From: Rhodospirillaceae bacterium
Lineage (GTDB): Bacteria; Pseudomonadota; Alphaproteobacteria; Dongiales; Dongiaceae
DNA length: 52,352 bases
Reading direction: 5' to 3'
Assembly: GCA_016794165.1 (NCBI GenBank)
Contig: JAEUKV010000147.1
Location: 1 to 52,352 of the forward strand
Below, in pieces: positions 1 to 52,352 of the stretch. A program made the position numbers and the translations under genes. Each line of letters starts with the position of its first letter. Positions within the stretch are counted from its first letter, which is position 1. Below the pieces are notes generated by a model that ran no database searches, was not told where the DNA came from, and saw only the letters and a program-made list of their open reading frames with translations.

Positions 1-320
1 AATCATCCAGCCAAAGCCAGACAACCCAAACACCAAGCCCTACAGAAACACGCCGGCTTCGCGATAATCCTCAAGGCATCAATCCCCAAAGACCCGCCGC
101 CCGCGTATCCCTTCTGAATATCTACAATGTCAAACAGCTGGGCACCCAAGTCGCGCGCCAATGCGCCAGCCCGACTCGGCCGGCGCGACCGCATACTATA
201 ATGATGCCACATAGACGTTTCAAGGCTTAAGGGACTGTGTCCCACCCGACCCGTCGCTCGATCCGGCGCCTTTCGGCCACCGCACCATCCGGGAACCCTG
301 CGGCCCCGTTCGGTGGGCGG
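1..320 (-). ncRNA. Probable rRNA operon leader (left edge, partial)
   Basis: No convincing protein gene lies in 1-391. Read on the minus strand, the sequence after the two promoters (195-350) contains TTTGACATTG (complement of 125-134), followed by GAAGGGATACGCGGGCGGC (complement of about 97-115). From memory, this combination is typical of alphaproteobacterial rRNA leaders or spacers, where the TTTGACA element serves as an antitermination box. The transcript would run out of the window to the left. The 16S gene itself is not inside the window. The promoters and pattern are seen; the rRNA identity is inferred. Confidence 0.6.
195..223 (-). promoter_or_regulatory. Second tandem sigma-70-type promoter, probable rrn P2
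   Basis: On the minus strand TTGAAA (223-218) is followed after exactly 17 bp by TATAGT (200-195), a near-consensus promoter. It lies about 120 bp downstream of the first promoter in the same direction. Tandem promoters are usual for rRNA operons. Confidence 0.65.
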
Positions 321-350
321 CTTATAGGCGAGTCGGATCGGGGAGTGCAA
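321..350 (-). promoter_or_regulatory. Strong sigma-70-type promoter, probable rrn P1
   Basis: On the minus strand TTGCAC (350-345) is separated by 18 bp from TATAAG (326-321). A T-rich tract (complement of 351-360) lies directly upstream of the -35 element, like an UP element. It fires leftward, just after the DUF1489 gene, into a region without protein genes. This fits the first promoter of a stable RNA operon. Confidence 0.65.
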
Positions 351-391
351 GAAGAAAAAAGTCAGACCGATGAAATTCGCCCGCCCTCACG

Positions 392-847
392 TCAGAGCAG
401 CCCCAAGCCGCGCAATTCCGTTCGCAACGCCTCGGGCAGACCTTCTTCCGCCAAGGCGTGGGCGAGCGCTGCGCGCTGGTCCGGACGGTCCGGCGGCGCA
501 TCCTCCACCTCCAGATAGCGCCAGCCCTGGAAGGCCCGGCGCGGGCGCGGTTCCGTGACGATTACCATGGGGTCGTAGACGATGGCGCAATAGGGCTTGC
601 CCGCCTCGTCCTCGACCTCGTCCAGGCGCAGGATGCGATGGCGCACACAGACCTGGCCGCGGATGACCCAATAAAGCGATCCACCATCCAGCACCTCCGC
701 TGCACGGCGCGGAAAGGAGCGCGTCCAATGGCTGTCTTCCAGCGGTTTCTTGCGACCGCGTCGCTTCGCCGCCATCTCCTCGCGGTAGCGGACCAACTCC
801 GCGATGCTGTCGACGCCGACGCACAGTTTCACCAGATGGACAGTCAT
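392..847 (-). CDS. DUF1489 family protein
   Basis: This 151-residue protein begins MTVHLVKLCVGVDS, the characteristic start of the DUF1489 family, which is widespread in alphaproteobacteria and has no established function. It is soluble, with no signal peptide or membrane segment. A basic stretch with KRRGRKK follows at about residues 28-34. Conserved-looking motifs are SLYWVIRG and the IVYDPM segment near the middle. The start lies 9 nt after the stop of the isochorismatase-fold gene on the same strand, so the two are probably co-transcribed. The family assignment is from sequence recognition and no role can be inferred from context. The two leftward promoters lie downstream of its stop, so they serve something else. 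Confidence 0.85.
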   Translation of the reverse strand: MTVHLVKLCVGVDSIAELVRYREEMAAKRRGRKKPLEDSHWTRSFPRRAAEVLDGGSLYWVIRGQVCVRHRILRLDEVEDEAGKPYCAIVYDPMVIVTEPRPRRAFQGWRYLEVEDAPPDRPDQRAALAHALAEEGLPEALRTELRGLGLL

Positions 848-856
848 GCCGGCCCG

Positions 857-1396
857 TTAGCGGATGAGACGGCTGACAGATTTGAAGGCCGGCGCCGCGG
901 CGCTGCGCAGCCATTCGAACAGCACCATTTCCGTGCTCACGATCTCGATCCCGGCCCGCGCCGCGCGCTCAAGGGCAAGCACCCGGTTCTCCGGCCGCCG
1001 CGACGCCACGGCATCGGCCACCAGTACCACGTCGTGCCCGGCAAGCTTCATTTCCAGCGCGGTCTGCAACACGCAGACATGCGCCTCGATGCCGCAGATC
1101 ACCGTCTGCCGCCCAACCCCGAGCGCCCGGCGCAGGCCAGGATTGGCGAAGCAGGAAAACTCCATCTTTTCATGGGGCACATTGCCTTCGATCAGGGGCA
1201 GCAGCGACGCCAGGGTAGGACCCAACCCGCGCGGATACTGTTCCGAGACCAGAACCGGGACGGCGAGTTCCCGTGCCCCCTCCAGCAACTGGCGGCAGGC
1301 CTGCTCGACAGCGTCGATCCCGGCCACCGCCGGCGCCAGCCGCTCCTGCATGTCGACGACCAATAATTGCGACAGATTGCGATCCAACAACATCAT
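857..1396 (-). CDS. Isochorismatase-fold cysteine hydrolase
   Basis: About 180 residues of the isochorismatase-like hydrolase superfamily. The expected triad is visible: Asp in LLVVDMQERL near the N-terminus, Lys in PHEKMEFSCF, and the nucleophile Cys in GIEAHVCVLQTAL. The last motif is typical of the YcaC/ISOC1-ISOC2 branch, whose physiological substrates are mostly unknown. The reading frame is open further upstream. I place the start at the tandem ATG at 1396/1393 because the family begins with LLVVDMQ about 10 residues in, and GGGAA lies about 7 nt before it. It precedes the DUF1489 gene in the same transcription unit. It is divergent from the DEAD-box helicase across a promoter region of about 170 bp. 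Substrate unknown; a true isochorismatase role is unlikely without siderophore genes nearby. Confidence 0.85.
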   Translation of the reverse strand: MMLLDRNLSQLLVVDMQERLAPAVAGIDAVEQACRQLLEGARELAVPVLVSEQYPRGLGPTLASLLPLIEGNVPHEKMEFSCFANPGLRRALGVGRQTVICGIEAHVCVLQTALEMKLAGHDVVLVADAVASRRPENRVLALERAARAGIEIVSTEMVLFEWLRSAAAPAFKSVSRLIR

Positions 1397-1455
1397 CTGA
1401 TTCCCGGAACACGCCGATTTGACGTGATTTTCCGAAGCATAGCCCGGCCCCGCGA

Positions 1456-1483
1456 TTGACAAAAGCCGGCATCTCTCTATAGT
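1456..1483 (+). promoter_or_regulatory. Sigma-70-type promoter for the DEAD-box helicase
   Basis: A perfect TTGACA (1456-1461) is followed after 16 bp by TATAGT (1478-1483). This predicts transcription from about 1490 and a 5' leader of about 75 nt before the ATG at 1566. It is one of the clearest promoters in the window. Confidence 0.8.
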
Positions 1484-1565
1484 CCGCGCCAATTATGCGG
1501 CGGTCGCCCGGGTGCCGATGGCGGCCGTTTTGCTTGTAGAGATCGGCCCCCTTTTTCGAGACATC

Positions 1566-3395
1566 ATGGGTTTTTCCGATCTGGGGCTCAGCCCCGAGTT
1601 ACTCCGCGCCGTATCCGAAGCCGGCTACAACGATCCGACGCCGATTCAGGCTCAGGCCATCCCGACGGTCCTGATGGGACGTGACGTGCTGGGCTGTGCC
1701 CAGACTGGCACCGGCAAGACGGCATCCTTCACGCTGCCGATGATCGACATCCTGGCCAATGGCCGCGCCAAGGCACGCATGCCGCGCTCGCTCATCGTCG
1801 AGCCGACGCGCGAACTTGCCGCCCAGGTGGCGCAGAATTTCGAGAAGTACGGCAAGTACCACAATCTCAAGCACGCGCTCATCATCGGCGGCGAAGGCTT
1901 CGCCGAGCAGGAAGCCAAGCTGATGGGCGGCGTCGACGTGCTCATCGCCACGCCGGGCCGCCTGCTCGACCTCTTCGAGCGCGGCAAAATCCTGTTGATC
2001 GACGTCAAGATCCTGGTGATCGACGAAGCCGACCGCATGCTGGACATGGGTTTTATCCCCGACGTCGAGCGCATCGTCAGCCTGCTGCCGAAAATCCGCC
2101 AGACACTGTTCTTCTCGGCCACCATGGCGCCGGAGATCCGCCGCCTGTCGGACGCCTTCCTGATGAACCCGAAGGAGATCACGGTCTCCGCCCCTGCCAC
2201 CACGGCAACACTGGTGACCCAGGGTCTCGCGATCATCGATGAACTGGACAAGCGCGAGGCGCTGCGCCGTCTCATCCGCTCCGAAAACGTCGACAACGCC
2301 CTCATCTTCTGCAATCGCAAGAAGGATGTCGACATCCTCTACAAGTCGCTGACCAAGCACGGCTTCAAGGCCGTGCGCCTGCATGGCGACATGGTGCAGT
2401 CGGCGCGTGGTGAAACGCTCGCCATGTTCAAGCGCGGCGAGGCCTCGCTGATGGTCTGCAGCGACGTGGCTGCGCGCGGCATCGACATCGCCGGCCTCAC
2501 CCACGTGTTCAATTTCGACACGCCGATCCATGCCGAGGACTATGTCCACCGGATCGGCCGTACCGGCCGCGCCGGTCGCGAGGGCCGCGCCTTCACCTTC
2601 GCCACCCCCGACGACGGCAAGCATGTGGCGGCCATCGTCAAGCTGATCGGTAAGGAAATCCCCATCATCGAGATCGATGGCATTCAGACCCAGACCTTCG
2701 CCGAAGGCGACGGTCGTGGCCGCGGTCGCGGTCGCGGTGGCCGCAGCGCCCCGAGCCGAAACGCACCGGCGCGCGGTGGCAATCGCCGCCCGGAACGCAA
2801 TGCCGCACCGGCCCGCGCGGAATCCGTCGCGAACGAAGCGGCCAATGACATTCCGACCGCGACGCCGGACGATGGCGTCACGCAAGCGCCGCAGCGGACG
2901 CGCGGCCGTCGCCGCGATCGCGACGAGCGGCCGAGCAGCCCAACCGTCGAGACCCGCGTATCGTCGGCCGACATCATCGACGCCAGCATCCCGCATCCGA
3001 GCGAGCAGCTGCATCGTCACGATCTGCTGGAAGCCAGCACTGCCTTGCCGATTCTGCCGGACGCAACCGTGACGACCCCGGATATCAACGAGGTTGCCGT
3101 TCTGGCGCCGGCAGGTGATTCGCCGCGTGGCGACGAGCGCAAGCCACGCAATCAGCGCGGGCGCGATCGCGATCGCAAAGGTGGGTCGCGCAAGGACGGC
3201 GGCCGCAAGGAACGCGATCAGGCCGCACTGGCCCCGATTCAGCCGGACGAAAATCGCCAGCAGCGCCGCAGCGCCAGCAAACCCAGCGAAGACGAAGACG
3301 CCATGGTGGCCGGACACGGCTTTGGCGACCACCTGCCGGCATTTCTGCGTCGTCCCGTGCGCCTTCCCGCCAGCGAGACCCGCTCCGACGACTAG
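1566..3395 (+). CDS. rhlE: DEAD-box RNA helicase, RhlE type
   Basis: ATP-dependent RNA helicase of about 609 residues, acting in the cytoplasm on RNA structure, probably in ribosome assembly or mRNA turnover and cold adaptation. All core motifs are present in order: Q motif (TPIQAQAIP), Walker A AQTGTGKT (about residue 45), PTRELAAQ, ATPGRLLD, DEADRMLDMGF, SATM, then the second RecA domain with ARGIDIAG and HRIGRTGRAG. From about residue 380 the chain becomes a disordered, Arg/Gly- and Ala/Pro-rich basic tail of about 230 residues containing GRGRGRGRGG, likely for RNA or protein contacts. A longer frame opens at 1512, but MGFSDLGLSPELL is the family start and fits the promoter at 1456-1483. 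Alphaproteobacteria often carry several RhlE paralogues, so the symbol denotes the subfamily. The tail length is variable in the family. Confidence 0.9.
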   Translation: MGFSDLGLSPELLRAVSEAGYNDPTPIQAQAIPTVLMGRDVLGCAQTGTGKTASFTLPMIDILANGRAKARMPRSLIVEPTRELAAQVAQNFEKYGKYHNLKHALIIGGEGFAEQEAKLMGGVDVLIATPGRLLDLFERGKILLIDVKILVIDEADRMLDMGFIPDVERIVSLLPKIRQTLFFSATMAPEIRRLSDAFLMNPKEITVSAPATTATLVTQGLAIIDELDKREALRRLIRSENVDNALIFCNRKKDVDILYKSLTKHGFKAVRLHGDMVQSARGETLAMFKRGEASLMVCSDVAARGIDIAGLTHVFNFDTPIHAEDYVHRIGRTGRAGREGRAFTFATPDDGKHVAAIVKLIGKEIPIIEIDGIQTQTFAEGDGRGRGRGRGGRSAPSRNAPARGGNRRPERNAAPARAESVANEAANDIPTATPDDGVTQAPQRTRGRRRDRDERPSSPTVETRVSSADIIDASIPHPSEQLHRHDLLEASTALPILPDATVTTPDINEVAVLAPAGDSPRGDERKPRNQRGRDRDRKGGSRKDGGRKERDQAALAPIQPDENRQQRRSASKPSEDEDAMVAGHGFGDHLPAFLRRPVRLPASETRSDD

Positions 3396-3414
3396 GGTGA
3401 CCCCACCCGGCGCG

Positions 3415-5049
3415 CTATTTCAATCGCGTCGGGCTGAGTTCGCCGGCCGCTTCCAGGATCGGCTGGGCGACGATGCCGAGATGCGAATTGATTCGCTTCA
3501 GATCCCGCAGAATGTCGAGATGCAGCGACGAGGTCTGAAGACTCTCGATCCGACCTGAACGTAGGCGCGCCAGATGATTCTCGGCGGCCGAGCGTTCCAT
3601 CTCGCGAAACAACTGCTTTTCCTCGAACAGCTGGCGCGCCAGCTTGAGATCGCCCGACATGAAGACATTCATGGCGAGTTCCAGGTTGTGCGTGAGGCGC
3701 TCGTGAATGCTGTCGAGTTCCTGGGTTCCCTCGGGCGAAAACTTGAGCTGGTACTTCACCTTCTTGGTGGCCAGCTCCATCAGGTTCTTGTCGACGATAT
3801 CGCCGATATGCTCGAGGTTGGTGATGAAGGTGATGAGATCCACGACCCGCTTCTGGTCGGCAGGATCCATCAGTTCGCGGCTGACATTGGTGAGGTAGAT
3901 CTTGATCGCCTCATTGAGCCGGTCGACCTGGGTGTCGAGATCGCTGACCTGCTTGATCATGCGCCGGTCGTCGGTACGAAAGACCTCAAGCGACTGGCGT
4001 AGCATCTGGCCGACGATGTCGCCCATCCGCAGCGCTTCGCGCGCCGCATTGGCAAGCGCGATGGTGGGCTGGTCCACCGGACCATGCGACAGATAGCGCG
4101 GCCTGCCCGGGTCATCGCTCACGGGCTGATCCGGCAACAGCCTTGCGGTCAGGCGCGCCACCGGCCCTGTCAGGCCGATAAAGAGAATGGCGAGCGCCAG
4201 GTTGAAGGCGACGTGAAAGTTGAGCGCCTGACGCACCGGGTCGGCCTCGAGCAGGGCGACATAGGGCTGGATCATGGCAATGAACGGCAGCATCGCCGCC
4301 ACCCCCACCGCGCGGAAAATGAGATTGCCGACCGGCACCCGCCGCGCCTCCGGCGGCTCCCCGGCGGTAGCCAGGATCGGCATCACCGCGCTGCCCAGAT
4401 TGGCACCGAGAATGAGGGCGAAGCCGAGGTCGAGCGATACCATGCCCTTGGCCATGAAGCTGATCACCAGCAGCACCACCGCGAGGCTGGAGGTCGAAAG
4501 CACGGTCAGGACAGCACCCACCACGACACCGAAGACCGGTGCGTCGCTCATCAGTCGGAGGACCATCGGCAGCATCGGCGCATCGCGAACCGGTTCCGCC
4601 GCCTCGGTAATGAGATGCAGGCCGAGCAGCGCAATGCCGAGGCCGACGATAGCGCGACCGAGATCGCGCACCTTCGAATCCTCGAACTTGTTGAACATGA
4701 TCCAGCCGACGATGATCAGCAGCGGCGAGATCCAGCCGACCTTGAAGGAATACGCCTGGGCAACGAGGCTGGTGCCGAGATCCGCCCCCAGCATGACCGC
4801 GAGCGCCCCGGCCGTCGTCACCAGCTTGCGGGAGGCGAAGCTGGCGGAAAGCAGTGCCGTGGCACTCGAGGATTGCAGCAGACAGGTAATGCCGAGGCCG
4901 GAGAGGAACGCCGAGAATCGATTGTTGGTGGCGTGGCTGAGATTCTGGCGCAGTTGTGCGCCATAGGCGCGCAAGACGCCGGTCCGCACCATGCGCAGCC
5001 CCCATAACAGCAGGGCGGCGGCGCCGAATAGGTTAAGCAGGAAGATCAT
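3415..5049 (-). CDS. Na+/phosphate cotransporter with PhoU-like domain
   Basis: This 544-residue inner-membrane protein belongs to the Na/Pi-cotransporter II family (NptA/YjbB-like). The N-terminal half holds the two inverted membrane repeats, with the signature QSSSAT at residues 59-64 and a matching region with STSSLAVVLL later. The C-terminal 200 residues are a helical, soluble PhoU-like domain (HIGDIVDKNLMELA). In this family, export or import of phosphate is driven by sodium, and the PhoU-like part is thought to regulate flux. It stands alone as a transcription unit, tail to tail with the helicase (19 bp apart). A PHO-box-like direct repeat lies 25-42 bp upstream of the ATG, and a phosphonate-type ABC operon ends just beyond. 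That context supports phosphate-related regulation. Transport direction cannot be read from the sequence. Confidence 0.87.
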   Translation of the reverse strand: MIFLLNLFGAAALLLWGLRMVRTGVLRAYGAQLRQNLSHATNNRFSAFLSGLGITCLLQSSSATALLSASFASRKLVTTAGALAVMLGADLGTSLVAQAYSFKVGWISPLLIIVGWIMFNKFEDSKVRDLGRAIVGLGIALLGLHLITEAAEPVRDAPMLPMVLRLMSDAPVFGVVVGAVLTVLSTSSLAVVLLVISFMAKGMVSLDLGFALILGANLGSAVMPILATAGEPPEARRVPVGNLIFRAVGVAAMLPFIAMIQPYVALLEADPVRQALNFHVAFNLALAILFIGLTGPVARLTARLLPDQPVSDDPGRPRYLSHGPVDQPTIALANAAREALRMGDIVGQMLRQSLEVFRTDDRRMIKQVSDLDTQVDRLNEAIKIYLTNVSRELMDPADQKRVVDLITFITNLEHIGDIVDKNLMELATKKVKYQLKFSPEGTQELDSIHERLTHNLELAMNVFMSGDLKLARQLFEEKQLFREMERSAAENHLARLRSGRIESLQTSSLHLDILRDLKRINSHLGIVAQPILEAAGELSPTRLK

Positions 5050-5073
5050 GGCAAGCCAGCCTCGACTCGAGTT

Positions 5074-5091
5074 CTGTCACTAAACTGTAAC
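5074..5091 (+). promoter_or_regulatory. PHO-box-like direct repeat
   Basis: CTGTCAC-TAAA-CTGTAAC: two 7-bp half-sites separated by 4 bp, matching the PhoB consensus CTGTCAT-N4-CTGTCAT at 6 and 5 of 7 positions. It lies in the 88-bp gap between the Na/Pi cotransporter start (5049, minus strand) and the end of the phosphonate permease gene. The repeat reads on the plus strand, opposite to the gene it would control, which is unusual for a PhoB activator site. Confidence 0.5.
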
Positions 5092-5137
5092 ATAGCGGAC
5101 GGAATCGCAGCCAGAATCGCTGGAACCGACGCTTACC

Positions 5138-6880
5138 TCAGCGCTGGCGCCAAGCTTGTGTGCGCTTGTGCAGTCGCCGCACCAACAGCGAATGCAAGCC
5201 CTTGAGCACCGCGGAGGTCACGACGATCACCATGCCCATGGCACAGGCCGAGGCGGTGTTGCCGGCGTCGTCGGTGTTGATGGCGTTGATCGACATCAGC
5301 TTCGTATCGGAGGCATAGAGGAAGATCACGGCCGAAACCGTCGTCATGGCGTTGACGAAGAGATAGACGCTGATGTCCAGGATCGCCGGCAAGCAGACCG
5401 GCACGGTCACCCGCCAGAAAGTTCGGAAGAGCGGCACTTTCAGTGACGCAGAGACCGCCTCGAATTCGGCATCGACCTGCTTCAGCGCGGTCACCGCAGT
5501 AAGATGGCAGACTGTATAGAAGTGACAAATCGTGTTCACGACCAGGATGGTCATGGTGTTGTAGATCAGCCCCAACGGATTGCCCGGCGCATTGAAGAAG
5601 AAGATGTAGGCAAGGCCCAACACGATCCCCGGCACCGCCAGCGGCACCATGGCAATGAGATGCAGGGCCGAGCGCAAGCCCTTGGCGCCGCGGCTTTTCT
5701 CGGTGAGATAGGCACCCGTAAAGACGATCGCCGTCCCGATCAGGGCCACCATTGCCGCCATGCGCAGGCTGTTGAAATAGGGACCCCATCCGTCGGTGCC
5801 GAGACGGGTGAAATCGTACCACTTGAGCGTCGGCACCAGCTTGTAGGGCCAGAAGGTTATGATCGAGCCCAGGAAGGCCATGCCGAGAATGAGCAGCAGG
5901 AAGCCGGCGATGAGGCAGGCGACGATCAAGAAGAAACGATCGGTTTTCGGTCGCGGGCTTGGGCGATAGGGTACGGCCCGGGCGGACAGCAGGGCCACCT
6001 GCTTGCGCTGTACCAGCCGATCGACGGTGAAGGAGATTACCGCCGGGAACAACAGCAGCAGGCCGACCACGGCGCCCATCTGGAAATTGAACTGGCCGAT
6101 GACCTGGCGATAGACATCGGTCGCGAGCACATTGTAGGAGCCGCCAATCACCTTGGGCACGCCGAAATCGGTAAAGATCAGGGTGAAGACCACCATCGCC
6201 GCGCTGATCAGGCCGTAGCGGCATCCGGGCAGGGTCACTGTCATGAAGACGCGCGTCGGGCTGGCGCGGAGCGAATCCGCGGCTTCATAGAGCCGTTGAT
6301 CGGCGACGGAAAGGGCCGTCACCAGGATGATCAAGGCGTGCGGAAAGGCGAAGAACACCTCGCCAATGATGATGCCGATCGGGCCATAGATCTCGTGCCC
6401 CATCAGGAGACCCTTGAAGATCCCCTGATTGCCGAAGAGATAGATCAGCGCCAGGCCGGGCAGCAACGAGGGAGCTAGCAGCGGCACCAGGGCCACGGCA
6501 CGCAGGATACCGCGCATGGCCATGCAGGTTCGCGTCAGGGCATAGGCATAGAGAAAGGCAAGAAAGATCGTGATGACGGTGCCGATGATCGAAACCGTGA
6601 ATGTGTTGATCAGCGACTGCGTGAGCGCCGGATCGGCGAAGTAGCGCGCGAAGTTTGCAACGCCGATGAAGTTCTTGTCCTTGTCTTCGACGCTCTTGAT
6701 CAAGAGGGTATAGAGCGGCAGGACCAGGGTGATGATGAAGTAGACTCCGAGCAGCGCGATGGCACCGCGCATGACCCAATCTTCGGCACCGGCCTGGGGA
6801 CGGATGCGCGGTGGCTGATTTCCGGAGGGTCGAATATCCGCGGCCAGCGGGCCCGCCGGTGCCAGCGCCGCGTCAGACAT
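5138..6880 (-). CDS. ABC importer permease, 2-aminoethylphosphonate type
   Basis: A 580-residue inner-membrane permease that fuses two binding-protein-dependent transport domains, giving about 12 membrane helices. The two halves each carry an EAA-like loop (EAADSLRASPTRVF; EAVSASLKVPLFRTF). This double-domain architecture is shared by FbpB-type iron and PhnU2/AepV-type phosphonate permeases; the partner binding protein points to the latter. The chosen start MSDAALAP at 6880 overlaps the ATPase stop by 8 nt, indicating translational coupling. About 45 residues precede the first helix. It is the last gene of a three-gene minus-strand operon (binding protein, ATPase, permease). No phosphonate-degrading genes (phnW, phnX, phnA) adjoin, so any imported compound must be used by enzymes encoded elsewhere. 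Confidence 0.85.
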   Translation of the reverse strand: MSDAALAPAGPLAADIRPSGNQPPRIRPQAGAEDWVMRGAIALLGVYFIITLVLPLYTLLIKSVEDKDKNFIGVANFARYFADPALTQSLINTFTVSIIGTVITIFLAFLYAYALTRTCMAMRGILRAVALVPLLAPSLLPGLALIYLFGNQGIFKGLLMGHEIYGPIGIIIGEVFFAFPHALIILVTALSVADQRLYEAADSLRASPTRVFMTVTLPGCRYGLISAAMVVFTLIFTDFGVPKVIGGSYNVLATDVYRQVIGQFNFQMGAVVGLLLLFPAVISFTVDRLVQRKQVALLSARAVPYRPSPRPKTDRFFLIVACLIAGFLLLILGMAFLGSIITFWPYKLVPTLKWYDFTRLGTDGWGPYFNSLRMAAMVALIGTAIVFTGAYLTEKSRGAKGLRSALHLIAMVPLAVPGIVLGLAYIFFFNAPGNPLGLIYNTMTILVVNTICHFYTVCHLTAVTALKQVDAEFEAVSASLKVPLFRTFWRVTVPVCLPAILDISVYLFVNAMTTVSAVIFLYASDTKLMSINAINTDDAGNTASACAMGMVIVVTSAVLKGLHSLLVRRLHKRTQAWRQR

Positions 6881-7967
6881 GGGATTCCGCCTGGAACAGC
6901 CGCAACCGGTCAACCGGAAGGGCGATGGTCAGATCCTGCCCCGGCTGCAGCGCGAGGTCGCGCATCGCATTGATGGAGAAATCCGCCTTCAGATGCCGTC
7001 CGCCATCGACGATCAGCTCGGCGCGGCAGAACGAGCCGAGAAACTCCATGTGATCGATCTTGACCTTGAGGGTATTGCCCTGCCCGGCCGCGACGTTGCG
7101 AATCTGGATATCCTCCGGCCGCACACACAGCATCGACTGGACCCCGGGACGCGCAGCCGGATCGGCGCCGGAGGTCGTGAATTCGATCGCCCCGAAACGG
7201 ACCCGGTCCGCAGCCACCCGCTCGACCGGCAGGAAATTCATCTGACCGACGAAGTCGGCAACGAAGGCTGTCTTGGGATGCCGGTAGACTTCGAGCGGCG
7301 TCCCGACCTGCTCGATCACGCCCTGGTTCATCACGACGATGCGATCGGCGATGGCGAGCGCCTCTTCCTGATCGTGGGTCACCATGATGGTGGTGACCTT
7401 GAGCTTGCGCTGCAGATCCTTCAACTCGCCGCGCAGATGCTGCCGCACCCGCGCATCCAGCGCCGAGAGCGGCTCGTCCAGCAGCAACAGGCCAGGCGAC
7501 ATGGCAAGGGCCCGAGCGAGGGCCACGCGCTGTTGCTGACCACCGGAGAGCTGGCTGGGATATTTGGGTTCCTGACCGCCGAGCCCCACCAGGGCCACCA
7601 GTTCGGCGACGCGGGCGTCGATCTCGGCCTTCGGCCGGTTGGTGCTGACCAGACCGTAGGCGACGTTTTCGGCCACGCTCAAATTCGGGAACAAGGCGTA
7701 AGACTGGAACACGATGCCGAAGTCGCGCTTTGCCGGCGGCAGTGCGGAGATATCGCGCCCGCCCTGGAAGATCCGCCCAGTGGTCTGGATGTCGAGGCCG
7801 GCGATGGCGCGCAGCAAGGTGGTCTTGCCGCAGCCGGACGGGCCGAGAAAGCAGACGAACTCGCCGGAATTGATCTCCAGAGAAATGTCCTTGAGTGCCT
7901 GAAAGGCACCGAAGGACTTACTGACGTGATCGATGCGCAGATAGGCGCCGCCCGCGTCAACAGCCAT
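6873..7967 (-). CDS. ABC importer ATPase, 2-aminoethylphosphonate type
   Basis: A 364-residue nucleotide-binding subunit that powers uptake. Walker A GPSGCGKTT, Q-loop VFQSYALFPN, signature LSGGQQQRVALARAL, Walker B LLLLDEPLSALD and the switch His in VTHDQEEAL are all intact. A C-terminal TOBE/OB-type extension of about 120 residues (from about FVGQMNFLPVE) is typical of the polyamine/iron/phosphonate branch and may sense regulation. The start MAVDAGG at 7967 is preceded by an AGGGGG-type ribosome site; upstream frame residues do not resemble protein. The gene lies 164 bp after the binding-protein gene, from which it is separated by a terminator-like hairpin, and overlaps the permease gene by 8 nt. 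The phosphonate assignment follows from the neighbours rather than from the ATPase itself. Confidence 0.87.
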   Translation of the reverse strand: MAVDAGGAYLRIDHVSKSFGAFQALKDISLEINSGEFVCFLGPSGCGKTTLLRAIAGLDIQTTGRIFQGGRDISALPPAKRDFGIVFQSYALFPNLSVAENVAYGLVSTNRPKAEIDARVAELVALVGLGGQEPKYPSQLSGGQQQRVALARALAMSPGLLLLDEPLSALDARVRQHLRGELKDLQRKLKVTTIMVTHDQEEALAIADRIVVMNQGVIEQVGTPLEVYRHPKTAFVADFVGQMNFLPVERVAADRVRFGAIEFTTSGADPAARPGVQSMLCVRPEDIQIRNVAAGQGNTLKVKIDHMEFLGSFCRAELIVDGGRHLKADFSINAMRDLALQPGQDLTIALPVDRLRLFQAESHV

Positions 7968-8087
7968 GATACAACCCCCTAGCGCCGGGCCGGGTTCCCG
8001 CCCGGCACCAACCGAACAAGCCGGAACCGACCGGCTCCAGCATGACGATCGAATTTTACAGGGCAAGCGACCCGCGGCAAAACGAAA

Positions 8088-8115
8088 GCGACACCGCCAT
8101 GGCTGGCGGTGTCGC
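8088..8115 (-). terminator. Intra-operon hairpin with T-tract (attenuating terminator)
   Basis: A perfect 12-bp inverted repeat (8088-8099 with 8104-8115, 4-nt loop) is followed on the minus strand by TTTCGTTTT. It sits 16 nt after the binding-protein stop and 120 bp before the ATPase start. A leaky terminator here would give more binding protein than membrane complex, a common design in ABC importer operons. Confidence 0.75.
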
Positions 8116-8131
8116 CTGACTTACATCAAGT

Positions 8132-9196
8132 TCAGCTCTTCGGTTCGCTCTTGGCGCCGTAGCGCTTCTGCCACTCGTCCAGGATCGCCTGGCGATTGCC
8201 CGCGGCCCATTCGAAATTGTTGGGCGAGAGCAGGAGATCCGCCTCATTGGCCGGGTAGTTCTCCGGCAGTTCGGGCGTTACATCCTTGCGCGCCAACACC
8301 TGATAGGACTGGTTGTAGAGCTTGTTGGCTTCCGCGCTGGCCGCGAAATCCGCCAGTTTCTGCGCGGCTTCCAGTTTGTCGGTGCCCTTCATGATGGCAG
8401 TCGCTTCCATTTCCCAGCCGATACCTTCGGTGGGCAGGATGACTTCGAGCGGGGCGCCGTCGTTGATCAGTTTGACACCCGGATAGGAGAACGAAATGCC
8501 GATCGGGTATTCACCGGCGCCGGCCGCCTTGCAGGGCTTGGAGCCGGAATGGGTATAGGTATTCATGTTGGCGTGAAGACCGTCCATGAACTGCCAGCCG
8601 CCGGTTTCGCCAAACATCTGCAGCCAGGCCGCGACCGACAGGAAGCCGGTGCCAGAGGAGCCCGGATTCGGCATGACGATATGACCCTGATAGACGGGAT
8701 CGAGGAGGTCCTTCCAGCTCGTCGGCTTGGGCAGGCCGAGCTTTTCGGCTTCGGCAGTGTTGAAGCAGATGGCCGAGGCCCAGGCGTCCATGCCGACCCA
8801 GGTCGGCCAGCCGGTGCGACGATCCTTGAAATCGTCCTTGATTTGATCGAAGCCAACCGGCTTGTAGCTCTCCAGCATGCCTTCCTGGTCCAGCACCATC
8901 AGCGAACTGGCGGCCAGGCCCCAGACGACATCGGCCTGGCGATTTTCTTTCTCGGCGAGCAGTCGCGCCGTGACAACACCCGTCGAATCGCGCTGCCACT
9001 CGATCTTGATCCCCGGATTGGCGGCCTCGAAGGCCTCCTTGTACGGGGGCATCTGCTCTTCTTCGATTGCCGTGTAGACCTTCAACACGACGTCCTCAGC
9101 CGCCGCCGGAGCGCTGGCGAGGCCCAACGCGGCCACCGATCCGAGGGCAGCCATACTCATGAGCGCCAAGCGGCGCGTCAGCGATTCTTTTTTCAT
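8132..9196 (-). CDS. Periplasmic binding protein, 2-aminoethylphosphonate type
   Basis: A 354-residue substrate-binding protein with a Sec signal peptide (MKKESLTRRL, hydrophobic core, cleavage near APAAAE-DVV about residue 34). The mature part is a periplasmic binding fold of the Fe/phosphonate/spermidine class: LKVYTAIEEEQMPPYKEAF, then ADVVWGLAAS and TSWKDLLDP. The segment TYTHSGSKPCKAAGAGEYP is, from memory, the hallmark of the PhnS2/AepX family that captures 2-aminoethylphosphonate rather than of iron-binding FbpA proteins; iron-ligand tyrosine pairs typical of FbpA are not evident. It is the first gene of the operon, followed by a hairpin and then the ATPase and permease. The 203 bp upstream should carry the operon promoter, but I see no clear -35/-10 or PHO box there. 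Confidence 0.85.
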   Translation of the reverse strand: MKKESLTRRLALMSMAALGSVAALGLASAPAAAEDVVLKVYTAIEEEQMPPYKEAFEAANPGIKIEWQRDSTGVVTARLLAEKENRQADVVWGLAASSLMVLDQEGMLESYKPVGFDQIKDDFKDRRTGWPTWVGMDAWASAICFNTAEAEKLGLPKPTSWKDLLDPVYQGHIVMPNPGSSGTGFLSVAAWLQMFGETGGWQFMDGLHANMNTYTHSGSKPCKAAGAGEYPIGISFSYPGVKLINDGAPLEVILPTEGIGWEMEATAIMKGTDKLEAAQKLADFAASAEANKLYNQSYQVLARKDVTPELPENYPANEADLLLSPNNFEWAAGNRQAILDEWQKRYGAKSEPKS

Positions 9197-9399
9197 CGAT
9201 CGTTTGTCCTTCCCTGTGTGCAGACCGCCCAGCGCGGTGGCCGGAACTTGGCTCCGAACTGCGCATCTTTGATGATGCTTCGGTTACAATTCCGCGTCAT
9301 CCAGTTCTTTGCCTATGACATCTATGGGTAATTTCTATACCAGAAGATAGTCACTTTCACGTGCCGAAGGCCAAATCAGACCCGCCGACGCCCCGCCCG

Positions 9400-10911
9400 T
9401 TAACCAATTCCCTCGATTTTGGCGACGAATTCTTCCAGCAGCTGGACCGCGTAACCGGTGGCCCCGGCCGGAGCCATGGGCTGGTCCTTGCCGCGGAATT
9501 CCTGGCCGGCGATGTCGAGGTGCGCCCAGGGACAGGCGCCCACGAACTGTTTGAGCAAGGCCGCGGCATGGGGCGCGTCGGCGGATTCCGCGTCCTCCGC
9601 ATGGTGCTTGATATCGGCGATGCGGGATTCGAGATGGGTGTCGTAGGCCTTGTCGAGCGGCATTCGCCACAGCCGTTCGCCCACGGCCTGCCCCGCCGCC
9701 GCCAGGCGCTCTGCGAGGCGATCCTCGCTGGCAAAGAGGCCGGCAAAGACATTGCCCAGGGCCGCCTGGATCGAGTAGGTCAGGGTCGCCAGATCGACCA
9801 CGGACCGCGGCTTGAAGCGCGAAACGGTATAGTGCAGCGCATCAATCAGCACGAGGCGCCCTTCGGCGTCGGTATCCAGCATCTCGATGGTGCGGCCGGC
9901 CATGGTCTTGACAATGTCGCCCGGCTTGAAGGCGGTGCTGGAGGGCAGGTTCTCCACCAGGCCGATGACGCCGACGACATGGACCTTGGCCTTGCGCTCG
10001 GCCAGCGCCCGGATCAGCCCAATCACCGCGGCACCGCCCGCCATGTCGCCCTTCATCTCGAACATGGCGTTGGGGCGCTTCAGGCACAGGCCGCCGGAAT
10101 CGAAACAGACCCCCTTGCCGACGAAGGCGAGCGGACCTTCCTTCCTGCCCCCCGCTTTGCCCGTCCCGTCATATTGCAGCACCAGTAGGCGCGGCGGCCG
10201 CGCGGAGCCCTTGCCGACCGCAAGCAACGCGTTGAGGCCCAGCTTGGCCATCTGTTTCACATCGAGGGCCTCGACCTTGACCCCGAGACGCGCAAGAGCC
10301 TTGGCCCGGGCAACGAAGCTCTCGGGGTAGAGCTCGTTCGGCGGTTCGTTGGTAAGGTCGCGGGCCAGTTCCACCCCGGCGGCGACGGCCGCGCGGCGGC
10401 GCATTGCCTTCTCGGCCGCGGCCGGCCCGGCGACGGCCAATTCGATCGTCACCAGGGGATTGGGCCGATCCGGCTTGGCTTCGGTCATGAAGCGATGGAA
10501 ACGATAGTTGCGCAGGCGCAGGCCGAAGGCGAGTTCCGCCGCGAGGTGCGCCTCCTCAAGCTTTGAGCCCTTGGGGATTTCGACCAGCAGGCTGGCCGCG
10601 GTCTCATGCTCGGCCAGAAGATGCGCGGCCAGCGCACCGCCCGCCTCACGGGCTGCCAGGGCATCAAGTTCCTTGGCGGCGCCGAGGCCCAGCAGCAGAA
10701 CGCGCCGGGCGCCGACGCCATTGGGTGCCACAAGGTCCAGGACCTCGCCCTTCTTCCCCTTGAAACGCGGTGCCCGCAGCGCCCGCGCCAGGGCACCGCC
10801 GGTGCCGTGATCGATCGCCGCGGCTCTTGCCCCCAGCCGCAGATCTTCCGCCACCAGCACCACCAGCACGGCGGCCCTTGGCGCCGGCTTGGTCACAAAA
10901 CTGATTTTCAT
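9400..10911 (-). CDS. pepA: Leucyl aminopeptidase (M17)
   Basis: A 503-residue cytosolic two-zinc aminopeptidase that removes N-terminal residues from peptides; M17 enzymes are hexamers. The C-terminal catalytic domain has GKGVCFDSGGLCLK (metal/catalytic Lys and Asp), EMKGDMAGGAAV and the signature DTDAEGRL (from Asp346). The family signature normally reads NTDAEGRL, so the first residue is Asp instead of Asn, while the metal ligands Asp and Glu and the Arg are kept. The divergent N-terminal domain of about 170 residues is normal for the family. A good GGGGGAGCGAG ribosome site precedes the ATG. It follows the PEP carboxylase gene on the same strand after 96 bp that include a hairpin, so it may have its own promoter. 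In some bacteria PepA also binds DNA; nothing here tests that. Confidence 0.92.
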   Translation of the reverse strand: MKISFVTKPAPRAAVLVVLVAEDLRLGARAAAIDHGTGGALARALRAPRFKGKKGEVLDLVAPNGVGARRVLLLGLGAAKELDALAAREAGGALAAHLLAEHETAASLLVEIPKGSKLEEAHLAAELAFGLRLRNYRFHRFMTEAKPDRPNPLVTIELAVAGPAAAEKAMRRRAAVAAGVELARDLTNEPPNELYPESFVARAKALARLGVKVEALDVKQMAKLGLNALLAVGKGSARPPRLLVLQYDGTGKAGGRKEGPLAFVGKGVCFDSGGLCLKRPNAMFEMKGDMAGGAAVIGLIRALAERKAKVHVVGVIGLVENLPSSTAFKPGDIVKTMAGRTIEMLDTDAEGRLVLIDALHYTVSRFKPRSVVDLATLTYSIQAALGNVFAGLFASEDRLAERLAAAGQAVGERLWRMPLDKAYDTHLESRIADIKHHAEDAESADAPHAAALLKQFVGACPWAHLDIAGQEFRGKDQPMAPAGATGYAVQLLEEFVAKIEGIG

Positions 10912-10979
10912 CTCGCTCCCCCGTAGAAATTCCCGCCAGCCATATCATGACGCGCGGCAGAGGACGAGAGGGTGCGAGA

Positions 10980-11000
10980 GGGTGGCGACCGCCGCCACCC
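10980..11000 (-). terminator. Hairpin after the PEPC gene (weak terminator candidate)
   Basis: A perfect 8-bp GC-rich stem (10980-10987 with 10993-11000, 5-nt loop) lies 7 nt after the PEPC stop on the minus strand. No T-tract follows, so it may stabilise the mRNA end or work with Rho rather than terminate intrinsically. Confidence 0.4.
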
Positions 11001-11007
11001 CCTGCCG

Positions 11008-14000
11008 TCACCCCATGGCGCCGACGGTATGGATGATGCCCGAACTCAGGCGCCGGACCAGGGTATAGAGCCCGGCGATCGGCCGGAATATGGCCTCATG
11101 CTCGCGCTCGTAGGTCTGGCTCCAATCGCCGACATAGGTGGCCGGCTCACCGAAATCGCCCTCGAACTTGACCTGTTCGACCTTGGGGAAAATCGTCCCC
11201 AGCTTGCGCATGGCATCGTCGATCTCGAGATGGAAGATCTTGGACACCAGCTGCTCGCGGCTGATGTTGTGCTGATCGGAAAAATCCGGGATATGCGCGC
11301 TCAGGGTGAATATCCGCATCAGCAGGGCGATGCGCAGGCCGTGCATCAGGCGCAAATCCTGCCGAACTTCCTCGCTGATCTTGTTCTGCGGCAGGCCGAC
11401 CTGTGCCAGCCCCTCCCGCAGGTCCAGCATATCGCGCTGGAAGGTGCGATAGATCTTTGCCAGCTGTTCATAGATCCGCTCGCCTTCCAGATGCTCGGCT
11501 ACATGGCGCAGCTCGGCGGCCGCAACCGCATCCTTCGCCTGATAGGCGCGCGACAGCCATTGACCGGGATCGAACAGATCAATGTAGCATTTCAGGGCCT
11601 CGAGATCGGTGAAGGCAAGCGCCCAATCAATCATGCCCATGAGCCGCCGGCAGCGCGGTGAGGACTCATAGAGCCGCTGGAACCGTTCGGGATCGCGGGC
11701 AATGGCCTGCCCCACCCCGCCCAGGGTGTTGGCGAAGTACCCCAGCTGCTGCAGGATCCCATTGTGCGGAATGGCCCGCATCTGACTGGGATGCGTAAGA
11801 TTGACGCGCTGCGCCAGCCCCTCATGCTCGCGCTTGGTCGGGCGCGAGCCGCTGGTAAAAAGCAGGTTGCCGCCAAAAGTGTCGAGCAGTGACGCGTAGG
11901 CGGGATCGTCCATCACCGCCTCGTTGAAGCGGCGGATGGTGATGAAGAACTCCTTTATGTAGTCCTCGTCCTGGCGATAGGCGGGATCCGAATCCACATC
12001 GCCGGTCGGGATCGGCAGCATGTATTCGAGGATGCGCGTGACCGAGGCGAGCGCAATATCCGGCGTGATGAAATAGAGATAGCCGTCGCCGCCCTGGAAA
12101 CTGGTCTCCTCCTTCACGCGGATTCCGGCCTGGGCGAAATGCTGGCGGCTGACCGGGGAGGCCACATATTCCAGCCGCGCCTGGAAATTCTCAGGATGAC
12201 CACCACGGCCGATCGATTCGCCGTGCGTGTCGAAAATCACCAATTCGATGTCGTCGAAACCACGCTGGCGCAGCAATTCGGCAAGCTTCAATCGCAGCCA
12301 CTCCACCGAAATGGCCGCCACGGTCTGGCCGAGATGGCGCCCGGCATCGGAAAAGCCGGTCTGGATGCAGAGCCGCCCGCGCGCCCGTACATAGGCGGCA
12401 TAACTCGGGTTCTGCAGGCATTCGTCGATCACCCGCACGCCGCGCTCGAAGGCCTTGGTGGTCTCGAACAGCGGCGAGATGTCGACCTTGTTTTCGACCC
12501 CGAAGAGCTTGGCGTAGTAGAGCGCGGCCAGCAGGGTAAGCGGCGATTCCGTCTCGGCGATCAGGAAGCGGACCGGCACGTTGGCGTCGATGTATTTCAG
12601 CATCTTGGCCACGATCATGAAGAGGCGCTTGGCCGAGGTGCGCTCGGCCAGGATCGAGGCGAAGTTGATCTGCACCGGCTTCACGTCCTGCAGCAGCTTG
12701 GTGATCGCCGCGATATAGGAACGCTTATGGGCCGGATCGTCAGGTGCAGCCTCCATGTCGATCAGCTTGCGGATGGCATTGTGGATCTGCACGGCGTTGA
12801 GGCGGACATGGGTATGCGCCATGCCAAGGCCATGATTGGCGATCTCCGCCCGCAGGATAATGAGCTGCCGCCGGTGTTCCACCTTGTCCGAGAGCGAAAG
12901 TGCGCGCTCGATCAGTTCCAGCAGCTGTGCCGCATCGATCAGCCGCAGATCGCGGCCATCGTGCATGCGCTTGGCGATGCGGCGCACTTCCTCGGCCCAG
13001 GCGAGGGGAGATTCTCCCTCCTTCTTGCCGCCCTGGAAAACCTCGATCTCGTCCTCGGCCTCCTTGATGGCGAGCGCGAGGCGGCTTTCCAGCAGTTCCA
13101 GGAGGTGCAGGAGGTCGACTTTCGCGCGGCGACCACCGAGATCGCTACGCAGCGCCTCGACTGCACATACATAGCGACGCAGCTGCAGGACCTGGATCTT
13201 CAGACGCTTGAACAGCGTGTCGCTCCACTTGATGTCGGAACGGCCGTCGAGGTCGTAGCCGACCCAGCTTGCCACCGTGATGAGACGCGGGGAGAGCTGC
13301 TCCCATTCCGCCGGGTAGTGTTCGGCCGCCACTTCGAGGGCGATCTCATAGGCACGGCGGATCGCGGTGTGGATGTTGGCGATGGCGGTCACCGACATGT
13401 CGTGCTCATAGGCGAGATCCAGCGGCTGCGGCGGACGATGCTCGACCGCACGCGATTCCTGCAGAATCTTGCGGCGCCGCGCGGCACCGAGCTTGGTGCC
13501 GTCGGCATCGCGGCCGACGCCAAGTTCTGCCAGCAGGCGCACCATCTCATGCGACTGGCTGAAGGTCGGGTGCGCGGTGATGACGATCCCGAACAATTCG
13601 CGCTCGACCGCGGCCCGGAACCCATTGAAGGGGATGCATTTGCCTTTGCCCGCGGCACCACCCGGCCGGCGCGAGCCGGCGGCGAGGGCCTGGAATGCCG
13701 CACGCAGCCGCGCCTCGTTGCGGCGGGGTTCGCTTTCGCCGAGATAGGCATGGAGCCGCTCGGCACGGTGGGCAAAGCCCGATGTGGTGAGCTCCTGGAT
13801 CAGGGTTTCGATCCCGCCCAGATTGAGCCGCCCTCTGTCGAGACGCTTGCCCACTTCAAGGGCCAGCAGCTTGACCGAATTGCCGAAGGGATTGCGCTCG
13901 CGCAGGCCCGCGAGGTCGCCAAAGACCGACTTCAGTTCGCGCTCGGCTCGCACGACATCGAAGCCGCGCTCCTCGGGAAACATGCGCTGCAAGGGAATCA

Positions 14001-14106
14001 GGCCGGGCTCGAGCGTCTGCCGGGCGGTGCGCGTGGGCTTGCGCGACGCCCTCTTCACACGCAGAGCCAGGCTCCCCTCGGGGCGCGATTTCACCGCCTT
14101 GGCCAT
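11008..14106 (-). CDS. ppc: Atypical phosphoenolpyruvate carboxylase
   Basis: A 1032-residue PEPC-family protein, expected to convert PEP and bicarbonate to oxaloacetate. Recognisable family landmarks: VITAHPTFSQS with the catalytic-type His at 179, SWVGYDLDGRSDI near 280, and MRAIPHNGILQQLG. Four normally invariant motifs are altered. GGDRDGNP is replaced by GYDLDGRS. GYSDSxKD becomes GFSDAGRH (584-591), with Arg where the usual Lys stands. The FHGRGG-GRGG loop becomes FDTHGESIGRGGHP (625-638), losing the first His and Arg but keeping the second Arg. The C-terminus ends GAMG instead of NTG. The N-terminus has a basic extension of about 40 residues. The gene lies 119 bp after an acyl-CoA-ligase pair. 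The order resembles mtkA-mtkB-ppc of serine-cycle organisms, whose PEPC may share these features. Catalytic activity is likely but not proven. Confidence 0.85.
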   Translation of the reverse strand: MAKAVKSRPEGSLALRVKRASRKPTRTARQTLEPGLIPLQRMFPEERGFDVVRAERELKSVFGDLAGLRERNPFGNSVKLLALEVGKRLDRGRLNLGGIETLIQELTTSGFAHRAERLHAYLGESEPRRNEARLRAAFQALAAGSRRPGGAAGKGKCIPFNGFRAAVERELFGIVITAHPTFSQSHEMVRLLAELGVGRDADGTKLGAARRRKILQESRAVEHRPPQPLDLAYEHDMSVTAIANIHTAIRRAYEIALEVAAEHYPAEWEQLSPRLITVASWVGYDLDGRSDIKWSDTLFKRLKIQVLQLRRYVCAVEALRSDLGGRRAKVDLLHLLELLESRLALAIKEAEDEIEVFQGGKKEGESPLAWAEEVRRIAKRMHDGRDLRLIDAAQLLELIERALSLSDKVEHRRQLIILRAEIANHGLGMAHTHVRLNAVQIHNAIRKLIDMEAAPDDPAHKRSYIAAITKLLQDVKPVQINFASILAERTSAKRLFMIVAKMLKYIDANVPVRFLIAETESPLTLLAALYYAKLFGVENKVDISPLFETTKAFERGVRVIDECLQNPSYAAYVRARGRLCIQTGFSDAGRHLGQTVAAISVEWLRLKLAELLRQRGFDDIELVIFDTHGESIGRGGHPENFQARLEYVASPVSRQHFAQAGIRVKEETSFQGGDGYLYFITPDIALASVTRILEYMLPIPTGDVDSDPAYRQDEDYIKEFFITIRRFNEAVMDDPAYASLLDTFGGNLLFTSGSRPTKREHEGLAQRVNLTHPSQMRAIPHNGILQQLGYFANTLGGVGQAIARDPERFQRLYESSPRCRRLMGMIDWALAFTDLEALKCYIDLFDPGQWLSRAYQAKDAVAAAELRHVAEHLEGERIYEQLAKIYRTFQRDMLDLREGLAQVGLPQNKISEEVRQDLRLMHGLRIALLMRIFTLSAHIPDFSDQHNISREQLVSKIFHLEIDDAMRKLGTIFPKVEQVKFEGDFGEPATYVGDWSQTYEREHEAIFRPIAGLYTLVRRLSSGIIHTVGAMG

Positions 14107-14225
14107 ACTCTCTTTCCTCTCCGCGATTGCGGCGAGGATGTCGCCGCGTCATATACTTTCCGTCCAGCCTACAGGCCGGTGGATGCCGGTGAAAGCATTT
14201 TTGTGCAGCGCAATATGGCCGAAAT

Positions 14226-15107
14226 TCAAGCCGCCTTGCCGAGCGCTGCAAGCGCCGCCTGACCAAGTTCCGCGGGGCTGGGCGCGATATGGATCCCGGC
14301 CGCTCGCAACGCCTCGATCTTCTCCGCCGCACTCTCGCCGCCGCCCGAGACGATCGCACCGGCATGGCCCATGCGCCGACCGGCCGGCGCCGCCTTGCCG
14401 GCAATGAATCCGATCACCGGTTTCTTGCGCTTCTCGCGGCGCAGGAACTCCGCGGCCTCGATTTCCGGTGTGCCGCCAATTTCGCCGATCATGATGATGG
14501 CGTCGGTCTCGTCGTCACCCAGGAACAATTCCAGGATATCGAGGAAGCTGGAGCCGTTGACCGGATCGCCGCCGATGCCCACCACGGTGGACTGGCCGAG
14601 GCCCGCTGCCGTGGTCTGGGTCGCGGCTTCGTAGGAGAGTGTGCCGGAGCGCGAGACGATGCCGACCCGACCCGGCTTGTGCACATAGCCCGGCATGATC
14701 CCCATCTTGCACTGGTCCGGCGTGATGATGCCGGGGCAGTTGGGGCCGATGACGCGCGATCCGGTGCCCTTCATTTCCTTGCGCACCCGTGCCATGTCAT
14801 GGACCGGAATGCCGTCGGTGATGGCGACGATGGTCTCGATGCCGGCATCGATCGCCTCCATGATCGAATCCATGGCATAGATCGGCGGGACGTAGATCAT
14901 GGTGGCGTTGGCCCCGGTCGCCGCCCGGGCCGCGTGCACCGTGTCGAAGACTGGAAGGCCGAGATGCGTCGTGCCACCCTTACCCGGCGTCACGCCCCCC
15001 ACCATGCGAGTCCCGTATTCGATCGCCTGCTGCGAATGGAAGGTGCCCTGCGTGCCGGTGAAGCCTTGGCAGATCACCTTGGTGTCCTTGTTGACCAGAA
15101 TGGACAT
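14226..15107 (-). CDS. Succinate- or malate-CoA ligase alpha subunit
   Basis: A 293-residue alpha subunit of the ADP/GDP-forming CoA ligase family. It has the Rossmann-type CoA-binding N-terminus ([28 protein letters not shown]), the Ser/Thr-rich [11 protein letters not shown] segment, the SRSGTLSYE motif, and the phosphohistidine loop [14 protein letters not shown] near the C-terminus. Together with the beta subunit 3 bp upstream it forms the enzyme that interconverts an organic acid plus CoA and ATP with the acyl-CoA. SucD and the malate-CoA ligase subunit MtkB are close homologues and cannot be separated by eye. The usual TCA neighbours (mdh, sucA, sucB) are missing, while an atypical PEPC gene follows. 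That favours a malate-CoA ligase or a second, specialised succinate-CoA ligase. Confidence 0.88.
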
Positions 15108-15110
15108 GGT

Positions 15111-16289
15111 TCAGGCCCTCCCCGCCTTGGTAATGGTGGCAGCGACGATCTTCTGCGCGGCATCGGCCAGCGTCGTCGCGGTGATGATCGGCAGCCCGGA
15201 CTGTTCCAGGATCTCGCGGCCGAGCTTCACATTGGTACCCTCCAGCCGCACCACCAGCGGCCGGTCAAGGCCGACCTCGCGGGCGGCCCCCACAATCCCT
15301 TCCGCGATGGAGTTGCAGCGCATCATGCCTCCAAAGACATTGACCAGGATGCCGCGCACGCCGGGATCGTTGAAGATCAGCTTGAAGGCGCAAGCGACGC
15401 GTTCCTTGGTGGCGGCACCGGCGATATCCATGAAATTGGCTGGTTGGCCGCCGAAATGCTGGATGATGTCCATGGTCGCCATGGCAAGCCCGGCGCCGTT
15501 GACCATGCAGCCGATATCCCCGTCCAGCTTGACATAGTTGAGGTCGTGGCGCGCGGCTTCCAGCTCCAGCGGATCCACCTCGTTGTCGTCGCGCAGATCC
15601 TGGATGTCGCTGTGGCGGAACAGGGCGTTGTCGTCGAAGATCATCTTGCAGTCGAGCGCCACCAGACGACCAACACCGGTCACGACCAGCGGATTGATCT
15701 CGATCATGACCGCGTCGAGGCTGCGAAAGGCCTTGTTCACCGCCATCGCCAGGCGGACAAATTTGTGGACCTCGCGTTCCTTGAGACCAAGCGCGAAGGC
15801 CACCTGTCGCGCCTGGAAAGCGCGCATGGGTGTGGCCGGCGGCATGTCGAGGCGGATGATCTTGTCCGGCGTCTTTGCCGCCACTTCCTCGATATCCATG
15901 CCGCCCTCGGTCGAGGCGATAAGGGTGACGCCGCCGGTGTTGCGGTTGATGAGCTGCGCAACATAAAGCTCGCGCGCGATGTCGCTCGCCTGTTCGATGT
16001 AGACCTTGCGCACCACGCGCCCCTCGGGGCCGGTCTGATGTGTCACCAGCTTCATGCCCAGCATCTGGTCGGCGGTCGCGGTCACTTCCTTGATCGTCCG
16101 GCAGACCTTGACGCCGCCGGCCTTGCCCCGGCCGCCGGCATGGATCTGCGCCTTCACTACCCAGGTCGGGCCGTCGAGTTCCTCGGCCACGGATTCCGCC
16201 TCGGCGGGATTATGGGCGACATCGCCGCGCGGCACCGGCACGCCGAACCGCCGCAGCAGCTGCTTGGCCTGATATTCATGAATGTTCAT
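15111..16289 (-). CDS. Succinate- or malate-CoA ligase beta subunit
   Basis: A 392-residue beta subunit with the ATP-grasp domain ([41 protein letters not shown]) and a C-terminal CoA-ligase domain ([15 protein letters not shown], then [20 protein letters not shown]). The segment normally FLDVGGGA reads FMDIAGAA. This is a glycine-loop change not seen in ordinary SucC as I recall it, and might bear on substrate choice. The start MNIHEYQ at 16289 has an AGGGGAG ribosome site (complement of 16298-16304) 8 nt upstream; the frame is open for 10 codons more but the family start decides. It is the first gene of the ligase-PEPC unit. Assignment to malate (MtkA) versus succinate (SucC) remains open. 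Confidence 0.88.
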
Positions 16290-16672
16290 CGCCGTAACTC
16301 CCCTGACGGACTGAGACACAAGTCGGGCCAGGAGAGAGACGCGGTTTCGCCGCGACCGGCGATCAGGCAGCAGCCATCGCCGGCGCTCAAAGCGCGATCA
16401 CTTCCTCTGGCGTGATGTGCTGCGTTCAGCAGGCCGATTGACCAAGCGATCGAGTTTCCCCGACCCCCGCGTCCGGCATGCGATCACTCTGGTCGCATGG
16501 ACGGATGACGACTGTCTTAGTTGCGCCCGCCGATGGCGGTTGCTTGTCCGGTCGTTCGTCCAGGTGCTCTTCAGCTACCCGCAGGCATTCTAACAAGCCC
16601 GTGACTTGCCACTGTCTCAATTTCGACTAGCATAATAGCGAAAACGTCACGAGTCGGTTTGGCGCTGAAAGC
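16290..16672. other. Divergent intergenic region, CoA ligase / CHAP gene
   Basis: About 380 bp without a credible gene between two divergent starts. A short minus-strand frame at 16426-16620 has no ribosome site or recognisable protein and is dismissed. The right end holds a possible promoter for the CHAP gene (16606-16636). I see no clear promoter for the ligase operon apart from the ribosome site at 16298-16304, and no strong repeat. Confidence 0.5.
16606..16636 (+). promoter_or_regulatory. Possible promoter of the CHAP-domain gene
   Basis: TTGCCA (16606-16611) and CATAAT (16631-16636) are 19 bp apart; TAGCAT (16628-16633) at 16 bp is an alternative -10. The location, about 35 bp before the ATG, is suitable, but the spacing is not ideal. 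Confidence 0.4.
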
Positions 16673-17269
16673 ATGCAGAAACACGCTGGTTCTTCACCCA
16701 TGATGGTGCGTTGTGTGATGTTTGCGCTGACATCCCTCGGCCTTGCCGGCTGCGGCGATCGGCTGGCGGCGCCCCTGGTGGAGCCACGCTATTCCGGCGT
16801 CTTCCTCGACATCACCGGCCCCTATCACGGGACCCCGACACCACCTCCATCCCTTGGCGACGTTCAATGCGTTCCCTATGCGCGGATGGTTTCCGGCATC
16901 AATCTTTACGGCGATGCCTTTTCCTGGTGGGAGAGTGCTGCCGGCGTCTATCACCGGGGATCGGTGCCGGCGCCCGGCGCCGTGCTGGTCCTGGCGCAGA
17001 CCGATCGCCTGCGCAGCGGGCATGTCTCCGTTGTTACCCAGGTGATCAATTCGCGCGAGATCCTGGTCGATCACGCCAACTGGATTCCCGGGCAGGTCAT
17101 TCAGGGCCAGGCGGTGTTCGATGCCTCCCCGGCCAATGACTGGACCATGCCGCGTTTCTACAATGCCGATGCGGGCGTCTATGGCAGCATCTATCCGGCG
17201 CGCGGCTTCATCTACAACCTGGCGGCGACCGCCGCGCCGCCACCGCTGGTTTCCAGCCTGGCGCCCTAG
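16673..17269 (+). CDS. CHAP-domain lipoprotein, putative peptidoglycan amidase/peptidase
   Basis: A 198-residue exported protein. A hydrophobic N-terminal segment ends in the lipobox LAGC (about residues 24-27), so it is probably a lipoprotein; starts at the inner ATGs 16700 or 16703 would give a shorter signal. The rest is a single CHAP (NlpC/P60-like) domain with catalytic-type Cys in VQCVPYAR, His in GHVSVVTQV, and a following VDHANW segment. CHAP enzymes cleave amide bonds in peptidoglycan. No cell-wall-binding domain is present. The gene is convergent with hpnA, the two stops sharing a palindromic CTAG. A functional connection with hopanoids is not evident, although both concern the envelope. 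Confidence 0.8.
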   Translation: MQKHAGSSPMMVRCVMFALTSLGLAGCGDRLAAPLVEPRYSGVFLDITGPYHGTPTPPPSLGDVQCVPYARMVSGINLYGDAFSWWESAAGVYHRGSVPAPGAVLVLAQTDRLRSGHVSVVTQVINSREILVDHANWIPGQVIQGQAVFDASPANDWTMPRFYNADAGVYGSIYPARGFIYNLAATAAPPPLVSSLAP

Positions 17270-18321
17270 GCAGTCATGACGGGCCTGCGTTTGAGCAGGC
17301 CGCGCCGGTCGAGATCGTGGATCGTATCCAGCAGCGACTGCGCCAGGGGCCGGCACTGCCAATGCAGTTCCGCCTGCGCCTTGCGGCAATCGAAGGCCAT
17401 GGAGGAACGCGCGAGACGCACGCCGGTGAGCGGCGCCATCGGCGGCTGCTTGGTCAAGTTGGCAATGCCTTCGCTCACCAGCGCGGAGACATAGGCCAGC
17501 CAGTAGGGAACCCGCCGTTTCGGCATGGCTAGCCCGCTCAGGCGTTCCAGCTGGTCGAGCAAATCGGCCAGGCTGAGATTCTCGTGGCCGAGGATGTAGC
17601 GTTCGCCGATCCGGCCGTGCTGCGCCGCGAGCACGTGGCCAAGGGCGGCGTCCCGCGCATCCACGAGGTTGAAGTCGCAGGCGAGATAGGCCGGCGTCGT
17701 GCCATTGAGGAAACCGAGGATCATCTTCGTGGGTGGAGTCAAGGTGAGATCCCCCGGGCCGATCGGCATGGTCGGATTGACGATCACAACCGGCAGCCCG
17801 GCCGCAGCCGCGTCGCGGGCAGCCGCCTCGGCTCGGAATTTCGAACGGCAATAAGGCCCCGGCACATCTTCTTCGCCGTGATCCACCCGCTCGTCGATGA
17901 GGGCGGCCTGGGAGGCACGCGGTGCGTTGATGTTCTTTAGAATGGATTCGGTCGACGTATAGACGACGCGCGCGACGTCGGCGTCCGCCGCTGCCTCAAG
18001 GACCCGACAGGTACCCTCGTAGTTCACGTCGTGAAAGACCTGCGGATCGGGCGCCCAGAGATTGGGATTGGCCGCGAGATGGAATACCCGGCCAACATCC
18101 CGGCAGGCGCGGTTCAGCACGGCTCGGTCGCGGATCGAGCCCTGACGCACCTCGACGCCGGGCGGAAGGGGATCGGCCCGGCCCGGCCAGTCGGCAAGGT
18201 CAAGAACGCGCACCCGTTCGCCACGGGCCGCCAGCAGCGAGACCAGATGGCGGCCGATGAACCCACAGCCGCCCGTGACGAGATTGAGAGTCGGGGCGCC
18301 GTCAGTACTCGTTTCGGTCAT
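17266..18321 (-). CDS. hpnA: Hopanoid-associated sugar epimerase HpnA
   Basis: A 351-residue NAD(P)-dependent extended SDR. It has the cofactor loop VTGGCGFIGRHL near the N-terminus and the active-site YxxxK pair in GPYCRSKFRAE, with STES as the preceding serine segment. The features FHLAANPNLWAPDP, VVIVNPTMPIGPGD and ERYILGHENL match the HpnA branch, proposed to process the sugar attached to hopanoids. The start MTETSTDG at 18321 leaves only 36 bp to the divergent MlaC-like gene; the frame is open far upstream but non-protein-like there. hpnA lies at the left end of the hopanoid island, away from shc. No hopanoid glycosyltransferase gene is in the window, so its substrate must be supplied by genes elsewhere. 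Confidence 0.85.
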   Translation of the reverse strand: MTETSTDGAPTLNLVTGGCGFIGRHLVSLLAARGERVRVLDLADWPGRADPLPPGVEVRQGSIRDRAVLNRACRDVGRVFHLAANPNLWAPDPQVFHDVNYEGTCRVLEAAADADVARVVYTSTESILKNINAPRASQAALIDERVDHGEEDVPGPYCRSKFRAEAAARDAAAAGLPVVIVNPTMPIGPGDLTLTPPTKMILGFLNGTTPAYLACDFNLVDARDAALGHVLAAQHGRIGERYILGHENLSLADLLDQLERLSGLAMPKRRVPYWLAYVSALVSEGIANLTKQPPMAPLTGVRLARSSMAFDCRKAQAELHWQCRPLAQSLLDTIHDLDRRGLLKRRPVMTA

Positions 18322-18357
18322 AGGCCGTTTCGTCCCCGCTGTGCTAGATTTGCCGCC

Positions 18358-18936
18358 ATGTCGCGATATCGCCGGATCGTTTCCCTGGTCGTGCTGGGCA
18401 TCGGCATTCTGCTTGCCGCATCGGCCCCGGCCGTCAGCGATCCGACCAGGATCGATGCGGCAAGCTATATTCGCACCTTGTTCGACGCAACCATCGCGTC
18501 CGGCGATCTCGAGGCCGGTTGCACGCGGTTCACGCCGATGGCACGCATCGCCGCCGGGCGCCACTGGCGCGGCTTCGACGCCGCGGCACGGCAGGCCTTC
18601 GATGCCGAATTCTGCCATCTGACACGGGACGCTCTGACGCGCCTCGGCCAGCGATTTCCGACCCTGACACTGCGGGTGACACATACCCGTCCCGGCCCGG
18701 GCGAGATGGTCTGGGTGCATTCGGTGGCGGTCACCGAAACGGCCACCTGGCCGGTACGGTGGCTGGTCGGCGATCCCCGGGAAGCGCCGCATCTGGTCGA
18801 CCTGCAGGTGCTAGGCGTGTCATTGGCGATTTTCCTGCGGGGTCTCGCGGCCAATGTCCCGGATTCGGAACCCTTGGCGGTTCTGGCTCCCTGGCGCCGG
18901 GTCCTCGACCTGGCCATCCCACCGGCGCCAAAATAG
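18358..18936 (+). CDS. MlaC/Ttg2D-like periplasmic protein, second HpnM-like
   Basis: A 192-residue exported protein with a clear signal peptide (MSRYRRIVSLVVLGIGILL, cleavage near SAPAVSDP). The mature part follows the MlaC/Ttg2D pattern: a helical start (YIRTLFDATIAS), a conserved FDAEFCHLT-type helix, and a beta-rich half. It ends with WLVGDPREAPHLVDLQVLGVSLAIFLRGL, where the family has a W-x-V-x-D-x-x-x-x-G-V segment. MlaC proteins shuttle phospholipids across the periplasm; HpnM is its hopanoid-linked relative. This protein is more diverged than the HpnM encoded at 21719-22360. It sits directly upstream of hpnN in the same direction, 168 bp before it. A role as a lipid- or hopanoid-binding partner of HpnN is an inference from position. 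Confidence 0.72.
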   Translation: MSRYRRIVSLVVLGIGILLAASAPAVSDPTRIDAASYIRTLFDATIASGDLEAGCTRFTPMARIAAGRHWRGFDAAARQAFDAEFCHLTRDALTRLGQRFPTLTLRVTHTRPGPGEMVWVHSVAVTETATWPVRWLVGDPREAPHLVDLQVLGVSLAIFLRGLAANVPDSEPLAVLAPWRRVLDLAIPPAPK

Positions 18937-18940
18937 CCCG

Positions 18941-18975
18941 AGACGGCGCAGATGGTGACTTCGCCAGCGCCGTCT
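18941..18975 (+). terminator. Stem-loop after the MlaC-like gene
   Basis: A 9-bp outer stem (18941-18949 with 18967-18975) encloses a 6-bp inner stem (18953-18958 with 18961-18966, one G-U) across a 3-nt bulge. No T-tract follows, so it may be a Rho-assisted end, an mRNA stabiliser, or a leader element for hpnN. Confidence 0.4.
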
Positions 18976-19104
18976 GCTATCTAGCCACACCCACACAGAC
19001 TGTCTGGTATCAAGGTCTAAGGTATTGGCGAGCCATCAGAATACCACCAGGACGCGGCGCCCGGCCGGGATCCTGCTATCACCCGTGTGCGAGGCCTGAG
19101 CCGG

Positions 19105-21702
19105 ATGCTGGAAAGAATATTCGGCTTTGTGGTCGGCTGGAGCGCAAGGCGGGCCGGCTGGTTGATCCTGCTCAGCCTGCTGCTGACCGCGGTGGCGGCG
19201 ACCTATACCGCGCGCAATCTGCGCATGGATACCGACACCACCAACATGATCTCGCCGGAACTGCCCTGGCGGCAGGAACTGGCGAAGTTCAATGCCCTCT
19301 TCCCGCAGAACACCGGCCTGCTCGTCGTCATGGTGGACGGGCGCACGCCGGACATCGCCGAAGACGCGGCGGCCGCGCTCTTTGCCCGTATCGCGGCCCG
19401 GCCGGACCTTTTTGCCACCGCGCGCCGGGCCGATGGCGGGCCATTCTTCCAGCGCTATGGAATGATGTTCCTCTCCACCGCCGAGGTGCGGAAGATAGCC
19501 GACGCCGTGATCGAGGCGCAGCCCTTCATCGGGGCGCTCAGCCAGGATCCCAGCCTGCGCGGACTTTTCAACGTGCTGTCGCTGGCCATGCAGGGCGTGA
19601 TGCAGCAATCGGCCGATGTCGAGCGGCTGGAAAAGCCGCTGTCGCAGATCGCCGCCACCATGAGCGACGCGCTGTCCGGGCGGCGCCAGGCCATGTCGTG
19701 GCAGAACCTCATGCTCAACCGGGCGGCCGAGCCGCGCGATCTGCGGAAACTGATCCTCACCCAGCCCAACCGCGACTTCGCCAGCCTGAAACCGGGTGCC
19801 GCCGCCACCACCTTCGTGCGCACGGCGGTCAAGGAACTCAATCTTTCACCCGACACCGGCGTCACCGTGCGCCTGACCGGTCCGGTTGCCCTCAATGACG
19901 ACGAGTTCGCCACCGTCTCCGAAGGCATGGGCTGGGCATTGGCGCTGGCGACGACCTTGGTCCTGGGTCTGCTGTTTTTTGCCCTGCGGTCGTTCAAGCT
20001 GATCCTGGCGACCTTCGTTACGCTGATCGTCGGGCTCATCTTCACCTTTGCCTTTGCCACGGTGGCGGTCGGTGAACTCAACCTGATCTCGGTCGCCTTC
20101 GCGGTGATGTTCATCGGTCTCTCGATCGATTTCGGAATTCAGTTCGGTGTCCGCTTTGGCCAGGAAGTGCTGGAGGGACGCGGCAGCGATGCCCTGCCGC
20201 AGGCCGGAATCGTCATGGCGCGGCCGCTGACGCTGGCGGCCATCGCCACTGCCGCCGGGTTCGCGGCCTTTATTCCGACGGATTACAGCGGCGTCTCGGA
20301 ACTCGGCATCATCGCCAGCGCCGGGATGGCCATTGCCCTGTGCCTCAACATCACGCTGTTGCCCGCGCTGCTCGCCGTGCTGAAGCCGCGGATTGCCGGC
20401 AAGGACATGAGCATGGCCTGGACCCGCCCGGTACAAGCGATGCTCGGTCGCTTCCGCTGGCCGGCACTGGGAGTGTGGACCCTTGTTGCAATTGCCGGCC
20501 TGATTCTCGCGCCGCGCCTGGAGTTCGATTTTCATCCCCTGCATCTCAAGGATCCACGGGTGGAATCGATGGCCGCGATCATCGACCTGATGAAAGACCC
20601 GATCCGCTCGCCCTATGCCATCGAGATCCTGGCACCGGATGCGGAATCCGCCGCGCAGCTGAAAGCACAGCTGGAACGCCTGCCCGAAGTCTATGCCGTC
20701 CTCTCCGCCAGCACCTTCGTGCCACAGGACCAGGAGGCGAAGCTGGCGATTCTCGCCGACCTCGAACTCCTGATGGGCCTCAGCCTCGAGCCGCTTTCGG
20801 TACGCGAGCCCCCTACGGTCGAGGAGATTCGCACCGCCCTCCGGGAATGCGCCGCCAATCTGCGCCGGGCCATGCCGTCATCCGGCAAGGCGCAGCAACT
20901 GGCACGCCTGTTGGACCAGGCGGCGGCAGCGGATACCGAGTTATATCCGGAACTGCAACGCATGCTGGTAGACGGCCTGATGCCGCGCATGAAGATGCTC
21001 TCGGCCGCCCTCACCGCGCAGCCGCTGTCGCTGGATACGCTGCCGGAGGGCCTGCGCGCGGAATGGATTGCCGCCGATGGTTCGATGCGCCTCACCGTCA
21101 TGCCGCGTGGCGACAGCAACGACAACGCGGTGCTGGCAGCCTTCGTCGAGGCGGTGCGTAAGGTGGCACCCCAGGCAACCGGCCCAGCCGTCCAGATCTA
21201 TGAGTCGGGCCGCGCCGTGACGCGCGCCTTCCAGAGCGCCAGCCTCACCGCGATCGTCGCCATTGCGCTGCTGCTCGCGATCATCCTGCGGCGCCCGCGC
21301 GATGTCGCTTATGTCCTGCTGCCGCTCCTGTTGGCGGCTCTCCTGACCATCGTGATCTGCGTGGCATTCGGATTGAAACTTGATTTCGCCAATGTCATCG
21401 CCCTGCCGCTGCTGCTCGGCATCGGCGTGGCCTACGACATCTACTTCGTCGTGAACTGGCGGCGCGGAATTGCCACGCCACTCTCGACAGGAACCGCCCG
21501 GGCGGTCCTGTTCAGCGCGCTGACCACGGCAGCGTCCTTTGGCAGCCTGGCACTCTCAAGCCATCCCGGCACGGCCCGCATGGGAATGCTGCTGCTGATT
21601 TCGCTGGGGTCGCTGCTAGCGGTGATCTTTGCCTTCATGCCGGCGATGCTCGGCAAGCCGCCCAGGGATGCGATCGACGAGGGGATGCGATCGAAGACTT
21701 AG
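19105..21702 (+). CDS. hpnN: Hopanoid transporter HpnN (RND/MMPL family)
   Basis: An RND-type inner-membrane protein of about 865 residues that moves hopanoids towards the outer membrane in studied bacteria. The layout is typical: TM1 (GWLILLSLLLTAVAATY), a large periplasmic loop of about 230 residues, five helices including LILATFVTLIVGLIFTF and the GLSIDFGIQFGVRFG segment. A second loop and the matching second half follow, with LPLLLGIGVAYDIYFVVNWR. The SIDFG and AYDIY segments carry the membrane acidic residues expected for proton coupling. The start is uncertain: ATG at 19105 (MLERIFGF) is preferred, and a GTG at 19087 in frame would add six residues. It follows the MlaC-like gene and is convergent with hpnM. 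The pairing of an RND lipid exporter with two MlaC-like binding proteins is notable. Confidence 0.9.
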   Translation: MLERIFGFVVGWSARRAGWLILLSLLLTAVAATYTARNLRMDTDTTNMISPELPWRQELAKFNALFPQNTGLLVVMVDGRTPDIAEDAAAALFARIAARPDLFATARRADGGPFFQRYGMMFLSTAEVRKIADAVIEAQPFIGALSQDPSLRGLFNVLSLAMQGVMQQSADVERLEKPLSQIAATMSDALSGRRQAMSWQNLMLNRAAEPRDLRKLILTQPNRDFASLKPGAAATTFVRTAVKELNLSPDTGVTVRLTGPVALNDDEFATVSEGMGWALALATTLVLGLLFFALRSFKLILATFVTLIVGLIFTFAFATVAVGELNLISVAFAVMFIGLSIDFGIQFGVRFGQEVLEGRGSDALPQAGIVMARPLTLAAIATAAGFAAFIPTDYSGVSELGIIASAGMAIALCLNITLLPALLAVLKPRIAGKDMSMAWTRPVQAMLGRFRWPALGVWTLVAIAGLILAPRLEFDFHPLHLKDPRVESMAAIIDLMKDPIRSPYAIEILAPDAESAAQLKAQLERLPEVYAVLSASTFVPQDQEAKLAILADLELLMGLSLEPLSVREPPTVEEIRTALRECAANLRRAMPSSGKAQQLARLLDQAAAADTELYPELQRMLVDGLMPRMKMLSAALTAQPLSLDTLPEGLRAEWIAADGSMRLTVMPRGDSNDNAVLAAFVEAVRKVAPQATGPAVQIYESGRAVTRAFQSASLTAIVAIALLLAIILRRPRDVAYVLLPLLLAALLTIVICVAFGLKLDFANVIALPLLLGIGVAYDIYFVVNWRRGIATPLSTGTARAVLFSALTTAASFGSLALSSHPGTARMGMLLLISLGSLLAVIFAFMPAMLGKPPRDAIDEGMRSKT

Positions 21703-21718
21703 CCTGAGCGGCCGCGTC

Positions 21719-22360
21719 TCAGGCTTCCTTCTTGAGATCGAGAATCTTCTGCTCCAGCGAGGCCATCAGGGCGTCGGCCCCGCCGGCGCGCAGGCTCTGG
21801 GCGAATTCCGCGCGCATCTGCGCCATCTGCGAGATGGCACCGGCAAGATAGATATCGATCACCCGCCAGGCGCCGTCATGGTTCCGGAACAGATAGTTGA
21901 GTTCGACCATCTCGCCATTGGAGCGGATCAGCTGGGTTGCCAGCAGCATGCGCCCCTCGCCCGCTTCCTTCAGCTCGCCAATAGCGAAGCGCTGGCCGAC
22001 GAAGCTGCGGAAGCGCGCCGCGTAGGTGGTCACGATGTAGCGATGAAAGGTGAGCAGCAACTCGCCCTTCTTCTCGCCCGACATGGCGGTCCAGTCGGGC
22101 CCAACGGCGATGCGGCACATGGTGGCGACGTCGAAGGTCTGGCTGAGGGACGGGTCGATCAGCTGATAGCGCCCCTCGAAACCAAGTTCCGGGCCACGCT
22201 TCATGGCATCGAGCAACGTGGCATAAAAGGCGTCGACCAGCGCTGCCGGTTCATCCACGGCGGCATTGGCGGCAATCGGTCGCGCCAGAGCCCAGACAGC
22301 GCCAACCACCACCGCGCCGCCCAGCAGGCGGCGGCGCGACAGACGCACCCGGTCGATCAT
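21719..22360 (-). CDS. hpnM: Hopanoid-associated MlaC-like protein HpnM
   Basis: A 213-residue Ttg2D/MlaC-family protein. The N-terminus [19 protein letters not shown] resembles a Tat or Sec signal, with cleavage near ANAAVDEP. Family features include [24 protein letters not shown], and [20 protein letters not shown], the conserved W-x-V-x-D segment. MlaC relatives carry lipid across the periplasm; in hopanoid loci this member is called HpnM. Its ATG overlaps the dxs stop by 4 nt (ATGA), so it is translationally coupled to dxs. It is tail to tail with hpnN, 16 bp apart. Compared with the copy at 18358, this one fits the family better. Confidence 0.85.
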
Positions 22361-24270
22361 GCCCGCGCGCTCGCTTCGGCGACGCCAAGTGCAGCCAGGG
22401 CTTCGCTGACGATGTGCCGGGCGTTGAGTCCGGCCACGTCATACTGCTTCTGCGGTGCATCGTGATCGATGCAGATATCTGGAATCATCATGGGCCTGAC
22501 CTTCAATCCCTTATCAAGGATGCCTGCCTTCGCCATGAAATTTAGGACGTGCGAGGCGAAACCGCCAATGGCGCCTTCCTCGATCGTGATCAAGACTTCG
22601 TGTTCGCGCGCCAGGCGGGTGACCAATTCCTCATCCAGCGGCTTGCAGAAACGGGCATCGGCAACCGTGCAGCTGAGACCCTTGGCACCCAACTCGTCGG
22701 CTGCCTTGAGCGCCTCACCGAGGCGTGTACCGTATGAGAGGATGGCGATCTTGCTGCCCTCGCGGACGATGCGCCCCTTGCCCAATGGCAATACCTCGCC
22801 CTTGGCTGGCAATTCCAGGCCGATGCCCTCGCCACGTGGATAGCGGAAGGCGCTGGGGCGGTCGTCGATGGCAACCGCGGTCGCCACCATATGCATCAGC
22901 TCGACCTCGTCCGAAGGCGCCATCAACACGAAGTTCGGCAGGCAACCGAGATAGGCGAGATCGTAATTGCCGGCATGGGTCTGCCCGTCGGCGCCGACGA
23001 GTCCGGCACGATCAAGGGCGAATCGGACAGGCAGGCTCTGGATCGCGACATCGTGCACCACCTGGTCGTAGCCGCGCTGCAAAAAGGTCGAATAAATCGT
23101 GCAGAAAGGCTTCATGCCCTCGGTCGCCATGCCGGCGCAGAAGGTGACCGCATGCTGTTCGGCAATACCCACATCGAAGGTCCGCTCGGGGAATTCCTTG
23201 CCGAAGGCATCGAGGCCGGTCCCCGATGGCATCGCCGCCGTGACCGCGACGATCCTGTCATCGGCACGCGCCTCGGCGATCAGCGCCTTGGCATAGACGC
23301 CGGTATAGCTGGGCGCCTTGGGGGCGGATTTCTGCTGTACGCCGGTTTCAACGTCGAATTTGACCACACCGTGATAGCGGTCGGCCGAGTTCTCGGCCGG
23401 GGCATAGCCCTTGCCCTTCTGGGTGACCACATGCACCAGCACCGGACCGGGTTCATCGGAATTGGCGAGATTCTGCAGCACCGGCAGCAGATGGTCGATG
23501 TTGTGGCCGTCGATCGGTCCGACGTAATAGAAGCCCAGTTCCTCGAACAAGGTTCCGCCGCCCGAAATGATGCCACGGGCATATTCCTCGGCCCGCGCCG
23601 CCATCTTCTGCAGACGGTCGGGGAGAATGCGCAGCGTATCCTTGGCGAAATGCCGCAATGAACGGAACGACGTGGAAGAAAGCGAGCGCGAGAGATAGGC
23701 CGAGAGCGCACCGACCGGCGGCGCGATCGACATGTTGTTGTCGTTGAGGATGACGATCAGCTTGGTATCGCGGGAGCCGGCATTGTTCATCGCCTCATAG
23801 GCCATGCCCGCCGACATCGAGCCGTCACCGATGACAGCGATCGCAGCGCGCTTGCGGCCCTGCAGTTCGCTGCCCACCGCCATGCCGAGCGCCGCCGAGA
23901 TCGAGGTCGAGGAATGCGCCGTGCCGAAGGGGTCGTATTCCGACTCCGAGCGCTTGACGAAACCGGATAGGCCGCCGCCCTGACGCAGGGTGCGGATGCG
24001 GTCGCGGCGCCCGGTCAGAATTTTGTGGGGATAGGCCTGGTGGCCGACATCCCAGATCAGCCGGTCATAGGGGGTATCGAAGACATAATGGATTGCCACG
24101 GTCAGTTCGACCACGCCGAGGCCGGCACCGAGATGGCCACCTGTCACCGAGACGGCATCAATCGTTTCCTGGCGCAGTTCGTCGGCCAATTGTCGCAGAT
24201 CCGAGGGATCCAGCTGACGCAGCTGCGCCGGCGTCACAATACGGTCGAGCAATGGGGTTTTGCTGGTCAA
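22357..24270 (-). CDS. dxs: 1-deoxy-D-xylulose-5-phosphate synthase
   Basis: A 637-residue thiamine-diphosphate enzyme that condenses pyruvate and glyceraldehyde 3-phosphate, the first step of the MEP isoprenoid pathway. Visible landmarks: [22 protein letters not shown] with active-site His residues, [10 protein letters not shown], the ThDP motif [23 protein letters not shown], and in the second domain [16 protein letters not shown] with the catalytic Glu. The third domain ends GPYxxAG-type with KVRPMMIPD. Length is normal. It is co-transcribed with hpnM and lies opposite ispH, the last MEP enzyme. Two ends of one pathway thus sit inside the hopanoid island, feeding C30 synthesis. Upstream lies a 387-bp divergent region. 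Confidence 0.95.
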
Positions 24271-24657
24271 GAGAGAGGCCTTTTACCCAGTGTTTTGGCA
24301 CCATATCACGGCGGACGGGGTCGTCCCGCGGCCGCGCATGGTGACGGTTCCAAGGTCAATCGAATCCGGGTGCTTATAGGCAAATCGCCGGGGGAGTGCC
24401 ACACCTTTCCAAGGTCCCGCCAAGGATACTCGCACCTTAATCTCCGAAATGGTTGACAAAATTGTTAGATTATTGCTCCGCAACCGACATCCCCTTGTGC
24501 GTTAAGGGTTTTATCGCCGCTTTCTAGTAGGCAAACATGGCGATTCTGTGTAAACAGACCGCTGGGTCCCTCATCTTCGCGGCATGCCCTTGTGGAAGCG
24601 AAAAGGCGCTTTACCCTAGCGCCTGAGTGGGACATTTGTCGTTTTATGAGTGGAAGA
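24271..24657. other. Divergent intergenic region dxs / ispH
   Basis: About 390 bp without a credible gene. It should hold the promoters of dxs (leftward) and ispH (rightward). A perfect TTGACA occurs at 24453-24458 on the plus strand, but no convincing -10 stands 16-18 bp after it (closest AT-rich tract 24465-24474). A short minus-strand frame at 24465-24749 is antisense to ispH and dismissed. Confidence 0.45.
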
Positions 24658-25620
24658 ATGGATCTGGTTGGAATGCGGGTAGTCCTGGCGCAACCGCGTG
24701 GCTTTTGTGCAGGTGTCGAACGCGCGATCGAAATCGTCGAGCGCGCCATCGAGCGTTTCGGTCCGCCGGTCTATGTCCGGCATGAGATCGTGCACAATCG
24801 GCATGTGGTCGAGGGCTTGCGGGCCAAGGGCGCGGTGTTCGTCGAGGAACTCGACGAAATTCCCGAAGGCCGGTTTGCGATTTTCAGCGCCCATGGCGTG
24901 TCCAAGGCCGTGGTACAGGACGCCCATGAGCGCGGCCTCAATGTCATCGACGCAACCTGCCCCCTGGTTTCCAAGGTTCATAACGAAGGCACCCGATACG
25001 CCAACCAGGATCGCCAGGTGATCCTGATCGGCCATGCCGGCCACCCCGAGGTCGAAGGTACCATGGGCCAGGTGCCCGGCGGCGTGCTGCTGATTTCGAC
25101 CGCGCAGGATGTGGCTGCACTCGAGGTAAAAGACCCCGACAAACTCGCCTACGTCACCCAGACCACGCTCTCGGTGGACGATACCCGCGCCGTGATTGAG
25201 GCCCTGAAGGCTCGGTTTCCCTCAATTGTCGGGCCTGACACCAAAGACATCTGCTACGCCACCCAGAATCGCCAGACCGCGGTCCGGGAGTTGGCCAAGG
25301 AGGTCGACGTCATCCTGGTGGTCGGCGCTCCCAACTCCTCCAATTCCAACCGCCTCAAGGAACTGGCCGAGGAACTCGGCGTTCGCAGCTATCTCATCGA
25401 GGATGCGAGCCAGCTCAGCCAGGACTGGCTGGAAGGCGTGAGCGCCGTCGGCGTCACGGCCGGTGCTTCCGCCCCGGACGTGCTGGTGCAGGATCTGGTC
25501 GCAAAGCTGAAGCGCCTGCGCGACGTGAAACTGGAACTGCTGACCGGTGTTGAGGAAAATGTTCGGTTCCGGCTGCCGCCGGAACTGGCCGCATCGGATT
25601 CCACGGCGGCCGCACAGTAG
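24658..25620 (+). CDS. ispH: 4-hydroxy-3-methylbut-2-enyl diphosphate reductase
   Basis: An iron-sulfur enzyme of about 320 residues that makes IPP and DMAPP in the last MEP step. The three cluster-ligand cysteines are present in [19 protein letters not shown] and [10 protein letters not shown]. The substrate-binding His residues appear in [19 protein letters not shown] and GHAGHPE, and SSNSNRL is also intact. The start is ambiguous: in-frame ATGs at 24646, 24658 and 24673 all give good proteins; I choose 24658, which puts the first Cys near residue 17. It is followed 81 bp downstream by hpnH in the same direction, and opposes dxs. Its location inside the hopanoid island suggests coordinated supply of isoprenoid units. 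Confidence 0.95.
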
Positions 25621-25688
25621 CGCCCCGACAACGAGGCGGCGAATCGGATACCATCCGACCCGTCGCCTGATCGAGCCAAGGTAAGAAG

Positions 25689-25694
25689 AAGGAG
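25689..25694 (+). promoter_or_regulatory. Ribosome binding site deciding the GTG start of hpnH
   Basis: AAGGAG lies 7 nt before the GTG at 25702, within a longer AGAAGGAGAT. It supports the GTG rather than any downstream ATG as the start. Confidence 0.8.
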
Positions 25695-25701
25695 ATCGCC
25701 C

Positions 25702-26856
25702 GTGTCCGTCCCCCTACGCCAGGCAGCCCGTGTCGGCGCCTATGTGGTGAAGCAGCATCTCCTGGGGCGCAAACGCTATCCGCTCGTGCTGATGCTCGAG
25801 CCCTTGTTCCGCTGCAACCTCGCCTGTTCGGGCTGCGGCAAGATCGACTATCCGGCCGAGATCCTGAACAAGCGCATCAGCGTGCAGGAAGCGCTCGACG
25901 CGGCGCAGGAATGCGGCGCCCCGGTGGTTTCAATCGCCGGCGGTGAACCACTGCTGCACAAGGAGCTGCCCGAGATCGTCGACCGGTTGATCAACGAACA
26001 GAAGCGCTCGATCTATCTGTGCACCAACGCGCTGCTGCTCGAAAAGAAGATGCATCTCTACAAGCCGTCGCCCTATTTCACCTGGTCGGTCCATCTCGAC
26101 GGCTCCAAGGAAGAGCACGACAAGTCGGTCTGCCAGGACGGCGTCTATGTCGCCGCGGTGGCTGCGATCAAGAAGGCAAAGACCGCCGGCTTCAACGTCA
26201 ACATCAACTGCACCTTCTTCGACGGCACCAGTGCCGAGCGGGCGGCGAACTTCTTCGACGACGTCATGGCGATGGGTGTCAATGGTATCACGGTCTCGCC
26301 GGGCTATGCCTATGAGCGCGCACCCGACCAGCAGCATTTTCTCAATCGCAAGAAAACCAAGGACCTGTTCCGCGACATCTTCCGCCGCGGCGACAAGGGC
26401 AAGCGCTGGCGTTTCAGCCAGTCGACCCTGTTCCTCGACTTCCTCGCCGGCAACCAGAGCTATCACTGCACGCCCTGGGCCAATCCGACCCGCAACGTGT
26501 TCGGCTGGCAGCGCCCTTGCTACCTGCTCGGCGAGGGTTACGCGAAGTCCTTTGCCGAACTGATGGAAACCACGGATTGGGACAAGTACGGCGTCGGCAA
26601 TTACGAGAAATGCGCCGATTGCATGGTCCATTCCGGCTTCGAGGGTAGCGCGGTGAAAGATACGATCCGTCGCCCGCTGAAAGCGCTCAGCGTCGCACTG
26701 AAGGGCATCGAGACCGAAAAGCCGATGGTGCCCGACATCTCGCTGGAGAACCAGCGCCCGGCGGAATACATGTTCTCGACCCATGTGGAAAAGGCGATGG
26801 CCGATATCCACGCCGAGAAGGAACGCCTAAAGCAGGCCCGCGCGGCCGCGGAGTAA
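25702..26856 (+). CDS. hpnH: Adenosyl-hopene transferase HpnH (radical SAM)
   Basis: A 384-residue radical SAM protein that adds the 5'-deoxyadenosyl group to diploptene, giving adenosylhopane, the first step towards C35 hopanoids. The cluster motif CNLACSGCGK (CxxxCxxC) is at about residues 38-46, followed by the SAM-binding GGEPLLH. The C-terminal region has WRFSQSTLFLDFLAG, CTPWANPTRNVFGWQRPCYL and the SPASM-like cysteines in EKCADCMVHSGFEG. The start is GTG, supported by a strong ribosome site 7 nt upstream. Its last 30 nt overlap the convergent hpnG gene, so transcripts of the two genes are antisense at their ends. HpnG acts on the HpnH product, making this overlap interesting. Confidence 0.93.
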   Translation: MSVPLRQAARVGAYVVKQHLLGRKRYPLVLMLEPLFRCNLACSGCGKIDYPAEILNKRISVQEALDAAQECGAPVVSIAGGEPLLHKELPEIVDRLINEQKRSIYLCTNALLLEKKMHLYKPSPYFTWSVHLDGSKEEHDKSVCQDGVYVAAVAAIKKAKTAGFNVNINCTFFDGTSAERAANFFDDVMAMGVNGITVSPGYAYERAPDQQHFLNRKKTKDLFRDIFRRGDKGKRWRFSQSTLFLDFLAGNQSYHCTPWANPTRNVFGWQRPCYLLGEGYAKSFAELMETTDWDKYGVGNYEKCADCMVHSGFEGSAVKDTIRRPLKALSVALKGIETEKPMVPDISLENQRPAEYMFSTHVEKAMADIHAEKERLKQARAAAE

Positions 26857-27471
26857 GGCCTTCAGCGCGACGCGCGAGCGCAGGGCAGCGCGGATCAGCG
26901 CCGGCATCTGACCCGGCGCTGACAGGAGCGAACACAGGACCGGCCAGATTGCCGGACGCCCCTCGCTATCCAGACCAACCAGTGCCGCCGGCGGCAGATC
27001 GTCGTCGGCAAGATCGGCGACTGCCCGCAACGCCATGAAGGGCAGGCCCCGACCGTGCGCGGCGCTGGCGACGTGATGACTTTCCATGTCGACGGCGAGC
27101 GCGCCGGTCCGGCGATGCAGCGCCGCCTTGTCGGCACACGTGGCGACGGCGCTGGAGCACCCGGCGATCGTCCCGGGTATCGCCTCTGGAAGCTTCCTGC
27201 GGACACTTTGCAGCCAGTCCGCATCGCCGAGCACGGTCTGGCCGTTGGGCAGCACGACGCCGGTCGCGACGATAAGATCGCCGGGCCGGAGGCGTGGATC
27301 GAGGGCGCCGGCAATGCCAAAGCTGATCAGCCGGCGGGCACCGTCGCGTATGAGTTGCTCGGTCCTGGCCGCGGTCGCCACCGGATTACCACCCGTCGCC
27401 ACCACCCGGAAATCGAGGCCCGCCAGAAGCCGCGCCTCCGCCAGCATGCCGGTAACGACCCCGGTGCTCAT
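26827..27471 (-). CDS. hpnG: Hopanoid nucleosidase/phosphorylase HpnG
   Basis: A 214-residue member of the PNP/UDP (MTAN-like) nucleosidase family, proposed to remove adenine from adenosylhopane and yield (phospho)ribosylhopane. Family features: TGMLAEARLL at the start, SFGIAGALDPRLRPGDLIVATGV, the ALAVDMESHHVASAA segment with the Met-Glu pair that holds ribose, and FMALRAVADLADDDLP with the purine-site Asp. The start ATG at 27471 overlaps the shc stop by one base (TGATG), so it is translationally coupled to shc. The frame is open far upstream as a shadow of shc and is not used. The 3' end overlaps hpnH by 30 nt on the other strand. Confidence 0.88.
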   Translation of the reverse strand: MSTGVVTGMLAEARLLAGLDFRVVATGGNPVATAARTEQLIRDGARRLISFGIAGALDPRLRPGDLIVATGVVLPNGQTVLGDADWLQSVRRKLPEAIPGTIAGCSSAVATCADKAALHRRTGALAVDMESHHVASAAHGRGLPFMALRAVADLADDDLPPAALVGLDSEGRPAIWPVLCSLLSAPGQMPALIRAALRSRVALKALLRGRAGLL

Positions 27472-29450
27472 CACATGCCGTACAGGACGTGCTGGGCGTT
27501 GCCCTGCTTCAGGTTGCGGTAGCGCGCCATCGCCCAAACCGGGAAGAACGCCTTGTAGCCGTGATAGCGCAGATAGAAGACACGCGGGAAACCGACCGCC
27601 GTGAACTCTTCCTCGTCCCAGGTCCCATCGCTTTTCTGTGCGCGCGTGAGGTAGTCGATGCCGCGCTTGACGACGGGACTGTCGACATCGCCAGCCGCCA
27701 TCAAGCCAAGCACCGCCCAGGCGGTCTGCGAGGGCGTCGAGACCGGTCCCTCGCCGCGCGGCTTGTCGGCCCAGTAGCTGTCGCCGCTCTCGCCCCAGCC
27801 GCCATCCGCGCGCTGCTTGGAAACGAGAAAGGCCGCACCCTTGCGCATCGCCGGGTGATCCGCCGGCAGGCCGATTGCATTGAGCGCGCACAACACAGAC
27901 CACGTGCCGTAGATGTAGTTGGTGCCCCAGCGACCGAACCAGGCGCCGTCGGCTTCCTGTTCGCGCAGCAGATAGTCCACCCCGGCCTTCACCTTGGGAT
28001 GGTCGATCTTGTAGCCAAGTTGCGCCAGCATCGAAATGCAGCGCGCCGAGACATCGGCCGTGGGCGGGTCGAGGAGCGCGCCGTGATCGGCGAACGGGAT
28101 ATGGTTGAGGTACTGGTAGTCGTTGTCGGCGTCGAACGCCCCCCAGCCGCCATTCCGGCTCTGCAGGCCGAAAATCCATTCCACCGCGCGGTCGATCGAT
28201 TCCTTGTAGCGGGCGTGATCGAGGCGATCCATCGCCATCACCACCACCGCGGTATCGTCGACGTCGGGATAGTGATCGTTGTTGTACTGGAAGGCCCACC
28301 CCCCCGGCCGGACGCCGGGACAGTTGACCGCCCAATCGCCCGCGACATCGAGAATCTGCCGGTCCCTCAGCCAATCCGCAGCCGCCGTGATCCGAGCCGG
28401 GTCGGCGCCTGCCTCGAGCAGCGCATGGGCTGCCAGCCCGGTATCCCAGACCGGCGACAGGCAGGGCTGGCAATAGGCCGCGTCATCCTTGATTACCATC
28501 AGCTTTTCGAGCGAGGCGCGCGCGATGGCGTAGTCCGGATGATCCTTCGGGTAACCCAGGGTATCGAACATCATCACGGAGTTGGCCATGGCCGGATAAA
28601 TGGCGCCGAGGCCGTCCTCGCCATTGAGGCGTTCGGTGATCCAGACCACGGCCTTGTCGATCGCCTTTTGCCGCTGGCCGCTTGGGAACAGCCAGTCGGT
28701 GCGCTGCAACAGTCGGTCGAGCCAGCGGAAGAAGATCGCCCACGGCCCCTTGCGATCCATGTTGTACCAGTTCGTCACCTGCTCCGGTGGCACGACGAAG
28801 AGCTCGCGGACATCGATCCGCTTCGGATTGCGCGCCACAGGTTTCTTTGCCATCAGCACCAGCAGCGGCACGATCACCGTACGCGACCAGTAGCTGACCT
28901 TGTCCAGATGGAATGGAAACCAGCGCGGCAGATGCATGATCTCGACCGGCATCACCGGGACGCCGCGCCAGGGAATCTGGCCAAAGAGAGCAAGCTGGAT
29001 GAGGGTGAAGACGTTGCTGCGCACGGCCCCGCCATAGGCGAGGATTGCCGCGCGGGCGCGCGTCATGTGCGGGCTGTCGATATCTTCGCCGCAGCACTTG
29101 AGGGCATAATAAGCCTTCACCGAAGCGGAGATGTTGAAGGCGCCACCGTGATAGAGCGGCCAGCCGCCATGGGCACCCTGGATGGATCTGAGATAACGGA
29201 CGATCTTGGCTTCGACCGCCGGGTCCACCTCGTCGAGGAAATGCCGCAGCAGAATGTATTCCGCCGGAATGGTGGCGTCGGCCTCAAGCTCGAACGCCCA
29301 ATGCCCGTCCGTGCGCTGGTCGCGCAGCAGCGCACCCGTGGCCCGGCCAATGCCGAGGTCCAGCTCTGGCCCGAACGGCTCATGCGTCAAGCCCACGGTC
29401 GTGTCGGTCACGGCCGCGCCCGGTTGGGCAGCGAGGAGTCGACTGCTCAT
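27471..29450 (-). CDS. shc: Squalene-hopene cyclase
   Basis: A class II triterpene cyclase of about 659 residues that turns squalene into hopene and diplopterol at the membrane. The catalytic motif DVDDTAVVV (DxDDTA) lies in the middle, and several QW repeats are visible, for example LRDQRTDGHWAFELE, IQGAHGGWPLYHGG, LQSRNGGWGAFDADN, EQEADGAWFGRWG and KQRADGGWGES. The start at ATG 29450 (MSSRLL) is preferred; a GTG at 29465 would add five residues. It heads the shc-hpnG unit and is divergent from the histidine kinase. Genes for squalene formation (hpnC, hpnD, hpnE or sqs) are absent from this window. It could also accept other polyprenes, as bacterial SHCs do. Confidence 0.95.
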   Translation of the reverse strand: MSSRLLAAQPGAAVTDTTVGLTHEPFGPELDLGIGRATGALLRDQRTDGHWAFELEADATIPAEYILLRHFLDEVDPAVEAKIVRYLRSIQGAHGGWPLYHGGAFNISASVKAYYALKCCGEDIDSPHMTRARAAILAYGGAVRSNVFTLIQLALFGQIPWRGVPVMPVEIMHLPRWFPFHLDKVSYWSRTVIVPLLVLMAKKPVARNPKRIDVRELFVVPPEQVTNWYNMDRKGPWAIFFRWLDRLLQRTDWLFPSGQRQKAIDKAVVWITERLNGEDGLGAIYPAMANSVMMFDTLGYPKDHPDYAIARASLEKLMVIKDDAAYCQPCLSPVWDTGLAAHALLEAGADPARITAAADWLRDRQILDVAGDWAVNCPGVRPGGWAFQYNNDHYPDVDDTAVVVMAMDRLDHARYKESIDRAVEWIFGLQSRNGGWGAFDADNDYQYLNHIPFADHGALLDPPTADVSARCISMLAQLGYKIDHPKVKAGVDYLLREQEADGAWFGRWGTNYIYGTWSVLCALNAIGLPADHPAMRKGAAFLVSKQRADGGWGESGDSYWADKPRGEGPVSTPSQTAWAVLGLMAAGDVDSPVVKRGIDYLTRAQKSDGTWDEEEFTAVGFPRVFYLRYHGYKAFFPVWAMARYRNLKQGNAQHVLYGM

Positions 29451-29629
29451 TCTATTTATAGTCACTCTAAGTTGTCACGATTCCTGGCGGGAGAATGCGC
29501 GGGTTTCCCATTTTTTTCAAGCCGTTAAGCTGGTTTTGCAGCTTTCCCTAGGTTGACCCGATCTACTTTAATATCAATGGTTTATTAAGACACATGCAGG
29601 AGAGTGATGGCTGCTTTGTCGAGGGGGAC

Positions 29630-31741
29630 ATGCGCGCAAAACTCAAACGCTGGCTAGGCGGTCGACTCTCGCGCCAGTTCATGATGGCGCTGACCGTCAG
29701 TGTCATCCTGGTGGGTGCGCCGGCCGGGCTGCTGCTGTTCCACTTCAGCGAGCGTTGGGCAATCGAGGACGCCAGCCGCATCACGCGGTTCATGCAGGAC
29801 GCCAAGGTCCAGCAGATCGAATCCGACCTCCAGGACGCCGAGCGCAGCCTGGGACGGCTGGAGCGCTTCATCCAGGCGGAAATGCTGACCCCTGCCGGCG
29901 CCACCGACGATTCCACCTTTGCCGCCCGGTTCGTGACCTATCCCGATGGTGCCTACCGTTCGGATCCCAAGCGGTTCGACGGCCGCACCCATGCCGGCGC
30001 CTATATCGAGCCCGGCGCGGCCAGTTCCCCGTTCCGGCGCGCCCTGCATGCCCGGATCACGCGGCTATTGGATGTCTATGGCGCCGCGCGCCCGCCGCAT
30101 TTCGATTCGCTGTGGCTGCTAACGCGCTGGCAGTCCGCCATCATGCTGATGCCGCGCGTCCCCGCCTTCATCTACAACGCCAATGCGCAATTCGACATAT
30201 CGGCTTCGCCCTCGATACGCGGCGCGGACCCGGCGCGCAATCCCACCCGCGCCCTGTTCTGGACCCGGCCGGTCTTCGACCCAATCTCTCGCTCCTGGAT
30301 GATCAGCGCCGTGAAGCCGCTCGACCTGGAAGGTACCTGGGTCGGCTCCATTGGCCACGATTTCCTGTTGGCGGGGCTGTTCGAGCGCATCAGCGAGGAT
30401 TCCAGCTTCGACCAGGCTCAGAACTTCCTGATCGATGCGCATGGCGAATACATGCTGGCCGGCGCCTGGCAGCACCGCATCGAGAGCGCCGACTTCTCGG
30501 CTGCCGACAAACGGGATATCGATCTGGCCCTGGCGTCGGTGCGCGCCGATCTGGCCCGCGCCGGGACCGATCGCGTTGTGACCACGTCCTTTCTCGACAC
30601 ACCCCATATCGCCGCCGTAAGCACGATCAACGGCCCCAATTGGCAGTTGCTGCATCTGGTGCCGATCAAAAGCGTCGAAGGCCGCTTGTCGCAGGCCTTC
30701 CTCGGCTCGGCGGTCGTCACGCTGCTCGCCTTCATGCTGGTGGCGCTCGCCATTCACGCTCTGCTGCAGCAGCGTGTGATCACCCCGCTGCATGCGCTCG
30801 CCGGCTCTGTCCAGCGTTTCGAAAGCGGCGAACTCGACAGCCGCGCGGAAGTCCGCACACGCGACGAGATCGGGCGTCTCGCCACCGCCTTCAACTCGAT
30901 GGTCGCCCGGATCAGCCTGTCGCAACGCAAGCTGGAGGCCACCCAGGTCGAACTGCAGAACCGCAACATCGAGCTGCAGCGCGCCAATCGCGTCAAATCC
31001 AATTTCCTCGCCAATATGAGCCATGAGTTGCGTACGCCGCTCAATGCCATCCTTGGTTTTTCCGAGGTGCTGGATCTCGAACTCTATGGCCCGGTCGGCG
31101 ACAGGCGCTACCTGGAATATGTCGGCCACATTCATCGCAGCGGCCAGCACCTGCTGGAGCTCATCAACGACGTCCTCGACCTCTCGAAGATCGAGGCGGA
31201 GAAGATGGACCTGCAGTTCTCGCTGCAGGACATTCGGCCGCTGATCGAGGATTGCCTGACCATGGTACGGCCAAGCGCGGACGAACATCAGCTGACGTTG
31301 CTGGCACCGTCACCCGGGCCGGCGGTTCTGCTCAACTGCGACCGGCGTGCCTTCAATCAGATGCTGATCAACCTGCTCAGCAATGCCGTACGGCACACAC
31401 CGGCCGGCGGGACCGTGGCCGTGCTGATCGAATCCCGGCCGGACGGTGCCCTGGTCGTTGGAGTGCAGGATGAGGGTTCTGGGATTCCCGACAAGCTGTT
31501 GCCGCATCTTTTCTCGCCCTTCGGCGTGCGCAGCGCCCATATCTCCGGCGCGAGCGGCCGCGGCGGCACCGGACTCGGCCTCTCCATCACACAAGGTCTC
31601 ATTCGCCTGCATGGCGGCGAAATCCTGGTGGAAACCGCGATCGGCGTCGGCACGACGATGCGCCTGGCCTTTCCCGCCACCCGGCGGCCAAGCGCCATCG
31701 AAGCACCGCCGGCGCTGGATCTGGCGCTGCAGGCCAAATAG
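29630..31741 (+). CDS. Membrane sensor histidine kinase with Cache-like sensor
   Basis: About 703 residues. TM1 (FMMALTVSVILVGAPAGLLLF) is followed by a periplasmic sensor of about 310 residues that looks like a double Cache domain (FVTYPDGAYR, ARNPTRALFWTRPVFD, GTWVGSIGHDFLL). TM2 (FLGSAVVTLLAFMLVALAI), a HAMP domain (ITPLHALAGSVQRFESGEL) and a short coiled coil come next. The HisKA helix has LANMSHELRTPLNAI (phospho-His near residue 465) and the ATPase has NLLSNAVRHT, DEGSGIP and GGTGLGLSI. The kinase core, with ELYGPVGDRRYLEY and INDVLDLSKIEAEKM, resembles alphaproteobacterial PleC/PdhS-type kinases. No receiver domain or response-regulator gene adjoins, so it is an orphan. The ATG at 29594 in frame is an alternative start. 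Ligand unknown; Cache sensors often bind small carboxylates or amino acids. Confidence 0.88.
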   Translation: MRAKLKRWLGGRLSRQFMMALTVSVILVGAPAGLLLFHFSERWAIEDASRITRFMQDAKVQQIESDLQDAERSLGRLERFIQAEMLTPAGATDDSTFAARFVTYPDGAYRSDPKRFDGRTHAGAYIEPGAASSPFRRALHARITRLLDVYGAARPPHFDSLWLLTRWQSAIMLMPRVPAFIYNANAQFDISASPSIRGADPARNPTRALFWTRPVFDPISRSWMISAVKPLDLEGTWVGSIGHDFLLAGLFERISEDSSFDQAQNFLIDAHGEYMLAGAWQHRIESADFSAADKRDIDLALASVRADLARAGTDRVVTTSFLDTPHIAAVSTINGPNWQLLHLVPIKSVEGRLSQAFLGSAVVTLLAFMLVALAIHALLQQRVITPLHALAGSVQRFESGELDSRAEVRTRDEIGRLATAFNSMVARISLSQRKLEATQVELQNRNIELQRANRVKSNFLANMSHELRTPLNAILGFSEVLDLELYGPVGDRRYLEYVGHIHRSGQHLLELINDVLDLSKIEAEKMDLQFSLQDIRPLIEDCLTMVRPSADEHQLTLLAPSPGPAVLLNCDRRAFNQMLINLLSNAVRHTPAGGTVAVLIESRPDGALVVGVQDEGSGIPDKLLPHLFSPFGVRSAHISGASGRGGTGLGLSITQGLIRLHGGEILVETAIGVGTTMRLAFPATRRPSAIEAPPALDLALQAK

Positions 31742-31754
31742 CAGCCCGCATTCG

Positions 31755-32519
31755 TCAGGCCGGCGGCAGCGCCCGCACCGACATCACCAGCAGGATGACA
31801 GCGTTGAACCCCGCCACAAAGGGCATCGCCCGACGTGCGAGCGGCCGCCACCGCGTCGCCGCAACTCCGCCAAGGTAACCAACCGTCAAGAGGGCCGGAA
31901 CGGTGCCCAGCACGAATCCGAACATGCCAAAGGCCGCCGCCAGCGGATCCGCGGTCGCCGCCGCCGCGGCCAGGGCGCCATAGAGCAGCCCACAGGGCAG
32001 AAATCCCAATAGCAGGCCAAGCACGTAGCCGCGCCACCCGAAGGGTGTTCGCAACAGGGACCGCGTGACTTCGGCGATCCGGTAATCCGGCAGGCGAGCG
32101 GCACCGGCGACGCCCCATTCCATGCCGCGCATGGCCTGCCAGGCGAAGAGGAGCGCTGCTACTGCCAGCAGCACGGGGGCAAGATAGGGCCAGCCGGTGG
32201 ACTGCGCGACCAGCCCGAAGGGCGTCGCCAACAAGGCACCCAGCAGGACATAGGTGGTAGCGCGGCCCAATTGATAGGGCGTCGCGAGGGCGGCATCGAG
32301 ACGGCGCAGCTCATGGCGGATCGCGCCGTCGCCGAGGCGCAGCGCGCTCATCCGTTCAGCCGTCTGCGCCAAAACAAAGGGGCCGCACATGCCGACGCAG
32401 TGACTGGCAGACCCCACGAGACCAGCCAGAAACAGGGCCAGGAAGATGGGGCCGTTTGCCACGGCAAGCGTCTGGCAATGCACCGCAAAGGCAGCGAAAT
32501 TCGCAAGACCGTCAGTCAT
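31755..32519 (-). CDS. TauE/SafE (UreH/DsbD-like) membrane protein of cbb3 locus
   Basis: A 254-residue inner-membrane protein with about six helices. The first helix carries GSASHCVGMCGPF, a Cys/His-containing motif typical of the group annotated sulfite exporter TauE/SafE or UreH-like. That group is frequently found beside ccoGHIS and copper genes. A second half-repeat contains LGFLPCGLLYGAL. The motifs suggest metal or thiol handling across the membrane, perhaps in copper or cytochrome assembly for the oxidase, but the function is not established. It is divergent from the DUF2189 gene, with the FNR-type palindrome at 32591-32608 between them, and tail to tail with the histidine kinase 13 bp away. 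Confidence 0.8.
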   Translation of the reverse strand: MTDGLANFAAFAVHCQTLAVANGPIFLALFLAGLVGSASHCVGMCGPFVLAQTAERMSALRLGDGAIRHELRRLDAALATPYQLGRATTYVLLGALLATPFGLVAQSTGWPYLAPVLLAVAALLFAWQAMRGMEWGVAGAARLPDYRIAEVTRSLLRTPFGWRGYVLGLLLGFLPCGLLYGALAAAAATADPLAAAFGMFGFVLGTVPALLTVGYLGGVAATRWRPLARRAMPFVAGFNAVILLVMSVRALPPA

Positions 32520-32590
32520 TTAGGCGCCGTTCCCAAGCATCGCGAGAGGGTGAACATTGCGCCCATCTCGGCCGGGATGGCAAGGGCTGG

Positions 32591-32608
32591 CATTGATCTA
32601 GATCAATG
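32591..32608. promoter_or_regulatory. FNR/FixK-type palindrome
   Basis: CATTGATCTAGATCAATG is a perfect 18-bp palindrome that contains the consensus TTGAT-N4-ATCAA of FNR, Anr, FnrL and FixK. It lies 72 bp upstream of the divergent TauE-like start and 85 bp upstream of the DUF2189 start. It is positioned to activate the cbb3 region when oxygen falls, and could serve both directions. Confidence 0.9.
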
Positions 32609-32692
32609 TCATGAATCAGGCCCTGTCTTAGCTTTTCGACGCGGATTCGCTTGGCACTGCGCCGGGCTGTCCAGAGCCATGGGAGACCGGGG

Positions 32693-33496
32693 ATGGCCCA
32701 GACGAAGCCAGCTGAATTTGAACTTGGCGGCGACATGCGCGGAATCGTGCTGCCGATCAACCGGATTGAGGTCGATGCGACCTGGGTCTGGCTGCGCAAG
32801 GGATGGCAGGATTTCCAGCGCGCCAAGGCTGTTGACCTCTGTTTCGGCCTGGCCATTGCCGCCGTGTCGTTCCTGATCATCTACATGGCCTGGCAGGCCA
32901 ATATGTTCGCCTATGTCTGGCCGCTGGCGGCGGGATTCATGTTCCTCGCCCCGCTGCTGGGCATCTGCTTCTACGAGGGCAGCCGGCGGCTGGAGCAAAA
33001 TCAGCCGATCAACCTCGTCGACATAGCCCTGGCCTGGCGCCAGCGGCCGGGGCAGATTTTCGCGCTGGGCGCCATCATGATGCTGTTCCAGGTCGCGTGG
33101 ATCTACATTGCGATCCTGCTCTATGCGATCTTCTTCGGCGGGCAGCCGATATCCTGGAGCGGGTTCGTCCTGGATACCCTGCTGTCAGTCGAGAATCTGC
33201 CCTTCTGGATTGTCGGGATCTCGATCGGCGCCGTCTTCGCGGCCCTCTCCTTTGCCATTTCCGTGGTCTCGTTTCCGCTGTTGCTCGACCGCAATGTCAG
33301 TGTGCCTCAGGCAATTGCCACGTCGCTCGCAGCGAGCATTGTCAACTGGCGGGTTCTGATCGGCTGGGGTGCGCTCATTGTTCTGTTCAGCGCCGCCGGT
33401 ATCGTCACCGGCTGTATTGGCCTCATCGTCACCATGCCGTTGCTTGGCCATGCCTCGTGGCATGCCTACCGCGACCTCGTGGCCCCGCCACGCTAG
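32693..33496 (+). CDS. DUF2189 membrane protein
   Basis: About 267 residues with six predicted membrane helices (for example [59 protein letters not shown]). The pattern [20 protein letters not shown] followed by paired helices is that of DUF2189, a family of unknown function often next to cytochrome oxidase genes in alphaproteobacteria. The start MAQTKPAEF at 32693 has GGGAG a few nt upstream. It is the first gene downstream of the FNR-type palindrome, and 59 bp separate it from the small membrane gene before ccoN. It is therefore probably the leader gene of the cco operon. An assembly or membrane-organising role is a guess from position. Confidence 0.82.
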
Positions 33497-33555
33497 ACTC
33501 ACTCAATTGATCAGGCGCCACGGCGCCACAATTCACTTCCCGCTGGAGGATGACG

Positions 33556-33744
33556 ATGTACGGGCTTGGAAACTGGATCGCAACCATCTTGCTGGCAGTC
33601 GTCGGCCTGTTGGGGCTGATCATCAGCTCCCGCGCCGCCGATGGTGCCATGGCCCTGTTCGGCGGCGGCCTGATGCTGTTCGCCATCCTGATGGTCTTCC
33701 GACTGATCGCCAATGCCTATTCACACGAGGAGAAGCTGTCATGA
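33556..33744 (+). CDS. Small two-helix membrane protein upstream of ccoN
   Basis: A 62-residue protein, [20 protein letters not shown] onwards, with two hydrophobic helices joined by a short polar loop (SSRAADG) and a charged C-terminus (YSHEEKLS). The start at 33556 has GGAGG 6 nt upstream; an ATG at 33550 abuts that site and is less likely. The stop overlaps the ccoN ATG by 4 nt (ATGA), so translation is coupled to the catalytic subunit. I do not recognise the family. It is not CcoQ, CcoS or CcoH, which all follow later. Coupling and membrane topology suggest an extra small subunit or assembly factor of the cbb3 oxidase. Confidence 0.75.
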
Positions 33745-35216
33745 GCAGCGCCGTTTCCGCTGCGGGCGCCCGACCGATGGAACCCTATAACGAGCGAATC
33801 GTTCGCTTGTTCGTTCTCGCCACCACCTTTTGGGGGGTGGTTGCCTTCCTGGTCGGCGTCGTCATCGCGCTGCAGCTGGCTTTCCCGATTTTCAACCTGG
33901 GCCTGGAATGGACTACTTTCGGGCGCCTGCGCCCGGTCCACACCTCGGCAGCCATCTTTGCCTTCGGCGGCAACGCGTTGCTCGGCACGTCGCTTTATGT
34001 CGTGCAGCGGACCTGCCGCGCGAGGCTGTGGGGCGGCGATGCGATGGCCGAATTCCTGTTCTGGGGCTATCAGCTGTTCATCGTGCTGGCGGCATCCGGC
34101 TATGTCCTCGGTATCACTGCGGGCCGCGAATACGCCGAGCCGGAATGGTATGTCGATCTGTGGCTGACCCTGGTTTGGGTCGTCTACCTGCTGATCTTCC
34201 TGGGAACGCTGATGAAGCGCAGGGAGCCGCATATCTACGTCGCCAACTGGTTCTACCTCGCATTCATCGTGACCGTGGCGATCCTGCATATCGGCAATAA
34301 CCTTGCCGTGCCGGTCTCCCTGTTCGGGGCCAAGAGTTACTCGGTCTTCTCGGGCGTTCAGGATGCCATGCTGCAATGGTGGTACGGCCACAACGCGGTC
34401 GGTTTCTTCCTCACCGCCGGGTTCCTCGGCATCATGTACTATTTCGTGCCGAAGCAGGCCAACCGCCCGGTCTATTCCTACCGACTCTCGATCGTGCAGT
34501 TCTGGTCGCTGATCTTCCTCTATATCTGGGCCGGACCGCACCACCTCCACTACACCGCGCTTCCGGACTGGACGCAGACCCTCGGCATGACCTTTTCGAT
34601 CATGCTGTGGATGCCCTCCTGGGGCGGCATGATCAACGGCGTCATGACATTGTCGGGAGCCTGGGACAAGTTGCGGACCGACCCGGTCCTCCGGCTTCTC
34701 GTCACCTCAGTCGGCTTTTACGGCATGTCGACCTTCGAGGGTCCGGTCATGTCGATCAAGGCGGTGAACTCGCTCAGTCATTATACCGACTGGACCATCG
34801 GCCATGTTCATTCCGGTGCCCTCGGCTGGGTCGCCTTCGTCAGCTTCGGCGCCCTTTACTACCTGGTACCGGTGCTGTGGCAGCGTCAGCGCCTCTATTC
34901 GCTGCGCTTGGTGGAATGGCACTTCTGGACGGCCACCTTCGGCATCGTCCTCTATATCACCGCGATGTGGATCAGCGGCATCATGCAGGGGTTGATGTGG
35001 CGTGCCTATGACAACCTCGGCTTCCTGCAGTTCAGCTTTGCCGAGACGGTCGCCGCCATGCATCCCTACTACGTCATCCGACTGGTGGGCGGCGTGCTGT
35101 TCCTGATCGGCTCGCTGATCATGGTCTACAATCTGTGGCGCACGATCCGAGGCGATGTCCGTCAGGAAACAGCCATCGGCGGCGCTGCGCCTGCCATCGC
35201 CACCGCGCGGGCGTAA
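33741..35216 (+). CDS. ccoN: Cytochrome cbb3 oxidase subunit I
   Basis: The 491-residue catalytic subunit with about 12 helices, which reduces oxygen at a heme b3-CuB centre and pumps protons. The expected His ligands appear in [17 protein letters not shown] (low-spin heme), [19 protein letters not shown] (CuB pair) and [11 protein letters not shown]. The frame is open upstream, but ATG 33741 is fixed by the overlap with the small membrane gene and by the family N-terminus ([13 protein letters not shown]). It is followed 12 bp later by ccoO. High oxygen affinity and FNR control fit microaerobic respiration. Length and motifs are normal for the family. Confidence 0.96.
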
Positions 35217-35228
35217 GGAGCAAGGTTC

Positions 35229-35972
35229 ATGATCAAACACGAAGTCTTCGAGAAGAACTCGCTGGTCCTCCTGGCCGGCATCATTGTCACCGTCGCGATC
35301 GGCGGATTGGTCGAGATTGTGCCGTTGTTTACCATCGGCGAGACGATCGAGAAGGTGGAGGGCGTGCGGCCCTACTCCCCGCTCGAACTGCAGGGGCGCA
35401 ACATCTATATCCGCGAAGGCTGCTATCTGTGCCACAGCCAGCAGGTTCGTTCCTTCCGCGACGAGATCGAGCGCTACGGCCCCTACAGCCTGGCGGCGGA
35501 GGGAATCTACGATCATCCCTTCCAGTGGGGCTCAAAGCGCACCGGCCCAGATCTGGCGCGTGTCGGCGGCAAGTATTCGAATGACTGGCATGTCGCTCAC
35601 CTGCTCGATCCGCGGGCGGTGGTGCCGGAATCGGTCATGCCGACCTATCCGCATCTCGCGCGCAAGGAACTCAAGGCTGCCGACATTGCCGAGCATCTAA
35701 AGACACTCACCATCGTCGGCGTACCCTACAGCGACGAGATGATCGAGAACGCGCGCGCCGACCTGGTCGCACAGGCAACGCTTGATGGCGACACGGAGGA
35801 CCTGCTGCGCCGTTATCCGAAGGCGGCGACCGGCGACTTCGATGGCGATTCGACGCGACTTACCGAGATGGATGCATTGGTCGCCTATCTGCAGGTCCTG
35901 GGTCGGATGGTCGATTTCACCACCTATCGCCCTGAATATGCGCAGCCGGGCAGTGCGGGAGGCAGCGAATGA
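35229..35972 (+). CDS. ccoO: Cytochrome cbb3 oxidase subunit II (monoheme c)
   Basis: A 247-residue membrane-anchored cytochrome c. One N-terminal helix ([19 protein letters not shown]) precedes the periplasmic domain with the single heme site CYLCH (about residues 66-70) and a distal Met ligand in SVMPTYPHL. It passes electrons from CcoP to Cco[22 protein letters not shown] is the conserved stretch of the family. TAAGGAG lies about 8 nt before the ATG. The stop overlaps the ccoQ start by 4 nt. Confidence 0.96.
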
Positions 35973-36154
35973 GCGACGGATTCAGCCTCGCCGAGTTGGC
36001 GCATCTGGCGCGCCAGATCTGGCCGCTTTGGTTGATGCTGATTTTCCTCGGCATCGCCTTCTACGCTTTTCGCCCAAAAAACCGGCGTCACTTCGAAGAG
36101 TGCGCCAATATCCCCTTCACCACCGATGGCGAGGAGTCACGCCGCCATGACTGA
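35969..36154 (+). CDS. ccoQ: Cytochrome cbb3 oxidase subunit CcoQ
   Basis: A 61-residue protein with one membrane helix ([18 protein letters not shown]) and a short polar tail containing [12 protein letters not shown], the usual CcoQ/FixQ pattern. It stabilises CcoP binding in the complex. It overlaps ccoO by 4 nt at its start and ccoP by 8 nt at its end, all in tight translational coupling. Confidence 0.93.
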
Positions 36155-37016
36155 TCTCTACCGCGATGACGTCACCGGCAAGGAGACCACCGGTCACGAA
36201 TGGGACGGCATCCGCGAGCTCAACACGCCGCTGCCGAAATGGTGGCTGATGGTGCTCTATGCCTGCATCCTGTGGTCGATCGGCTATTGGGTGGTCTATC
36301 CGGCCTGGCCGAGTCTTACCAGCTACACCAAGGGTGTGATCGGCTACAACAGCCGGGCCGACCTCAGCAATCAAATCGCCAGCGCAGCGGAAGCCCAGGC
36401 GCACTGGTTGGATGCGATAGAGAACACTTCGCCCGAGGCTATCGCGAACGACCCCGAGCTGCTCAACTTCGCCATGGCCGGCGGCCGTGCAACCTTTAAC
36501 GAGAATTGCGCGCCATGTCATGCCGTCGGCGGTGCCGGCCGGCCGGGTTTCCCGGTGCTGGCCGACGACGAATGGATTTGGGGCGGGACTCTGGCGGACA
36601 TTTCGCTGACCCTGCAGCACGGCATCCGCGCCGCGGACAATGCAGATACCCGCAACAACCTGATGCCGCGCTTCGGCGCCGACCAGATTCTCGATCAGAA
36701 CCAGATCAACGATGTGGCGGAGTTCGTCCTCTCGCTCGGCAATCGCGCCGAGGACAGCGCCGCCGCGGAACGCGGTCGGCAGCTCTTTGCCGACAATTGT
36801 GCGGCCTGTCACGGTCCTGCCGGCGAAGGCGTGCGCGAACTCGGCTCGCCCAACCTCGCCGACGAGATCTGGCTCTACGGCGCCGACAAGGCCGGCATCG
36901 TCGCGCAGATCTACCAGCCGCGCATGGGCGTCATGCCGGCATGGGGCGAGCGGCTTGATTCAGCGCGGATCAAAATGCTGGCGGTCTATGTGCATTCTCT
37001 GGGCGGCGGCGAATAA
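36147..37016 (+). CDS. ccoP: Cytochrome cbb3 oxidase subunit III (diheme c)
   Basis: A 289-residue membrane-anchored diheme cytochrome c and the electron entry point of the oxidase. It starts with the cytoplasmic segment [22 protein letters not shown], the family hallmark, then one helix (WWLMVLYACILWSIGYWVVY). Two cytochrome c domains carry CAPCH and CAACH. The start at 36147 is chosen for the family N-terminus and overlaps ccoQ by 8 nt. ccoG follows after 24 bp. Confidence 0.95.
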   Translation: MTDLYRDDVTGKETTGHEWDGIRELNTPLPKWWLMVLYACILWSIGYWVVYPAWPSLTSYTKGVIGYNSRADLSNQIASAAEAQAHWLDAIENTSPEAIANDPELLNFAMAGGRATFNENCAPCHAVGGAGRPGFPVLADDEWIWGGTLADISLTLQHGIRAADNADTRNNLMPRFGADQILDQNQINDVAEFVLSLGNRAEDSAAAERGRQLFADNCAACHGPAGEGVRELGSPNLADEIWLYGADKAGIVAQIYQPRMGVMPAWGERLDSARIKMLAVYVHSLGGGE

Positions 37017-37040
37017 CCGACCGCATATCGGGCCAACATC

Positions 37041-38477
37041 ATGTCCCTCGCTGGCAGTCTATTCGGCAAAAGCAAACTCTATGCCGAACACGTCAAGGTA
37101 TACCCACAGCGAATTTGGGGACGTTTTCGAAAGCTGAAGTGGACCACCCTCGCGGTCCTGCTCGGCATCTACTACCTCGTACCGTGGATTCGCTGGGACC
37201 GCGGCCCGAACGTGCCGGACCAGGCCGTGCTGATCGACATGGGCGGCCGCCGCGCCTATTTCCTGTGGATCGAGATCTGGCCGCAGGAAGTCTACTACCT
37301 TACCGGCCTGTTGATCCTCGGCGCTTTCGGCCTGTTCTTCGCCACCTCGCTGCTCGGTCGGGTCTGGTGCGGCTTCACCTGCCCGCAGACGGTGTGGACG
37401 GACCTCTTCATGCAGGTGGAACGCTGGATCGAGGGCGACCGCAACGCCCGCATGAAGCTGGACCAGCAGGGCTTCAGCCTCGGCAAGGCATCGCGCAAGA
37501 TGGCCAAGCACGCTGTCTGGCTGCTGATTGCGCTCGCCACCGGCGGCGCCTGGGCGATGTATTTCGACGATGCGCCGACACTCCTGCGCCGCTTCTTCAC
37601 CGGCGATGCCAGCCAATTGCAATACATCTTCGTCGCCCTCTTCACGGCGACGACCTACGTTCTGGCCGGTTGGGCGCGCGAGCAGGTTTGCATCTACATG
37701 TGCCCCTGGCCGCGCTTCCAGGCGGCGATGTTCGACGAGCATTCCCTGCTGGTCACCTATGAGACCTGGCGCGGCGAACCGCGCGCTCACCTCAAGCGGG
37801 AAACTGCAGCCATCGCCGCGAGCGGCGAAAAGGCCGGCGACTGCATCGATTGCGGGCTCTGCGTTCGGGTCTGTCCGACCGGGATCGATATCCGCAACGG
37901 CCAGCAGCTGGCTTGCATTGGCTGCGGCCTGTGTATCGATGCCTGCAATTCGGTGATGGAGAAGATCGGCCGGCCGCTGGAACTGATCACCTACGACGCC
38001 CTCTCGGCACAGGCCGACCGTGCCGCCGGGCGCCCGCCGAAGCGCCGTCTGGTCCGGCCGCGCACGATCATCTACGCCGTGGCGATCCTCCTGGTCGGTG
38101 TCGGCATGCTGGCCTCGCTCAGCCTGCGCAGCCGGCTGGATATCTCGCTGCTCGCGGACCGTTCCCCGCTCTTCGTGCGCCTCAAGGATGGCGGAATCCA
38201 GAACGCCTATACGCTCAAGATCCTCAACATGCAGCAGAAGTCGGGTGAATTCAGCATCGACGTGCGGGGTATCGACGGGCTTGAGATGAAACTGATCGGT
38301 ACGGAGACCGGTCACATCCTGGTCACGCCCGATGCAGTGGGAACCTTCCGTCTCCTCCTGCAGGTCCCGAAAGGCGCGGCACCGGCCGGATCGACGCCGA
38401 TCAGCGTCACGGTCAAGAATCTCGCGACCGGCGAGGAAAGCCTGCACGACGCAATCTTCAACGCGCCCGCCCTGTGA
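37041..38477 (+). CDS. ccoG: Cbb3 oxidase assembly protein CcoG (2x 4Fe-4S)
   Basis: A 478-residue membrane iron-sulfur protein that acts in Cu+ delivery/reduction for CuB assembly. It has several helices, an FeS-type membrane part with CGFTCPQTVW and CIYMCPWPRFQ, then a double ferredoxin domain (CIDCGLCVRVCP and CIGCGLCIDACN). After another helix (TIIYAVAILLVGVGMLASLSL) comes a C-terminal Ig-like periplasmic domain. All are standard for CcoG/FixG/RdxA. It begins the GHIS assembly half of the operon, with ccoH 15 bp downstream. Confidence 0.94.
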   Translation: MSLAGSLFGKSKLYAEHVKVYPQRIWGRFRKLKWTTLAVLLGIYYLVPWIRWDRGPNVPDQAVLIDMGGRRAYFLWIEIWPQEVYYLTGLLILGAFGLFFATSLLGRVWCGFTCPQTVWTDLFMQVERWIEGDRNARMKLDQQGFSLGKASRKMAKHAVWLLIALATGGAWAMYFDDAPTLLRRFFTGDASQLQYIFVALFTATTYVLAGWAREQVCIYMCPWPRFQAAMFDEHSLLVTYETWRGEPRAHLKRETAAIAASGEKAGDCIDCGLCVRVCPTGIDIRNGQQLACIGCGLCIDACNSVMEKIGRPLELITYDALSAQADRAAGRPPKRRLVRPRTIIYAVAILLVGVGMLASLSLRSRLDISLLADRSPLFVRLKDGGIQNAYTLKILNMQQKSGEFSIDVRGIDGLEMKLIGTETGHILVTPDAVGTFRLLLQVPKGAAPAGSTPISVTVKNLATGEESLHDAIFNAPAL

Positions 38478-38492
38478 CGCAGGAGGCCCGAT

Positions 38493-39014
38493 ATGGAACT
38501 TGACCTGGGCCGGCAATCCGCCAAGGCTGTCGGCATGCGACACTCCTACTGGATCCCCGGCATCTTCGTCGGTGCCATGCTCCTGGTCATCGCCGTCAAC
38601 GGCGTCATGGTCTACTTCGCGACCTCCACCTTCCCCGGGCTCGATACCGACAAGGCTTATGTTCACGGCCTCGCCTACAACGAGACCCTGCAGGAAGCGG
38701 CGGCCAGCGCGGCCCTGGGCTGGCAGGCAAACCTGACGGTCGCGCGCGGCGCGGGCATGGACCAGGTCACCGTCGACGTGATCGATCAGAGCGGCCAGCC
38801 GGTCAGTGGGTTGCATCTGGTCGGCGATCTGCTGCGCACGACGACCACGGCACTCGACCAGCACGTCACGTTCAGCGCGGTCGTGGATCACGCCGGGCGC
38901 TACCGGGCCGACATCGATCTGCCGGCGCGCGGCCTCTGGGAAGTGCGCCTGGCCGGCACCGCCACGCCCGGTGGAATCGTCTGGCAGTGGAACGACCGGA
39001 TCATGGTGCCGTGA
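38493..39014 (+). CDS. ccoH: Cbb3 oxidase assembly protein CcoH
   Basis: A 173-residue single-helix membrane protein of the FixH family (PGIFVGAMLLVIAVNGVMVYFA) with a periplasmic beta-rich domain ending in RGLWEVRLAGT and WNDRIMVP. CcoH is needed for stable assembly of the oxidase and contacts CcoN. The stop overlaps the GTG start of ccoI (GTGA). Confidence 0.9.
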   Translation: MELDLGRQSAKAVGMRHSYWIPGIFVGAMLLVIAVNGVMVYFATSTFPGLDTDKAYVHGLAYNETLQEAAASAALGWQANLTVARGAGMDQVTVDVIDQSGQPVSGLHLVGDLLRTTTTALDQHVTFSAVVDHAGRYRADIDLPARGLWEVRLAGTATPGGIVWQWNDRIMVP

Positions 39015-41389
39015 GCGAGGCGCCGCAATCAGCGCTGCACCACGCGCAGTGCCGGCATTGCGGGCAAGAATCCGAGCCGGGCCAGGAATTCTGCTGCCCC
39101 GGCTGCCGCGGCGCCTACGTGCTCGTCGGCGATCTGGGACTGGCGAGCTACTACGCCAAGCGCTGCCTCGACGGCAGCACCGATTTCACCGCCCTGCGCC
39201 CCGACGAGATGGCGGCCCAGGGCGATCTCTCGGCCTGGATCCGGCCCGCACCAGAAGGTCGCCTCAGCCTCACCCTGATGGTTGACGGTCTCAGCTGTGG
39301 CGCCTGCGTCTGGCTGATCGAACAATCCCTGTTGCGCCAGCCTGGCGTGGTCAGCGCCCGTGTGTCACTGTCGACCCGGCGCCTCAACCTTGTCTGGCAG
39401 GCGGGCATGGCCGATCCGGCCCAGCTTGCCGGCCTGGTGCAACGCCTCGGCTACCGTCTGCTGCCCTGCGATCCGGCGCGCCTCGCCAGCGCGGAGGAAA
39501 AGCAGGCGCGGGAACTTCTGCGCTGCCTTGCCGTGGCAGGCTTCGCCGCCGGCAACATCATGTTGCTCTCGGTCTCGGTCTGGTCGGGCCACGCCGCCGA
39601 CATGGCCGCCGGCACGCGCGACCTATTGCACTGGATTTCGGGATTGATCGCCCTCCCCGCCATCGCCTATGCGGGACGGCCGTTTTTCCGCTCAGCGTGG
39701 CACGCCCTTCGCGCCGGCCGCACCAACATGGACGTGCCGATCTCTCTCGCCGTGATCCTCGCCCCCGGGGTGAGCCTGGTGGAGACCTTCCAGTCCGGGC
39801 CGCACGCCTATTTCGACAGCGCGGTGACGCTGCTCTTTTTCCTGCTGATCGGGCGCTATCTGGACCATCGCGCCCGCTACCGCGCCCGCGCATTGGGCGA
39901 GCAGCTGCTGGCGCTCAATGCCGTGGCGGCGACCGTCCTGGAGGCCGACGGCACCAGGCGGGATATCCCACCGACAGCCTTGCGGCCCGGCATGGTTCTG
40001 CTGGTCGGCGCCGGGCAGCGCATCCCCGCCGACGGCATCGTGACCGAGGGCGCCAGCGAGATAGATACCAGCACGGTTACCGGCGAAACCCTGCCGCGGG
40101 GGATTACCGCGGGCGGCCAGGTCTATGCCGGCACCCTCAATCTCAGCGCGCCGATCCGGCTGCGGGTCGCGGCCGCCGGCGAGGCCACCCTGCTTGCCGA
40201 CATCATCCGACTGATGGAAGCCGCCGAAACGCGGCGCGGGCGCTTTGTCCAACTCGCCGACCGTGTCGCCCGGCACTATGCCCCGGTGGTGCATGTGACC
40301 GCCCTCGCCGCCTTTCTCGGCTGGTGGCTGCTGGGCGGCATGGCCTGGCAGGACGCCTTGATGATCGCCGTCGCCGTCCTCATCATCACCTGCCCCTGCG
40401 CCCTCGCCCTGGCGGTGCCCGTGGTCCAGGTGGTGGCCAGCCAGCGCCTGATGCGCAGTGGGGTTCTGCTGAAATCGGGCGATGCCCTTGAGCGCCTGCA
40501 GAGCATCAATCATGTCGTCTTCGACAAGACCGGTACCCTGACCTTGGGGCGTCTCACTTTGGTCAACGACCCGCCGGCGCGACTGCTGCGCCTGGCCGCC
40601 GGTATCGCCGCCAATTCGCGCCATCCCCTGGCGCGCGCCCTCGCCCAGGCCGCCACCGCGGCACCTGTCCTCTCGCCGGTGGAGGAATGCCCCGGACAGG
40701 GAATGATCTGGCATGGGCCGGAAGGGGACTGGCGCCTGGGCTCCGCGCGCTTCGCGGGCGAGCCTGACGACGGTACGCAGATGGCGGTGCTCTGGCTGGT
40801 CGGGCCGAGGGGCGAAAAGGTGCGTTTCGATCTCGCCGATGAGCTGCGGCCGGACGCGGCCGACACGATCGCCCAGTTGAAGGCGCGCGGCCTTGCGATC
40901 GAGATTTGTTCGGGCGACCGCGCCGCGCCGGTGACAGCCATCGCCAGCCGACTTGGCATCGACACGAGCCATGCCCAGATGGACCCGGCGGCCAAGGTGC
41001 GGCACCTGCAGTCTCTGGCGGCGCAGGGACGCCGGGTGTTGATGATCGGCGACGGCATCAACGACGCCGCCGCCCTGGCGGCCGCCCATGTCTCCATGGC
41101 CCCGGCTTCCGGCGCCGAGATCAGCCAATCCGCCGCCGATATCGTCTTCCAGGGCGAGCGTCTAGCGCCGATATCCCTCGCCCTGACGACGGCGCGGCGC
41201 AGTCACAACCTGATGCGCCAGAACCTGATGCTGGCGCTGTGCTACAATCTCGCCGCCGTGCCTCTTGCCGTGTTAGGTTTCGTCACACCGCTACTGGCTG
41301 CCATCGCCATGTCGAGTTCATCGATCCTGGTAATCCTCAACAGCCTGCGCCTCGGCCATTCAACCCGGCCTGAAGGAGGCATCCAATGA
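39011..41389 (+). CDS. ccoI: Cu+-exporting P-type ATPase CcoI
   Basis: A copper-transporting P1B ATPase of 792 residues that supplies copper to the cbb3 oxidase. The N-terminus has a cysteine cluster (CRHCGQ, FCCPGC) typical of the CcoI/FixI branch, then an HMA-like domain with GLSCGACVW. The membrane metal site CPC is in TCPCALALAVP, the phosphorylation motif is DKTGTLTLG, the SRHPLA motif binds nucleotide, and GDGINDAAAL closes the P domain. The start is GTG at 39011, overlapping the ccoH stop; an ATG at 38987 in frame lies inside ccoH and is less likely. The stop overlaps the ccoS ATG. Confidence 0.94.
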   Translation: MSEAPQSALHHAQCRHCGQESEPGQEFCCPGCRGAYVLVGDLGLASYYAKRCLDGSTDFTALRPDEMAAQGDLSAWIRPAPEGRLSLTLMVDGLSCGACVWLIEQSLLRQPGVVSARVSLSTRRLNLVWQAGMADPAQLAGLVQRLGYRLLPCDPARLASAEEKQARELLRCLAVAGFAAGNIMLLSVSVWSGHAADMAAGTRDLLHWISGLIALPAIAYAGRPFFRSAWHALRAGRTNMDVPISLAVILAPGVSLVETFQSGPHAYFDSAVTLLFFLLIGRYLDHRARYRARALGEQLLALNAVAATVLEADGTRRDIPPTALRPGMVLLVGAGQRIPADGIVTEGASEIDTSTVTGETLPRGITAGGQVYAGTLNLSAPIRLRVAAAGEATLLADIIRLMEAAETRRGRFVQLADRVARHYAPVVHVTALAAFLGWWLLGGMAWQDALMIAVAVLIITCPCALALAVPVVQVVASQRLMRSGVLLKSGDALERLQSINHVVFDKTGTLTLGRLTLVNDPPARLLRLAAGIAANSRHPLARALAQAATAAPVLSPVEECPGQGMIWHGPEGDWRLGSARFAGEPDDGTQMAVLWLVGPRGEKVRFDLADELRPDAADTIAQLKARGLAIEICSGDRAAPVTAIASRLGIDTSHAQMDPAAKVRHLQSLAAQGRRVLMIGDGINDAAALAAAHVSMAPASGAEISQSAADIVFQGERLAPISLALTTARRSHNLMRQNLMLALCYNLAAVPLAVLGFVTPLLAAIAMSSSSILVILNSLRLGHSTRPEGGIQ

Positions 41390-41535
41390 CCGTGCTCCTG
41401 ATCCTTATTCCCATCGCCCTGGTCCTGGGCGGGCTCGGCCTCTGCGCCTTCCTGTGGTCGCTGAAATCCGGCCAATACGACGATCTGGAGGGGGCTGCCC
41501 GCCGGATCCTGTTCGACGACCCGGAAAATTCCTGA
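41386..41535 (+). CDS. ccoS: Cbb3 oxidase maturation protein CcoS
   Basis: A 49-residue protein with one membrane helix followed by FLWSLKSGQYDDLEGAARRI, the unmistakable CcoS signature, ending FDDPENS. CcoS is needed for cofactor insertion into cbb3. Its ATG overlaps the ccoI stop by 4 nt. It closes the operon. The start of the next gene lies 55 bp on, behind a sigma-E-like promoter whose upstream part touches the ccoS stop. Confidence 0.93.
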   Translation: MTVLLILIPIALVLGGLGLCAFLWSLKSGQYDDLEGAARRILFDDPENS

Positions 41536-41543
41536 TCCCGCGC

Positions 41544-41573
41544 TGATCCGGATGGCCGGTGCGCCCGTAGCCA
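41544..41573 (+). promoter_or_regulatory. RpoE(ChrR)-type promoter candidate for DUF6134-SDR-NTF2
   Basis: TGATCC (41544-41549), 18 bp, then TAGCCA (41568-41573). The -35 element and spacing equal those upstream of rpoE (49083-49112) and of the FAD-oxidoreductase operon. It predicts a start near 41580, close to the ribosome site GGAGGG at 41579-41584, so the leader would be very short. A second TGATCC at 41533 has no matching -10. Confidence 0.55.
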
Positions 41574-41589
41574 CAGCCGGAGGGTCATC

Positions 41590-42279
41590 ATGCGGAAATC
41601 ACTGTCGGCTGGCATCGTTATGATGGGCCTGATTGCGCCTTGGCCGGGCGGCGCGGCGGAACCGGCCGACCCGCTGGCCCTTTACGGCCCCTTCGCCACC
41701 TATGACATCCTGCGCAACGGCGAGATCGTCGGCGAGCACCGCATCGACTTCGACCGGCGCGACGATCAATTGTGGGTCGAAAGCAGGTCCGACATCGAAG
41801 TGCCCTTCTTGTTCATGACGGCCTATGACTTTACGTATCGCGCCACCAGTGTCTGGGACGGCGGCGACCTCCTCAAACTCGAAGCCGTCACCGATGACGA
41901 CGGTGTCCGTACCGAGATCGTCGCCGAACGCCAGGCCGGCAATCTGCTGATTACCGGGCCGGATGGGCAGAACCTGACCGACCCGCTGTTTTCGGTTTCC
42001 GAACACTGGTCGGAATCGTTCATCGAGACAACCAGACAGCTCAATACCATCACCGGGGAAGTAAACCGCATTTCGGTGACCCCCCTCTCCACGGCCTTCA
42101 TCCCCACTTCCACTGGCATCACCCAGGCGAACCGCTATCGCTTGAGCGGCGATCTCAGCCTGGAAACCTGGTACGACACTGAGGGCCGCTGGCTTGGTAT
42201 GCGTTTCGCCGCCAGGGACAATTCCACGATCGAATACCGCTGCCGGACCTGTGCCGCCGATGTGGCGAAGCGACCGTGA
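41590..42279 (+). CDS. DUF6134 family exported protein
   Basis: A 229-residue protein with a signal peptide (MRKSLSAGIVMMGLIAPW, cleavage near GGAAEPAD). The mature part is beta-rich: YDILRNGEIVGEHRIDFDRR, then RSDIEVPFLFMTAYDFTYRATSVWDGGDLLKLEA. This matches the DUF6134 pattern of a periplasmic protein of unknown function that recalls lipid-binding barrels. GGAGGG precedes the ATG. The stop overlaps the GTG start of the SDR gene. It begins a three-gene unit behind a TGATCC-N18-TA promoter, and lies between the cbb3 operon and the RpoE-ChrR lipid cluster, with which it probably belongs. Confidence 0.8.
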   Translation: MRKSLSAGIVMMGLIAPWPGGAAEPADPLALYGPFATYDILRNGEIVGEHRIDFDRRDDQLWVESRSDIEVPFLFMTAYDFTYRATSVWDGGDLLKLEAVTDDDGVRTEIVAERQAGNLLITGPDGQNLTDPLFSVSEHWSESFIETTRQLNTITGEVNRISVTPLSTAFIPTSTGITQANRYRLSGDLSLETWYDTEGRWLGMRFAARDNSTIEYRCRTCAADVAKRP

Positions 42280-43016
42280 CGACAGGATGCTGGTGGATCA
42301 CTGGCGCGGGAAGCGGAATCGGCCGGGAACTCGCCCGCCAGATTGCCGCCGGCGGGATCAAGGTCATCGTCAGCGGGCGACGGCCGGAAGCGCTGCTGGA
42401 GACCGCGGACGACCATAGCCGGATCGTGCCATTGGCCCTCGACGTCACCGATGCGCTCGCCGTCGACGCGGCCATCGCCACGATGGAGCAAACCCACGGC
42501 CCGGTCGACGTCGCGATCCTCAACGCCGCGCTCTATCAGCCGATGGATCTCGTGGACTTCGACCGCGCCACCATCGCGCGGCTGTTCGAGACCAACGTGA
42601 TGGGTGTCGCCAACTGCCTGCAGCCGCTGCTTGAGCGCATGCGCGCGCGTGGGCGCGGGCATATCGTCATCGTCGCCTCGGTGGCCGGCTATCGCGGCCT
42701 GCCGAAGGCGGCTGCCTATGGCGCCACCAAGGCCGCCTTGATCAACATGGCCGAGGCGCTGCAGCCGGCCGCCGCCGCCGCCGGGATCAGGCTGCAGATC
42801 GTCAATCCCGGCTTCGTGGAAACACCGATGACTTCGGTCAACCGCTTTCCCATGCCCTTTCTCATGCGGCCCGAACAGGCGGCGGCCAGGATCCTTGCCG
42901 GCATGAAGGGCGGCGGGTTCGAGATTGCATTCCCCTGGATGTTCGTGCTGCTCTTGAAGCTCGGGCGGCTGCTGCCCTATTGGCTCTATCTCAAATTGAC
43001 AAGGCGGGTGTTGTGA
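42276..43016 (+). CDS. Short-chain dehydrogenase/reductase
   Basis: A 246-residue classical SDR. The cofactor loop TGAGSGIG lies at about residues 9-16 (TTGCWWITGAGSGIGREL), LNAALY replaces the usual NNAG, and the catalytic Ser and YxxxK are in IVASVAGYRGLPKAAAYGATKAAL. The C-terminal 40 residues are hydrophobic (FPWMFVLLLKLGRLLPYWLYL), suggesting membrane attachment, as in lipid-acting SDRs of RpoE-ChrR clusters. GTG at 42276 overlaps the DUF6134 stop (GTGA), and its own stop overlaps the next GTG. Substrate unknown; an oxidised or modified acyl chain is an attractive guess from context. Confidence 0.88.
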   Translation: MTTGCWWITGAGSGIGRELARQIAAGGIKVIVSGRRPEALLETADDHSRIVPLALDVTDALAVDAAIATMEQTHGPVDVAILNAALYQPMDLVDFDRATIARLFETNVMGVANCLQPLLERMRARGRGHIVIVASVAGYRGLPKAAAYGATKAALINMAEALQPAAAAAGIRLQIVNPGFVETPMTSVNRFPMPFLMRPEQAAARILAGMKGGGFEIAFPWMFVLLLKLGRLLPYWLYLKLTRRVL

Positions 43017-43471
43017 CCACGGCACGACGAGCCCAGGATGTCCTTGCCGACTATCTGGCCGTATGGACGGATCCGTCGCCGCAGCGCGACCTGTCGCGCC
43101 TGGATGAGCTGACCACCGACGACGTGCGCTTCAAGGACCCGGTGCAGGAGGTGATCGGCCGCAGCCGATTGAAGGCAATCTTCGCCGATGCCGCCCGGTC
43201 CGTCGCACATCCACTGGTCACCATCGACGCCATCGCCTGGGTTGACGATCGGCGCGCCTTTGTCAAATGGCACTATGGTGGCACCCTGATCAGGCTGAAG
43301 CTGCAGAACTGGCAGGTCGCAGGCATGAGCGACATGCGCTTTGCCAGCGATGGCCGCCTGGAGAAGCATGAGGACCACTGGGATCTGTCCAGTGGCCTTT
43401 TCGAGCATTTCCCGCTGGTGGGCGGCCTATTCCGCCGCCTGCGCCACCGCTTGCGGATACACCGCGGCTGA
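43013..43471 (+). CDS. NTF2/SnoaL-like small protein
   Basis: A 152-residue protein of the nuclear-transport-factor-2 fold: a helical start (AQDVLADYLAVWTDP), LDELTTDDVRFKDPVQEVIGRSRL, then beta strands (AFVKWHYGGTLIRLK) and a C-terminal YxExHWDL-like stretch (EDHWDLSSGLFEHFPLVGG). Such proteins are isomerases, hydrolases or binding partners. This type is usually encoded with an SDR and the Cfa-like enzyme near rpoE-chrR. It starts at GTG 43013, overlapping the SDR stop. Its last 45 nt overlap the DUF3833 gene on the other strand. Confidence 0.8.
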   Translation: MTTARRAQDVLADYLAVWTDPSPQRDLSRLDELTTDDVRFKDPVQEVIGRSRLKAIFADAARSVAHPLVTIDAIAWVDDRRAFVKWHYGGTLIRLKLQNWQVAGMSDMRFASDGRLEKHEDHWDLSSGLFEHFPLVGGLFRRLRHRLRIHRG

Positions 43472-44029
43472 CGCCGCCCGGGCGCCGGGCTTCTGAAAGG
43501 CGATCGTAACCACGCCGACCTCGATTCCCCAGCGGCTCACGGTGGCGCGATTGAGCACCACTCCATCGGTCTGCAGGAACATCCAGTCGTCAAAAGCCAC
43601 GCGCCAGATACCGTCGCCGACCTTGAGGTCCATGCGATAGGTCCAGTTCAGGGCATTGCCAGCCACCACGCCCTTGGCCGTCCCGATGACGTCGCCGGCG
43701 CGACCTTCATATTGGCCGTCACCCAGCGGTTTGATGCGCCAGATCCGCTGCTCGGTTTCGCCGTCGCTGTAAACGAAATCCTCGGTGAGAACCAGCACGC
43801 CCTCCTCCATCACCCCGTTGATGTCGACCACGAACTGGCGCCGCAAATTGCCGAAGCGATCATGGAACATGCCCCAGGCCCGTGCTGGGCCGAGGAAATA
43901 CTCTTCCGGCTTGAAGCTCGGTTCCCGCTGCGCAAAATCATCGATCCGCATAGTGTCACATCCACTTGTCACGCCCAGAACAGCAACCAATAGCGCGTAG
44001 CGCATCCCACGAAGCCATCTCTCGACCAT
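43427..44029 (-). CDS. DUF3833 lipoprotein
   Basis: A 200-residue lipoprotein. The signal ends in VTSGC (about residues 20-24), and a shorter start at ATG 44005 is possible. The mature part, with GMFHDRFGNLRRQFVVDINGV, VYSDGETEQRIWRI and NWTYRMDLKVGDGIWRVAFDDWMFLQ, is the DUF3833 pattern: a predicted beta-barrel or lipocalin-like protein of unknown function common in RpoE-ChrR/Cfa-like clusters. It is the last gene of the five-gene minus-strand unit, 33 bp after the MFS gene. Its end overlaps the convergent NTF2-like gene by 45 nt. Anchoring in the envelope suggests a lipid-handling task. Confidence 0.83.
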   Translation of the reverse strand: MVERWLRGMRYALLVAVLGVTSGCDTMRIDDFAQREPSFKPEEYFLGPARAWGMFHDRFGNLRRQFVVDINGVMEEGVLVLTEDFVYSDGETEQRIWRIKPLGDGQYEGRAGDVIGTAKGVVAGNALNWTYRMDLKVGDGIWRVAFDDWMFLQTDGVVLNRATVSRWGIEVGVVTIAFQKPGARAASAAVYPQAVAQAAE

Positions 44030-44062
44030 GTCGCCGCCGCCGTTGCCGGTTGGTACCGGCGA

Positions 44063-45394
44063 TCAGTCGGCCGGACGAACCTGTTGGGGGTTGAGTTGCC
44101 GGGCGATGCTGGTATGGCGCTGCCGATCCAAGGGGAAGCGCCACATCATCATCACCGCTATTGCCTTGAATACGCAGGGAACCCAGGCATAGATCACCGC
44201 GAGGGCAAAGGCGCCCGTTCCGGTTGCGGTGGCGGGCACTACGCTGGCCTGCAGGTCGAAACCAAGGACTGCCAGCACCGGGAATGCCACCCCCACCGCG
44301 AGGGCGGCGGAGAGCTTGCCGGACATCGAGGAGAAGGCGAAGTAAAGGCCGGCGCGCTCGGCCCGATGATTGAGGCGGTCAAGATCCACTACATCGGCCT
44401 GCATGGCGGGTGGCAAGGCAAGGTCGGCACCCAGGGCAAAACCCGTCACGATGCAGATCGCCGCGAAGGCAGTGACCGCGCCGAAGGGCAGAAAGGGTAC
44501 CAGGAGGAAGGCGAGGATCGCCACGATCATCGCGAGGCACCACAGGCGGTGCTTGTCGATCCGCCGCAGCAGATAGAGCCAAAGCGGCAGACTCGCCAGC
44601 GCGGCTGCGAAATATATCAGGAGGACCAGGCCCAACTGCCGTTCCGTGGCCCCCAGCCGATTGAGGATGAACAGCGGAAACAGCGCCGCCGGCAGCCCGT
44701 TTGCAACCCCGTTGATGAACCAGGCGCCGAGCAGGCGGCGAAAGGGCGGATTGGCGACGACCGCGCGCCATGCGTCGCGCCAATTGCCTGCCTGCACCCC
44801 GACCGGGCGCGGCGCCTCGGGCACGTATCGCAGCAGCAGAAAGAGCGCCGGCGCGCCGAGGGCGATGGCAATCACCGCCGTTCCCCGCATCGCCTCGGCC
44901 AGCGTCCATCCGAATTGCTGCAACACCGCCGGCAGGCTGGCTGCGAGGGCGATGCCGATCAGTCCCATGCCCTCGCGCCAGGACGCAATGCGGGAACGGC
45001 CGCGATAGTCGTCGCTGAGTTCCGCGCCCCAGGCGGTGTAGGGAACCATGACCATGGACCAGCCGACATAGAGCAGCCCGTACCACAGACCAAGATAGAG
45101 CGCCCCCACACCTTCCGGCGGGGTGAACACTGCCAGCATTGCCGCAGCCGCGACGATGGCGCCCAGGGCAATGAACGGCTTGCGACGACCACGACGATCG
45201 CTGACATGGCCGATCAGCGGGTCGGTGAGGACGTCGATTGCACGAGCGGTAAAGATCGCGATCCCGGTCGCAGTCAGGCCGAGGCCGAGGGATTGCGCAT
45301 AGAAGGTCGGCACCAGCACATGGGCCGGGATCGTCGGGACCGCGAGTGCCAGCGCCGGCAGGCCATAGAGGAAATGCCCGCCGCGCCCGATCAC
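44063..45394 (-). CDS. MFS transporter, GPH-like, of the RpoE-ChrR cluster
   Basis: A 443-residue inner-membrane transporter with about 12 helices. It resembles the glycoside-pentoside-hexuronide cation symporter group of the major facilitator superfamily: DVLTDPLIGHVSDRRGRRKPFI is the signature loop after TM2, and VPYTAWGAELSDDYRGRSRI is also characteristic. A transporter of this type is regularly found beside the Cfa-like methyltransferase and DUF1365 genes, so a lipid or lipid precursor may be the cargo; no sugar-use genes are nearby. I choose the GTG at 45394, which overlaps the methyltransferase stop (GTGA); the frame upstream is a shadow of that gene. Confidence 0.85.
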   Translation of the reverse strand: MIGRGGHFLYGLPALALAVPTIPAHVLVPTFYAQSLGLGLTATGIAIFTARAIDVLTDPLIGHVSDRRGRRKPFIALGAIVAAAAMLAVFTPPEGVGALYLGLWYGLLYVGWSMVMVPYTAWGAELSDDYRGRSRIASWREGMGLIGIALAASLPAVLQQFGWTLAEAMRGTAVIAIALGAPALFLLLRYVPEAPRPVGVQAGNWRDAWRAVVANPPFRRLLGAWFINGVANGLPAALFPLFILNRLGATERQLGLVLLIYFAAALASLPLWLYLLRRIDKHRLWCLAMIVAILAFLLVPFLPFGAVTAFAAICIVTGFALGADLALPPAMQADVVDLDRLNHRAERAGLYFAFSSMSGKLSAALAVGVAFPVLAVLGFDLQASVVPATATGTGAFALAVIYAWVPCVFKAIAVMMMWRFPLDRQRHTSIARQLNPQQVRPAD

Positions 45395-46653
45395 CGTTGC
45401 AGCTTCAGATGCACGACGTCGATCGAGCCGGACCGGAAGCCCGCCTCGCAATAGGCAAGGTAATAGGTCCACATGCGCCGGAACCGTTCATCGAATCCAA
45501 GCGGCTGGATGCGCGGCCAGGCCTGCAGGAAGGATTCGCGCCATTCGCGCAGGGTGCGCGCATAGGAAGCGGCAAAGCCGTCGTCGCCGCGCACGGTCAA
45601 TCCGCTGTTCTGGGCGAGTTGGTGCAGGATGGCATTTGTGGGCAGCATTCCGCCCGGGAAGATGTAGCGCTGGATGAAATCGGCGTTGCGGCGATAGGCC
45701 TCGAAGCGTTCCTCGGCGATGGTGATGATCTGCAGGGCGGCGGTGCCGCCCTCCTTCAGGCGCTCCCGCAGCACGTCGAAATATCGCTTCCAATGCGACT
45801 CTCCCACCGCCTCGAACATCTCGATCGAGACGATGCTGTCGAACTTGCCCTCGCAATCGCGGTAGTCCTGCAGCCTGAGATCGACCAGGTGATTGAGCTG
45901 GTTTCGCTGCATGCGCTCCTGGGCGAAGGCAAGCTGTTCCTTGGAGAGAGTCAATCCGGTGACGCGGCAGCCGAAATCGCGCGCCGCCACTTCGGCAAAG
46001 CCACCCCATCCGCAGCCGATTTCCAGTACATGCTTGCCGGGCGCCAGCTCCGCCAGTTCCGCCACACGGCGGTATTTGTCCGCCTGTGCCGCCGGCAGTT
46101 CATTGGCGCCACGGTCGAAATAGGCCGACGAATAGGTCATCGACGGATCGAGCCACGCACCATAGAAGGCGTTGCCTAGATCGTAGTGATAGGAAATATT
46201 TCTCCGCGCGCCGCGTCGGGAGTTGGCCCGCATCAGATGGCGCAGCCGATGCCAGGCGCGGATCAGGCGACTACCGTTGAGGGCGCTGGCGAGCGCGCTC
46301 TCGTTGCGGGCAGCGAGTTCGATCAGGTCGGTAAGGTCCGGGCTGTCGACTTCTCCCGCCATATAGGCCTCGGCAAAGCCCATGTCCCCGCCCCGGATCA
46401 GGCGCTGCAGACCCCGGAGGTCGCGAATCTCCAGCGCCGCGTCGGGCCCCGGTTCCACCCCTTCCACCGCATGATGGCGGCCGTCCGGAAAGTAGACCGC
46501 GAGGCGCCCGACCCTGAGATGGGCAAGGGCGCGATGAAACACACTCTCCCAAAGGCTCGATAACATCGGGCTGCGGTGTGGCAGGTTGCTCAATGCGCCT
46601 TCATCCTCGCGCAATGCCGGTCGGGAAGCCGTGTTCTGCGTCGGATCGGACAT
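45391..46653 (-). CDS. Cyclopropane-fatty-acid-synthase-like methyltransferase
   Basis: A 420-residue SAM-dependent methyltransferase of the Cfa family, which modifies double bonds of phospholipid acyl chains. Landmarks: the N-terminal SCP2-like part (GPDAALEIRDL), then SYHYDLGNAFYGAWLDPSMTYS, VLEIGCGWGGFAEVAA for SAM, GLTLSKEQLAFAQER, the EMFEAVGESHW segment with the active-site Glu, and RYIFPGGMLPT. The start ATG at 46653 has AGGGGG 7 nt before it; an ATG at 46659 is the alternative. It overlaps the DUF1365 gene by 53 nt. In Rhodobacter sphaeroides the RpoE-regulated member of this family, as I recall, is linked to singlet-oxygen stress and furan fatty acid formation. Whether this one makes cyclopropane or methylated chains cannot be told. 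Confidence 0.88.
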   Translation of the reverse strand: MSDPTQNTASRPALREDEGALSNLPHRSPMLSSLWESVFHRALAHLRVGRLAVYFPDGRHHAVEGVEPGPDAALEIRDLRGLQRLIRGGDMGFAEAYMAGEVDSPDLTDLIELAARNESALASALNGSRLIRAWHRLRHLMRANSRRGARRNISYHYDLGNAFYGAWLDPSMTYSSAYFDRGANELPAAQADKYRRVAELAELAPGKHVLEIGCGWGGFAEVAARDFGCRVTGLTLSKEQLAFAQERMQRNQLNHLVDLRLQDYRDCEGKFDSIVSIEMFEAVGESHWKRYFDVLRERLKEGGTAALQIITIAEERFEAYRRNADFIQRYIFPGGMLPTNAILHQLAQNSGLTVRGDDGFAASYARTLREWRESFLQAWPRIQPLGFDERFRRMWTYYLAYCEAGFRSGSIDVVHLKLQR

Positions 46654-47464
46654 CTTCATCCCCCCTGTCGACACCTGTTGCAGTGTCACCCCGGCGGAGA
46701 TTATCGGTGGAAGTTGGCCGTTTGTGAAGCGGCACCCCCTTCCACCACAGCTTGAGAGCCTCCCAGTGAATACCGGCCACAACCTTCAGAGTCAGGAAGG
46801 GATAGATCACCAGGAGTTTGAGCAAGGCGGCGTCGTTGAGCGCCACCCGGCGACCGACGAAAGCGGCCTGCAGCAGACGCCCTTCGGCGTCGCTCTGGTC
46901 AATGCTGAGTGCCACCTTGTCACCCGGCGGCAGCACGGCAAAGCGATAACCGCCGGAGACGTCGTTGAAGGGGGACACATAGAGCTGTTTGGCACAGCTC
47001 TGGCGGATGACCTCGGCGCCGGGCGTTACCGGCAGGACATAGGCATGGCGCCCGCCGAAGGTGTTGTTTACCTCGTAGAGCGTCGCGCGCAGGGCACCCT
47101 CACGATCATGGCAGTAATAGATCGAGATCGGATTGAAGACGAAGCCGAACATGCGCGGCAGTGTCAGCAGCCTGATCGCTCCCAGGTCGAAATACTGGCC
47201 GCCACGCACCAGTTGATCCTTGACCCAGCCGACGAGGTCGCCGCTGCCATCGCCGTGATCGATAGCCCGGAACGAAAACGGTGCCGCCCTTTCGATTCCC
47301 AGCAACCTTGGGCGACCTGAAAATTGGGCCAGTTCGTCGAGATCAAGCAGCAGGTAGAACATGCTGTAGCGCAGGTAGTGCGCCTTGGGCCGCAGCCGGC
47401 GGTGCATCACCGAGCCGGCATAGATCGCCGATTGGCGCTGTTCGCCGGGCGCCCCAATGCTCAT
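46601..47464 (-). CDS. DUF1365 family protein
   Basis: A 287-residue protein of the DUF1365 family. Its beginning (AIYAGSVMHRRLRPKAHYLRYSMFYLLLDLDEL) and the motif LLTLPRMFGFVFNPISIYYCHD are characteristic, followed by EVNNTFGGRHAYVLP and SPFNDVSGGY. The function is unknown, but these proteins are nearly always encoded between an FAD amine-oxidase-like enzyme and a Cfa-like methyltransferase, exactly as here. A role in the same acyl-chain modification is therefore likely. The ATG overlaps the FAD-enzyme stop by 4 nt. The 3' end overlaps the methyltransferase start by 53 nt, and the last 20 residues look unconserved. Confidence 0.87.
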   Translation of the reverse strand: MSIGAPGEQRQSAIYAGSVMHRRLRPKAHYLRYSMFYLLLDLDELAQFSGRPRLLGIERAAPFSFRAIDHGDGSGDLVGWVKDQLVRGGQYFDLGAIRLLTLPRMFGFVFNPISIYYCHDREGALRATLYEVNNTFGGRHAYVLPVTPGAEVIRQSCAKQLYVSPFNDVSGGYRFAVLPPGDKVALSIDQSDAEGRLLQAAFVGRRVALNDAALLKLLVIYPFLTLKVVAGIHWEALKLWWKGVPLHKRPTSTDNLRRGDTATGVDRGDEDVRSDAEHGFPTGIARG

Positions 47465-48888
47465 GTCGCGGCACCGACAGCGACCGGCAGCGCGGGGATC
47501 GGGTCAAGGCCGAGGGAGATCTTGATCCGGTCGGATTCCGCGCCCACCGACCAGGGCCGGCGCACGCCGCCCAAGACCTCGGCCACGGCAAGACCCGACT
47601 GCAGCCCGTCTTCATGGAAACCGGCCCCAAAATAAGCGCCGCAGAACCATACCCCGCCCTGCCCCTGCAGCCGCCACAGCTGGCGCTGCGCCCGCATCGC
47701 GGCGAGGTCGAACAGGGGATGGGCATAGTCGAACTCCGCCCAGATCCGGGCGGGATCGACAGGTCGGCTGGGATTGAGTGTCACGAAGATCGGCCTTGCC
47801 GTCGGCAGGTGCTGCAACCGGTTCATCCAATAGGTGACGCAGATCAGTGAGTCGTCGCCGCCCGCGCCCCCGATCGGCGCGTCGCTGATGACGTTCCAAC
47901 TCGACCAGGCGGCGCGGCGCTGGGGCATCAGGTTCCTGTCCCCATGCAGAACGGCCCGGTTCGGCTGATAGCGCATGGCGCCGAGCAAGCGACTTTCCGC
48001 ATCGGTCGGCTGGGCCAACAGGCCCAGTGCCTGATCCGCATGGGTCGCCAGAACGACGGCTTCGAACCTTTCCCGCCGGCCATCCGCCATCACGACCACT
48101 GGGCCATCTTCATCGCGCTCCACCCGCTCAATGCGCGCATTGAGGCGAAGATCGACGGCGCGATCCGCCAACAGGCGCTCAACATAGACCCGGCTGCCAC
48201 CCAGTACCGTTCGCCATTGCGGGCGGTCGGTCAGTTGCAGGAGGCCATGATTGTCGCAGAAGCGCACGAAGGCTTCGAGCGGGTGGCGCAGCATCTGTTC
48301 GGCCGAGGTCGACCAGATCGCACCACCCATCGGCAACAGGTGATCGCGCACGAAGGCCGCGTCATAGCCCGATTGCAGCAGGTAATCCCCCAGCGTGAGA
48401 TCAGCGGCATGGTCCAGTGCCCGTCGGGATTCCCGATAGAATCGCAGGGTCTGCGCAAGCATGCGCCACATGCGCGGCCGCAGCAGGTTGCGCTTCTGGG
48501 CGAAGAGGCCGCGCAGGTTGGAGCCGGAATACTCGAAACGCCCCCCCTCGACGGAGGCCGCGAACGACATGTCGGTCGGCCGGGTCGCCACACCGAGATG
48601 GGCGAACAACGCCTGCAGGTTGGGATAGGTTCGTTCGTTGAAGACGATAAACCCGGTATCGACCGGGACCCGACCTTCGGGCAGGTCGAGGTCAACAGTA
48701 TGGCTGTGCCCACCCGGCCGCGACTCCCGCTCGAACAGGGTTACCGCATGGCGCTCCGCCAGAGCCCAGGCGGCGGAAAGTCCTGCTATGCCCGAGCCCA
48801 GAACCGCGATGCGGCGCGACCCGTCCGGCAGGGACGATTGATGGTTGGGCTCGATCGGGAGATAGGGGGATTGATCGTTGGGGGACAT
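47461..48888 (-). CDS. NAD(P)/FAD-dependent amine-oxidase-like oxidoreductase
   Basis: A 475-residue flavoprotein. The FAD-binding loop IAVLGSGIAGLSAAWAL is at about residues 27-43, followed by FERESRPGGHSHTVDL, and VDTGFIVFNERTYPNL marks the COG2907-type family of RpoE-ChrR clusters. Further on, VVLATHADQAL and the C-terminal GVWFCGAYFGAGFHEDGLQSG complete the FAD site. Enzymes of this group desaturate or oxidise lipid substrates; in R. sphaeroides a gene of this region is implicated in furan fatty acid synthesis, but I am not certain which one. It is the first gene of the five-gene minus-strand operon and has a TGATCC-N18-TA promoter candidate 68 bp upstream. Confidence 0.88.
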   Translation of the reverse strand: MSPNDQSPYLPIEPNHQSSLPDGSRRIAVLGSGIAGLSAAWALAERHAVTLFERESRPGGHSHTVDLDLPEGRVPVDTGFIVFNERTYPNLQALFAHLGVATRPTDMSFAASVEGGRFEYSGSNLRGLFAQKRNLLRPRMWRMLAQTLRFYRESRRALDHAADLTLGDYLLQSGYDAAFVRDHLLPMGGAIWSTSAEQMLRHPLEAFVRFCDNHGLLQLTDRPQWRTVLGGSRVYVERLLADRAVDLRLNARIERVERDEDGPVVVMADGRRERFEAVVLATHADQALGLLAQPTDAESRLLGAMRYQPNRAVLHGDRNLMPQRRAAWSSWNVISDAPIGGAGGDDSLICVTYWMNRLQHLPTARPIFVTLNPSRPVDPARIWAEFDYAHPLFDLAAMRAQRQLWRLQGQGGVWFCGAYFGAGFHEDGLQSGLAVAEVLGGVRRPWSVGAESDRIKISLGLDPIPALPVAVGAAT

Positions 48889-48962
48889 AAGGGACTCTGA
48901 TTGATGCCGCGGGATGGAGCGGCGCCGCGATGACGGCTGCCATCATTTCCATTTTGCTGGCA

Positions 48963-48992
48963 TGGGTACGGCTTCGCACCCCTGCCGGATCA
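48963..48992 (-). promoter_or_regulatory. RpoE(ChrR)-type promoter candidate, FAD operon
   Basis: On the minus strand TGATCC (48992-48987), 18 bp, then TACCCA (48968-48963). The -35 and spacing match the rpoE site exactly, while the -10 keeps only TA of the TAAG-type consensus. The predicted start lies about 68 nt before the FAD-oxidoreductase ATG. Confidence 0.5.
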
Positions 48993-49082
48993 CCGGAAAT
49001 CCGGGATTCCAGCGGGCATCGCGGAAAATCTTCTCAATCCTAGAACAAGTGGCGAAAGGCCCGCTGCCCGGCGGCAAGCCCA

Positions 49083-49112
49083 TGATCCAACCCGAAGCCG
49101 GACGCGTAAGTC
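49083..49112 (+). promoter_or_regulatory. rpoE: RpoE(ChrR)-type promoter of rpoE-chrR
   Basis: TGATCC (49083-49088), 18 bp, then TAAGTC (49107-49112). From memory, the Rhodobacter sphaeroides RpoE consensus is TGATCC near -35 and TAAG-like near -10. This predicts autoregulation with a leader of about 150 nt before the GTG at 49268. Confidence 0.7.
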
Positions 49113-49267
49113 AGGCTATGGATACCATGCATCCCTCTGCGCTGCATCAAATGCCTGACCTGATATGGGCCGGGCGGTTGCGCCCCGCATTTGCGCCGGT
49201 GCAAAGGCCCGCGATAAAGATTAAGAATAGAGCATGCACCGCCGCAAGCCAGCCCTCGGGCCTCACC

Positions 49268-49843
49268 GTGACGATTGAGCTGACGTCGGAATCCAGCGCG
49301 GAGAGGATGACCGCGCTGCTCTGCAGCCTGAAGGCAGAGCCGGACGAGGCGGTGTTTGCCGAGCTTTTCCGCTATTTCGCCCCCCGGCTCAAATCCTACA
49401 TGCGCAAGCTGGGCGCGCCAGAAGACGTGGCCGAGGAGCTGGCACAGGAATCCATGGCGATGGTCTGGCGCAAGGCGCATCTTTTCGACGAGGCGCGCGC
49501 CGGGGCGGGAACCTGGATCTTTTCGATCGCCCGCAACCTGCGAATCGACGCGTTCCGGCGCCAGAAGCGGCCCGAGATCTATGCGGACGACCCGACCCTG
49601 GTCCCCGACGGACCGGACTCACCGGAAACGCAGCTCGATCAGGGCCAGCAGGCCAGGGCCGTCCGCGCCGCCCTGGCGACACTGCCAGCCGAGCAGGCGC
49701 GCATCGTTCATCTGTCCTTTTTCGAAGACAAGCCGCACGCGGCGATCGCCGAGCAACTCGGCATTCCGTTGGGAACCGTGAAGTCGCGCATGCGTCTTGC
49801 CTTTCAACGGTTTCGCAAGGCCCTAGGAGAGCCTGAGTCATGA
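49268..49843 (+). CDS. rpoE: ECF sigma factor RpoE (ChrR-controlled, group ECF11-like)
   Basis: A sigma factor of about 191 residues that directs transcription of photo-oxidative (singlet oxygen) stress genes in related bacteria. Region 2 spans VFAELFRYFAPRLKSYMRKLGAPEDVAEELAQESMAMVWRKAHLFD with GTWIFSIARNLRIDAFRR. Region 4 is LPAEQARIVHLSFFEDKPHAAIAEQLGIPLGTVKSRMRLAFQRFR. These match RpoE of R. sphaeroides. The start is uncertain: GTG at 49268 gives the usual N-terminal length; ATG at 49307 behind GGAGAGG would shorten it by 13 residues. It overlaps chrR by 4 nt, the standard coupling of sigma and anti-sigma. It has its own promoter candidate of the type it would recognise. Confidence 0.92.
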   Translation: MTIELTSESSAERMTALLCSLKAEPDEAVFAELFRYFAPRLKSYMRKLGAPEDVAEELAQESMAMVWRKAHLFDEARAGAGTWIFSIARNLRIDAFRRQKRPEIYADDPTLVPDGPDSPETQLDQGQQARAVRAALATLPAEQARIVHLSFFEDKPHAAIAEQLGIPLGTVKSRMRLAFQRFRKALGEPES

Positions 49844-50496
49844 TCACACATCATCCCGGCGAAGAACTGGTTGCCGCCTATGCGGCGGGCACGCTCGACG
49901 AAGCCAGTTCGCTCGCCATTGCCACGCATCTGACGCTCTGCCCGTCCTGCCGCCATGCGTTTCTCGAGTTCGAGGCGCTCGGCGCGGCACTGGTCGACGA
50001 GATGTCGGTGGTCCCGATGGCGCAGGACGCATTTGCGGCGACCATGGCCCGGGCAAGGGCGGGCGTTGAACTGCGGCTGGATCGACCGCCATCACCAGCG
50101 CGGCAACGGCAGCCCGCCGTGCTGCCACTGCCGCTGCAGAACTATGTTGGCGGCGATCTCGCGGCCGCGAAATGGCGACCGCTGGGCCCCGGCATCCATC
50201 ATATGCCGCTGATTTCCGCAGATGGCGTGACGGCACGGCTGTTGCGGATTGCCCCCGGCAAATCGGTCTTCGCCCATAGCCATGGCGGGTCAGAGCTAAC
50301 CCTGGTGCTGAAGGGCAGTTACGAGGCTGGTGGCGAGCGCTTCGCCCGTGGCGATCTTGAGATGGCCGATGACAGTGTCAATCACCGGCCGGTCGCCGGC
50401 ATGGAGGATGTCTGCGTCTGCCTGGCCGTGACCGATGCACCGCTGCGGTTCGACAACTGGCTCGGTCGCCTGATGCAACCCTTCATCGGCATCTGA
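49840..50496 (+). CDS. chrR: Zinc anti-sigma factor ChrR
   Basis: A 218-residue two-domain anti-sigma factor that holds RpoE inactive until singlet oxygen or related signals release it. The N-terminal zinc anti-sigma domain has His5, His30, Cys34 and Cys37 (THLTLCPSC). The C-terminal cupin domain keeps the probable second metal site His146, His148, Glu152 and His182 (AHSHGGSELTL; NHRPV), plus the close cysteine pair Cys192/Cys194 (VCVCLAV), which is also found in R. sphaeroides ChrR. The full sensing architecture is therefore conserved. The ATG overlaps rpoE by 4 nt. A strong terminator follows 42 nt after the stop. Confidence 0.93.
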   Translation: MITHHPGEELVAAYAAGTLDEASSLAIATHLTLCPSCRHAFLEFEALGAALVDEMSVVPMAQDAFAATMARARAGVELRLDRPPSPARQRQPAVLPLPLQNYVGGDLAAAKWRPLGPGIHHMPLISADGVTARLLRIAPGKSVFAHSHGGSELTLVLKGSYEAGGERFARGDLEMADDSVNHRPVAGMEDVCVCLAVTDAPLRFDNWLGRLMQPFIGI

Positions 50497-50537
50497 TCCA
50501 CCCGGCGGGCCAGCCCCGCGGACAAGTCCCCTGTCCC

Positions 50538-50571
50538 GGCGGCCAGACTCAGTTCTGGCCGCCTTTTCTTT
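50538..50571 (+). terminator. Rho-independent terminator of rpoE-chrR
   Basis: A perfect 10-bp GC-rich stem (50538-50547 with 50554-50563, 6-nt loop) is followed directly by TTTTCTTT. It lies 42 nt after the chrR stop and cleanly ends that operon. Confidence 0.9.
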
Positions 50572-50790
50572 GGCCAATATGCAGCGCCGGCACCGGCGGC
50601 TCCCGCCCGTCGATGTGAGCGGCGTCACAGTCTCGGCAGAACAACTGAACCGCTCATGAGTAGCTTGCTGTTTTTCCAACATTTTTTCCTGGGGAAGAAA
50701 TCGCCGGCATTTGAACCAAATGTTCCGCCCGGGGCACTTACCGACATCGGGCCGCGACCTCATGTGGCCCCGGATCCAGGAACAGGAGCC

Positions 50791-51183
50791 ATGGAAATGC
50801 GCAAGACAACTCTTCTCTCCACGATCGCGGCCGGTGCGTGCCTGATCGCCGTCAGCAGCGTCGCCAGCGCCAGCGACGAGATCGATTGCACCGAACTGGC
50901 GACGGACGCCCTGATGGAAGCGATTGAGCGCGGCCAGTGTGCGCTCGACATCGCCACCGCGGCGGGTCCTTCGTCGGAGAGCGACACGCCCGACAACGAA
51001 AAGGACAAGCCCGGCCGCGACAAGGATCGACCTGAGCGCGAAGACACGCCCGGCGGCGACGATGGCGGCGACGATGGTGGGGACGACGGCGGGGACGATG
51101 ATCGCGATGATAGTGGCGAGGGTGGCGAAGGCGGTGGCCCATCGACCGAGCCCGGCAGCCGCCGCGGCGGTGGGGACAACTGA
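50791..51183 (+). CDS. Exported Asp/Gly-rich low-complexity protein
   Basis: A 130-residue protein with a signal peptide (RKTTLLSTIAAGACLIAVSSVASA, cleavage before SDEIDC). A short segment with two cysteines (DCTELATD, RGQCALD) follows, then an acidic disordered tail: charged KDKPGRDKDRPERE, and GGDD repeated four times ending in DDDRDD, then GGEGGG and a basic RRGGGDN end. I do not recognise a family. The Asp-Gly repeats could bind calcium or other cations, but no canonical DxDxDG loop is present. AGGAG lies 3 nt before the ATG at 50791 and 9 nt before the ATG at 50797, so either may be used. It is monocistronic: terminators stand before (50538) and after (51206) it. Confidence 0.7.
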   Translation: MEMRKTTLLSTIAAGACLIAVSSVASASDEIDCTELATDALMEAIERGQCALDIATAAGPSSESDTPDNEKDKPGRDKDRPEREDTPGGDDGGDDGGDDGGDDDRDDSGEGGEGGGPSTEPGSRRGGGDN

Positions 51184-51205
51184 GACTGCGCTGGATTTTC
51201 CAGAG

Positions 51206-51244
51206 AACGGGCACGCGGCCGGCATGGCGGCGTGCCCGTTTTCC
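51206..51244 (+). terminator. Rho-independent terminator of the Asp/Gly-rich gene
   Basis: An 11-bp perfect stem (51206-51216 with 51230-51240) encloses a smaller GCC/GGC hairpin, and the stem runs into CCGTTTTCCTT. It lies 22 nt after the stop codon. Confidence 0.8.
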
Positions 51245-51303
51245 TTGCGGACGCATATCCTGCGGCGTGGCGCAAGGGCGGGCCACCTGATAGGTTGGCC
51301 GCG

Positions 51304-52352
51304 ATGTTGGATTGTGTCGTCATCGGCGCCGGTGTCATCGGCCTCGCCATCGCCCGGCGTCTCGCGCGTGCCGGGCGAGAGATCGTCATCGTCGAGGCCG
51401 GTGCTGCCATCGGCAGCGAGACCAGTGCCCGCAACAGCGAAGTTATCCACGCCGGCATCTACTATCCAGCCGGTAGCCTCAAGGCGCGGTTATGCGTCGC
51501 CGGCCGTGCCGCGCTCTATCGGTACTGCGAAATGCGCGGTGTCCCATACCGACGCTGCGGCAAGCTGATTGTGGCAGCGGATGAGCCGCAACTGCCGAGA
51601 CTGGACACCCTCCTGGCAAAGGCCCGTGCCAATGGTGTTGGCAATCTCAAGCTTTTGACACGCAACGAGGCCCTCTCGCTGGAATCTGCCCTTTCCTGTG
51701 CAGGCGCCCTGCTCTCGCCCAGCACCGGCATCGTCGACAGCCATCAACTGATGCTGAGCTATCTGGGCGACGCCGAAGCGGCCGGGGCGGTTCTCGCCCT
51801 TCATGCGCCGGCTCTGGGCGGGACGCGATGCGGCGATCACTGGCGGATCCGCACCGGCGGGCCAGACCCCGACGAGCTTGCGACGCGCATGGTTGTCAAT
51901 GCCGCTGGCCTCGGCGCCAGCGCAGTTGCGAACTCGCTCGGACTGGTGCCCGCCGCCGTCCCGACAACCTATTTCGCCAAGGGCAACTACTTCACCCTCA
52001 CCGGCGGGCGACCGCCCTTCTCCCGCCTGATCTATCCCCTGCCGGAACCGGGCGGCCTCGGCGTCCATGTGACGCTCGATCTCGGCGGTCGAGTCAGGTT
52101 CGGGCCGGATGTGGAATGGGTCGACCGCATCAACTACGACGTCGATCCGGCGCGCAGCGAGCATTTTTATGCGGCCATCCGGCGGTATTTTCCAGCGCTG
52201 CGTGACGGCGCACTCGCCGCTGGCTACAGCGGCATCCGGCCCAAACTGGCACGACAGGGCGAAGCCGACGCCGATTTCCGAATCGACGGGCCTGCCGCAC
52301 ATGGCGCACCCGGCTTGGTCAGTCTCTTCGGGATCGAATCGCCCGGCCTGAC
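51304..52352 (+). CDS. FAD-dependent oxidoreductase, L-2-hydroxyglutarate oxidase-like (partial)
   Basis: A DAO-superfamily flavoprotein, open from the ATG at 51304 to the window edge (349 residues); the C-terminus is missing. The FAD loop is [20 protein letters not shown] and [20 protein letters not shown] completes it. [20 protein letters not shown] is the hallmark of the LhgO/L2HGDH branch. Later segments include [22 protein letters not shown] and [10 protein letters not shown], and the chain ends near [10 protein letters not shown], close to the usual C-terminus (the family is about 370 residues). It would oxidise a 2-hydroxy acid such as L-2-hydroxyglutarate, passing electrons to FAD. 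It stands alone after a terminator. Specificity is inferred from the family. Confidence 0.87.

Follow-up and report, generated by a model that had tools for sequence, protein, structure and literature searches.

Conserved TGATCY-N16-CGTA sites point to an RpoE-ChrR stress regulon in a Dongia relative, with a predicted promoter inside a transporter gene

The window analyzed here, the whole 52,352-nucleotide stretch of contig JAEUKV010000147.1 (assembly GCA_016794165.1, Rhodospirillaceae bacterium, a Dongia relative), carries a block of genes in which a DUF6134-SDR-NTF2 operon converges on an FAD-DUF1365-Cfa-MFS-DUF3833 operon, with an ECF sigma factor gene (regions 2 and 4) divergent from the latter and directly upstream of a ChrR-family gene (Table 1). 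Four-nucleotide GTGA overlaps join the DUF6134, SDR, and NTF2 genes into one operon. Pfam and NCBIfam profile matches agree with the gene names assigned in a preliminary description of this DNA, which had counted nine genes besides rpoE-chrR; the count is eight (FAD, DUF1365, Cfa, MFS, DUF3833, DUF6134, SDR, and NTF2).

Table 1. Genes and predicted promoters of the block, in window coordinates.
Feature	Position	Strand	Evidence
Sigma-E (ECF11) promoter TGATCC-N16-CGTA of the DUF6134-SDR-NTF2 operon, predicted	41544..41569	+	Pattern match; conserved in SDR-linked DUF6134 loci
DUF6134 protein (PF19630), predicted exported by Sec signal peptide, all-beta model	41590..42279	+	158 bits; signal peptide from sequence
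SDR, probable equivalent of RSP_1087; 4-nt GTGA overlap with DUF6134	42276..43016	+	Profile match; core regulon list as far as given in PMC5507510
NTF2/SnoaL-like protein; 4-nt GTGA overlap with SDR gene	43013..43471	+	Profile match
DUF3833 lipoprotein (PF12915), lipobox VTSGC, beta-barrel model; equivalent of RSP_1088	43427..44029	-	Profile match; lipobox from sequence
Predicted promoter TGATCT-N16-CGTA inside the MFS gene 3' end, toward DUF3833	44171..44196	-	Pattern match and conservation
GPH-type MFS transporter, equivalent of RSP_1089; start approximate	44063..45415	-	Pfam, NCBIfam
UfaM-like/Cfa fatty acyl methyltransferase (CMAS family); start approximate	45391..46659	-	Pfam, NCBIfam; pathway PMC7380195
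DUF1365, UfaO-like furan-forming monooxygenase	46601..47464	-	Profile match; PMC7380195
FAD/amine-oxidase-fold protein, UfaD-like desaturase	47461..48888	-	Profile match; PMC7380195
Sigma-E promoter TGATCC-N16-CGTA of the FAD-DUF1365-Cfa-MFS-DUF3833 operon, predicted	48967..48992	-	Pattern match; site present in 17 of 20 loci
Autoregulatory sigma-E promoter TGATCC-N16-CGTA of rpoE-chrR, predicted	49083..49108	+	Pattern match and conservation
rpoE (ECF11 sigma); proposed start ATG 49118	49118..49843	+	Sigma70_r2, r4_2; start position comparison
chrR, zinc anti-sigma factor with cupin domain	49840..50496	+	TIGR02451 199.9 bits, cut-off 124.5

A predicted metal site can be read from the ChrR sequence (H4/H5 and H30-LTL-C34-PS-C37, then HSHGGSE plus a later H); the zinc ligands listed for ChrR are H and HxxxCxxC in the anti-sigma domain and HxH...E...H in the cupin (PMC6852236). 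The protein scores 159.8 bits against the equivalog NF051881 (cadmium/peroxide/UV responsive ChrR), below the NCBIfam cut-off of 300, and is therefore filed as a member of the ChrR family rather than as that equivalog; no other ChrR in the genome passes the curated cut-off. Within the reverse-strand operon, CMAS, amine oxidase, and DUF1365 profiles mark the co-occurrence of the UfaM, UfaD, and UfaO families, and the FAD, DUF1365, and CMAS proteins correspond to UfaD, UfaO, and UfaM, respectively, a predicted furan fatty acid pathway.

The preliminary description had drawn attention to three copies of a TGATCC-N18-TA pattern. All three lie at the places and on the strands it gave and are intergenic, the first between the ccoS stop (41535) and the DUF6134 ATG (41590), the others between the divergent FAD gene and rpoE; the form in which the pattern was written, however, proved too loose and was dropped as a search pattern, having 35 matches genome-wide, some of them within genes. 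When the window was shuffled 100 times with its dinucleotides kept, the loose pattern had an expected count of 0.63 and reached three or more in 4 shuffles, so that the three matches taken alone are mildly unusual. The fuller form common to all three sites is TGATCC-N16-CGTA. With C or T allowed at the sixth position (TGATCY-N16-CGTA), the window holds four sites as compared with 0.10 expected, and none of the 100 shuffles reached four. The whole 3.74 Mb genome contains ten TGATCC-N16-CGTA sites, three of them in the window; at the rate seen elsewhere in the genome, three within 7.6 kb would have a probability of ~5e-7. A reversed-pattern control was rejected as an unfair background, since forward matches are in excess in ChrR-lacking genomes too, and position-specific conservation was used instead. 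Read as sequence, the window motif is the published ECF11 (RpoE-ChrR) promoter consensus: the Rhodobacter sphaeroides Pos19 promoter is TGATCC(N15)GCGTA (PMC5036791), Pseudomonas syringae PSPTO_1043 sites are TGATCC-N16-CGTA (PMC5507510), and Shewanella RpoE2 sites pair TGATCC with CGTA, a transcription start having been mapped downstream of them (PMC4336711).

In related genomes the site stands before the same genes, although the spacers are otherwise unlike. Among ChrR-bearing Dongia genomes, it precedes rpoE in six including the window (once as AGATCC; also in the more distant G016), the FAD operon in five, and DUF6134 in four (once as TGATCT), plus the incomplete G010. Sites recur before the same genes in other Alphaproteobacteria as well, and the core genes with the motif upstream of their operons are rpoE-chrR, the FAD operon, the SDR operon, and phrA. 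A position weight matrix trained on rpoE and FAD sites only, with counts read off the listed scores, gave scores of at least 12 before DUF6134 in 23 of 29 loci and at least 11 before DUF3833 in 20 of 22; at control genes the counts were 0/22 (MFS), 0/20 (DUF1365), 0/25 (NTF2), 0/17 (ChrR), 1/29 (SDR), and 2/22 (CFA). The proposal that these promoters belong to a single RpoE-ChrR regulon is thus well supported by motif identity and by conservation at the same genes in relatives.

The preliminary description missed members outside the window; perfect sites occur there 27 nt before phrA (DNA photolyase) and 31 nt before a folE gene for a type I GTP cyclohydrolase (PF01227). Of the rest of the ten perfect sites, two fall inside genes (C147, C158), one is close to a PAS-domain gene, and the others precede a DUF5939/guanylate-cyclase gene and tspO. 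ChrR-bearing Dongia genomes retain the site at phrA in five cases, folE in three, the guanylate-cyclase gene in five, and tspO in two. In Rhodobacter, phrA is a core member and FolE2 an RpoE target (PMC7074977). Class-wide membership was rejected for the guanylate-cyclase gene (a DUF5939 and a cyclase domain), which has the site in Dongia only, where it is probably part of the regulon; an adenylate-cyclase lead in Bradyrhizobium was set aside as a two-hybrid reagent.

The placement of DUF6134-SDR-NTF2 in the regulon, also proposed at the outset, is supported by conservation of the motif upstream of this operon in relatives. A contig scan recovered DUF6134 relatives at 31 loci (in Azospirillum, Caenispirillum, Roseospira, Minwuia, Magnetovibrio, Kordiimonadales, and others), most with the same block of DUF6134-SDR-NTF2, DUF3833-MFS-CFA-DUF1365-FAD, and rpoE-chrR. 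If one mismatch is allowed, the site stands upstream of DUF6134 in 28 of the 35 loci in which the SDR gene comes next, as compared with 1 of 29 in which it does not (P 1.6e-10); with duplicate loci removed, 21 of 28 SDR-linked loci have the site and seven have no recognizable one. In the sole site-bearing locus lacking an adjacent SDR gene (L163), the operon is split into divergent halves with one site each. In L142, one of the SDR-linked loci without a site, the operon lies directly behind chrR. Most members of the regulon, and its kind, are already known (rpoE, chrR, UfaD, UfaO, MFS, DUF3833, SDR, phrA). DUF6134, which no paper in the searchable literature was found to name, appears to be a new member as far as that literature could be searched, and the NTF2-like protein, for which no description as a member was found there either, is probably an added one.

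The fourth TGATCY site, absent from the preliminary description, lies within the MFS gene and reads TGATCTATGCCTGGGTTCCCTGCGTA on its coding strand. TGATCT-N16-CGTA occupies the same codons in 20 of 21 MFS-DUF3833 loci, the remaining one having CATA, and its hexamer bases are fixed despite variation in the surrounding residues (ATC is preceded by V, M, or L, and GTA by C, V, A, or I). At the site, valine is encoded by GTA in 20 of 20 cases, whereas in the rest of these genes GTA has a 4.6% share of the valine codons. Under a codon null conditioned on residues and codon usage, the joint log10P is approximately −41, a value that is overstated because related species are treated as independent. 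The site is absent from both clusters of this set in which DUF3833 does not adjoin MFS (L139, L163). A T at the sixth position is supported by P. syringae, in which TGATCt-N16-CGTA upstream of PSPTO_4335 accompanies ~102-fold induction on PSPTO_1043 overexpression (PMC5507510). These data suggest that DUF3833 has its own RpoE promoter, located in this lineage within the transporter gene.

The element does lie in a conserved stretch of the transporter, and could reflect a constraint on RNA or on the protein (the conserved motif IYAxxPxV) rather than a promoter. Such a constraint is an unlikely explanation. Across 417 codon columns, an invariant third base combined with a varying residue occurs only in the two hexamers (G, C, A), apart from one trivial Trp/Arg column, and lineages lacking the motif have L/A residues at this position. 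In family f16 (4 of 4 genomes sampled), both hexamers have re-formed 21 nt downstream with the 16-nt spacing preserved and with other residues, ATC and GTA codons standing where others have Ala codons; in G044, G122, and G392, the same motif lies instead in the MFS-DUF3833 intergenic gap.

A second, class-wide set of 70 loci, for which DUF3833 was the sole criterion, bears on the distribution of the predicted DUF3833 promoter. Nine genomes of this set have the site at the same place within MFS, including Dongia mobilis, which was already in the first set, and several stand-alone DUF3833 genes have TGAACC-N16-CGTA 21–72 nt upstream. With at most one mismatch allowed, a site near DUF3833 was found in only 24 of 61 ChrR-bearing genomes (including two loci added by hand from outside the 330-nt search range), from which we take the promoter to be lineage-restricted, and in none of the nine ChrR-lacking genomes (P 0.02); counting perfect matches only, the figures are 14 of 61 and 0 of 9 (P 0.19, not significant), and the link between the site and the presence of ChrR is weak.

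Several ECF sigma factors occur in Alphaproteobacteria and CGTA resembles the −10 element of other ECF groups, so that another sigma factor (the general-stress EcfG or a second ECF) might read these promoters, with RpoE-ChrR one of several inputs. This is quite improbable, as TGATCC is the known ECF11 −35 element and rpoE-chrR carries the same site, in a genome with one ChrR above the curated cut-off; the lack of sites before DUF3833 in all nine ChrR-lacking genomes also argues for RpoE. That the sites are chance or codon-driven matches, at genes clustered for some other reason and sharing no common regulator, is highly improbable: the abundance of the loose pattern and the two full sites inside genes fit such a reading, but the excess of the full motif in the window, its retention at the same genes across species with unlike spacers, and its absence from operon-internal control junctions do not.

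The rpoE site differs from the others in its distance to the coding sequence. An in-frame, open rpoE start codon lies 8, 9, or 10 nt past CGTA in 31 of 39 site-bearing loci, as compared with 1 of 57 at other sites (FAD 0/27, DUF6134 1/20, phrA and folE 0/10). In the window this codon is ATG 49118, 9 nt after CGTA and ~50 codons upstream of GTG 49268. Transcription from ECF promoters starts some 6–9 nt after the −10 element; the transcript would therefore begin at, or within 1–2 nt of, the start codon, and a leaderless rpoE mRNA is predicted. In Magnetospirillum, 5' UTRs that short make up only 5% (PMC9549626). The N-terminal extension itself has weak codon periodicity (GC3 0.69, GC1 0.62, GC2 0.56) and little residue conservation, for which reasons our claim is limited to the start position and does not extend to a function of the extension. 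With the start codon at a fixed position, the point where transcription begins can be estimated in silico, and the N-terminus annotated for RpoE in these genomes may be incorrect.

DUF6134 carries a signal peptide, and its model is all-beta (pLDDT 85.5). Among its relatives by sequence, none with a solved structure was found; structure comparison returned VioE, LprG, and LolA among its matches, all weak (TM-scores <0.5). The DUF3833 barrel model shows moderate likeness to nitrobindin (TM 0.55 by query, 0.69 by target) and FABP-like proteins, with values of 0.49 and 0.54 for CpeS lyase. These comparisons give weak fold hints, toward a LolA/LprG/VioE-type lipid carrier for DUF6134 and a lipocalin/FABP-like barrel for DUF3833. 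We might guess that in the envelope both proteins bind lipids, or products of lipid oxidation, and act on the lipids there. Deletion of the SDR, DUF3833, and MFS equivalents (RSP_1087–1089) in R. sphaeroides left furan fatty acids unchanged (PMC7380195), so the accessory genes, not needed for synthesis, probably do something else.

The closest parallel is the R. sphaeroides RpoE-ChrR singlet-oxygen regulon, which has the same sigma/anti-sigma pair and the same TGATCC-N16-CGTA promoter. As far as the core regulon of Dufour et al. (2008) is given in papers citing it (PMC6852236, PMC5507510, PMC7074977), its genes found here are rpoE, chrR, SDR (RSP_1087), RSP_1088, the GPH transporter (RSP_1089), RSP_1090, RSP_1091, phrA, and a Cfa-family methyltransferase. 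Arrangements differ: in R. sphaeroides the SDR gene ends the RSP_1091–1087 operon and the methyltransferase lies at another locus (RSP_2144), whereas here the SDR gene is grouped with DUF6134 and the NTF2-like gene in an operon apart, convergent with the main one, which contains the methyltransferase. All three enzyme families of the UfaM-UfaD-UfaO pathway (PMC7380195), which yields 9M5-FuFA from cis-vaccenate and is predicted here, are adjacent in one operon. The folE gene is type I rather than FolE2 as in Rhodobacter. The P. syringae PSPTO_1043 and Shewanella RpoE2 regulons share the promoter and a phrB-SDR-FAD-DUF1365-cfa gene set (PMC5507510, PMC4336711), but in a gammaproteobacterial gene order unlike that seen here, and PSPTO_1043 binding was not found upstream of the P. 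syringae lipoprotein PSPTO_2515, an ortholog of RSP_1088 (PMC5507510). An embedded DUF3833 promoter and a leaderless rpoE mRNA are predicted here, and no description of either was found in the searchable literature.

Taken together, the block is very probably an RpoE-ChrR (ECF11) stress regulon of this Dongia relative, with TGATCY-N16-CGTA promoters and at least four transcription units in the window. ECF11-ChrR systems are characterized by a response to singlet oxygen or organic peroxide in which ChrR is lost. ChrR would keep RpoE inactive until, by analogy with Rhodobacter, membrane oxidation removes it; RpoE-RNA polymerase would then bind and read the TGATCY-N16-CGTA promoters, the units presumably being induced jointly by singlet oxygen. 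The rpoE-chrR unit would provide positive feedback through an mRNA starting at or within 1–2 nt of its start codon, alongside the furan-fatty-acid/transporter operon, the DUF6134-SDR-NTF2 operon, and an extra DUF3833 transcript from the promoter embedded in the transporter coding sequence; further members would be phrA, folE, and the guanylate-cyclase-domain gene, the last in Dongia. It seems likely, taking the two predictions jointly, that a sigma factor promoter has been kept within the transporter frame across many Alphaproteobacteria, where it has bent both codons and residues (ATC and GTA for Leu/Ala codons), has been re-formed elsewhere, and gives DUF3833 a stress transcript, and that rpoE alone is leaderless, its feedback operating without a Shine-Dalgarno sequence.

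A pattern first seen by eye thus becomes a testable regulon, readable from sequence far from Rhodobacter, and one that would add DUF6134, and probably the NTF2-like protein, to the singlet-oxygen response. The predicted embedded promoter would be a clear instance of bases shared by promoter and protein sequence, for which lineages having, moving, or lacking the site serve as natural controls; knocking out the operon, or recoding the transporter gene, could remove DUF3833 expression unnoticed.

The rpoE start codon (49118, +) lies 9 nt downstream of the −10 of its own promoter in the window, a spacing from which we propose that the rpoE mRNA is leaderless. Its position is kept in 31 of the 39 loci; unlike that position, the sequence of the N-terminal extension of RpoE (~50 codons, 49118-49268, +, 5′ of a GTG at 49268) is not conserved.

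The TGATCT-N16-CGTA embedded in the MFS transporter gene is, judged from sequence, probably a promoter for DUF3833. Stand-alone DUF3833 genes in loci from other alphaproteobacterial families (L226, L238, L254, L259, L262) are preceded at 21-72 nt by TGAACC-N16-CGTA, where TGAACC is possibly a lineage variant of the −35. An additional TGATCC (41533-41538) lies 11 bp 5′ of the DUF6134 promoter −35 and overlaps the stop codon of ccoS; CGTA is absent at the correct spacing from this TGATCC.

Promoter motifs within the MFS gene and elsewhere in the window's own genome (G000)
Feature	Location	Strand	Remark
Within MFS coding sequence	44171-44196	-	base-level conservation across Alphaproteobacteria
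DUF5939/guanylate-cyclase-domain gene	G000:C177:10015-10040 (L128)	-	
5′ of folE	G000:C144:39587-39612 (L018/L127)	-	31 nt upstream
5′ of tspO	G000:C156:16803-16828 (L130)		

The motif precedes tspO in two Dongia genomes (G000, G004) and folE in three; this folE encodes a type I GTP cyclohydrolase, whereas the same regulon in Rhodobacter includes FolE2, such that the enzyme type has changed. The motif at the DUF5939/guanylate-cyclase gene, found in five Dongia genomes (the window's own and four others), suggests a cyclic-nucleotide output; in L163, the locus whose DUF6134 operon is split into divergent halves, a distant relative lies immediately 3′ of chrR.
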